From Acidobacteriota bacterium (GTDB lineage: Bacteria > Acidobacteriota > Terriglobia > Acidiferrales > UBA7541): a DNA stretch of 38,888 nucleotides. Location: contig QHYM01000326.1 in the NCBI GenBank assembly GCA_003223295.1, positions 1 through 38,888 on the forward strand, given 5' to 3'. Both the position numbers and the translations under genes were made by a program. Shown here one piece after another: positions 1-38,888 of the stretch. A model generated the notes under the pieces. That model saw only the letters and a program-made list of their open reading frames with translations. It did not search any database and was not told the DNA's origin. How positions within the stretch are numbered: the first letter of the stretch is position 1; the number at the start of each line of letters is the position of its first letter.

Positions 1-467
1 ATTTGGGCATGATCAATGGAAATCTTGAAGGAGTACTTTCCGCCAAGCGGAGGGGTGGTGGTCAGTGTGTCGTTGGTGGCGTCGGTGCAAGCTTCGCGGG
101 AAAGATGGGCTAAAACGGCTGCACCCATGGCGGAGTCCTTCGCGTGATAGGTCCAGGATTCGGCTGTAGCGTCGTGCGTGACTTCGGCCGGTTCCAGCGG
201 GATAGGGGGATAGCCTTCGCGGTCGAAACGCTCGGGACCTTTTAGCCCGATTCGAACGGTCCAATTGGGCTGATTGCCAAAGCCAAGGAGCAGAATAGGG
301 TAGTGCGTGGATTGCGGCGCGGGCGGCCCCATGGGGAGAGGCTTTTGCTGCGCGGCTTGCGCCTGAGTGAGGGCTGGTTTCCCCTGGCTGTGAGAGCTAG
401 GCGGAAAGAAGGCGCTGGAAAGCACCGTTGAGCTCAGTAGGACTAAAGCCCGCTGGGCAATGCGCAA
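1..467 (-). CDS. Secreted COG3650-like protein, 3' part cut off by window edge
   Basis: The gene runs off the left edge, so 155 residues are visible. The start is TTG at 467, chosen because a GGAGG lies 6 bases upstream (474-478) and the next residues form a signal peptide (MRIAQRALVLL, then a small-residue stretch ending near SHSQG). The mature part has the pattern GFGNQPNWTVRI near residues 63-73 and ACTDATNDT near 127-134. This recalls the COG3650 type of envelope protein, where an aromatic-rich EPFW-like motif is followed later by a C-[ST]-D-x(2)-[ND] motif. The catalytic or binding role of that family is not established. It is transcribed divergently from the radical SAM gene, with its own promoter between them. 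The family assignment is tentative because the C-terminus is missing. The open frame, signal peptide and ribosome-binding site make the gene itself convincing. Confidence 0.6.
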   Translation of the reverse strand, partial: MRIAQRALVLLSSTVLSSAFFPPSSHSQGKPALTQAQAAQQKPLPMGPPAPQSTHYPILLLGFGNQPNWTVRIGLKGPERFDREGYPPIPLEPAEVTHDATAESWTYHAKDSAMGAAVLAHLSREACTDATNDTLTTTPPLGGKYSFKISIDHAQ

Positions 468-488
468 GACGTTCCTCCGGGAGTTAAG

Positions 489-517
489 AGGATACAGCCC
501 AGAGCGGGAGTAGGCAA
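489..517 (-). promoter_or_regulatory. Promoter of the truncated secreted-protein gene
   Basis: On the minus strand TTGCCT (517-512) is followed after exactly 17 bases by TATCCT (494-489). A start site would fall near 482, about 15 bases before the GGAGG and TTG start. Each hexamer matches the sigma-70 consensus in at least four positions. Inferred from sequence only. Confidence 0.45.
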
Positions 518-600
518 TTGCTCAAACGCGTAGACAACGGGACGTGTTCTGATGAGTGAGGGTGGCGGGGCGAGGGTTGAGTGGCCTGCTATACGAAACA

Positions 601-646
601 AAAGCGAAAAATAGTTGTTGACAAAGCGAATAAAAAGCGAAATACT
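601..646 (+). promoter_or_regulatory. Promoter with three phased AAAGCGAA direct repeats
   Basis: TTGACA (618-623), a 17-base spacer and AATACT (641-646) form a sigma-70 type promoter for the radical SAM gene at 670. Identical AAAGCGAA octamers start at 601, 623 and 634, that is 22 and 11 bases apart, close to two and one helical turns. The second and third lie in the spacer between the -35 and -10 boxes, so a bound protein would be expected to block or modulate RNA polymerase. The regulator is unknown. Confidence 0.5.
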
Positions 647-669
647 ACTGGCCTGCTTCGAGGCGGGCT

Positions 670-1992
670 ATGTCACCAGTTCACTCCCTAACGGCGCCGG
701 ATTTTCGAGCCCTGCGCCGCCACGTTTCACCAACTCCAGAAACACTCTTTCCCGAGTGCCCTGATGACCTGAGCCCAAAGCAAATGGCCGGCAACCTTGC
801 CCCGGTTGCGGGCCAACGCGGCAGCATTTCGGATCGCCAGACGACGGATTGCCCCCCGCCGTCACCGGCTACACAGCGGACCCAAGGCCGTTCGAATAGC
901 CCGGTCCGAAATTCTGCCGTGAACCCCCGTGAGCGCGCTACCGCGCGGCTGGTTGGCATTGCCCGCCTTGCTGCAACTTCGCCGCCCGCGGAAACGAAAA
1001 GAAAATCTGCGCAACGGCCAGAATATTTTGTGCTGCCGGTGAAATCAATTCTGAACCGCTGCGATTCGCAGCGCGTGCCGTTCGAATGGACCATCAACCC
1101 GTACCGGGGCTGCGAGTTTGCTTGCAAATACTGCTACGCGCGCTACACGCACGAATATATGGAACTGGATGGCGGAGAATTCGAGAAAAAGATTTATGTG
1201 AAAAAAGATGCGGGGCCGCTGCTGGCGTGGGATGTCGCACACAAGTATTCGTATGCGTCGGACGCGTCCGGCGGAACGCGAGCGGAGCACATTGCGATTG
1301 GGACGGCGACGGATCCATACCAACCCGCGGAACGAGAATATGGCGTGACACGTGCGTGCTTGGAGGAGTTGGCGAAGAGGGAAGGGCTAAGCGTCTCGAT
1401 CATCACGAAGTCGGACCAGATTGTGCGCGACATCGACGTGCTGCGACGAATCGCTGCGCGGTCGGACTTGGCGATCGACATTACTATCACGACGCTTCGA
1501 ACGCGGCTTGCGCGGATGCTTGAGCCGCGCGCGCCTCGTCCAGATTTGCGGCTGGTGGCAGTAAAGCAATTGAGCGAAGCGGGGTTGGCCGTTGGAGTTT
1601 CCGCATCACCGCTGATACCGGGAATTACGGACCGGGAAGGCGATTTGGAAGCGGTGGCGGCTGCGGGGAAAGAGGCGGGCGCGCAGTGGTTTTTCTCGGG
1701 AGTGCTGTTCCTGATGCCGTCCTCGGCACAACAGTTTTTCCCCTTTTTGCGGGCGAAGTTTCCGCGACTCGTCCAACAGTATGAGAAGTGGTTTGGCGAA
1801 AGCGGATATATGCCGGAAGAGTATCGGCGCAAAGTGGCGGAGCGCGTGGCGAAGATCCGGCAGACGTATGGTTTTCGGTCGAGGCCGTGGGTGGAGAAGA
1901 AACACACGACGCCGTGCACGCAGATGTCGTTGGGTTGGGATGCGGCCGCAGTGGCGCTAGAAGTGCGCAAGAACCACCGAGGCTATACCTAA
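670..1992 (+). CDS. PA0069/SplB-like radical SAM protein
   Basis: The 440-residue product is a radical S-adenosylmethionine enzyme of the COG1533 group (spore photoproduct lyase-like, PA0069 type). The cluster motif is C148-x3-C152-x2-C155 in the context NPYRGCEFACKYCYARYTHE, a CX3CX2C ligand set for a 4Fe-4S cluster. Downstream segments (IAIGTATDPYQPAE, then SIITKSDQIVRDIDVLR) are typical of this group. The biochemical role of PA0069-type proteins is not settled, and a nucleic-acid-related role is only an analogy with SplB. The ATG at 670 has a weak GAGG 6 bases upstream and sits just behind a good promoter. However, the first ~110 residues are rich in Pro, Arg and Ser and do not look like family sequence, so the true start may lie further in. 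It converges on the cysteine-rich gene at 2082-2720. Confidence 0.85.
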   Translation: MSPVHSLTAPDFRALRRHVSPTPETLFPECPDDLSPKQMAGNLAPVAGQRGSISDRQTTDCPPPSPATQRTQGRSNSPVRNSAVNPRERATARLVGIARLAATSPPAETKRKSAQRPEYFVLPVKSILNRCDSQRVPFEWTINPYRGCEFACKYCYARYTHEYMELDGGEFEKKIYVKKDAGPLLAWDVAHKYSYASDASGGTRAEHIAIGTATDPYQPAEREYGVTRACLEELAKREGLSVSIITKSDQIVRDIDVLRRIAARSDLAIDITITTLRTRLARMLEPRAPRPDLRLVAVKQLSEAGLAVGVSASPLIPGITDREGDLEAVAAAGKEAGAQWFFSGVLFLMPSSAQQFFPFLRAKFPRLVQQYEKWFGESGYMPEEYRRKVAERVAKIRQTYGFRSRPWVEKKHTTPCTQMSLGWDAAAVALEVRKNHRGYT

Positions 1993-2081
1993 GCCAGGTT
2001 TGCGAAAGAGTTGAGGCGGAGATGCGTCGGCCATCCTATCGGCTGAGGTCAGAATGACAGGCTCCTCCTTGAAGAGATGAT

Positions 2082-2720
2082 TCACGGGACGATGATGCGG
2101 GATTCTTCGCGCTTGAGTTCGGGAGCTTGCGGGAACTGGCCGCGCAGGAATTCGATGAACAGACGCGCCCGTGGACGGCCATTCGTCCGCAGCAGACCCA
2201 TCCGGTAAAGAAAAACCAACAAACAGAAAACCTCTGTGTCTTTGAAGGAACCCGAAGCGGCGCGGTCCGCCTGCTGCTTTTTGATTTCGTCGAGCAACGT
2301 GACAAGCGCGGCGTAAAGTTCACCCTGCAGAGGCAATTGCGGCGGTTTTTCGTAGATGAGGCCAGAGCTCAGCGTTTTGTAGGTTTGCGCGAGGGCTTGA
2401 AGTGCGGCAAGGATGTCTGTATCCACGGCGGCCGGCTGCGCGGCGCAGAATTTCGCAATTGAAAATGCCAGCGCGGCCATCAGTTGTTGATGCGTGTGAA
2501 TGATGTACTGGGGAATATTTTCATCGAGGAGAGGGGTGTCAGCGGGAAGGTCGCGCGGATGCTCGCTCTCATAGCGGTGGGCGGCGATGAGGTAGGTGCA
2601 ATCAGCGGGGCAATCAATTGTGACTTCGCGCTCCGTGCCGCAACAGACAGCGCAAATCTTTTCGGCCTTGGCGGGGCAGAAGCGGGAAGCTTTGCGCTTT
2701 TCACAGATCGGGCAGGACAC
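2082..2720 (-). CDS. Cysteine-rich putative zinc-binding protein
   Basis: A 212-residue protein is read from GTG at 2720, which has GAGGAG 5 bases upstream (2731-2726). An upstream ATG in the same frame at 2771 lacks such a site and would add 17 residues. The first 43 residues hold eight cysteines (3, 6, 15, 23, 26, 27, 37, 41) with the order CPIC, FCPAK, CAVCCGTERE, DCPADC, which suggests two interleaved zinc sites. The remainder is predicted mostly helical, with no membrane segment and no catalytic motif I recognise. I know of no assigned function. It lies 142 bases downstream of the efflux operon's last gene start-to-end order but has its own likely promoter, so it is probably a separate transcription unit. 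Confidence 0.65.
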   Translation of the reverse strand: MSCPICEKRKASRFCPAKAEKICAVCCGTEREVTIDCPADCTYLIAAHRYESEHPRDLPADTPLLDENIPQYIIHTHQQLMAALAFSIAKFCAAQPAAVDTDILAALQALAQTYKTLSSGLIYEKPPQLPLQGELYAALVTLLDEIKKQQADRAASGSFKDTEVFCLLVFLYRMGLLRTNGRPRARLFIEFLRGQFPQAPELKREESRIIVP

Positions 2721-2749
2721 AGACGCTCCTCGCGTTGAGACAAGGCAGC

Positions 2750-2778
2750 AGAATACGCTGAGGGGTGACAAAAGACAA
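2750..2778 (-). promoter_or_regulatory. Promoter of the cysteine-rich protein gene
   Basis: On the minus strand TTGTCT (2778-2773), a 17-base spacer and TATTCT (2755-2750) place a start site near 2743. That is about 22 bases ahead of the GTG start and just ahead of its GAGGAG site. The -35 box is a weak match. Confidence 0.35.
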
Positions 2779-2861
2779 AAGTAGAGAAGAGATTTCTCGC
2801 CGCAACTTGCTGCGGCAGGCAGGGCTCGAAATGGAGAAATGCGTGAGGCGAGGTCCGCAAT

Positions 2862-3983
2862 TCAGGCCACGATGACTTTGTTGTGGAAGCGGCGGGCGGC
2901 GAGGATCAAGAGCAGCGTGCCCATGGCGAAGAGGGCCAGGCCGTCAATCCATAGATGAACCACTCCCGCGCCGCGAAGAATGATGCCGCGCGTAATGTTG
3001 ATGTAGTAGGTTGCGGGAACGAAGTAACTGAGAGTATGGAAGATCCAAGGCATGGTCTCACGCGGGAAGATGTAGCCGGAAAAAAAGATGCTGGGAAGAA
3101 TGGTCAGAAACGCAAGCTGCATGGCCTCTGCCTGCGAATTGGCCTTGCTGGAAATGAGAATGCCAAGAGAAAGAGAGACAAAAAGATACGGCAGCGAGAG
3201 CAGGGCCAGAAGAAATACGTCGCCATGGATGGGCACACGGAAGACGAAGCGCATGAAAGTCAGGATGAGCGTGAGCTCGAAGAATCCGATGCCCAGGTAG
3301 GGAAGCAGTTTGCCGAGCAGCAGGCCCATCGGCCGGACGGGGGTGACGAAGAGCTGTTCGAGAGTGCCGCGTTCCTTTTCGCGGACGATGGAAAACGCGG
3401 TGAGAAACGTGGTGACGTTGAGAAGCAGAATGGCGGTGAGGCCGGGCAAAAGGAAATTCGGTGAGCGCGAGTCCGGATTGAAAAGAATTTTCGGGCGCAT
3501 GTCCACAGCGAATGCCGCGCGGTCCTGGAGAACGCGGCGTAGAGACTCATCAAGCCCAATCGCGGTGGTGACGTTGATGGCCTGGCCGGCGACGGAAGAA
3601 TCGGAGCCGTCAATCAGCACAAGAACTTGGGCGCTCATTTGATGCAGAAGCCGATCGGAATAGTCCACGGGAATCTTGATGCCAACTCGCGCGCGGCCGG
3701 AGATGATGGCGTCGTTGAGATCGTCATCGCTTTGAACGTATCGGTTGATGTGAAACGTATCGGAATTCTTCAAGCGGTCGAGAAGCTCGCGGCTTTCGCG
3801 GCGGCCGTCGGCATTGAAGACCACGGTGTTGATCTGGCGAATGTTGGTGTCAATGCCGAAGCCGAGCAGCACCATTTGCAAGAGAGGAATGATGAGCGAA
3901 AAAAAGAGCGTGGCGAAGTCCCGCCGCACGTGGAGAACTTCCTTATAAAAGACGGCGCCAAAGCCGCGGAAGATGTTAGTCAC
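2862..3983 (-). CDS. ABC-2 type transporter permease
   Basis: This 373-residue protein is an integral membrane subunit of an ABC-2 (COG0842) exporter, like the permeases of the E. coli YbhFSR system. An N-terminal cytoplasmic stretch leads into a first membrane helix (about residues 25-45, [15 protein letters not shown]). A large extracytoplasmic domain of about 150 residues follows, then a C-terminal bundle of about five hydrophobic helices (from residue 180), ending in [10 protein letters not shown]. Its start overlaps the ATPase stop by 8 bases (3976-3983), which indicates translational coupling. Only one permease is encoded here, so a homodimer is inferred. It is the last gene of the TetR-HlyD-ATPase-permease operon. 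The likely role is export of a hydrophobic or toxic compound together with the membrane fusion protein, but the substrate is unknown. Confidence 0.9.
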
Positions 3984-4959
3984 TGGCGACCTCCAGAAGG
4001 GCTTGTTGTTTGTAGGTGAGTTCGACGAAAACGTCTTCCAGGCTTGGGGCCAACGGGCGAATCTCGGTCACGGCAATGCCGTTTTTCAGGAGCTGATTGC
4101 GGAGCTCGTCCAAATCAAAATGTTCATCGACGAGCGCGTGGATGGATTGGCCAAAAATCGTGGCACTGCGGATCCCAGGAATCCGGCGTGCCAGGCGCAG
4201 TGCGCGCGTGACTTCCGGAGCCGTGATTTCAATGCGCTTGGTTCCGTGCGGCTGCACGTCGGGGAGTTGCCGAAGCGAATCGGGAGTACCATCGGCAATA
4301 AGCTTGCCGTAATAGATGTATGCAACGTGGCTGCAACGCTCGGCTTCGTCCATGTAGTGGGTAGTCACAAAAAAAGTTATGCCGTGACCGGAAAGCTCGA
4401 AGAGCAAATCCCAAAGCTGGCGGCGCGCGACGGGATCGATGCCGGCCGTGGGCTCGTCGAGAAAGAGAAGCTTGGGCTCGTGCAACATGGCGCAGCCAAG
4501 AGCCAAGCGCTGCTTCCAGCCGCCGGAAAGTTGGGCGGCCAGACGGTTCAAGTAGGGGCCGAGTCCGTTAAGCTGAACGATTTCCTCGATGCGCCGCTTG
4601 AGGCGAGCGGGCTCGAGACTGTAAATCCGGCCGTAAAACTGCAGATTTTCCGCAACGGTCAAATCGTAGTAGAGGCTAAAATTCTGCGACATGTACCCGA
4701 TGCGCTCGCGCACGGCTTCGGAATCGGTACCAACGTCGAGGCCTTCTACCCAAGCGGAGCCACCACTCAGCGGCAGCAAGCCAGTGAGCATCTTGATGAC
4801 GGTCGTTTTTCCGCTGCCGTTGGGACCGAGGAAGCCGAAGATTTCACCTTTTTCCACACGAAAGCTCACGTCGTTGACCGCCGTGAAATTGCCGAAGCGG
4901 CGCACAAGATGCTCGGCGGAGATGGCTGCTTCGACGGAAGATTGCGGCGGAGTGGCCAT
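3976..4959 (-). CDS. ABC exporter ATP-binding protein
   Basis: The 327-residue nucleotide-binding subunit powers the exporter encoded with it. All ATPase motifs are intact: Walker A GPNGSGKT (45-52), Q-loop glutamine in YMSQNFSLY (92), signature LSGGWKQ (144-150), Walker B LLFLDEP (164-170) and the H-loop histidine (about 201) in [10 protein letters not shown]. The C-terminal ~100 residues form the extra domain seen in drug and antibiotic exporters of the CcmA/YbhF type, ending with [11 protein letters not shown]. It has a single nucleotide-binding domain, whereas E. coli YbhF has two, so a dimer is expected. The gene starts 4 bases after the HlyD stop and overlaps the permease start. The ATG at 4959 follows directly in the operon. 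Confidence 0.93.
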
Positions 4960-4963
4960 CGGC

Positions 4964-6061
4964 TCAGCTCGCGGATTTGAGTTTCACGTCGGCGGCCATG
5001 CCGGGGAGAACGCGGCCGGCAGGATCGTTGATGCGAATCTTCACGCCAAAAACTTGATGAACGCGTTCCTCGCGGGTTTGCACATTGCGAGGAAGAAATT
5101 CGGCTTGCTGATTGATTTGCTCCACTTCGCCGTCGAAAACAGTGTTGGGAAAGGAGTCCACACGGACTTCCGCCTTCTGACCGAGCTTGATCCGCCCGTA
5201 CTCGGTTTCCGGAATGTAAATGCGCACGTAGATTTGGTCTTTCTCGAGAAGCGTGGCGACCGGAGTGTTCGGGGCGATCAGGTCGCCCGGGCGGACATCG
5301 AGGACTTCCACGATGGCTGCGGAAGGCGCAACGACCTGGCGTTCGCGAAAACGCGCTTGGTCGTAAGCATAGGCGGCCTTGGCCTGCTCGATGTCTTCGC
5401 GGCGGTTGCCGTGCTCCATTTTGTCCAGGCTGGCCAGTGCCTGTTGGTAGCGCGCCTCAGCGGAGGCGATCTCCTCGGGGCGGTAACCGCCCCGCATCTC
5501 GTCGTACTTGTGCTGAGCCATTTCCCTTTGCGCTAGAGCCATTTTCCAGTTCGCTTCCGCGGTGTCGCGTTGTTGCTTGGAGACTAGGTCCTTCTTGGCG
5601 AGGGCGTCGTAACGCTCGAAGTCGAGGCGCGTGCGAATTTCGTCGGCTTTCGCGCGTTCCAGGTCGGCTTGCGCCGCGTCAATATCCTCTTTGCGATAGC
5701 CGTTCTTCCTTAGCTCGTAATCGGCTTTGGCTTGCGCGACGGCGGCGCGAGCTTCGGCAATTTCCTCGCGGCGATAACCGCGCTGGGCTTTTTGCGCGTT
5801 GGCGCGCGATTGTTCCAGAGAAGCCTGCAGTTCTTTGTCATCGAAAGTAAGAAGGATTTGGCCGGACTGCACGGCATCGCCTTCGCGAACGAGCACCTTG
5901 TCGATGCGCCCGCCGATTTTGGAACCGACGCGGACGTCGCGCGCCTCAACGGTACCGGAGCCCATTAGTGCGTTGTCACGATGGAACCAGTTTGCGTAGA
6001 CAGCGGTAGCCGCCACCACGGCGGCAACCGCGACAATGATGAGAATCCGCTTCCGGGTCAT
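4964..6061 (-). CDS. HlyD-family membrane fusion protein
   Basis: This 365-residue periplasmic adaptor would connect the ABC exporter to an outer-membrane channel. The start is ATG at 6061 ([14 protein letters not shown]), just behind GGAGAT within the end of the tetR gene. A longer frame reaches 6160 but would run back through tetR and push the membrane anchor 33 residues inward. Residues 5-22 form the inner-membrane anchor. Then come the first lipoyl-like half ([17 protein letters not shown]), a long alpha-helical hairpin with repeated Tyr-Arg-x-Glu-[DE]-Ile segments, the second lipoyl half ([18 protein letters not shown]) and a beta-barrel domain. This is the layout of YbhG/HlyD adaptors. 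The order adaptor, ATPase, permease under a TetR gene resembles the E. coli cecR-ybhGFSR locus. Confidence 0.92.
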
Positions 6062-6065
6062 TGCA

Positions 6066-6782
6066 CTAATCTCCTGCAAGCGAAGACGACTCTGCTTGTG
6101 GCCTGGTACCACCGGGGCGTGGCGCCAAGCCGGTCCAGAGCACGTTAAAAGCCGACTCAATGCGGGAGTGCAGCGTGGCGTCCCCGTAGAGCGACCAAAT
6201 CAAAAGCGTGCCGAAAATGGTTTGCCGAAAGACGTACGCAATCTCTTCGGCGGGGAGATCGTTGCGAATCGCACCTTGTTTCTGGCCGAGCCGGATCATC
6301 TCGGTGTGCAGTGCTTGCACACGTTTCTGCAAATCGAGCATGGCCTCGCGCACGGGCGTGGTCGAAAGATAGGCCTGAAGAAGCGCGCGGATGATCTCCG
6401 GATTGCGCGTTGGCTCCTGGGTCATGCGGACACCCAACGAGCGCAGAAACTGGGGCATGGGCTCGTTGGTACGGCGCGCCGCGTCAATGGCGGCTTCCAG
6501 TTTGCCCAGTTGCATTTCGCCAAAGGCCAGGAGGATATGGTCCTTGCTGGGAAAATAGTTGAAAAAGGTGCCCTTGCCAACGTCGGCCGCCTCCGTAATG
6601 TCCTCGACAGTGGTTTCGGCAAAGCCCTTCTTGCCGAAGAGGGCCAGCGCGGCGCGAAACAGGCGCTCGCGGAGTTCAGCGCTACGGCGTTGGCGGCGAT
6701 CAGAAGAGGGCGCCGTGGGCTTCGGATTGGAGCGAGGGGTCGGCTTGGAGGAGCGCGTCATAGTATGGTGACCATTGTTCAT
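6066..6782 (-). CDS. TetR-family regulator of the efflux operon
   Basis: The product (238 residues from 6782, or 231 from the in-frame ATG at 6761) has an N-terminal TetR DNA-binding domain. The segment LRERLFRAALALFGKKGFAE is followed by the helix-turn-helix TTVEDITEAADVGKGTFFNYF (about residues 57-77), then a ligand-binding helical core. A basic, low-complexity N-terminal tail precedes it. The ATG at 6782 sits inside an operator and at the predicted transcription start, so the ATG at 6761 is equally or more plausible. It is the first gene of the efflux operon and ends 4 bases before the HlyD start. By analogy with CecR and other local TetR repressors it probably represses its own operon until a substrate of the pump binds. 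Confidence 0.9.
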   Translation of the reverse strand: MNNGHHTMTRSSKPTPRSNPKPTAPSSDRRQRRSAELRERLFRAALALFGKKGFAETTVEDITEAADVGKGTFFNYFPSKDHILLAFGEMQLGKLEAAIDAARRTNEPMPQFLRSLGVRMTQEPTRNPEIIRALLQAYLSTTPVREAMLDLQKRVQALHTEMIRLGQKQGAIRNDLPAEEIAYVFRQTIFGTLLIWSLYGDATLHSRIESAFNVLWTGLAPRPGGTRPQAESSSLAGD

Positions 6783-6816
6783 AAATGACTATGGGTCATT
6801 TTGCGCCTGAAGTCAA
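6768..6816 (-). promoter_or_regulatory. tetR-efflux promoter with two operator boxes
   Basis: On the minus strand TTGACT (6816-6811), a 17-base spacer and CATAGT (6793-6788) form the promoter, with a start near 6781. Two related 15-base boxes overlap it. ATGACTATGGGTCAT (6785-6799) has perfect 5-base inverted arms and covers the -10 box. GTGACCATTGTTCAT (6768-6782) covers the start site and matches 11 of 15 bases. They are 17 bases apart. This is the classic arrangement for TetR autorepression. The binding protein is inferred from position. Confidence 0.6.
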
Positions 6817-6867
6817 GCCCAAAAGGCAAGAGGAGTGGCAGCGCTGCTCGAGAGAGGAAAGCTCTCG

Positions 6868-6913
6868 TGGAAAAAAAGTAGCCGAGTACCCGATCGAACC
6901 CAGAGTACTCGGC
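6868..6913 (-). terminator. Intrinsic terminator of the SYLF gene
   Basis: GCCGAGTAC (6881-6889) and GTACTCGGC (6905-6913) are perfect 9-base inverted arms around a 15-base loop. Read on the minus strand the stem is followed by TAC and seven T residues (complement of 6871-6877). It lies 23 bases past the stop codon of the SYLF gene. Confidence 0.8.
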
Positions 6914-6935
6914 GAAAAGCGGGCCTTGCTAGAGG

Positions 6936-7652
6936 TTATTCCTTCAGAGAACCAGGGTCCGAAAGGTTCTTCGGCGACTTCTTGTTGAGAAGAGCAATCA
7001 TCTCTTGCCCGGATGGCGGCACGGCAACCGCGCCTTTACGGATGATGTCTTCCGCTGGGACTTTCTTTCCGTAGAGGCTTTCATTCGCGCCGTTGTCCTG
7101 GCGGAGCGAGGAGCCTTCCAGAGATACTCCAGCAAAAAGGCCGCGCGAGCGGGAGTAAGTCAGCATTTCCGCACGCAAGGTAACGTCGCTGGCAGCGGCG
7201 GCATCGCGTCCTTTGGGTCCGGCTGCCGCAGCCGCGTCGGCGCCCAACTTCACTTTGTTTTTCAGGATGGCCTTGGCGCCGCGGGGATTCATCACAAGAA
7301 TGACGAAGTCAGTAGCTTGGCCGCCGAGCTGCAGTCCAAAGCCCCCGCCCTCCAAACGCATCATGGCGGGCGCGCTCCAGGGGCCAGTGAAGTGTTCGCC
7401 CGTGCGGCAAGTCATGGAACCCCTTCCGTAACTTCCACTAAAACCGACGGCGAGCTTAAGCACCGAGGGAATCACGATGACGCACTCTGCTTTGTCCAGC
7501 AAATCCGTCGGAATATCGTCGGGGATGTCCAGAATTTCCTTCAGAACCGTTCCGCAGTTGTCCAGCCGTTCCGCTTCTTTTTTTGAGTCTGCGGTGAGGG
7601 GTAAAGCGACCAGGGAAGACGCCATCAGGAAAGAGATCATTCGCTTCAACAC
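6936..7652 (-). CDS. Secreted SYLF (YSC84-like) lipid-binding domain protein
   Basis: The 238-residue protein has a signal peptide (LKRMISFLMASSLVALPLTA) and a SYLF/Ysc84 domain over nearly all of the mature part. Recognisable segments are AECVIVIPSVLKLAVGFSGSY, then YGRGSMTCR, GGGFGLQLGGQATDFVILV and the C-terminal AEMLTYSRSRGLFAGVSLEG. SYLF domains bind phosphoinositides in eukaryotes; in bacteria they are common envelope proteins of unclear role. The start is GTG at 7652, with GAGG 6 bases upstream. It is a single-gene unit with its own promoter (7714-7686) and terminator (6913-6868), divergent from the D-Ala-D-Ala carboxypeptidase gene. Confidence 0.88.
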   Translation of the reverse strand: MLKRMISFLMASSLVALPLTADSKKEAERLDNCGTVLKEILDIPDDIPTDLLDKAECVIVIPSVLKLAVGFSGSYGRGSMTCRTGEHFTGPWSAPAMMRLEGGGFGLQLGGQATDFVILVMNPRGAKAILKNKVKLGADAAAAAGPKGRDAAAASDVTLRAEMLTYSRSRGLFAGVSLEGSSLRQDNGANESLYGKKVPAEDIIRKGAVAVPPSGQEMIALLNKKSPKNLSDPGSLKE

Positions 7653-7685
7653 GATTCACCTCGTCGTAGTTTTCTGGGCACGAGC

Positions 7686-7714
7686 ATCATAGAGCGCATC
7701 CAGACTTGGTGCAA
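7686..7714 (-). promoter_or_regulatory. Promoter of the SYLF gene
   Basis: On the minus strand TTGCAC (7714-7709), an exact 17-base spacer and TATGAT (7691-7686, five of six consensus bases) predict a start near 7679, about 27 bases before the GTG codon. Confidence 0.6.
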
Positions 7715-7796
7715 CCTTGGAAAAGTAAACGGGGCCGAAGGCGGGCATAACTTTATGACTAGGAAGACGTGTGCGCGGAAATGGTTGCCTTTCGAC

Positions 7797-7817
7797 TATA
7801 ATTTCGCAGAGCGAAAT
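7797..7817 (+). promoter_or_regulatory. -10 box and overlapping palindrome before dacB
   Basis: A perfect TATAAT at 7797-7802 predicts a start near 7809. No good -35 box is present. The inverted repeat ATTTCGC-AGA-GCGAAAT (7801-7817, perfect 7-base arms) is centred on the expected start, a typical repressor position. Its half-site AGCGAAAT also occurs at 636-643 in the radical SAM promoter. Confidence 0.5.
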
Positions 7818-7833
7818 GCGGGGCGAATGAATA

Positions 7834-9450
7834 ATGAACAAGGAAAAGATAATCGAGCGATGCGGAGCGACAATCGCCGCGGCAGTCGTGTGCGCATGCG
7901 TTGGACAAGCGCAGCAAGCGGGGGCTTCGCGAAAAGCGCCAACGGGACAATCGTGCTGTGGCCCGTCCCGGCAGAATACTTTTTCGAAAAGGCAGGCCGC
8001 AAAATTTGTGTTGCGCGCGGAAACTCTGCTTGGCGCGGGGCCTGCTGGGAAGGGCGAGTGGGGATTGCTGATCATGGACGCGGAAACCGGCGAGACCCTT
8101 TACGAGCAAAACGCCGACCGCTACTTCGTGCCGGCTTCCAACATGAAACTCTTCACCACGGCGCTCGCCCTGGCCAAACTCGGGCCGGACTACCGGTTCC
8201 ACACCACGCTGGAAACGCGCGCAAGCATTTCGAACGGCGTCTTAACCGGAAATCTGACGCTCGTGGGGCGTGGCGATCCTAATCTTTCAAACCGCAAATT
8301 CCCGTACAACCTGAAAGAAGAGTTCGACGGACCGCCCGAGAAAACGCTGACCGAGTTGGCGGATGCCATTGTCGCGAAAGGCGTGAAGGAAATTTCCGGA
8401 GACGTGATTGGCGACGACAGTTATTTCCCGCGGGAACGCTATCCGAGCGGCTGGGAAATTGACGATATGGTGTGGGAATACGGCGCGGCGATTTCCTCGA
8501 TCGTCGTCGACGACAACACGGTGACTTTGACGCTCACTCCGGGCGAGCAGCCGGGCAGCCCGGTGCAGGCGACCGAAAGTCCCTCGACGCCGGACTTCTT
8601 CGTTGAAAATGATGTCGTCACTTCGGCCCCGGAAGTTAAATCCGACTTAACCTTGAAGCGCGAGCCTGGCGCAAGTCTGGTAGTGGTGAAGGGTACGATG
8701 TCCGCGAAAGGGCCACCGCGAAAATTGGTTCTCGCAATTGAAGAGCCAGCGCAACATGCCGCCGCCGTGTTGAAGCGCTTGCTCGAGGAGCGCGGAGTGC
8801 GAGTCGATGGAATTGCTCGCGCGCATCACGAAGAGCCAAAGACGCAGGAAGATCCGACCGTTTTGGCCGAGCATGTTTCGGTTCCTTTGGGCGACGCCAT
8901 CAAACTCATCAACAAGATCAGCCAAAACCTCCATACGGAAATGCTGCTTCGGACCGTGGCCCGCCAGGGCGGAGTGTGGGCCACGCCGGACGACTTGATG
9001 AAAGTGCCGCAGGATTTCTATGCGTCAGTGGGAGTGTCGCCGGATGATGTGATTCAATCGGACGCCTCAGGATTGTCGCGGCACGATCTGGTGACGCCGC
9101 GCGCGGTTGTGTCCCTTTTGGCGTTTGCCCAAAAACAGCCCTGGTTTGAGACCTATTACAATTCGTTGCCTGTGGCTGGAGTGGACGGCACGCTCGAAGA
9201 TCGCATGAAGAATACTCCGGCAGCCGGGCACATTCACGCGAAGACCGGCTCGGTCGAGCACGTGCGCACGCTTTCCGGTTTTGCCGAAACTCCCGGCGGG
9301 CGGCGGCTGATCTTTTCTATCCTGAGCAACAATCAAGGCGGAAAGAATCATGAAGCCGCAGACGCCCTGACGGGGCTGTGCGTGGCGATGCTCGAAGAAT
9401 TCAACGCCGCGCCGCCGAAGCACGCCCCGGAACGCAAGCGCGCGCATTGA
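7834..9450 (+). CDS. dacB: D-alanyl-D-alanine carboxypeptidase/endopeptidase, PBP4 type
   Basis: The 538-residue exported serine peptidase (family S13) trims the terminal D-Ala of peptidoglycan peptides and cuts D-Ala-mDAP cross-links. All three active-site motifs are present: S102-N-M-K105 (PASNMKLFTTALAL), S363-Q-N365 and K470-T-G-S473. A large non-catalytic insert between the first and second motif (about residues 130-345) is characteristic of PBP4. Residues 1-27 form a signal peptide ending near GQAQQA. The segment DASGLSRHDL near residue 410 is the usual one before the KTG motif. The ATG at 7834 is the only start that keeps the signal peptide. It is 16 bases upstream of the LOG-family gene and may be cotranscribed with it. 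Confidence 0.92.
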   Translation: MNKEKIIERCGATIAAAVVCACVGQAQQAGASRKAPTGQSCCGPSRQNTFSKRQAAKFVLRAETLLGAGPAGKGEWGLLIMDAETGETLYEQNADRYFVPASNMKLFTTALALAKLGPDYRFHTTLETRASISNGVLTGNLTLVGRGDPNLSNRKFPYNLKEEFDGPPEKTLTELADAIVAKGVKEISGDVIGDDSYFPRERYPSGWEIDDMVWEYGAAISSIVVDDNTVTLTLTPGEQPGSPVQATESPSTPDFFVENDVVTSAPEVKSDLTLKREPGASLVVVKGTMSAKGPPRKLVLAIEEPAQHAAAVLKRLLEERGVRVDGIARAHHEEPKTQEDPTVLAEHVSVPLGDAIKLINKISQNLHTEMLLRTVARQGGVWATPDDLMKVPQDFYASVGVSPDDVIQSDASGLSRHDLVTPRAVVSLLAFAQKQPWFETYYNSLPVAGVDGTLEDRMKNTPAAGHIHAKTGSVEHVRTLSGFAETPGGRRLIFSILSNNQGGKNHEAADALTGLCVAMLEEFNAAPPKHAPERKRAH

Positions 9451-9466
9451 AATCGAGAAAAGCAAC

Positions 9467-10018
9467 ATGCCGCCTGAAGTCATCGTAACGGTTTTTGGAA
9501 GCTCGCGGCCGCGCGAAGGCAGCCTGGACTATGAAGAAGCACGCGTGCTCGGGCGAGCTTTGGCGAAGCACGGTTTTGCGGTTTGCAGTGGCGGCTATGC
9601 CGGCGTGATGGAGGCAGTTTCCCGCGGAGCGAAAGAAGCCGGCGGAAAAACTTATGGCGTGACCGCGGAGTTTTTCAAATCCGCGAAGCTGAATCGGTGG
9701 ATTGACGTCGAAGTCCGCAAGCAAACCTGGGAAGAACGATTGTTCGAATTGATCCGTATGGCGCACGGCTTTGTGGCGTGCAAGGGCGGCACGGGAACAC
9801 TTGTCGAGCTGGCGGTGGTTTGGGAGATGCTGAACAAATCCGTGATGCCCAGCAAACCATTTGCCGTGCTCGGAGAGTTCTGGCACCCGATTCTCGAACG
9901 CGTGAGGCAAGTGGAGTTAGGGCATCCCGGGCCCTGGGGCGAAGCGAACGGGCGGCTCGTCCATATTGCGGATTCGCCTGGAGAAGCGGCGCAGCACCTT
10001 CATAATAAGCTCAAATAG
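9467..10018 (+). CDS. LOG-family Rossmann-fold protein
   Basis: The 183-residue protein has the fold of the LOG / lysine-decarboxylase-like family. Members include cytokinin-activating phosphoribohydrolases and pyrimidine/purine 5'-monophosphate nucleosidases. The N-terminal VTVFGSSRP (about 7-15), CSGGYAGVMEAVSRGA (40-55) and the nucleotide loop K106-G-G-T-G-T-L-V-E114 are recognisable. The usual loop is PGGxGTxxE; here lysine replaces the proline, while the glycines, threonine and glutamate are kept. The length is normal for a compact LOG. Whether it is a nucleosidase cannot be read from sequence alone. It lies 9 bases upstream of mutS2. Confidence 0.82.
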   Translation: MPPEVIVTVFGSSRPREGSLDYEEARVLGRALAKHGFAVCSGGYAGVMEAVSRGAKEAGGKTYGVTAEFFKSAKLNRWIDVEVRKQTWEERLFELIRMAHGFVACKGGTGTLVELAVVWEMLNKSVMPSKPFAVLGEFWHPILERVRQVELGHPGPWGEANGRLVHIADSPGEAAQHLHNKLK

Positions 10019-10027
10019 AAATAAGAG

Positions 10028-12433
10028 ATGGCACGCACATCGCAAGAAATACTCGAGTTCGACAAGCTGCGCGAATTGCTGCGGCTGCGGACGACATGTG
10101 CGCCCGGGTGCCGCGCGGCGGATGCGCTCGAGCCGGGAACGAATCGCGTCGCGCTGGAATCCGTGTTTGCGCTCATCAGCGAAGCGCGGGAGTGGCTGCG
10201 TGCGGGGCACGAGTTGGGCTTCGGGGCGTTAGCCGACCCGCAAGGTTGGCTGGAACGGATGGAAGGCCCAGGTGCCGCGCTGGAGCCGGGCGAACTGCTC
10301 GATGCGGCGTCTCTGCTGGAAACCGCGGGTTGGCTCCGACGGCAATTTCGCAAGGAGGCCGCGAAATTCCCTTTGCTTGCCGGGCGCGCGGCGTCGATTG
10401 GCGATTTTCGCGATGTACAAGCGGCGATTCGCCGCTGCGTGTTGCCCGATGGCGAGATCAGCGATGACGCGTCGACAGCACTGCGGCGGATTCGCGCGAG
10501 CATTACGCAAACGCGGGAAGCCATCCAGAAAACGCTGAAGCAGATTCTGCGTGCCCGGAACGCGGAAGCCGGAGAAGACTACGTCACACTGCGGAACGAA
10601 CGATTCGTGATTCCTGTGCGGGCCGAAAACCGCCGCAGCGTGCATGGTGTCGTGCAAGGAGCCAGCGCCACAGGGCAAACGGTCTTCATGGAGCCGTTCG
10701 AAACCGTCGAAGCGAATAATCAACTGGTGCAATTTGCGGAAGATGAAGCCGCAGAAATCGCGCGCATTCTGCGCGAGCTTACGGAGAGACTGCAGGTGAT
10801 TCGCGGGCCGCTGCAAGCAGCAGCGGCAACGATCGCAGAATTGGACAGCGTTTTTGCTCGAGCACGATTTGCACGCGATTTTGACGCGGCCACGCCGGAA
10901 TTTTCCAATGCCGATGAATTGCAGCTGGTGGATGCGCGTCATCCCGTTCTGGAAGACAAGCTAAAGAAGGAAAACCGCGCAATCGTTCCGATGACGCTTG
11001 CGCTCGGCGGAGACGAGCGCGTGCTGGTGATCAGCGGACCAAACACCGGCGGCAAAACCGTGGCGTTAAAAACTGTGGGAATGGCCGCGCTGGCAGCGCA
11101 AGCGGGGATTCCTGTTGCGGCGCAACGCGCGGTTTTGCCGTTCTTCGACCGCGTGCTGGTGGATATCGGTGACGAACAATCGATTGCAGCGGACCTTTCC
11201 ACGTTTTCCGCGCACATGCTGAATTTGAAAAGCATGCTCGAAGCGGCGACGCCGCAATCGCTTGTGCTGGTCGACGAAGTGGGAACCGGGACGGCGCCCG
11301 AAGAAGGCGCGGCGCTGGCCGTCGCGTTGCTCGATGAATTTCGCGCCAAGAACTGCTTTGTGTTAGCCACCACGCATCACGACCGGCTGAAGACTTACGC
11401 TTCGACAGCGCCGGGCGTGGTGAACGCCGCAGTCGAATTTGACGATGTGAACCTCCAGCCAACCTATCGTTTGATGGTGGGCGTGCCGGGCGGTTCCAGC
11501 GGTATTGCCATCGCGCAGCGGCTGGGAATCGCCAAGGGAATCATCGAACGCGCGCGCGTGTTGTTGACTCCAGAATCGCGCGAAGCCGCCGACCTCATCG
11601 CCTATTTGCATCGCAGCCGCGATGAACTGGACCGCATGCAACAGCAAATGACCGCCGAGCGGCATGCGCTCGAAGAGGAACGAAAGAAACTGCGCACGGA
11701 ATGGGTGGAACGACAGCACAAGCGCATCCAGGAGCTGGAAGCGCAATTCGCGGAGATGCAGAAGCGCTTTGATGAAAACGTCGCGCACGTGGTCGAGGCA
11801 GTGAAAGAGCGCGAACTCCGCGCGCAATTGGAAAAGACGGCGCGGCGCAAAATGCAGGACGCTCGCGGGGAAGCGCGCGAAGAGTTGAATACCGCCGTGG
11901 TGCAGACGATTTCAGATTCACAGGCCGATCTGGGCGTTCATTCTGTGTCGTTAGAGGTTGTGAGCGCGGATCGTCTGCAGGCAGGCGCGAAAATTCGTGT
12001 GCGCGGATTCAGCAAGCCGGTGATTTTTCGCCGGCTGGATGGATCCTCAGCAGAAATTGAAGCCGGGCCCTTGCGCATGAAAGTAGCGCTAGATGAAATT
12101 ACAGGCATCGAGGCGGTGGGAGCACAAGGCCTTGGCAAACCGAGCGCTCCGAGCGTCAGGGTCCATTCGCAGTCCGGTGAATCTCTCGCCCCGGACGAAA
12201 TCAATGTGATCGGAATGACCGTGGAGCAAGCCAGCGAACGTGTGGACAAATTTCTCGACGAAGCCGCCCTGGCGAACAAGCCGCGCGTGCGTATCATTCA
12301 CGGCCATGGCACGGGAGCGCTTCGCAAGGGCATTGGTGAGTTTTTGGATGCGCATCCCCTGGTCGAAAAACATACCTTCGAATCAGAAGAACACGGAGGG
12401 AAAGCCATCACCGTTGTTGAGCTGCAAAAGTAA
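10028..12433 (+). CDS. mutS2: MutS2 ATPase with C-terminal Smr domain
   Basis: The 801-residue protein belongs to the MutS2 family, which acts on branched DNA to limit recombination and, in some bacteria, splits collided ribosomes (RqcU). It has the MutS-type core and clamp helices, then the ATPase with Walker A GPNTGGKT (337-344), Walker B LVLVDEVGTGT (412-422) and the STFSAHM segment (391-397). A long charged coiled coil follows (about 520-620). The C-terminal Smr domain (724-801) keeps HGHGTGALRKG (758-768). The LDxRG motif that normally opens the Smr domain is replaced by INVIG (725-729), so nuclease activity may be altered. The length is normal and there are no mismatch-binding MutS domains, which excludes MutS1. 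It follows the LOG gene by 9 bases. Confidence 0.95.
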   Translation: MARTSQEILEFDKLRELLRLRTTCAPGCRAADALEPGTNRVALESVFALISEAREWLRAGHELGFGALADPQGWLERMEGPGAALEPGELLDAASLLETAGWLRRQFRKEAAKFPLLAGRAASIGDFRDVQAAIRRCVLPDGEISDDASTALRRIRASITQTREAIQKTLKQILRARNAEAGEDYVTLRNERFVIPVRAENRRSVHGVVQGASATGQTVFMEPFETVEANNQLVQFAEDEAAEIARILRELTERLQVIRGPLQAAAATIAELDSVFARARFARDFDAATPEFSNADELQLVDARHPVLEDKLKKENRAIVPMTLALGGDERVLVISGPNTGGKTVALKTVGMAALAAQAGIPVAAQRAVLPFFDRVLVDIGDEQSIAADLSTFSAHMLNLKSMLEAATPQSLVLVDEVGTGTAPEEGAALAVALLDEFRAKNCFVLATTHHDRLKTYASTAPGVVNAAVEFDDVNLQPTYRLMVGVPGGSSGIAIAQRLGIAKGIIERARVLLTPESREAADLIAYLHRSRDELDRMQQQMTAERHALEEERKKLRTEWVERQHKRIQELEAQFAEMQKRFDENVAHVVEAVKERELRAQLEKTARRKMQDARGEAREELNTAVVQTISDSQADLGVHSVSLEVVSADRLQAGAKIRVRGFSKPVIFRRLDGSSAEIEAGPLRMKVALDEITGIEAVGAQGLGKPSAPSVRVHSQSGESLAPDEINVIGMTVEQASERVDKFLDEAALANKPRVRIIHGHGTGALRKGIGEFLDAHPLVEKHTFESEEHGGKAITVVELQK

Positions 12434-12520
12434 GAATCCGAAATTGGAAAATAGAAATTGAAAATTGAAAATGGGAAGACATTAAGTACGTGTTGCACAA
12501 GAGATGGAAACACAAGGCTT

Positions 12521-12529
12521 TGTTATACT
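12521..12529 (+). promoter_or_regulatory. Extended -10 promoter of the amidohydrolase gene
   Basis: TG (12521-12522), one base and TATACT (12524-12529) form an extended -10 element. A start near 12536 would give a leader of about 33 bases, including the GAGGTGG site before ATG 12569. It sits behind an A-rich spacer (12434-12480) with repeated AATTGAAAA-like units. Confidence 0.45.
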
Positions 12530-12568
12530 CCCCGCGTTCGCTTTGACAATTCGCAACGAGGTGGCTTG

Positions 12569-13927
12569 ATGAGAATTCCGGAAAATACGGCGGCCCCACG
12601 GAGATACACGCAGAGAACCTGTAGATGGCAAGTGTCGGTCGTTTTGTTGTTTGTCGTGCAGTTGGGGTTTACCGGGCCAGCACACGCGCAAGCGCCCGCC
12701 GCAAAGCGGACCATTATTCGCCCAGGTCGCGTGCTTGATGTGCGCAGCGGCGAGTTGCGATCCAATCAAGCCATTCTCATCGAAGCCGAGAAGATCGTGC
12801 AGATCGGGGCCGCCAGCGAAGTGAAGGCGGCCACGGGCGACACGACCATCGATTTGCCGGAAGCGACGCTGTTGCCTGGCTTGATCGATGCGCATACGCA
12901 TTTGACTTTCGATCTGAATTCCCTCGGCTACCAGGGGCTAGGAATTTCGACGGCGCGCGAAGCCTTGCACGGAACGAGGAACGCGCGGCGAACATTGGAA
13001 GCGGGTTTCACTACGGTGCGGAACCTTGGCGCTTTTGATTATTCGGACATTGCGTTGCGCGACGCCATCAATGACGGCGACGTCATCGGACCGCGCATCG
13101 TTGCGTCCGGTCCCGCGCTCGGCATCACTGGAGGCCACTGCGACGAGAATCTGTTGCCTCCCGCATTTCATTTCCAAGGGGGCGGGGTTGCCGACGGCAT
13201 TGAGGCTGTGCAACACAAAGTGCGCGAAGTTATCAAATACGGTGCGGACGTGATCAAGATTTGCGCCACTGGCGGCGTGCTTTCCAAAGGTGACGACCCG
13301 AACGCTTCGCAATATACGCTCGAAGAAATGAAAGCCATTGTCGCCGATGCGCACAGGCTGGGACGTAAGGTCGCGGCGCACGCGCATGGTGCGGAAGGCG
13401 TGCGTTGGGCGTCCGAGGCGGGCGTGGACTCCATCGAGCACGGCCACTTGATGGATGACGCGGCCATCGCCACCCTGAAGAAAAATGGAACTTACCTTGT
13501 GCCCACGCTGTTTCTGACGGAGTACATGCAACAGAACCTAGAGAGAAGCGATGTGCCGGAATTTTCCAAACAGAAGATGCGCATGGTTGCCGCGGCTGCG
13601 CAGCAAAACGCAAAGAAGGCGTTTGCCGCTGGAGTGAAGGTGGCCTTCGGCACGGACGCCGCCGTTTATCCGCACGGTCTAAACGCAGGCGAATTTCACG
13701 TTTACGTAAAATTGGGGATGCCCCCTCTCGTTGCCATTCAGACCGCAACGATCAATGCGTCGGATTTGCTTGGCTGGACGAAACAAGCCGGGACGCTGGA
13801 GCCCGGCAAGTTTGCCGACATGATCGCCGTCGATGGCGACCCCACGAAAGACGTCACGACGCTCGAACACGTGAAGTTCGTCATGAAGGGCGGTGCTGTG
13901 TACAAAAATGATTACGCCAAGCGGTGA
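12569..13927 (+). CDS. Secreted metal-dependent amidohydrolase (imidazolonepropionase-like)
   Basis: The 452-residue product is an amidohydrolase-superfamily enzyme of the imidazolonepropionase/prolidase-like group with a signal peptide (hydrophobic residues 21-38, cleavage near AHAQ). The first metal motif is H109-T-H111 (LPGLIDAHTHL). A lysine in ADVIKICATGG is suitable as the bridging carboxylated residue. Histidines follow in KVAAHAHG and DSIEHGHL, and the last metal aspartate is in VAFGTDAAVYPHG. Members often cleave Xaa-Pro or other N-acyl amino acid substrates outside the cytoplasm; the substrate here is not known. The start at 12569 is chosen for its GAGGTGG site and intact signal peptide. 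The frame extends upstream to 12458 but without a ribosome-binding site. dnaG starts 19 bases downstream. Confidence 0.87.
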   Translation: MRIPENTAAPRRYTQRTCRWQVSVVLLFVVQLGFTGPAHAQAPAAKRTIIRPGRVLDVRSGELRSNQAILIEAEKIVQIGAASEVKAATGDTTIDLPEATLLPGLIDAHTHLTFDLNSLGYQGLGISTAREALHGTRNARRTLEAGFTTVRNLGAFDYSDIALRDAINDGDVIGPRIVASGPALGITGGHCDENLLPPAFHFQGGGVADGIEAVQHKVREVIKYGADVIKICATGGVLSKGDDPNASQYTLEEMKAIVADAHRLGRKVAAHAHGAEGVRWASEAGVDSIEHGHLMDDAAIATLKKNGTYLVPTLFLTEYMQQNLERSDVPEFSKQKMRMVAAAAQQNAKKAFAAGVKVAFGTDAAVYPHGLNAGEFHVYVKLGMPPLVAIQTATINASDLLGWTKQAGTLEPGKFADMIAVDGDPTKDVTTLEHVKFVMKGGAVYKNDYAKR

Positions 13928-13946
13928 TGAGCGATAGAAGAATGAA

Positions 13947-15710
13947 ATGGCGGAAGCGGGATCCATTGCGGATAAAGTGAAACAGCAGGCGGACATTGTC
14001 CGCGTGGTGGGCGAGTACGTCCGCCTCAAAAAAACCGGCAAGGATTTCAGCGGCCTTTGCCCGTTTCACCAGGAAAAGACTCCGTCGTTCACGGTTTCAC
14101 CGATCAAGCAGATTTTTTATTGCTTTGGGTGCGGCAAGGGCGGCGATGTCTACAACTTCGTGATGGACATGGAAAAGTGCGAGTTTCCGGAGGCCGTGAA
14201 GCTCGTCGCGGAGAAATGCGGGATTTCCATTCCGCGGCCCAAGGAGCGCTCGCCAGGAGAGCGCAAAGAAAATCAGCAGCGCGCCACGCTCGTGGAAATG
14301 CATCGCGAAGCGCAGACCTTCTTCGTCAAGCAACTGGAAGGAACCTTGGAAGGAAAAGCGGCGTGCGCGTATCTCGAAGACCGCGGCATGGATAAGGATG
14401 CCATCTCGCGATTTGGAATCGGGTATGCGCCGAGCGGCGGCGACACCCTGCTGCGGCATTTGAAAGCAAAGTATCCCGAAAAGCTGCTCGTGGACTCGGG
14501 ACTCATTTCGCGCGATCAAGGCGGGAAGCTCTTTGATCGCTTTCGACGCCGCATCACGTTTCCCATTGCGAACGAATCAGGAAAGATCGTGGCCTTCGGC
14601 TGCCGCGCGCTGGGTGACGACCAGCCCAAGTATTTGAATTCGCCCGAATCGCCGATCTACTCAAAAAGCAACGTACTCTACCACCTGGACCGCGCGAAAG
14701 AAGGCATCCGGCGGCAGGACTTCGTCATTCTCGTCGAAGGCTATATGGACGCCATTGCCGTGGCGCGCGCGGGGATCAGCAACGTGGTGGCAAGCTGCGG
14801 AACGAGCCTCGCCGAGCAGCAAATCAAGCTGCTCGGCCGTTTCACCAAGCGCGTGGTGGTGAACTACGACCCCGATGCGGCAGGACAGTCGGCCACCGAG
14901 CGCTCGTTGTCCCTTCTGCTGGAGCAGGATTTCGAAGTGCGCGTTCTCGCGCTTCCACCCGTGGGCGATAAGAAGGCTGACCCCGATCTTTACATCCGCG
15001 AAAAGGGCGCGGAGGAATATCAAAGACGCTTGAAAGAAGCCCCTTCCTATGTCGACTATTTGATTGCGCGCGCAGGCCAGATGGATTTGAGCACCGGCGA
15101 AGGCAAGAGCCGCGCGGTGAATTTCCTGCTTCCTTACGTACAGAAAATTCCCAATCGCATTTTGCGTTCCGAATGGGCGACGCGTATCGCGCAGCAACTC
15201 CGCCTGGAGGAGCCGGTGCTGCGGGCGGCCCTGAGCAAGGCGGCTTCGGAGCGCCGCAGCGAGCTGAAGCTCCAACCAGAGCTCGTTGGGAGAGCGGCCA
15301 AGCCCGTCGAGCGGCGGCTGATCCGCATGCTCGCGGAGGCGGAAGGATTCCGCCAAGAGCTTGCGCAGCGCCTGCAGAACGCGCGGCTCTACCACGGGCT
15401 GGAGACGGAAAAGATTTTTGCCGCGCTGGTGATCGCCAGCCTTGCCGGCCAGCCGGTGCAAGCCACGGAAGTGGCGGCCGTACTGGAGGAGCGCGACCGA
15501 CGGCTGCTTTTTGAAATTTTGTTTGAAGAGGACAGTGAACCGACCTGGGAAGAGGCGCTAAGCTGCGTCGAGACGCTCGAGCAGCGTCAGGCGGAACAGG
15601 AACTCGCGGAAGTGCAGCGCAGCATCGAAGCCAACCCTGCTGGCCAGGGATTGCGCGAATTACTCACGCGTAAGCAAGTGCTCATGCGCCGCCTGGCCGC
15701 CTCGCGGTAG
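13947..15710 (+). CDS. dnaG: DNA primase
   Basis: The 587-residue primase makes RNA primers for replication. The zinc-binding domain has C38-x2-H41-x17-C59-x2-C62 (CPFHQEKTPSF, then FYCFGCGKGGD). The catalytic core follows, with the Toprim motif around E264 (VEGYMDAIAVARAG) and the metal-binding D308-P-D310 (NYDPDAAGQSA). The C-terminal ~150 residues are helical, as expected for the helicase-interacting domain. The length is typical. The ATG at 13947 is 19 bases downstream of the amidohydrolase stop, so it may depend on that gene's promoter. The usual partner rpoD lies 1.3 kb further on, separated by an opposite-strand gene. Confidence 0.97.
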   Translation: MAEAGSIADKVKQQADIVRVVGEYVRLKKTGKDFSGLCPFHQEKTPSFTVSPIKQIFYCFGCGKGGDVYNFVMDMEKCEFPEAVKLVAEKCGISIPRPKERSPGERKENQQRATLVEMHREAQTFFVKQLEGTLEGKAACAYLEDRGMDKDAISRFGIGYAPSGGDTLLRHLKAKYPEKLLVDSGLISRDQGGKLFDRFRRRITFPIANESGKIVAFGCRALGDDQPKYLNSPESPIYSKSNVLYHLDRAKEGIRRQDFVILVEGYMDAIAVARAGISNVVASCGTSLAEQQIKLLGRFTKRVVVNYDPDAAGQSATERSLSLLLEQDFEVRVLALPPVGDKKADPDLYIREKGAEEYQRRLKEAPSYVDYLIARAGQMDLSTGEGKSRAVNFLLPYVQKIPNRILRSEWATRIAQQLRLEEPVLRAALSKAASERRSELKLQPELVGRAAKPVERRLIRMLAEAEGFRQELAQRLQNARLYHGLETEKIFAALVIASLAGQPVQATEVAAVLEERDRRLLFEILFEEDSEPTWEEALSCVETLEQRQAEQELAEVQRSIEANPAGQGLRELLTRKQVLMRRLAASR

Positions 15711-15800
15711 TCTTAGCGCTCCCCGGGACTGCCGTTGGGAGAATTATCTATGGGGCGTATACGCTACCCCCGGTACTGTTGGATCGTTATCAAAACAAAG

Positions 15801-15882
15801 GACTTGCAAATTGAGCAATTCGTAAGTCTATGAAAAAAAAGGGGCGCGAAAATGTGTAGCAAATTTGAGGCAATTCGCAAGT
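15801..15882. repeat. Two copies of a palindromic intergenic repeat
   Basis: Copy 1 (15801-15828) is an imperfect inverted repeat: arms GACTTGCAAATTG and CAATTCGTAAGTC match at 11 of 13 positions around a 2-base centre. Copy 2 (15859-15882) repeats bases 15806-15827 with two inserted bases and a T-to-C change. Such pairs suggest a dispersed REP-like element. Copies elsewhere in the genome cannot be checked from this window. Confidence 0.5.
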
Positions 15883-15924
15883 GATTGATTCCAAGTGGGA
15901 CCCATCCCTTTTCCTAACCCTGAA

Positions 15925-15951
15925 AAAGAAAAAGGCGGCAGGGACTGCCGC
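15925..15951 (-). terminator. Intrinsic terminator of the membrane hydrolase gene
   Basis: GCGGCAG (15935-15941) and CTGCCGC (15945-15951) form a perfect 7-base stem with a 3-base loop. On the minus strand it is followed by CTTTTTCTTTTTC (complement of about 15922-15934). It lies about 110 bases past the stop of the minus-strand gene ending at 16059. Confidence 0.65.
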
Positions 15952-16058
15952 ACTCTCCAACCCATAATACTTCCTAGTGAATATACTATCAGAGAAATAA
16001 GAATTGCCAAGGACGGAATTTGAAGTAAACAGGGCGATTTGGCAAACCGCTGGAAGAA

Positions 16059-16601
16059 TCAGACATCCGACGTGGGGCGTTGCCTCAACAACCAAACCAA
16101 ACCCGCCAATAGCGTCGAGGGAAGCCAGATCCAGAGAAGCTCACTCTGCAGGACTGTCCAGCCACGCTCCGTAAAGAATCTTCCGACGCCGATGGGTGAC
16201 ACTCGTATCGGCCTCCACGGCAAAAAGTAGCGGTCATTGCTAAACGGCGAAAAGAACGCAACGCCGAGGCCTCCGTCTGTCATAGCGTCCAGCAAACCAT
16301 GGCTCGCCGTGACCAGAAAGAGGTAGCCCCAAATCCAGAGGAGGCCTGTACCGGGCAGGCACCGAAAAGCCAGGATCGAGACCGAAGCAGCCAAGAGCGC
16401 GGCGAAGAGAAGGGAGTGGGTAAATCCCCGGTGTCCCCAGAAATCGCCGTAATGAATGCCCAAGCGAAACCCAAGGACATCGAGGTCGGGTACAACCGAA
16501 CAGAGGGCTCCCGCGACCCATACCCGTTTAGAGATGCCGGGGCGATGAAAGCAGGCTCCGATGCCCAGGGCAGCTACCGCATGTGAAAACGAGGACGCCA
16601 C
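16059..16601 (-). CDS. DUF457/YdjM-like membrane-bound metal-dependent hydrolase
   Basis: The 180-residue protein matches the LexA-binding inner-membrane hydrolase (YdjM, DUF457) family by its short histidine motifs. These are FSHAVAALGIG at the N-terminus, VVPDLDVLGFRLG, HRGFTHSLLFA (about residues 57-67) and SHGLLDAMTDGGLG (about 100-113), followed by RYFLPWRPIRVSPIG. Four to five hydrophobic helices are visible, so it is an inner-membrane protein. The substrate and cellular role are not established. The start is GTG at 16601, with CCTCCT on the plus strand (16608-16613) giving AGGAGG on the coding strand 6 bases upstream. It stands alone between dnaG and rpoD, on the opposite strand to both, with its own terminator. 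Confidence 0.85.
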   Translation of the reverse strand: MASSFSHAVAALGIGACFHRPGISKRVWVAGALCSVVPDLDVLGFRLGIHYGDFWGHRGFTHSLLFAALLAASVSILAFRCLPGTGLLWIWGYLFLVTASHGLLDAMTDGGLGVAFFSPFSNDRYFLPWRPIRVSPIGVGRFFTERGWTVLQSELLWIWLPSTLLAGLVWLLRQRPTSDV

Positions 16602-16995
16602 GTCCCACCTCCTAGCCGGTTCCTCGAATCGAGGCTAGATGGTCGGCTTGCATTCTTCCACACATTTCCACTAATTAAGAGATTGACGCCAAGGGACTTA
16701 AACGTGTACCGTACTACGGTTTCGCGAGTAACGGTTTTGCCGTTAAATGCATCTATATCTATGTACTTAGCGGCAGGGGCCGAGCCCCAGGGTGCGGGGA
16801 TGCGGGCGACGCACGGGGCCGGCGGCGCATGAGCGGCACGGCACAGAAGGATTCAAACAAAAAAGCGATCGATCTTGTGGGGATTTCCCCGTGGTTTGCG
16901 CCATTGCGCCAGCCTGTCTGTCCCTCTGCCGATAGACGGAGAATCCGGCGCGTCTTGCATGGCATGGGCTCGCGGTTCGATTTTGGGAGGAATTT
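16602..16995 (+). promoter_or_regulatory. rpoD upstream region with palindromes and a weak promoter
   Basis: This 394-base stretch holds no gene I can support. Two small perfect inverted repeats lie at 16708-16720 (ACCGT-ACT-ACGGT) and 16729-16745 (TAACGG-TTTTG-CCGTTA), and ACGGTTT[CT]GC is directly repeated at 16716 and 16731. A weak promoter TTGCCG (16737-16742), 17 bases, TATGTA (16760-16765) would give an rpoD leader of about 225 bases. A GGGGA-TT-TCCCC palindrome lies in the leader near 16878. The promoter call is low confidence. Confidence 0.35.
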
Positions 16996-18732
<1,737 letters not shown>

Positions 18733-18755
18733 AAAAGACTGCGTCAGAGATTATG

Positions 18756-18790
18756 AAACGCCTCCGAGAACGTCGGAGGCGTTTTGTTTG
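18756..18790 (+). terminator. Strong intrinsic terminator of rpoD
   Basis: AAACGCCTCCGA (18756-18767) and TCGGAGGCGTTT (18773-18784) are perfect 12-base arms around the loop GAACG, followed by TTTTGTTT. It lies just after the rpoD stop codon. Confidence 0.93.
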
Positions 18791-19009
18791 AGAACTTGGT
18801 TTGCGATGGCCAGGGAAAAGGCGCAAGCGGAAATCCCGCGAGGCCGAAAGTACCAATGCGCAAGCCAGGGGCGGACTGCTCCACAGGAGCGTTGATCCGG
18901 GGTAATTCCCGAGGAGCCAAGGGAGCAGGTCACCCGTACTGATCCGAGTCAACGGGCAACCGGAGGAACTCGATATCGGTGGAAGACGGCAGTCTCCCGA
19001 CGGTGGCAC

Positions 19010-19043
19010 GAGCCGGATAAGCTGAGAGGTTTAAGTCCGGTTC
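19010..19043 (+). ncRNA. Group II intron domain V
   Basis: Exactly 34 bases, the usual length of domain V. The lower stem GAGCCGGA (19010-19017) pairs with TCCGGTTC (19036-19043), including one G-U pair. The catalytic AGC triad is at 19011-19013. A 2-base AG bulge (19034-19035) sits on the 3' side, as in known domain V. The upper stem TAAGCT pairs with GGTTTA (wobbles allowed) and is capped by GAGA, a GNRA tetraloop. Length, triad, bulge and loop all agree with the family model. Confidence 0.85.
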
Positions 19044-19046
19044 AGT

Positions 19047-19080
19047 GAGAGGCTCGGGGTGCAATTCCCCGGGCCTACTC
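19047..19080 (+). ncRNA. Group II intron domain VI with bulged branch-point A
   Basis: Three bases after domain V, GAG (19047-19049) pairs with CTC (19078-19080). A single unpaired A (19077) follows, and then AGGCTCGGGG (19050-19059) pairs with CCCCGGGCCT (19067-19076) across ten positions with one G-U. The bulged A on the 3' strand is where lariat-forming introns carry the branch point. The loop is TGCAATT. The expected AY end of the intron is not clear in the following bases. Confidence 0.8.
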
Positions 19081-19203
19081 GGCGGAGAGCGGGCGACCGC
19101 TCCCCCAATGCCGATCGAGCCATGCAAGGCTAACGTGCGAACACAATACAGTACGCCGCAATCTCGAATCACTCGGCCAGACGATTAAGTCCTCGCTCCT
19201 TCG

Positions 19204-19232
19204 TTGTGCCTAGCCCCTCACCTCATTAGAAT
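19204..19232 (+). promoter_or_regulatory. Promoter of the MscS-type channel gene
   Basis: TTGTGC (19204-19209), a 17-base spacer and TAGAAT (19227-19232, five of six consensus bases) predict a start near 19239, about 15 bases before ATG 19254. There is also a 6-base hairpin with a GCGA loop at 19087-19102, between the intron remnant and this promoter. No gene is seen in 19085-19253. Confidence 0.45.
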
Positions 19233-19253
19233 GGGAAAGCCAACACGCCACTC

Positions 19254-21077
19254 ATGAGACCGGTTCAGAAATTCTTCGCGATCACCGTCGTGCTGCTTTT
19301 GGGCGCGACGGTCTATGGCCTCGTTCGAACGGCCGAGCCGCCCAAGGTTCCTCCATCTGTTGGAAAACAACCGGTCCCTGTCCAGCAGGTCCAGGTCGAC
19401 CAGTCGGCTATCAAAACAGCCCAGCAACTCGCGCAACTGGCAACCACTCCCGAGGAGCGTCCTCTGGCGCAGGAAGCCTTGCGTCTCGCGGATTATGAAG
19501 TGGACCTCGCCTTTGCCGCAGCCCTGCGCGATGCCGCGGAGAATCCACCGAAGCTGAGTCCCGAGGCAAAAGAAGCCGTGGCTCGATTGCAGAAGGCGCA
19601 AAAGCTGTTGGGAAAAGACCAGGCTCTGGTGGCGCAGCTCACGAAAGAAGAAGCGAAGGCTACCGGCGACAAAAAGGAAACACTGGGCGACCAGCTGGAC
19701 CTGGCCAAAGCCGAGCTCGAATTGGACCAAGATGAATTGGATGATGCAAAACAGGATTTGATCCGGGCTGGCGGCGATCCGCAAGATCGCATCCAGGAGA
19801 TGGAAAAAGAGCACGAGGCGGCCACTCATGGCGCCGGTTCGGCCCTTCCGAATGTTGCCGCGCCGCTTGAAGAGTTTGGCCTGCTGCGCCTTTCTCAACG
19901 GTGGCTGGGATTGCATCAAAAGCAGCTTCAATTGTGGCGGGCCAAGCAGGAGGCGGAGTTTGCAGCTGTTGCCCTTACGGGACAGCATAACGTCCTTGAG
20001 TCACGGATCGAGGCGGCGAAAGCCGAGACTCCGCAGCTCGCGCCTCGCTCCAAGCATTCCAAGCAAGTGGAGCCGCCCTCGTCTGGAGCTGCTCTTTCCA
20101 CTCTTGCACCGGACGACGCTGCGGCGCTCGTTGCCATTACCAAACAAATCGCTTCGGACCAGAAAGCGCTTGCGGGATTCGATAAACGCATCGAAACGGA
20201 AAAACAGCTTGTCGACATTTACGGGAAATGGATTGACGTTGTCGCCGCTAGGCAGCGAACGCTGGTGAATCACGTTCTTCGCGGTGTTCTGATCATCCTG
20301 GTGATCGCCATCGTTGCCATTTACTTTGGTACGTTGCTCGATAAGGTCTTGAATCGCCTCACCATGGACAGGCGCCAAATACAGAGCCTGCACACCGTCG
20401 CTCACGTAGCAGTACGCTTTGTGGCCTTGCTGTTCATTCTGGTCGTGGTTATCGGGCTGCCGGGACAACTGGGAACATTTCTCGGTCTTGCTACTGCCGG
20501 CCTTACTGTCGGGCTCAAGGACTTCATCGTCGGCTTTATCGGCTGGTTCGTGCTGATGGGAAAGAATGGCATTCGATTGGGGGATTGGGTGGAAATTAAC
20601 GGTGTGACGGGCGAGGTAGTCGAGATCGGTCCGTTTCATACCGTCCTCCTTGAAACCGGCAACTGGACCGATTCGGGACATCCCACAGGCAGGCGCGTCA
20701 CGTTCACCAACAGTTTCGCCATCGAGGGCCACTACTTTAATTTCTCAACCTCAGGCCAGTGGCTCTGGGATGAATTGCAGTTGGTTCTTCCTGCGGGCCA
20801 GGACCCCTATCCGATCGTGCAGGAATTTCAAAAGAAAGTTTCCGAAGCCACAAAAGAAGGCGCCAAGCAGGCCGAGCAAGAGTGGCGGCGCGCCACGCGT
20901 TCGCGAGAAATGAGCTCGTTCTCCGTGGAGCCCGCGATCAGCATCAAGCCCGTAGTCGGCGGCGTGGAGATGGCCGTGCGCTACATCACCAGGGCTAACG
21001 AACGCTATCAATTGCGCGCCAAGCTCTACCAGGCTGCTGTCGAAATGCTCGGGCGCAAGACCGCCCCCGTATCGTGA
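19254..21077 (+). CDS. MscS-family mechanosensitive channel with long N-terminal extension
   Basis: The 607-residue inner-membrane protein has a C-terminal MscS module. Hydrophobic helices are at about 337-362 (VLRGVLIILVIAIVAIYFGT) and 380-402. The pore-lining helix and beta domain follow with LGLATAGLTVGLKDFIVGFI (about 409-428) and RLGDWVEINGVTGEVVEIG (about 441-459). MscS channels open under membrane tension to release solutes. The first ~335 residues begin with a signal-anchor helix (7-25) and are then charged, Ala/Glu/Lys-rich and heptad-like. This suggests a long coiled-coil periplasmic domain, as in MscK/MscM-type channels, though much shorter than E. coli MscK. No ribosome-binding site is obvious at 19254. 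It converges with the MFS gene. Confidence 0.85.
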   Translation: MRPVQKFFAITVVLLLGATVYGLVRTAEPPKVPPSVGKQPVPVQQVQVDQSAIKTAQQLAQLATTPEERPLAQEALRLADYEVDLAFAAALRDAAENPPKLSPEAKEAVARLQKAQKLLGKDQALVAQLTKEEAKATGDKKETLGDQLDLAKAELELDQDELDDAKQDLIRAGGDPQDRIQEMEKEHEAATHGAGSALPNVAAPLEEFGLLRLSQRWLGLHQKQLQLWRAKQEAEFAAVALTGQHNVLESRIEAAKAETPQLAPRSKHSKQVEPPSSGAALSTLAPDDAAALVAITKQIASDQKALAGFDKRIETEKQLVDIYGKWIDVVAARQRTLVNHVLRGVLIILVIAIVAIYFGTLLDKVLNRLTMDRRQIQSLHTVAHVAVRFVALLFILVVVIGLPGQLGTFLGLATAGLTVGLKDFIVGFIGWFVLMGKNGIRLGDWVEINGVTGEVVEIGPFHTVLLETGNWTDSGHPTGRRVTFTNSFAIEGHYFNFSTSGQWLWDELQLVLPAGQDPYPIVQEFQKKVSEATKEGAKQAEQEWRRATRSREMSSFSVEPAISIKPVVGGVEMAVRYITRANERYQLRAKLYQAAVEMLGRKTAPVS

Positions 21078-21116
21078 GCTGCAGCCCGCTTCCCGCCAAG
21101 AATCCGAAGTGCGAGC

Positions 21117-22427
21117 CTATCGCATAAGCTGGCGTCCGCGAATCGCCGAGACTGTCGATCCGGTGTAGAGCAGAGCCAGCAGCGCGTAGCCGGCAACCAG
21201 GCCGACCCCTTGCGCTACCCAGCCGAGCGCGAAGCTCATTATTAGCTGCACCACGGTCGTCAGGATGGCCATCGCCGATTGCGTTCGTCCCATGAAATGG
21301 CGCGGCACAATGGACATAAGTGAGGACTGCGCCACGACGCCGCCTAGCGCGCGGCAAAATCCGAAAATCACCTGCATCGTGACCGCGCCTATAAGAAACG
21401 CCACGTATGGCGTCGCCATGTGGCCCGCGGCGAGCACGGCGCACGCCGCAACATAGAGCGGCATGCGCCGCTTGCCCGGAAGCTGGCTCGCGATCAAGCC
21501 GCCGCAAATCGCGCCGGTGGCCCATCCTGCTTCCAGGAAGCCCAGCCCGCGCGCGCCCGCGTGAAGAATATCGTTTGCCAGCGCGACGAGCACGACGTTG
21601 GCACTGACCACTCCCGCCATCATGATGGAGTGCGTGATTCCCAATGCCCGCACCAGCGGTTGCTGCCGGAGATACACGAAGCCTTCGCGCATGTCCGCGT
21701 ACACCGCCAGCGAAAGGCCAGCCTCCGCGACCTCCGGCATCTCTCCGCTTTCCAAAGCCTCGGCCGTCGCCTCGGTTGCCTCGTTGAACTCGCGTGGATA
21801 TTTCTGGCGGTCGCGTGGTGAAACGTAGCCCTGCCGCACCCGGTATAGGCAATATGCCGAAACGAAATAGGTGGCTCCATCGATGGCCAGAATCCCCGCG
21901 ATTCCCGCAGTGTTGTAAAGGAAGCCCACAAACGCGCCGGCAATCAGCATCCCGCTCTGCACACCGACCAGCACTGCGGCATTCGCGCCGGTGAACTGGC
22001 TGTGCGGAATCACTTCCTGCACCAGCGCATTCACCGTGGCCCAGTACATCGCGGAACCGGTGCCGGTGATGAGCGTCATCGCGTACAAATGCCAGAGTTG
22101 CAGATGTCCGCGCCACGCGATGTACGCGGTGAGCAGCACGAAAAACCCGCGCACGAGGTCGAGCATGACGCCGAGATAGCGCCGGTCGAAGCGGTCAATC
22201 AGCACGCCGCCGAGAAACGGCACGAAAAGGCCGGGGATAGTCATGACGATGACTTGCCAACTGACTTTTACCGTCGAGTGCGTGGCCGCCAGGATGTACC
22301 AGCTCACGCCGGCGAAGTTCATGCCGCTGCCAAACAGCGACACGAACATAGCCACGAAGAAATAGCGGAATCCGCGCTGCGCCCAGATCAGCGTCCAGTC
22401 GACTCGGTGTGCGGTTGCCGTGGCCAT
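21117..22427 (-). CDS. MFS transporter (EntS/DUF894-like exporter)
   Basis: The 436-residue protein has about twelve hydrophobic helices and a major facilitator layout of the MFS_3/EntS type. The N-terminal pattern is WAQRGFRYFFVAMFVSLFGS, then GVSWYILAATHSTVKVSW and the A-motif-like GGVLIDRFDRRYLGVMLDLV (about 75-94). Related proteins export siderophores or drugs; the substrate here is unknown. Translation starts at ATG 22427, with AAGAGG 5 bases upstream on the coding strand. It is divergent from the DUF3052-like gene and converges with the MscS gene, leaving only 39 bases between their stops. No specific substrate-binding partner genes are adjacent. Confidence 0.88.
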   Translation of the reverse strand: MATATAHRVDWTLIWAQRGFRYFFVAMFVSLFGSGMNFAGVSWYILAATHSTVKVSWQVIVMTIPGLFVPFLGGVLIDRFDRRYLGVMLDLVRGFFVLLTAYIAWRGHLQLWHLYAMTLITGTGSAMYWATVNALVQEVIPHSQFTGANAAVLVGVQSGMLIAGAFVGFLYNTAGIAGILAIDGATYFVSAYCLYRVRQGYVSPRDRQKYPREFNEATEATAEALESGEMPEVAEAGLSLAVYADMREGFVYLRQQPLVRALGITHSIMMAGVVSANVVLVALANDILHAGARGLGFLEAGWATGAICGGLIASQLPGKRRMPLYVAACAVLAAGHMATPYVAFLIGAVTMQVIFGFCRALGGVVAQSSLMSIVPRHFMGRTQSAMAILTTVVQLIMSFALGWVAQGVGLVAGYALLALLYTGSTVSAIRGRQLMR

Positions 22428-22479
22428 GAAACCTCTTAGCTTACTATTGTGGCCGAAATCGGTGCGAGCGCGTGCCGTG

Positions 22480-22494
22480 AAGAGTTACACTCTT
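22480..22494 (+). promoter_or_regulatory. Palindrome over the -10 box of the DUF3052-like gene
   Basis: AAGAGT-TAC-ACTCTT (22480-22494) has perfect 6-base arms and contains the candidate -10 hexamer TACACT (22486-22491). A start near 22498 gives a leader of about 27 bases before ATG 22525. It lies in the divergent region with the MFS gene, so it may act on both. Only a candidate. Confidence 0.35.
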
Positions 22495-22524
22495 TCAGCA
22501 ATTTTGGCCGGGCAGGGGACGTCG

Positions 22525-23133
22525 ATGGGGAACGAAGCACTATGCAAAGCGCGGTTTGGCAAGCAGGAGTCAGAAGGAAAGGCTTTGCTCGAAACGAGCG
22601 AAGTTCGCTTCCGTGGCGATTTCCAGCTGAAGATTCCTTTCTCCACCATCAAGTCGGCGAAGGCTGTGGATGGTGAGCTCCGCCTGCAAACCGCGGAGGG
22701 CGTCGCCATTTTTCATTTAGGCGGAGCGGCGGAAAAATGGCTGAAAAAGATCCTTCATCCCAAATCGCGCATCGAAAAGCTGGGCGTCAAGGCTCGGGCG
22801 AGAGTGTCCTTGTTCGGAGAGTTCGAGGGTGAATTCCTTCGCGAAGTTCATGCCCTCACAAAGTCTGTCGCCAAAGGCAAAGCCGCCTCGGACTCGGAGC
22901 ATATGTTTCTCGCTGCAGATTCAAAGGAAGATTTCTCCGCTCTTCCCAAAATCGCAAAATCCATGTCGGGTGCCGCCGCGCTCTGGATCGTTTATCCCAA
23001 AGGACAGAAGCACATCACCGAAAACGACGTCCTCGCCGCAGGCCGCAAGTGCGGACTAAAGGATGTAAAAGTGGTTGGCTTTTCTGCCACCCACACTGCC
23101 CTCAAATTTGTCATCCCGCTGGCCAGTCGTTAG
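22525..23133 (+). CDS. DUF3052-like protein
   Basis: A 202-residue soluble protein is read from ATG 22525, chosen for the GGGG at 22515-22518, 6 bases upstream. The frame is open to 22420, but the extra 35 residues overlap the divergent MFS start. The N-terminal half (LCKARFGKQESEGKALLETSEVRFRG) resembles a small beta-rich domain. The C-terminal half, with AALWIVYPKGQKHITENDVL and GLKDVKVVGFSATHTALKF, has the pattern of the DUF3052 family (an aromatic-rich WxxxPK segment followed by [GL]xDVKV and a WSxLKF-like end). The function of DUF3052 is unknown. No signal peptide or membrane helix is seen. Confidence 0.6.
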   Translation: MGNEALCKARFGKQESEGKALLETSEVRFRGDFQLKIPFSTIKSAKAVDGELRLQTAEGVAIFHLGGAAEKWLKKILHPKSRIEKLGVKARARVSLFGEFEGEFLREVHALTKSVAKGKAASDSEHMFLAADSKEDFSALPKIAKSMSGAAALWIVYPKGQKHITENDVLAAGRKCGLKDVKVVGFSATHTALKFVIPLASR

Positions 23134-23210
23134 CAGATTGATTTTCACTTTGCGAAAGCCTTTCCCAATTTCGAGTTTCGCATTTCCATTTTCAAATCTA
23201 TGATGGCCGC

Positions 23211-23646
23211 ATGAGCGCTTTGCTCGAAGTGCGCGGCCTTAACCTGGAATTGCCCACGCCCGCTGGTTGGGTGCGGCCAGTGAACGAAGTGTCTCTGCAC
23301 ATCGGCGCGGGCGAATCCGGCAGCGGCAAAACCATGCTCTCGCTGGCCTTGATGAGCCTGCTTCCGTCCGGCGCGCGGGTGAGCCGACGAACCTGTTTCC
23401 GCCCTCGACGTTTCCGTCGGCGCCCAGGTGCTCCTGCCGCTCCAAGAACTCCAGCGCGAATTCTCGCTCACGTACATCTTCATTTCTCATAGCTTGCCCG
23501 TCGTGGCCCAGTTGGCTACGCGCATCGCCGTCATGCACGCGGGCCAGTTCGTCGAAACCGGGTCCGCCGAAGAAATCCTTCAGCAGCCGAAGAATCCCTA
23601 CACCCGCGAACTCCTCTCTGCCGTCCCTGAGCTTCCCCGCGAGTGA
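23211..23646 (+). pseudogene. Deletion remnant of oligopeptide ABC transporter ATPase (OppD/OppF-like)
   Basis: Two pieces of dipeptide/oligopeptide transporter ATPases are joined. The first (from ATG 23211) reads LLEVRGLNLELPTPAGWVRP, then keeps a Walker A GESGSGKT, although about seven residues normally before it (between GE and the GE of the P-loop) are missing. It breaks at LLPSGARVS. The second piece continues in another frame from about 23383 with [16 protein letters not shown] (Walker B/D-loop), then [20 protein letters not shown] and the C-terminal [17 protein letters not shown] zinc-proximal tail of OppF-type proteins. The Q-loop, signature motif and about 120 residues are gone. The reading frame changes at the junction near 23375-23385, so no functional ATPase can be made. 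No permease or binding-protein genes lie nearby. Confidence 0.85.
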
Positions 23647-23684
23647 GCGATTCTTTTCCCTGCGCCTCTTTTTCGCTTCTGCCC

Positions 23685-23712
23685 TTTTGACTTTCAACTT
23701 TTGACTTTCAAC
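23685..23712 (+). repeat. Two tandem copies of a 14-base unit
   Basis: TTTTGACTTTCAAC occurs twice in direct succession (23685-23698 and 23699-23712) in the spacer between the ATPase remnant and the YIP1 gene. A possible -10 box TAGAAT follows at 23729-23734, with only a poor -35 box. Confidence 0.7.
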
Positions 23713-23813
23713 TTCTTTTCCCCCGCGCTAGAATCCCCTGAAATATTCCCCAGTCTAAGACGTAATGACAATCAGAAGTGGGTTCCGCAAGTTCTGTGAT
23801 AGAGGAGTCCTCG

Positions 23814-24560
23814 ATGGCCACAACCCCTATCCCTACGCCCGAAGCGCAGGCAACCGTCAGCCCGTTTGGGCGGATTATGGGAGTCTTCTTCTCGCCAAAG
23901 GCTACGTTTGAAGATATCGTCAGAAAGCCGAGTTGGTTGCTACCGGTCGCGCTCACCACGATCCTCAGCGTCGCGGTCAGTTTTGCCATCAATCAACGCA
24001 TCAACTGGCGCGAGTTCATGAGCCAGCAAATAGAGAAGAGTCCCCGCGCTGCCCAAATGTCAGCGGCGCAGAAGCAACAGCAAATCGAAGGCGGCGCCAA
24101 GTTCACGCCACCTTTCACCTACGTCATTGGCCTGTGCGGCCCAATTCTTGCCGTACTGATCATTGGCTTGGTAATGTGGGGCGCATACAGCTTGCTTGGT
24201 GGGATCAGCACAAATTTCAGCACAGCCTTCAGCATTACCTCGCACGCTTTTCTGACCGGCCTTGTGAGTAGCCCACTCATCATTTTGACTTTATATTTGA
24301 AGCCTTTTGGCACGGCCGACTTGGAGAATCCGGTCGCGGCCAATCTTGCCGCGCTCTTGTCTGAGGATGCGGCAAAGTGGCTGGTAGCACTCCTTAAGTC
24401 GTTTGACCTTTTCACCTTTTGGACGCTTATCCTGCTGGCCGTCGGCTTTGCCGCCGTGAATCCCAAAAAGCTTAAGGGAGCGAAGTCGTTCACCATTGCT
24501 TTCTCAGTCTGGGCCGTTTTCGTCCTTTGTCGTGTCGGTTGGGCGTTCATCTTCTCCTGA
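23814..24560 (+). CDS. YIP1-domain membrane protein
   Basis: The 248-residue protein starts at ATG 23814, selected for the GAGGAG at 23802-23807, 6 bases upstream. The frame extends to a GTG at 23778 without such a site. After a Thr/Pro-rich leader, the segment FGRIMGVFFSPKATFEDIVRKP is the typical entry of bacterial YIP1-family proteins. About five hydrophobic helices follow (near residues 42-60, 105-130, 140-165, 195-215 and 225-245). YIP1 proteins act in vesicle traffic in eukaryotes; the bacterial members have no settled role. Its TGA stop (24558-24560) is part of the apparent extended -10 element of the next gene, tgt. Confidence 0.8.
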   Translation: MATTPIPTPEAQATVSPFGRIMGVFFSPKATFEDIVRKPSWLLPVALTTILSVAVSFAINQRINWREFMSQQIEKSPRAAQMSAAQKQQQIEGGAKFTPPFTYVIGLCGPILAVLIIGLVMWGAYSLLGGISTNFSTAFSITSHAFLTGLVSSPLIILTLYLKPFGTADLENPVAANLAALLSEDAAKWLVALLKSFDLFTFWTLILLAVGFAAVNPKKLKGAKSFTIAFSVWAVFVLCRVGWAFIFS

Positions 24561-24566
24561 TACACT
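24558..24566 (+). promoter_or_regulatory. Extended -10 element of tgt, apparent leaderless start
   Basis: TG-A-TACACT (24558-24566) is an extended -10 motif overlapping the YIP1 stop codon. Its last base is 6 bases before the GTG of tgt (24573), so the predicted start site coincides with the start codon. No ribosome-binding site fits in between (TGGGCGG only). Confidence 0.45.
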
Positions 24567-24572
24567 GGGCGG

Positions 24573-25712
24573 GTGAGTTTTTCTTTCGAAGTCCTGAAAA
24601 GCGAGCCCACCGGCGCGCGCCGCGGCCGCCTCACCACGCCGCACGGCGTCGTGCAGACTCCGTTTTTTCTCCCCGTTGGCACGCAGGCTTCCGTCAAGGC
24701 GCTCACGCAAGAAGCCCTCGAAGAACTCGGCGCGGAAATCATTCTCGCCAACACCTATCATCTTTATTTGCGTCCCGGCCACGAACTGATTCGCCGTCTC
24801 GGCGGCTTGCACCAATTCATGTCCTGGCCGCGCGCCGTCCTCACCGATTCCGGTGGCTACCAGGTGTTCAGCCTCTCCGAACTTCGCAAGATCACCGACG
24901 AAGGCGTGCGCTTTCGTTCTCATCTGGATGGTTCGGAGCATCTGCTCACGCCGGAGAAAGCCGCGGAGATTCAGCTCGCCCTGGGCTCTGACATTGCGAT
25001 GGTCCTCGACGAATGCATCGAAACTCCTGCGCCCCGCGAACAAGCCGAAGCCGCTCTTCGGCGCACCACTGCCTGGGCCCGGCGCGCGCGGGAATATTTC
25101 CAAGAATCTGCCCGGCGCAACGGCGAACGTCCGTCGCAGTGGCAGTTCGGCATCGTGCAAGGCGCCACGTTCCCGGACCTCCGACATGAAAGCGCCCGCC
25201 AGCTTCTCGATCTCGATTTTCCGGGTTACGCCGTGGGCGGACTCGCCGTCGGCGAGCCGCACGAAACCACTTGCGAAATGACCGTTGAAGTGACCGCATT
25301 GCTCCCGAAAGATCGCCCGCGCTACCTCATGGGCGTTGGCCGCCCCGAACAAATTGCCGACTACGTCGCTCTCGGTATCGACATGATGGATTGCGTCCTG
25401 CCCACGCGTGCCGCGCGCCATGCCTGCCTCTACACCAGCGAAGGCCGCGTGCTTATCAAGAACTCGCGCTTCGCGGAAGATCAGCGCCCCATTGACTCGA
25501 ATTGTTCCTGCAGCGTCTGCCGCCGCTACACACGCGCGTATCTCCGGCATCTTTTTGCCGCTGGCGAAATGACCGCCGCCATTCTGGCCACTCACCACAA
25601 TGTCCACTTTTACCTTGACATAATGCGTCGAATCCGCGAGGCTATCGAGTTTGGGAACCTAGCGAATTTCTCATCTGAGATGCACGCGCGTTACGCTGCG
25701 GACCCAGCCTGA
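24573..25712 (+). CDS. tgt: tRNA-guanine transglycosylase (queuine/preQ1 tRNA-ribosyltransferase)
   Basis: The 379-residue enzyme exchanges guanine 34 in the anticodon of GUN tRNAs for the queuosine precursor preQ1. The substrate-binding segment TDSGGYQVFSLSELRKIT (from residue 91, catalytic-region Asp 92) is intact, as are LGSDIAMVLDEC, GGLAVGEPHETT and the nucleophile region GIDMMDCVLPTRAARHA. The C-terminal zinc site is CSCSVCRRYTRAYLRHL with a downstream histidine in ATHHNVHF. The length is typical. Translation starts at GTG 24573; there is no alternative start nearby that keeps the conserved N-terminus FEVLKSEPTGARRG. The downstream yajC-secD-secF order is common in bacteria, though a 302-base gap follows here. 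Confidence 0.97.
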   Translation: MSFSFEVLKSEPTGARRGRLTTPHGVVQTPFFLPVGTQASVKALTQEALEELGAEIILANTYHLYLRPGHELIRRLGGLHQFMSWPRAVLTDSGGYQVFSLSELRKITDEGVRFRSHLDGSEHLLTPEKAAEIQLALGSDIAMVLDECIETPAPREQAEAALRRTTAWARRAREYFQESARRNGERPSQWQFGIVQGATFPDLRHESARQLLDLDFPGYAVGGLAVGEPHETTCEMTVEVTALLPKDRPRYLMGVGRPEQIADYVALGIDMMDCVLPTRAARHACLYTSEGRVLIKNSRFAEDQRPIDSNCSCSVCRRYTRAYLRHLFAAGEMTAAILATHHNVHFYLDIMRRIREAIEFGNLANFSSEMHARYAADPA

Positions 25713-26014
25713 GGGCTTGTAACTTAAGAGTTCGGGCTGAACGTTTTGGCTCCGTGCAAGCGTGCGGGCCATCCACGGGGCATCACGTCAACCACGGCCC
25801 GGCCGGGGTTGCTCACAAAGAGGAACTCGGTAGAGCAGGGAAGCGGGCCGTTCGCCTGCTGGCGGCTTTGCTATCTTCGGTGGCGCGGTGCGACAATGGA
25901 GAGCGCCAGTTGCCTTGCCAAATTGCAAGAAGCACCTGGAAATGGGAATTCGAAGTCGGGCAGCCGGCCATGTCTTTTGACTGAGAACGGAATACTGATA
26001 AGTTAGAACGGACC
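25713..26014 (+). other. tgt-yajC spacer without a recognised gene
   Basis: Short open frames here show no family features. AGAACGGA is repeated directly (25983-25990 and about 26003-26010) just before yajC. A weak TTGACT (about 25977-25982) with AAGTTA 17 bases downstream could serve yajC. No stable terminator is seen behind tgt. Confidence 0.4.
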
Positions 26015-26329
26015 ATGACAGCAGCGATCCTTCTTCAAGCACCAAGTGGCGGCGGCTTCGGTACCTTCCTGGTTCCTCTCGCCCTCATGTTTGGCATTAT
26101 GTACTTCATGGTGATCATGCCTCAGCAGCGCCAGCGCAAGAAGACCCAGGCAATGCTTTCGACCCTGAAAACGGGCGATAAGGTCATCACCGGCAGCGGA
26201 ATCTACGGCACCGTCAGCGGCATCGACGGAGATTCCGTCATTATGAAGATCTCCTCGGAGCCGCAAGTTAAAATTCGCATCGCGCGTGCGGCGATTGCTC
26301 AGGTGGAGGCATCGGAAGATGCAAAATAA
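26015..26329 (+). CDS. yajC: Sec translocon accessory subunit YajC
   Basis: The 104-residue membrane protein associates with SecDF. It has a single N-terminal membrane helix (about 18-37, FLVPLALMFGIMYFMVIMPQ), a PQQRQRKKTQAML basic segment and the conserved cytoplasmic beta domain LKTGDKVITGSGIYGTVSGI, followed by VKIRIARAAIAQVE. This is the standard YajC layout and length. It is the first gene of the yajC-secD-secF group, with secD starting 39 bases downstream. The start ATG 26015 has no strong ribosome-binding site. Confidence 0.95.
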   Translation: MTAAILLQAPSGGGFGTFLVPLALMFGIMYFMVIMPQQRQRKKTQAMLSTLKTGDKVITGSGIYGTVSGIDGDSVIMKISSEPQVKIRIARAAIAQVEASEDAK

Positions 26330-26368
26330 GCCCACCCTTCGCCGGATGACACGCCTCATTCTCTAACC

Positions 26369-28000
26369 ATGAATCCCAATCTCAAGTGGAGGGCGCTGTT
26401 CATTCTTGCTGTTATCCTTTTCTGTCTCTATTTTCTCTTTGGCTATCCGACCTTCCCTACCTCCTTTGCGCAGGTGAAGGAGAATTTCGGCAAGCAGATC
26501 AAGCTCGGCCTGGACCTCCAGGGCGGCAGTCATATGATTCTCCAGGTCCAGGTGCAGGAGGCGATCGCCCAGGAGACGGACACCACCGTCGACCGTATCA
26601 TTACCGCGCTGCGCAACAAGAATGTTCGCTATGAGGAAGTCCGCCGCATTGATGACACCCATATTCTCGTTCGCAATATCGATCCCGCGCAGTACACCGT
26701 ATTGAGCGACCTGCTGGCGGCACAATACAACAATGTTTGGGATATCGCGTCCGCCGCCGGGATATCTAACAGCTACACATTGACCCTGCGCGCCAACGCC
26801 GTGGCTGGGATTCAGGAACAAACTGTCAATCAATCGCTGGAAACCATTGCCCAGCGTATCAACGCTCTGGGGCTCACCGAACCCAGCATTCAGCTGCATG
26901 GCCGCAAGGACAATGAAATCCTGGTGCAATTGCCCGGCGTTGCCGATACCGCAGAAGCGAGACGCGTTATTCAAGCCGGCGGCCAGTTGGAGCTGCGGCT
27001 CGTCGAAGACCCTGCCACCTATCCCTCCGTCGCTGCTTACATGGCGCAGCACACCGTGCTTCCTGCTGGAACCGAGTTGTTGCCAGCGTGCTCTGACAAT
27101 CGTACTCGGGCCAGCAATCCCGACAACGGAGAAGTCTGGTACGTCCTGAATCGCGCGCCAATTGTCACCGGCCGCGATCTGCGTACTGCCACCGAAACCC
27201 GCAACACTACGAACCCTGGGACCTGGCAGGTCAACTTTACGCTCTCACCCGAAGCTGCACGCCGATTCGGGCCATTTACACAGCAAAACATCGGCCGCAA
27301 CATGGCCATCATCCTCGATCACTGCGTCAAATCCGATCCCGTCATCAACGCCCGCATCGATGATTCCGGAATGATTGAAGGGAATTTCAGTCAGCAGAGC
27401 GCCCATGAGCTGGCCGTGGTCCTGCGCGCCGGAGCTCTTCCTGCATCCATCAAGTATCTCGATGAGCGCACCGTCGGTCCGTCCCTTGGCGCTGACTCCA
27501 TCCGTCACGGCGTGCAAGCTTCCATCTTGAGCCTCCTCGTCGTGATGTTCTTCATGCTGATTTATTACCGGCTGTCGGGGGGCAACGCCGTGCTCGCGTT
27601 GATCCTCAACCTGATCATCCTTCTGGCATTTCTGGCCATGTCCGGAGCCGTCCTGACCCTCCCTGGCATTGCGGGTGTCATCCTTACCATTGGCATGGGC
27701 GTGGACTCCAACGTCCTGGTCTTCGAGCGTATCCGGGAAGAATTGCGCAATGGCAAATCCGCTCCTGCCGCAGTCGATGCGGGTTTCGACAATGCCTTCC
27801 GCACCATCATCGACACGCACGTGACCACCGTTGTTTCCGCTGCCTTTTTGGGCTTCTTCGGAACCGGCCCGATTCGCGGCTTTGCTATCACCCTGGTTGT
27901 CGGTTTGGTTGCCAACATCTTTACCGCGGTCTACGTGTCCAAAACGATTTTTCAGTATCACCTGACAAAGATGGACCGTCAGGCCGAACTGAGCATTTAA
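26369..28000 (+). CDS. secD: Protein translocase subunit SecD
   Basis: The 543-residue protein is the larger half of the proton-driven SecDF motor that pulls exported proteins from the translocon. The N-terminal helix (about 9-26) is followed by IKLGLDLQGGSHMILQVQ (44-61), the large periplasmic P1 domain, and a C-terminal six-helix RND-type domain from about residue 375 (GVQASILSLLVVMFFMLIYY). The segment TIGMGVDSNVLVFERIREEL (about 446-465) carries the conserved aspartate for proton transport. FLGFFGTGPIRGFAITLVVG lies near the end. The length is typical. A 163-base gap separates it from secF, longer than usual for this pair. Confidence 0.96.
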   Translation: MNPNLKWRALFILAVILFCLYFLFGYPTFPTSFAQVKENFGKQIKLGLDLQGGSHMILQVQVQEAIAQETDTTVDRIITALRNKNVRYEEVRRIDDTHILVRNIDPAQYTVLSDLLAAQYNNVWDIASAAGISNSYTLTLRANAVAGIQEQTVNQSLETIAQRINALGLTEPSIQLHGRKDNEILVQLPGVADTAEARRVIQAGGQLELRLVEDPATYPSVAAYMAQHTVLPAGTELLPACSDNRTRASNPDNGEVWYVLNRAPIVTGRDLRTATETRNTTNPGTWQVNFTLSPEAARRFGPFTQQNIGRNMAIILDHCVKSDPVINARIDDSGMIEGNFSQQSAHELAVVLRAGALPASIKYLDERTVGPSLGADSIRHGVQASILSLLVVMFFMLIYYRLSGGNAVLALILNLIILLAFLAMSGAVLTLPGIAGVILTIGMGVDSNVLVFERIREELRNGKSAPAAVDAGFDNAFRTIIDTHVTTVVSAAFLGFFGTGPIRGFAITLVVGLVANIFTAVYVSKTIFQYHLTKMDRQAELSI

Positions 28001-28163
28001 ATGCGTACTAGAACTGCTAAGGCGCGCGGCCTAACTGCCTGCAAACGAACGGGCGGTAGGTTCAACGGCCAGATTCCTCTACCCTAAGTGACCCAGGTTA
28101 GATGACTTTGGGCCGGGAACATTACGCCGCCGGCGGTGTCTAAAGAAGGGATGTAAGGAAGGC

Positions 28164-29489
28164 ATGATCGAGCTCTTCAAGCAGCCCAATCTCGATTGGA
28201 TGGGCAAGGCCAAGTACTTCTATGCGCTGAGCGGTATTCTTCTTCTCGCCGGATGGACTTCGATTTTCTTCGGACGCGGTATTAAGTACGGAATTGATTT
28301 TAGTGGTGGCACTAACGTGGACGTTCGCTTCGCAAATGCGCCCGATCTTGACAAGCTCCGCGGTGGTCTCGCGGCCCAAGGGCTTGGCAACACCGAACTC
28401 CAGCCCATCAGGGACATTTCCAGTACGAGCAACAACGAAGTGCTTATTTTCGTCGAAGGTAAAGGCCAGGATGAAGACGCTATCCAGTCCAGCAGGGCCA
28501 AGGTTCTCGACGCCTTGAATGCCACCTACGGTGTAGCCACCTCGGGTAAGCCTGATTTTAATCTAGCTACACCTGCTTCTCTCGCTGCCGTCCTTACTGA
28601 AAAAGATCCTTTGTTCCTCTCCGTCAACGCCGGCGACCGGTATCAGCAACTTGCCAAGAAGCTTCTCGATTATCGCAATTCGGATGCCAACGGCATCCTC
28701 ACGAACTTCGATGACCTTTTCAAGGTACCGGGCGTTACACCCGCTGTTGTTAACGCCCTCAAGTCCAGTTTTTCTCTTGGCCCTTTCGCGATTCGCGGCA
28801 CCGCGTTCGTTGGCCCCAAGGTTGGGGCTGAACTACGCCTGCAGGCAGTCCAAGTTACCCTCTATGCTTTAGCGGGCATGCTGTTATATATTGCCTTCCG
28901 ATTTCAAGGTGGCGCATCGGCCGGCCAGCTTTTCTTTTCCCAGAGTGGAATTCTTGGTTTTACGCTTAGATTGTTCGACAAGATGATTTACGGATTAGCA
29001 GCGGTGATCGCCGTGTTTCACGATGTATTGATTACCCTGGGGTTCTTCTCGTTGTTCCGCTTTGAGATTTCCCTGACGGTCATCGCGGCGTTTCTCACTC
29101 TGGTCGGTTATTCGATGAATGACACCATCGTCATCTTTGATCGCATTCGTGAGAACAACCGTTTGCTCCGTAGAGAAGCGTTCGCGGACGTGGTGAATAA
29201 ATCCATCAACCAAACTCTTTCGCGAACCATCTTAACGAGTGGCTTGACTTTCCTTACCGTGCTCGTCCTGTTCCTGATGGGCGGCCAGGTGCTTCGTGCT
29301 TTCTCCTTTGCCCTGGTGGTAGGGATTGTGGTAGGAACGTATTCCAGTTTTGGTATTGCTGCTCCCATTGTCGTTGCCTGGAATCGCTGGCGCGGCCATG
29401 GCGTGGTGGTAAGCACCGGACCCGCAGCCGGCAAAAACCGTGGAAGTGAGAACGTCAGCGCGCGTCTCGCTCCCGCCGGTAGGAGGTAA
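28164..29489 (+). CDS. secF: Protein translocase subunit SecF with two insertions
   Basis: The 441-residue partner of SecD is much longer than most SecF proteins (about 300-320). Conserved parts are helix 1 (about 19-37), GIDFSGGTNVDVRF (43-56), VGPKVGAELRLQAVQVTLYA (216-235), VIAVFHDVLITLGFFSLF (281-298), LVGYSMNDTIVIFDRIREN (313-331) and SRTILTSGLTFLTVLVLFL (353-371). Extra sequence occurs in the periplasmic domain (about 115-205, including VPGVTPAVVNALKSSF, which looks like a small helical module). A second extra stretch lies between RFQ (residue 248) and IYGLAAV (275), inside what is normally a tight helix-helix turn. The ATG has GGAAGG 2-7 bases upstream. TonB starts 6 bases after the stop, so secF and tonB are probably cotranscribed. 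Confidence 0.93.
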   Translation: MIELFKQPNLDWMGKAKYFYALSGILLLAGWTSIFFGRGIKYGIDFSGGTNVDVRFANAPDLDKLRGGLAAQGLGNTELQPIRDISSTSNNEVLIFVEGKGQDEDAIQSSRAKVLDALNATYGVATSGKPDFNLATPASLAAVLTEKDPLFLSVNAGDRYQQLAKKLLDYRNSDANGILTNFDDLFKVPGVTPAVVNALKSSFSLGPFAIRGTAFVGPKVGAELRLQAVQVTLYALAGMLLYIAFRFQGGASAGQLFFSQSGILGFTLRLFDKMIYGLAAVIAVFHDVLITLGFFSLFRFEISLTVIAAFLTLVGYSMNDTIVIFDRIRENNRLLRREAFADVVNKSINQTLSRTILTSGLTFLTVLVLFLMGGQVLRAFSFALVVGIVVGTYSSFGIAAPIVVAWNRWRGHGVVVSTGPAAGKNRGSENVSARLAPAGRR

Positions 29490-29495
29490 GGACCT

Positions 29496-30236
29496 ATGTT
29501 TGACGAAATGGTGGTTTCGAGTCCCCATCCGACACGGACGAAGAAGCCCATGACAGTTGTGTTGTCAGCCGTATTTCAGTTGGCCTTCCTGGGAATCCTG
29601 ATTCTCATCCCGCTGATTTACACCGAGGCGCTCCCGAAGACCATGATGGCTACCATGCTCACTGCGCCTCCGCCTCCCCCGCCGCCGCCCCCGCCGCCCG
29701 CGGCCGTTCAAGTAGTCAAGGTGCGGCCGCAGGTTCACTTAATGGACGCCGGCAAGCTCATGCAGCCCAAGGTGATCCCGAAGGACATCAAGATTATTAA
29801 GGAAGAAGCGGAACCCGATATGGCTTCCGTAGGCGCCGTGGGTGGCGTTCCCGGCGGCGTTGCCGGTGGTTCCATGGGCGGCGTCCTTGGCGGCGTGATC
29901 GGTGGCATGGGCACTGCGCCACCACCCCCGAAGCCAAGGCCGACTGGTCCAGTCCGCGTTGGTGGCAACGTGCAGGCTGCTCGCATCGTCAACCGCGTCC
30001 AGCCCGTTTATCCGCCGCTGGCACGCCAGACTCGTATTTCGGGCACCGTCCGCTTGCACGCCATCATCAGCAAGGATGGCACGATTCAACAACTGGAAGT
30101 GATGTCCGGCCACCCGCTCTTGCAGCAGGCGGCGCTTGATGCCGTTCGTCAATGGCGCTATCAACCGACTCTTCTCAATGGCGAGCCGGTCGAAGTCGAT
30201 ACGACGATCGACGTGATTTTTTCTCTTAACCAGTAG
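29496..30236 (+). CDS. tonB: TonB energy transducer
   Basis: The 246-residue protein transmits proton-motive energy from ExbB/ExbD to outer-membrane receptors. It has a short cytoplasmic tail, one membrane helix (about 19-41), a run of twelve prolines with an alanine pair (57-71), and a Gly/Val-rich flexible stretch (about 112-140, repeated GG units). A second proline segment precedes the C-terminal TonB domain (about 160-246). There VQPVYPPLARQTRISGTVRL, then SKDGTIQQLEVMSGHPLL and AVRQWRYQPTLLNGEPV are the usual landmarks. The start ATG 29496 follows GGAGGT with 8 bases between. It is directly behind secF and ahead of exbB. A perfect 12-base palindrome CTGGCGCGCCAG (30243-30254) lies just past its stop. 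Confidence 0.93.
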   Translation: MFDEMVVSSPHPTRTKKPMTVVLSAVFQLAFLGILILIPLIYTEALPKTMMATMLTAPPPPPPPPPPPAAVQVVKVRPQVHLMDAGKLMQPKVIPKDIKIIKEEAEPDMASVGAVGGVPGGVAGGSMGGVLGGVIGGMGTAPPPPKPRPTGPVRVGGNVQAARIVNRVQPVYPPLARQTRISGTVRLHAIISKDGTIQQLEVMSGHPLLQQAALDAVRQWRYQPTLLNGEPVEVDTTIDVIFSLNQ

Positions 30237-30356
30237 TACGGTCTGGCGCGCCAGTCGTGGGGCATGCGCGCCAGTCCGCGCAGTAAATTCAGCAAACACT
30301 CTCGCCGATCCTTCAGCTATCGCCGGAGGGTCGCCTGAAACTTAAGGAGCAAACGA

Positions 30357-31073
30357 ATGGTAGCCAATCTGAATCTCTTCTCGGCCCTGCTCCTGCAGGG
30401 CGGTAACTGGGACCTCCGCGGCATGATCCACAACATGGGGACGTTGGCTCTGACCGTGGTTGTCATCTTGTTTCTTCTTTCCGTTTATTCTTTCGGGGTC
30501 ATGATTGACCGCGCCTTGATGTACAGCGCGGCTCGCAAACAATCGCGTATCTTTGTGCAGCAGGTGGCCGGCGCGCTCAAGGACGGCAAACTCGATGAAG
30601 CTATCGCCATTGCCGAACGCAACAAGAAGAGCCACATCGCCAAGGTTGTTGCCACCGGCCTCTCGGAATTTCAGTCGGCCTCGCAGCAGGTTTCGGACTC
30701 CGACGTGATCGATGCCGCCAAGCGTGGGCTCGAGCGTTCCGTCGCCATCGTCCATGCCGAAATGAAGCGCGGTCTTTCTGCTCTCGCCACCATCGGTTCC
30801 ACAGCGCCGTTCGTCGGCCTGTTTGGCACCGTAGTCGGCATCCTGAACGCGTTTAAAGGCATTGAGACGCAGAAAGCCACCGGTCTGTCGGCGGTCGCCG
30901 GCGGTATCGCCGAAGCTCTGGTCACGACTGCGTTCGGTCTTCTCGTCGCCGTCCCCGCCGTTTGGGCTTACAACTATTTCACCAATAAGGTGGAAGCCTT
31001 CGACGTCGAGATGGACAACTCTTCGATGGAATTGATCAACTACTTCATTCTCCGGCGCGGCGCCAGGAAGTAA
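30357..31073 (+). CDS. exbB: ExbB/TolQ/MotA-family proton channel
   Basis: The 238-residue channel subunit has three membrane helices: about 25-47 (LALTVVVILFLLSVYSFGVMI), about 135-158 and about 175-200. The family core is STAPFVGLFGTVVGILNAFK (about 142-161), followed by SAVAGGIAEALVTTAFGLLV and AVPAVWAYNYFTNKVE. The cytoplasmic segment between helices 1 and 2 begins with AARKQSRIFVQQVAGALKDG. ATG 30357 has AAGGAG 7-8 bases upstream. It is the single proton-channel subunit in a cluster with three ExbD-like partners; the first begins 12 bases after its stop. Confidence 0.94.
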   Translation: MVANLNLFSALLLQGGNWDLRGMIHNMGTLALTVVVILFLLSVYSFGVMIDRALMYSAARKQSRIFVQQVAGALKDGKLDEAIAIAERNKKSHIAKVVATGLSEFQSASQQVSDSDVIDAAKRGLERSVAIVHAEMKRGLSALATIGSTAPFVGLFGTVVGILNAFKGIETQKATGLSAVAGGIAEALVTTAFGLLVAVPAVWAYNYFTNKVEAFDVEMDNSSMELINYFILRRGARK

Positions 31074-31085
31074 CTGGGATAAATC

Positions 31086-31535
31086 ATGGCGTACAAGCCT
31101 GTAGCCGGCGCGCAAATGGCGTCCCCCAATGTCATCCCCATGGCGGACATCATGCTCGTCCTGCTCATTATTTTTATGGTGGTCACTCCTTTGTTGACCA
31201 AGGACATTCCGGTCGACCTGACTCCCGCTCAGAATTCTCGGGACATGCAGGATGCCGACAAGGACGATGCCATCGTCGTGGCGGTTACTCGCGATGGCCG
31301 CATCTATCTTGGCAGCAGCAAAGTCGAGAAAGACGACCTCACCGGTCAGATCAAGGACCGCCTGTCCAGTCGGCTCGACAAGACCGTTTATGTGCGGAGC
31401 GATTCTCGCGCCAAATATGGCGACGTCGTCGCCGTCGTGGACGAGATTCGTTCTGCTGGTGTTGACCAGCTTGGGTTGCTCACGCAAAGGATGGAAAAGG
31501 CCACGACGACCCCTCCTCCGCCCGCGGCGGATTGA
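31086..31535 (+). CDS. exbD: ExbD/TolR-family protein, first copy
   Basis: The 149-residue subunit works with ExbB in proton-driven energisation of TonB. After a short N-terminal tail comes SPNVIPMADIMLVLLIIFMV (about 15-34), whose aspartate 23 is the proton-binding residue of the family. The periplasmic domain follows with VDLTPAQNSRDMQDADKDDA, then IVVAVTRDGRIYLGSSKVEK and a C-terminal YVRSDSRAKYGDVVAVVDEI segment. The tail is TTTPPPPAAD. It differs from the next two copies by having MAD instead of LID before the helix. It starts 12 bases after exbB, so it is the most direct partner of that gene. Confidence 0.93.
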   Translation: MAYKPVAGAQMASPNVIPMADIMLVLLIIFMVVTPLLTKDIPVDLTPAQNSRDMQDADKDDAIVVAVTRDGRIYLGSSKVEKDDLTGQIKDRLSSRLDKTVYVRSDSRAKYGDVVAVVDEIRSAGVDQLGLLTQRMEKATTTPPPPAAD

Positions 31536-31593
31536 GGACGGTTGTGCCTCCGGCGGCTGCTTTCCAGACGCTGGAATTTACCCGGTGTTTGCC

Positions 31594-31657
31594 ATTGGTT
31601 TGCTGAAATTGGTTTGCTGATTCAGATTCAAGCCGCGCCGGATCCCACCCGGCGCGG
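31594..31657 (+). repeat. 13-base tandem repeat and GC hairpin between exbD copies 1 and 2
   Basis: ATTGGTTTGCTGA occurs at 31594-31606 and 31608-31620. It is followed by a perfect 9-base hairpin CCGCGCCGG (31633-31641) / CCGGCGCGG (31649-31657) with loop ATCCCAC. No U-tract follows, so it is more likely an mRNA-processing, stability or attenuation element than a full terminator. Confidence 0.6.
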
Positions 31658-31706
31658 TTGCGTGGCCTGCGGAGATGCTCTTTCCTGGGCCTACAGGAGA
31701 CTCGCT

Positions 31707-32132
31707 ATGGGAATGGAAGTTGGAGAAAGCCACGGTGCCTTATCTACCCCCAACGTGGTGCCGCTCATCGACATTTTGCTCGTGCTGATCATCATTTTTA
31801 TGGTCATCACGCCGCGCACCCCCAACGGTTTGGACGCGCTTGTTCCTCAGCCCTCGCCTAACCAGCAGCAGAGCGTGGAACTCGAGAACAAAACCGTCGT
31901 GGTCCAGATTGCCATGAACGGCAAGCTCAAGATCAATCAGGAAGACACGACTTGGGATGCCTTGGGCCCGCGCATGGAGACCATTTTTAAGGAGCGCGCG
32001 GAGAAAATTGCTTTCGTCAAGGGTGACAACGACGTGCTCTTCATGGACGTCGCCCGCGCCATTGACATCATGCGCGGCGCAGGCATCGACAAGATTGGCT
32101 TGATCACCGCCAAGCTCGAGGCCGGTCAGTAG
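31707..32132 (+). CDS. ExbD/TolR-family protein, second copy
   Basis: A 141-residue protein is read from ATG 31707, chosen for AGGAGA (31695-31700) 6 bases upstream. The frame is open to 31542, but the extra sequence runs through the repeat and hairpin. TPNVVPLIDILLVLIIIFMV is the family membrane helix with the conserved aspartate near residue 21. The periplasmic part has LVPQPSPNQQQSVELENKTV, then VVQIAMNGKLKINQED and a C-terminal FVKGDNDVLFMDVARAIDIM. It is clearly a paralogue of the copies on either side but well diverged from the first. It forms part of the TonB-Exb cluster, 59 bases ahead of the third copy. Confidence 0.92.
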   Translation: MGMEVGESHGALSTPNVVPLIDILLVLIIIFMVITPRTPNGLDALVPQPSPNQQQSVELENKTVVVQIAMNGKLKINQEDTTWDALGPRMETIFKERAEKIAFVKGDNDVLFMDVARAIDIMRGAGIDKIGLITAKLEAGQ

Positions 32133-32191
32133 TTTTTTCAGGGTTGTGAGAGTCCTCCTCGCGGGAGATCTGCTCTTCGACGAGGTGACTC

Positions 32192-32617
32192 ATGGGAATT
32201 GCCGTAGGCGGTAAGCGTGGTGTTGTCTCCGATCCAAACGTCGTTCCATTAATCGATATTCTGCTGGTGCTCCTGGTGATTTTCATGCTTTTCCCCCACT
32301 CACAGGGGCTCCAGGCGCAAATTCCGCAGGCATGCGGGGTCCAGGGACCTGAGAATTGTGGGCAAGACAAACCGCACATAGTTGTGGTACAAGTTCTCGC
32401 GAACGGTTCCCTGCGCGTCAATCAGGTACCCGTGCCGTGGGAGAATCTGGAGACTCGGCTGCGGGAAGTCTTCAAAGTGCGTGCCGACCGCACTGCTTTT
32501 ATCTGGGGCGATCCGTCGGTTGAATTCGCCGTGGTGGCCCGGGTCATCGATGTTATGTGCGCCGCGGGAATCGCGCCGATAGGCTTGTTGACGCAACAAC
32601 TGGGAAACGATTTCTGA
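32192..32617 (+). CDS. ExbD/TolR-family protein, third copy
   Basis: The 141-residue paralogue has DPNVVPLIDILLVLLVIFML (about 14-33) with the proton-binding aspartate retained. Its periplasmic part contains two cysteines 11-12 residues apart (QACGVQGPENCGQ, about 47-59) that the other two copies lack. These could form a disulfide or bind a ligand. VVVQVLANGSLRVNQVPVPW and FIWGDPSVEFAVVARVIDVM are the family landmarks. The start ATG 32192 follows GAGGTGA with 3-7 bases between. It is the last Exb gene, followed by the TPR protein gene 82 bases on. Confidence 0.92.
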   Translation: MGIAVGGKRGVVSDPNVVPLIDILLVLLVIFMLFPHSQGLQAQIPQACGVQGPENCGQDKPHIVVVQVLANGSLRVNQVPVPWENLETRLREVFKVRADRTAFIWGDPSVEFAVVARVIDVMCAAGIAPIGLLTQQLGNDF

Positions 32618-32699
32618 CCGCTTGGTTTTTGCCCTTCGCAGGGCGGACGTGAATACTCTGGCGCTGGGCTCGCCTCTCTAGACCCCGCGCCCAGCAGGG

Positions 32700-33587
32700 A
32701 TGGATGCCTCGATGACTCATGCTTCATCGGTGACACTTCACAGCTCATTTCGCTTCAGGCGGCCCCGCGCCTCTCGCCGGGTTTTCGCTTGCGCGGCTCT
32801 TCTCGTTCTCGTTGCCGGAGCTTCGGGATGCAACAAACTGAAGGCTCGCGACCTCCTCAACAAGGGCGTCGGCGCCTTCAAGAACGGCCAGTACGACGCC
32901 GCCATCGAGAATTTCAAGGCGGCCAGGGAACTCGATCCTTCGCTGATAAACGCCCGCCTCTATCTGGCCACCGCGTATGCCAGCCAGTACATTCCCGGCG
33001 CTCCTTCGGAAGCGAACACGCGCCTAGGCAATCAGGCGATCGCGGAATTCAAGGACGTGCTCAGCATCGACCCCAATAACCTGAGCGCTATCGACGGCAT
33101 CGGCTCGATTCTTTATCAAATGGCTGGCTCGCCCTATGATCCCAAGAAATTCGAGGAGTCCAAGTCCTACCATCAGAAGCACATCGAAATAAAGCCCAAT
33201 GATCCGGAGCCCGACTATTGGATCGGCGTGATCGATTGGGTTGTCGCCCAGCGTGTGAACATGGAGCTCAGGCAAGCGTACAACAAGAACAATCTCAAGA
33301 AGCAGGTGCAGGACATCGATCCGATGCCTTCCTCCGTTCGCGCCGAGTACTTGGCCAAGGCTGGCCCCATGGTCGATGATGGCATCAACGCGCTGCAGAA
33401 GGCCCTCCAGTTGCGGCCGGACTACGACGACGCCATGGCTTACCTTAGCCTGCTGTATCGCCGCAAGGCCGACATGGTCGAGTCTGCACAGGAGCGGGAC
33501 GATCTGGAGAAACGGGCCGACGTTCTCCTTGACAGGGTCAAGGAAGTCAAGCAGAAGCGCGCTGAGCAACCACAGCCAACCAGCTAG
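32700..33587 (+). CDS. Exported TPR-repeat protein, possible lipoprotein
   Basis: The 295-residue protein has an N-terminal export signal. A basic stretch (FRFRRPRASRR) leads to FACAALLVLVAGASGCNKL, where ASGC resembles a lipobox, though alanine rather than leucine is at -3. TPR-like helical repeats follow: LLNKGVGAFKNGQYDAAIEN, AARELDPSLINARLYLATAY (about 62-81), then AIAEFKDVLSIDPNNLSAID and a later pair around ALQLRPDYDDAMAYLSLLYR. The C-terminus is a charged helix. Such proteins scaffold envelope complexes; its position right behind the ExbD genes suggests a link to the TonB machinery. ATG 32700 and the in-frame ATG 32712 are both possible. No clear ribosome-binding site decides between them. 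Confidence 0.82.
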   Translation: MDASMTHASSVTLHSSFRFRRPRASRRVFACAALLVLVAGASGCNKLKARDLLNKGVGAFKNGQYDAAIENFKAARELDPSLINARLYLATAYASQYIPGAPSEANTRLGNQAIAEFKDVLSIDPNNLSAIDGIGSILYQMAGSPYDPKKFEESKSYHQKHIEIKPNDPEPDYWIGVIDWVVAQRVNMELRQAYNKNNLKKQVQDIDPMPSSVRAEYLAKAGPMVDDGINALQKALQLRPDYDDAMAYLSLLYRRKADMVESAQERDDLEKRADVLLDRVKEVKQKRAEQPQPTS

Positions 33588-33608
33588 ACTGCTCTCGGCT
33601 CGCAACCC

Positions 33609-33636
33609 GTCATTTCGAGCGAAGCGAGAAATCCCT
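33609..33636. repeat. Dispersed intergenic repeat with ATTTC/GAAAT ends
   Basis: GTCATTTCGAGCGAAGCGAG followed by AAATCCCT lies in the convergent spacer between the TPR and phosphatase genes. ATTTC and GAAAT flank a CGAGCGAAGCGAG core. From general familiarity, very similar strings recur in Acidobacteriota intergenic regions. Only one full copy is in this window. Confidence 0.4.
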
Positions 33637-33752
33637 CTTTGCTTTTCTCAACCCCGCACCGCGCCTTCTCGACTAGCCGTGGGGCATGACCGCCTTTGAG
33701 TTCATAGTGGTGGGCTCTTGCAGCCTTTTTTGTTTCCGACTTCCTTCGTCCA

Positions 33753-35243
33753 CTAACGGTTCAATGCTGCGCGCTCGAAATTCACGGCAATCAGCGTGAT
33801 ATCGTCTTCGCGCGTTGCGCTCTCGCCTCTCCCGGACCAGCGCGTTAATTCGGCCAGCGATGCACTGATCAGCAGAGCAGCCGCGAGATGCCCCTGCCCC
33901 TCCAGGAATCCGAGGAAGCGCGACGATCCAAACTCCTCTTGCGCCCCGTTTTTCGCCTCGAGCACTCCGTCGGTGTAGAGAATGCAGCGATCTCCGGGCC
34001 GGAAGGGAAGTTCCAGCGAACTGTACGTGGCGTCTTCCGAAAGGCCGAGCAACAAGCCGTTCGAATCGATTTCTCGAAACGCGATTTGTTTTCCATCCAA
34101 TGCTCCCATGACGAGTGGCGGATGACCCGCCCCGGCGTAGCGGAGAATCTGCCTTTCCGCATCCAGGAACAGGTAGCCCGCGGTGACGAAATGTTCCTCG
34201 AATTTCCCGCAGAGCGAGCGATTCAGTCCCGCCAGCACTTGCGCCGGGTCAGACGCAAATGCCGACTGCGCGGCCAGCGCCGTCTTGAGCATCGATGCGA
34301 TCAGAGCCGCGGGCACGCCATGGCCGGTGACATCGGCTACCAGAATTCCCACGCGCTTCTCGTCCACCACCAGGAAATCGTAAAAGTCTCCCGCGACCGC
34401 GGCCATTGGCACGTACTGCGCGGCGATGTCCAGGCCGGCGACGCGCGGCACTTCGCGCGGCAGAATCGACGACTGAATCTGCCGCGCGATTTCCAGTTCC
34501 TTCTGGATGGAAAGCAGTCGCTGTTCGTTGGAATACGTTCGCGAGGCCGCAAGGTAGCCGAGGCAACAGACCAGAACGAGGAAGCCAAGGGGCTCGAGGT
34601 CGCGCCCGTGAGATTTCGCGAGGTCCGCGAGGTTGTTCCAGGCCACAAAGAATCCAAAAACAGCGAGCCCCGCATACACGCCTTTGAATTCCCGTGGCAT
34701 GCGCTGCCCTCGTGGAAAGGAGAAGGGGTAAGCGATCAGCAGCGCGCAATAAGCGACGATCACGATATGGTAGATGATCTCCACTGGGTGTTGGCCGGCG
34801 CGAAGGAGGTTCGAGATAAAGCGGATCGTTGCGAACGCAATTTGAAACAACAGCACCCAGCGCAGGAACGCTTTCCAGCGTACTTGCGCCACTTCAATGA
34901 CAAACAGCGTCAAGGGGACCACGATGAAATTGTCGATGAAGTTGTCGATGATCAGGTCCGAGTACTTCCAAAAGCTCTCAGGAGCTGTTACCAGAGAATG
35001 CAGAAAGCTCTGCCGGAAGATCAGCCGGATCGCATAGAGAAACGAAAACAAGCTGAAGTACACCAGGCTGCGGTCGGCCGTCTTTCGCTGGAAGAAGAAG
35101 AGCCACAGGCCGGCCACGCCAAACGAGAGAATCACCACTCCAATCGCAAAGCCCGCGAGCTGCCAGCGCAGCTCGCGGATCGGTGGCCAGTCCAGTGCAG
35201 TGGCTGGTGACAAAAAAATTGGCAGCTTCGAGAATAGACTCAT
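33753..35243 (-). CDS. Membrane-anchored SpoIIE/RsbU-type serine phosphatase
   Basis: The 496-residue protein joins an N-terminal seven-helix-like membrane sensor (about residues 28-235; hydrophobic segments near 30-50, 60-78, 98-118, 128-145, 155-172, 190-206 and 220-235) to a C-terminal PP2C-like phosphatase. A helical linker ELEIARQIQSSILPREVP (about 249-266) leads into it. The metal and catalytic motifs VAGDFYDF, LVADVTGHGVPAALIASML, LYTDGVLEAKN and EDDITLIAV are intact. Such enzymes dephosphorylate anti-sigma-factor antagonists or similar STAS proteins to switch stress regulons. No partner STAS or anti-sigma gene lies in this window. The start is ATG 35243; a TATAAG box (35260-35255) sits 11 bases upstream, implying a very short leader. 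Confidence 0.9.
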   Translation of the reverse strand: MSLFSKLPIFLSPATALDWPPIRELRWQLAGFAIGVVILSFGVAGLWLFFFQRKTADRSLVYFSLFSFLYAIRLIFRQSFLHSLVTAPESFWKYSDLIIDNFIDNFIVVPLTLFVIEVAQVRWKAFLRWVLLFQIAFATIRFISNLLRAGQHPVEIIYHIVIVAYCALLIAYPFSFPRGQRMPREFKGVYAGLAVFGFFVAWNNLADLAKSHGRDLEPLGFLVLVCCLGYLAASRTYSNEQRLLSIQKELEIARQIQSSILPREVPRVAGLDIAAQYVPMAAVAGDFYDFLVVDEKRVGILVADVTGHGVPAALIASMLKTALAAQSAFASDPAQVLAGLNRSLCGKFEEHFVTAGYLFLDAERQILRYAGAGHPPLVMGALDGKQIAFREIDSNGLLLGLSEDATYSSLELPFRPGDRCILYTDGVLEAKNGAQEEFGSSRFLGFLEGQGHLAAALLISASLAELTRWSGRGESATREDDITLIAVNFERAALNR

Positions 35244-35382
35244 CGTCGGGAGCGCTTATACCTGGCGTTGCACCTAGCCAGGTTGTACCCGGCCAAGAAG
35301 CTCTCTAAGCGCAACGCGCAGCCTCGCATTATAGCCGCCTCGGCCTCCGCCCTGGGTGTGCTCCCGCATCCTCCACTGGCTC

Positions 35383-35391
35383 TGCTACAAT
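35383..35391 (+). promoter_or_regulatory. Extended -10 element of the NIPSNAP gene, apparent leaderless start
   Basis: TG-C-TACAAT (35383-35391) is an extended -10 motif with five of six hexamer matches. Its last base is 7 bases before ATG 35399, so the predicted start site is at or next to the A of the ATG. No ribosome-binding site is present. Confidence 0.5.
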
Positions 35392-35398
35392 CACCGTC

Positions 35399-35836
35399 AT
35401 GAAACGACGCACCTTGCTTCAATCGCTTCCCGCCGCCGCGCTGCTCCCGGCGGGTAACTGGCTTTCCTCGCAGGAGAAAGCCGCTTCCGGACAAATCTCC
35501 GCCACCGTCTACGAACTCCGTGTGTATCACACTTTCGAAGGCAAGCTCGACGACCTCTTGCGCCGCTTCCGCGACCACACCATGAAGCTTTTCGAGAAGC
35601 ATGGCATCCGCAACGTGGCCTATTGGACGCCTCTCGATGAGCCGCTCAAGGGCCGCACTCTCTTCTATATCCTTGCCCACCCCAGCCGCGAAGCCGCCAC
35701 CGCCAATTGGACCGCCTTTCGCGACGATCCTGAATGGATTGCGGTGCGCGACAAGTCCGAAGCCAATGGCAAAATCGTCGAAAAGGTGGATTCCACCTTC
35801 CTCACCCTCACCGACTTCTCTCCGCCCCTTCACTAA
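35399..35836 (+). CDS. Exported NIPSNAP-family protein
   Basis: The 145-residue protein has a short N-terminal export signal (MKRRTLLQSLPAAALLPAG; the RR is Tat-like). A single NIPSNAP domain follows: VYELRVYHTFEGKLDDLLRR (about 38-57), then FEKHGIRNVAYWTPLDEP and the C-terminal FYILAHPSREAATANWTAFR with DDPEW. This ferredoxin-like fold is common in bacteria, and its activity is usually unknown. The domain boundaries and length agree with the family. It appears to be transcribed alone from a promoter immediately before the start codon, divergent from the phosphatase gene. No enzyme partners are adjacent. Confidence 0.85.
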   Translation: MKRRTLLQSLPAAALLPAGNWLSSQEKAASGQISATVYELRVYHTFEGKLDDLLRRFRDHTMKLFEKHGIRNVAYWTPLDEPLKGRTLFYILAHPSREAATANWTAFRDDPEWIAVRDKSEANGKIVEKVDSTFLTLTDFSPPLH

Positions 35837-36146
35837 ACCGCGATTACCTTCTCAGGGGCGGGGCTTGCGGGGCCGCACTTTCTCCTTCACACCCGCGCGC
35901 TGTCATCCCGATCTGTAGCTCAGGCCTTTAGGCTTGAAGGATCCTGCCTGGGTCTAAGAAGTAGGGTGGTCACTCCGACCGCCACCTTCCTCGTCGTCTG
36001 GTGTTGCGCTCCTCGCTTCGCCTTTCTTCAGGGCGATTTCAGTTCACCGTGATCCAAGACGGGTCGTGTTGTAAAAATCGCCGACATCATGCACCGTCCT
36101 GGCTCCTTTGTTTTCCTTTGCCTCACCTCTCGGAGTAAACTAACCC
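35837..36146. other. NIPSNAP-rel spacer with repeat-like sequence
   Basis: No gene is seen in these 310 bases. The stretch 35900-35990 (containing CAGGCCTTTAGGCTTGAAGG and a GGTGGTC-ACTCC-GACCGCC hairpin at about 35966-35984) looks like a dispersed intergenic repeat of a type frequent in soil Acidobacteriota. A TAAACT hexamer (36136-36141) lies 5 bases before the rel ATG and could be a -10 box. Confidence 0.4.
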
Positions 36147-38369
36147 ATGCCTCGCCCCAGTAATCTGCCGTTGAGCTTCAACCGCGTGCGCGCGGTTCGC
36201 CAGCTTGACGCGCGCCTCGAAGAGCTTCTCGAAAAGCTCAAGAAGCACCGCCCTTCCGAGGACCCCTGGATCGTCCGGCGCGCCTATGAGATCGCTTCGG
36301 AGCGCCATCACGACCAGCTTCGCAGCTCCGGCGAGCCTTACCTGTCGCACCTCTTGGAAGTGGCGCATATCCTCGCCGACATGCGGCTGGACGCCATTAC
36401 CCTGACTGCCGCCATTCTCCACGACGCCATTGAAGATACCGAATATCCCGTCTCCCGCATTGAGGAGCGGTTTGGCGCCGAAGTCGCCCACCTCGTCGCG
36501 GGTGTCACCAAAATCGGCCGCCTGAACATCACCGCGCCGGAAGCCCGCCAGGCCGAAAACGTGCGCAAGATGCTGCTGGCGATGGTGACCGATGTGCGCG
36601 TTGTCTTGGTCAAGCTTGCCGACCGCCTGCACAACATGCGCACGCTGCAGTACCTTGATCCCGAAAAGCAGCAGCGCATCTCCCGCGAAACTCTGGACAT
36701 TTATGCGCCGATTGCCCACCGCTTGGGAATGAGCGTGGTTCGCGGGGAGCTCGAGGACCTTTCCTTCCGCTATCTCGAGCCGGAGGCGTTTTTCGCCCTG
36801 CAAAAGGAAGTCACCGACAAAGCTGCTTTTCACAAGGAATTCTTGGACGAGGTCCAGGCCACCATCCGGTCCAAGCTCGTGGAAGCCGGCATTCCTGCCG
36901 AGCTGGAAGCCCGCATCAAGACGCTGTATTCGCTGCATCGCAAGATGCTTCGTCAGGAATCTGGCCTCGAGCAGGTTTACGATTTGTTGGCTGTGCGCGT
37001 CGTCACGGACTCCGAGCGCAACTGCTACGCCGCCCTGGGAGTCGTCCATCATATTTGGCGGCCCGTGCCCGGCCGCTTCAAGGACTACATCGCCATTCCG
37101 CGCCCCAATCTGTATCAGTCACTGCACACCACGCTTCTGCACAGCGGGCAGCCGTTTGAAGTGCAAATCCGCACGCAGGACATGCATCGCATCGCCGAAG
37201 AAGGCGTGGCCGCGCACTGGAAATACAAAGCAGGCAAGCCCGGCGCGCAAGACGACGATCAGCGCATTTCCTGGATGCGCCAGCTCATCGAGTGGTCTCA
37301 GGAGCTCCAGGAGCCCAGCGAATTTCTTTCCACGCTCAAAGTCGATCTCGCGCCCGTGGAAGTTTACGCGTTTACTCCAAAGGGGCGCGTGCTCGAGCTG
37401 CCACGCGGCGCCACGCCCGTAGATTTTGCCTATATGGTTCACACCGAAGTAGGACATCAGTGTGTGGGCGCGAAGATCAACGGCCAGATGGTTTCGCTGC
37501 GCCATGAAATCCAGAGCGGCGACGTGGTCGAGATTCTCACGCAGAAGGGCCACCACCCAAGCCGTGATTGGCTGAGCTTCGTGAGGTCATCGTCGGCGAA
37601 AAGTAAAATCCGCCATTGGATCAATGAGCAGGAGCGCGAAGAAGCCATGGAAATGGGCAAGCGCCTGCTCGAAAATGAAGCGCGGCATTTCGGCAAAAGC
37701 CTGAAGAAAATTCCCGAAACGGAAATTGTGAAGCTGCTAGCTGACTACGGTTTCGCAAAATTCGAAGATATCTACGCGGCAGTGGGATTTGGAAAGTATT
37801 CCGCGCGGCAAATCCTTACGCGATTGCTTGGTGAGCCGGCAAAAGGTGAAGAGGCCGCCACGCCGGATTCCTCGCCAACACTGGTCAAAACCGTCAAGCG
37901 GATGCTGGGATTTGGCGAGGCGCCGCTCATCGTCAAAGGACACGGCGATTTATTGGTGTATCGCGCGAAATGTTGCAACCCGATTCCCGGCGACGAAATC
38001 GTCGGCTACATCACGCGCGGCCGCGGTGTTGCCGTTCACACGCGCGCTTGTCCCAACGTGCAGAATCTGCTGTATCAGACCGAGCGCCGCATCGCCGTGG
38101 AATGGGGCGGCGCCAGCGGGGCGACTTTCCCCGTGCAACTTACCATTCGCGCGCGCGACCGCGCCGGATTGCTTGCGGACATCACTTCCGTAATTAGCGG
38201 CGCGGGCTCCAACATTCACAACCTCGAAAGCCGCCCGGATCGCACGAACGCGCGCATTGACGCCAATCTGGAAATCGCCGACCGCCGCCAGCTCGAAACC
38301 ATTCTCGTCAACATCAAGAAAATTCCGGGAGTCTACGGCGTCGAGCGCATCTACCAGGCCGCGCACTGA
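36147..38369 (+). CDS. rel: Bifunctional (p)ppGpp synthetase/hydrolase Rel
   Basis: The 740-residue stringent-response enzyme makes and degrades (p)ppGpp. The hydrolase domain has the HD pair H92-D93 in LHDAIEDTEYPVSRIEERFG, with the upstream histidine in PYLSHLLEVA. The synthetase domain has RVVTDSERNCYAALGVVHHI and GRFKDYIAIPRPNLYQSLHT; the RFKD sequence is the RxKD type found in bifunctional enzymes rather than the ExDD of RelA. The TGS domain (VYAFTPKGRVLELPRGATPV, about 412-431), a helical region and the C-terminal ACT domain (FPVQLTIRARDRAGLLADIT, then GSNIHNLESR) complete the normal long-Rsh layout. The length is typical. The ATG at 36147 has no clear ribosome-binding site, and a TAAACT box lies close upstream. 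It appears to be monocistronic. Confidence 0.96.
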   Translation: MPRPSNLPLSFNRVRAVRQLDARLEELLEKLKKHRPSEDPWIVRRAYEIASERHHDQLRSSGEPYLSHLLEVAHILADMRLDAITLTAAILHDAIEDTEYPVSRIEERFGAEVAHLVAGVTKIGRLNITAPEARQAENVRKMLLAMVTDVRVVLVKLADRLHNMRTLQYLDPEKQQRISRETLDIYAPIAHRLGMSVVRGELEDLSFRYLEPEAFFALQKEVTDKAAFHKEFLDEVQATIRSKLVEAGIPAELEARIKTLYSLHRKMLRQESGLEQVYDLLAVRVVTDSERNCYAALGVVHHIWRPVPGRFKDYIAIPRPNLYQSLHTTLLHSGQPFEVQIRTQDMHRIAEEGVAAHWKYKAGKPGAQDDDQRISWMRQLIEWSQELQEPSEFLSTLKVDLAPVEVYAFTPKGRVLELPRGATPVDFAYMVHTEVGHQCVGAKINGQMVSLRHEIQSGDVVEILTQKGHHPSRDWLSFVRSSSAKSKIRHWINEQEREEAMEMGKRLLENEARHFGKSLKKIPETEIVKLLADYGFAKFEDIYAAVGFGKYSARQILTRLLGEPAKGEEAATPDSSPTLVKTVKRMLGFGEAPLIVKGHGDLLVYRAKCCNPIPGDEIVGYITRGRGVAVHTRACPNVQNLLYQTERRIAVEWGGASGATFPVQLTIRARDRAGLLADITSVISGAGSNIHNLESRPDRTNARIDANLEIADRRQLETILVNIKKIPGVYGVERIYQAAH

Positions 38370-38512
38370 CGCCAGTTGTCAGTCTTTAGTTCTCAGTTCT
38401 TGGTTTTTTGCTTTAAGAATTTAAGTTATTAGATTTGATTGTCGGCTCCAAATCCAAGGTTATGCATGCCGTGGAACCGGCTGTTTGTGGGTTGCATTGG
38501 TTCGTGGACGGA

Positions 38513-38573
38513 ACTGAAAACTGAAGACTGAAGACTGAAGACTGAAGACTGAAGACTGAAGACTGAAGACTGA
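38513..38573 (+). repeat. Heptanucleotide tandem repeat (ACTGAAG)
   Basis: Seven perfect ACTGAAG units run from 38520 to 38568. They are preceded by one ACTGAAA (38513-38519) and followed by a partial ACTGA (38569-38573). A 7-base unit in a non-coding spacer could vary in copy number by slippage without disrupting a gene. Confidence 0.95.
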
Positions 38574-38656
38574 GAACTGGGGACTGTGTTTTCTCCCCTG
38601 TCCCTTCGCCGGGTACCTCGCACAGCACACTTCCGCGCCGCCGCCCTTGCCCCCGA

Positions 38657-38662
38657 TAAAAT
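38657..38662 (+). promoter_or_regulatory. -10 box of the terminal lipoprotein gene, apparent leaderless start
   Basis: TAAAAT (38657-38662) matches five of six -10 bases and ends 6 bases before ATG 38669, the same spacing as in front of tgt. A GGAA lies between but is too close to the ATG to act as a normal ribosome-binding site. Confidence 0.4.
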
Positions 38663-38668
38663 GGAATT

Positions 38669-38888
38669 ATGAAGTACAAGCTCATCCCTCTGACGGTTTT
38701 GTTTCTGCGGCTCTTCGGATGCAACCAGCATCTGCTCACCGATTACCGCCCGCTCGATCAGTCCGGCATGTGGTCGAGCAGCGTCGAGCAGCTCAAGGCG
38801 CTGAATACTTCGGACACCGAAGTGGGGCAGCTTACGAAAATGAAGCAGGCAGGAGTCAGCGACGACGCTTGCGTGACGGTGATTTCGG
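38669..38888 (+). CDS. Putative lipoprotein, 3' part cut off by window edge
   Basis: Seventy-three residues are visible before the right edge. The N-terminus MKYKLIPLTVLFLRLFGCNQ is a short lipoprotein signal with the lipobox LFGC, so cysteine 18 would be lipid-modified. The start is ATG 38669; an ATG at 38661 meets a stop after three codons. The mature sequence is polar and begins with HLLTDYRPLDQSGMWSSSVE, then LKALNTSDTEVGQLTKMKQA. I do not recognise a family from the visible part. It is preceded by a -10-like box but no ribosome-binding site. Confidence 0.6.
   Translation, partial: MKYKLIPLTVLFLRLFGCNQHLLTDYRPLDQSGMWSSSVEQLKALNTSDTEVGQLTKMKQAGVSDDACVTVIS

Follow-up and report, generated by a model that had tools for sequence, protein, structure and literature searches.

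Repeated GCGAA half-sites in the promoter of an Acidobacteriota radical SAM gene: a probable double LexA operator

Upstream of a radical SAM gene, near the start of the window (the whole stretch of 38,888 nucleotides that was analysed; contig C68 in a genome of 6.03 Mb and 481 contigs), the octamer AAAGCGAA is repeated within a short distance. This raises the question of what the repeated unit is and which protein, if any, reads it. The first-pass annotation had described three copies on one face of the helix, two of them inside the promoter spacer, and had suggested a shared regulator of GCGAA-type sites without naming it. All three copies were found in the sequence (601-608, 623-630 and 634-641), 22 and 11 bp apart. 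A scan of positions 400-1000 gave one sigma-70-like promoter with 10 of 12 matches and a 17-bp spacer, where 0.1 was expected. The octamers at 623 and 634 do fill this spacer, each hexamer being overlapped by one base. A fourth half-site, ACGAA at 593-597, lies 11 bp before GCGAA at 604-608 and had been overlooked. Not the octamer but two GCGAA half-sites at 11-bp spacing form the actual unit. The features of the region are the following:

593..608, + strand, predicted LexA box A (upstream, imperfect): ACGAA 593-597 and GCGAA 604-608, 11 bp apart
618..623, + strand, promoter -35 hexamer TTGACA (promoter scan)
626..641, + strand, predicted LexA box B (in the promoter spacer): GCGAA 626-630 and GCGAA 637-641, 11 bp apart
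641..646, + strand, promoter -10 hexamer AATACT (promoter scan)
660..667, + strand, ribosome-binding site GAGGCGGG (read from the sequence)
670..1992, + strand, radical SAM gene, 440 aa (PF04055, 44.7 bits, cut-off 29.5)

Box B is GCGAA-N6-GCGAA, which is TTCGC-N6-TTCGC on the opposite strand. Box A has two mismatches to GCGAANAAAAAGCGAA and starts 33 bp upstream of box B. The gene product reached the cut-off of the Radical SAM superfamily PF04055 only; its best NCBIfam matches, the Rv2578c and PA0069 families, stayed under theirs (233 vs 430 and 225.9 vs 360 bits). We take it to belong to the COG1533/SplB-like group.

The octamer as such is not rare, with 4 copies in the window on both strands against 3.2 expected. 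The clustering is unusual: only 2 of 200 simulated windows contained three copies of any one non-self-overlapping octamer in a 45-bp span; the sole other such triple in the real window is GGCGGCGT at 29853, 29877 and 29889. Missing enrichment was one of the outcomes that, according to the first-pass annotation, would refute its idea, and none appeared within the own genome, where the loose motif with up to two mismatches was counted 37 times against 36 in the control, and GCGAA-N6-GCGAA 44 times against 40. Enrichment is visible only across genomes: the core pattern GCGAANNAAAAGCGAA was counted 124 times across all 36 genomes of the genus, compared to 5 for the reversed control.

Matches to the radical SAM protein were detected in 49 of the 61 genomes searched, own genome included, and 30 of the promoters were read (the own one plus 29 from the genus). 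The first-pass annotation had named the disappearance of the repeats from close relatives as an outcome that would refute its idea; instead, the in-spacer pair was kept in 30/30 homologous promoters. The pattern TTGAC-N3-GCGAA-N6-nCGAA fitted 29 of them, with the box following TTGAC, and the 30th (L023) was shifted by one base. In most of the promoters printed, a GAGG-containing stretch like GAGGCGGG precedes the ATG. The box thus overlaps the promoter and is retained upstream of the orthologues, as in a LexA-regulated promoter. The upstream pair, nCGAA-N6-nCGAA, was present in 25/30 promoters and missing in 5, and lies 29-33 bp before box B. Because this distance varies, the two pairs are loosely phased with each other, but inside a pair the spacing of 11 bp does not change. 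The claim of a common helix face is strictly true only inside each pair (11 bp); between the pairs the distance is 33 bp here and 29-33 bp in the relatives that have both. From TTGAC through the box, the mean major-base fraction over the 29 anchored promoters was 0.93, a value inflated by the anchor pattern, which required TTGAC and most half-site bases; it was 0.39 at 50-100 bp upstream and 0.51 just downstream. A chance cluster without function would agree with the ordinary octamer count and with the lack of enrichment in the own genome, but it is already contradicted by conservation, since the pair stands in every homologous promoter while the bases further upstream drift, and since 124 matches face 5 in the genus control. 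We regard it as having next to no probability.

The suggestion that a regulator reads GCGAA-type sites is supported, and this regulator, which had been left without a name, can with good confidence be predicted to be LexA. The lexA promoter of the own genome (G000:C75) reads TTGACG-TTCGCTTTCTTTTCGC-CTAAAGT. Thirty lexA loci of the genus were read, from 36 genus genomes with a LexA match; TTCGC-N6-TTCGC was present in all 30, with TTGAC just before it in 29. The same box was found in 72 of 80 further lexA loci, the best 80 of 491 in the named collection. This set includes two loci titled Betaproteobacteria and Dormiibacterota (L172, L229) and overlaps the genus genomes, and both sets are related by descent. 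We trained a scoring matrix solely on these 72 lexA boxes, so that its half-sites are invariant by construction, the training having demanded the strict box. With this matrix, 625-642 ranked first in the window at 28.3 bits (training median 27.6), and 592-609, which is box A, ranked second at 15.8 bits. The best scores in 60 simulated windows had a mean of 13.5 and a maximum of 20.1, and box A alone is therefore not significant.

The own genome encodes a full-length LexA (G000:C75; TIGR00498, 196.5 bits, cut-off 110.95), composed of a DNA-binding domain (PF01726, 68 bits) and an S24 peptidase domain (PF00717, 102.8 bits). Residues A94-G95, S127 and K165 were invariant in five aligned LexA proteins of the genus; by analogy with E. 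coli LexA, we take them to be the cleavage site and the catalytic pair. A full LexA was found in nearly all of the 36 genus genomes, the match in G030 being a contig-end fragment. Further LexA-type DNA-binding domains were also seen, in the own genome at C135:16445-16627 and similarly in G011, G018, G019 and G031, mostly in frames of about 90-120 aa. They may be LexA paralogues or remnants.

Direct repeats of 11 bp over a promoter also suit the CarH/LitR-type MerR and the OmpR/PhoB-type families. Another reader of such repeats, from one of these families or a LexA paralogue consisting of the DNA-binding domain only, for which the 119-aa frame at C135:16445-16627 would be a candidate in the own genome, appears improbable to us. 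Against such a reader stand the box in lexA's own promoter, throughout the genus loci and in most of the further loci, and an SOS-like regulon. The short LexA-like matches also occur in a minority of the 36 genomes, whereas a full LexA occurs in nearly all.

Reading the repeats as a double LexA operator before the radical SAM gene, which we consider very probable from the sequence comparisons, we looked at the genes that share the box. Of the 124 core-pattern sites in the genus, 121 were read, the three left out (two in G001, one in G015) each adjoining a radical SAM match. In total 108 of the 121 sites precede radical SAM, Y-family polymerase, DinB-superfamily, dnaB, RecA/ImuA-like, recQ or lexA genes. 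Seven sites were assigned by eye (one radical SAM, three smpB, three small ORF). The sites were distributed as follows:

Radical SAM: 33/121 sites, 5 of them second, upstream boxes
Y-family polymerase: 27/121 sites, 20 by protein match and 7 by conserved leader sequence only
DinB-superfamily: 16/121 sites
dnaB: 15/121 sites
RecA/ImuA-like: 10/121 sites
recQ: 5/121 sites
lexA: 2/121 sites
Others: 13/121 sites, comprising 3 small-ORF, 3 inside smpB, 1 ArdC-like (by eye) and 6 without assignment

Pfam searches with one representative each backed the assignments to the DinB superfamily, IMS polymerase, RecQ-type helicase, DnaB and RecA-type ATPase. The name DinB superfamily goes back to damage-inducible genes and does not denote a polymerase. 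TTGAC was found at the set distance, on either strand, at 73 of the 121 sites, including 27/33 radical SAM, 25/27 polymerase and 16/16 DinB-superfamily sites. Core SOS genes thus carry the same box: lexA in 30/30 loci, the Y-family polymerase at 27 sites and recA in 27/27 loci with one mismatch. It counts against this reading that 13 of the 121 sites do not precede repair-type genes and that the recA box is imperfect and distant, as do the missing enrichment within the own genome and the low score of box A with its absence from 5 of the 30 promoters.

In 14 of the 15 dnaB cases (for instance L364, L037, L058 and L092) the distance from the box to the start is 4-26 bp, and three in-phase GCGAA stand before own dnaB at C434:27142-27168. 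These positions bear on the idea that phased A-runs merely bend the DNA or act in the manner of an UP element, with GCGAA read by no protein. A-runs do recur, together with the half-sites, at intervals of about one helical turn. However, GCGAA itself is conserved while the bases between the half-sites vary, and the box occurs in both orientations and, just before dnaB, also downstream of the promoter; we consider this explanation very improbable.

Several other observations were made among these sites. At the Y-family polymerase the box is followed by a long conserved leader, with CCGTTTCCCGTTTCCTCTACC on the other strand and a GGCTC...GAGCC-like stem (L043, L053, L091, L095, L104 and similar); this leader is perhaps a structured RNA. 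One LexA-type box lies in the intergenic region between a DinB-superfamily gene and a divergently oriented DUF1572 gene (L034, L048, L140 and similar). A box also stands just before a small conserved protein of about 102 aa (L306, L342, L349), for which the one representative tested gave no Pfam match. In three genomes the core pattern falls in the coding region of smpB (L314, L331, L345), probably due to conserved codons and not as a site.

For recA, 30 loci were fetched and 29 read, two of these without upstream sequence, leaving 27 readable. All 27 have the one-mismatch box TTTGC-N6-TTCGC upstream of recA, and in 20 of them a second, opposed strict pair lies beside it; two opposed LexA-type boxes far upstream of recA are seen for example in L295 and L141. 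In the own genome some 400 bp or more separate the box from recA, and a 67-aa frame lies in this interval. The own genome has nine sites with at most one mismatch to GCGAANAAAAAGCGAA. Six precede radical SAM, lexA on C75, recA at C38:21330, recQ on C299, a DinB-superfamily gene at C38:12777 and a DEAD helicase on C114, and three do not precede such genes. The promoter of the own Y-family polymerase is missing because the best match starts at a contig end.

Beyond the genus, TTGAC-N1/2-TTCGC-N6-TTCGC was found at 93 places in 61 of 151 genomes drawn from the class, compared to 18 control matches (both counted manually). Outside the class, 12 of the 178 phylum genomes examined had it, and the control matched 3 times. 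The exact string is strict, and its absence from a genome is therefore not proof that the box is absent.

A LexA dimer on box B, in the 17-bp spacer, would block RNA polymerase at the radical SAM promoter. Repression would probably be strengthened by another dimer bound at box A, which lies roughly three turns of the helix further upstream. It is established for LexA that RecA stimulates its self-cleavage after DNA damage. We infer the same here: RecA filaments would make LexA cleave itself at the Ala-Gly bond, and the radical SAM promoter would open, along with those of lexA, recA, the Y-family polymerase, recQ, dnaB and the DinB-superfamily and ImuA-like genes. A repair-type radical SAM gene would in this way be kept off until DNA is damaged.

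The published system nearest to this one is probably that of Acidobacterium capsulatum, a member of the same phylum, whose LexA box, published for this one species by Mazon et al. 2006, is reported to be GTTC-N7-GTTC, a direct repeat of the same period. Its recA promoter is reportedly without a LexA box, in contrast to the recA loci here, which have one upstream. In titles and abstracts, with few subscription journals covered, we found no paper on a LexA box of Acidobacteria or Terriglobia beyond A. capsulatum 2006, and nothing linking Rv2578c to LexA.

In alphaproteobacteria (PMC8565304, PMC3323433), LexA binds the direct repeat GTTC-N7-GTTC and controls SOS genes through it. That box has the 11-bp period and the TTC core in common with the one in the window, but the conserved half-site here is TTCGC. 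Strict GTTC-N7-GTTC was found in only 3 of the 80 lexA loci (best 80 of 491) and not at box B, which reads TTTCGCTTTTTATTCGCT. The LexA box of Balneolaeota, TTACACATATTTTWTACATA, is likewise a direct repeat, and its regulon includes a radical SAM protein besides lexA, recA, a helicase and polymerases IV and V (PMC7739468); the repeat type and the radical SAM member are as here, whereas half-site sequence and phylum differ. The Gram-positive box GAAC-N4-GTTC (PMC3323433) has a GAA/TTC half-site likewise read by the LexA domain, but as an inverted repeat, compared to the direct repeat found here. SplB/COG1533 radical SAM genes are described as SOS-regulated in several species in PMC8565304, and the SOS-controlled SplB gene is linked to DNA repair there and in PMC3765255. 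Compared to these genes, the window protein does not reach the NCBIfam cut-offs of the named families nearest to it. PMC8565304 also counts 17 distinct LexA motifs reported by 2021.

The kind of system is already known, since direct-repeat LexA boxes and SOS-controlled SplB radical SAM genes are both known. Added here are a class-wide box consensus, the predicted double operator and dnaB as a putative member of the regulon of this genus. That LexA of Terriglobia in general reads TTCGC-N6-TTCGC, and that the SOS regulon of the genus reaches the replicative helicase dnaB, is a proposal to which we would give even weight for and against. To our knowledge, LexA control of a replicative helicase is not expected from the well-studied regulons. 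If the proposal is true, damage would alter how much replication-fork helicase is supplied, as well as acting on the repair genes, and a tighter or later switch would be set where there are double operators, at the radical SAM gene and close to recA. With LexA as the probable reader, a promoter repeat that had no name turns into a switch that is specific and open to testing, and an SOS box becomes available for soil bacteria of a large group with few cultured members. This is one more case for the open question of the frequent changes of the LexA box during evolution. The data also favour the view that radical SAM genes of the SplB type recurrently belong to SOS regulons, and they point to LexA control of the replicative helicase.

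It had also been suggested that AGCGAAAT at 636-643 recurs as a half-site of the palindrome ATTTCGCAGAGCGAAAT at 7801-7817, over the dacB start site, and that one regulator could read both. Both strings are present. The link itself was rejected, as TTCGC-N3-GCGAA was found in the own dacB upstream region and in 0/29 relatives, and the direct-repeat box was absent from all 30 dacB upstream regions (own and 29 relatives). The dacB palindrome is thus outside the LexA-box system. In 10 dacB upstream regions that were printed, a TATA-type box after CTTTCGA or similar recurs, and the right arm of the palindrome drifts. Elsewhere in the window, a match to the group II intron domain RF00029 was seen at 19008-19083 on the + strand (48.8 bits).
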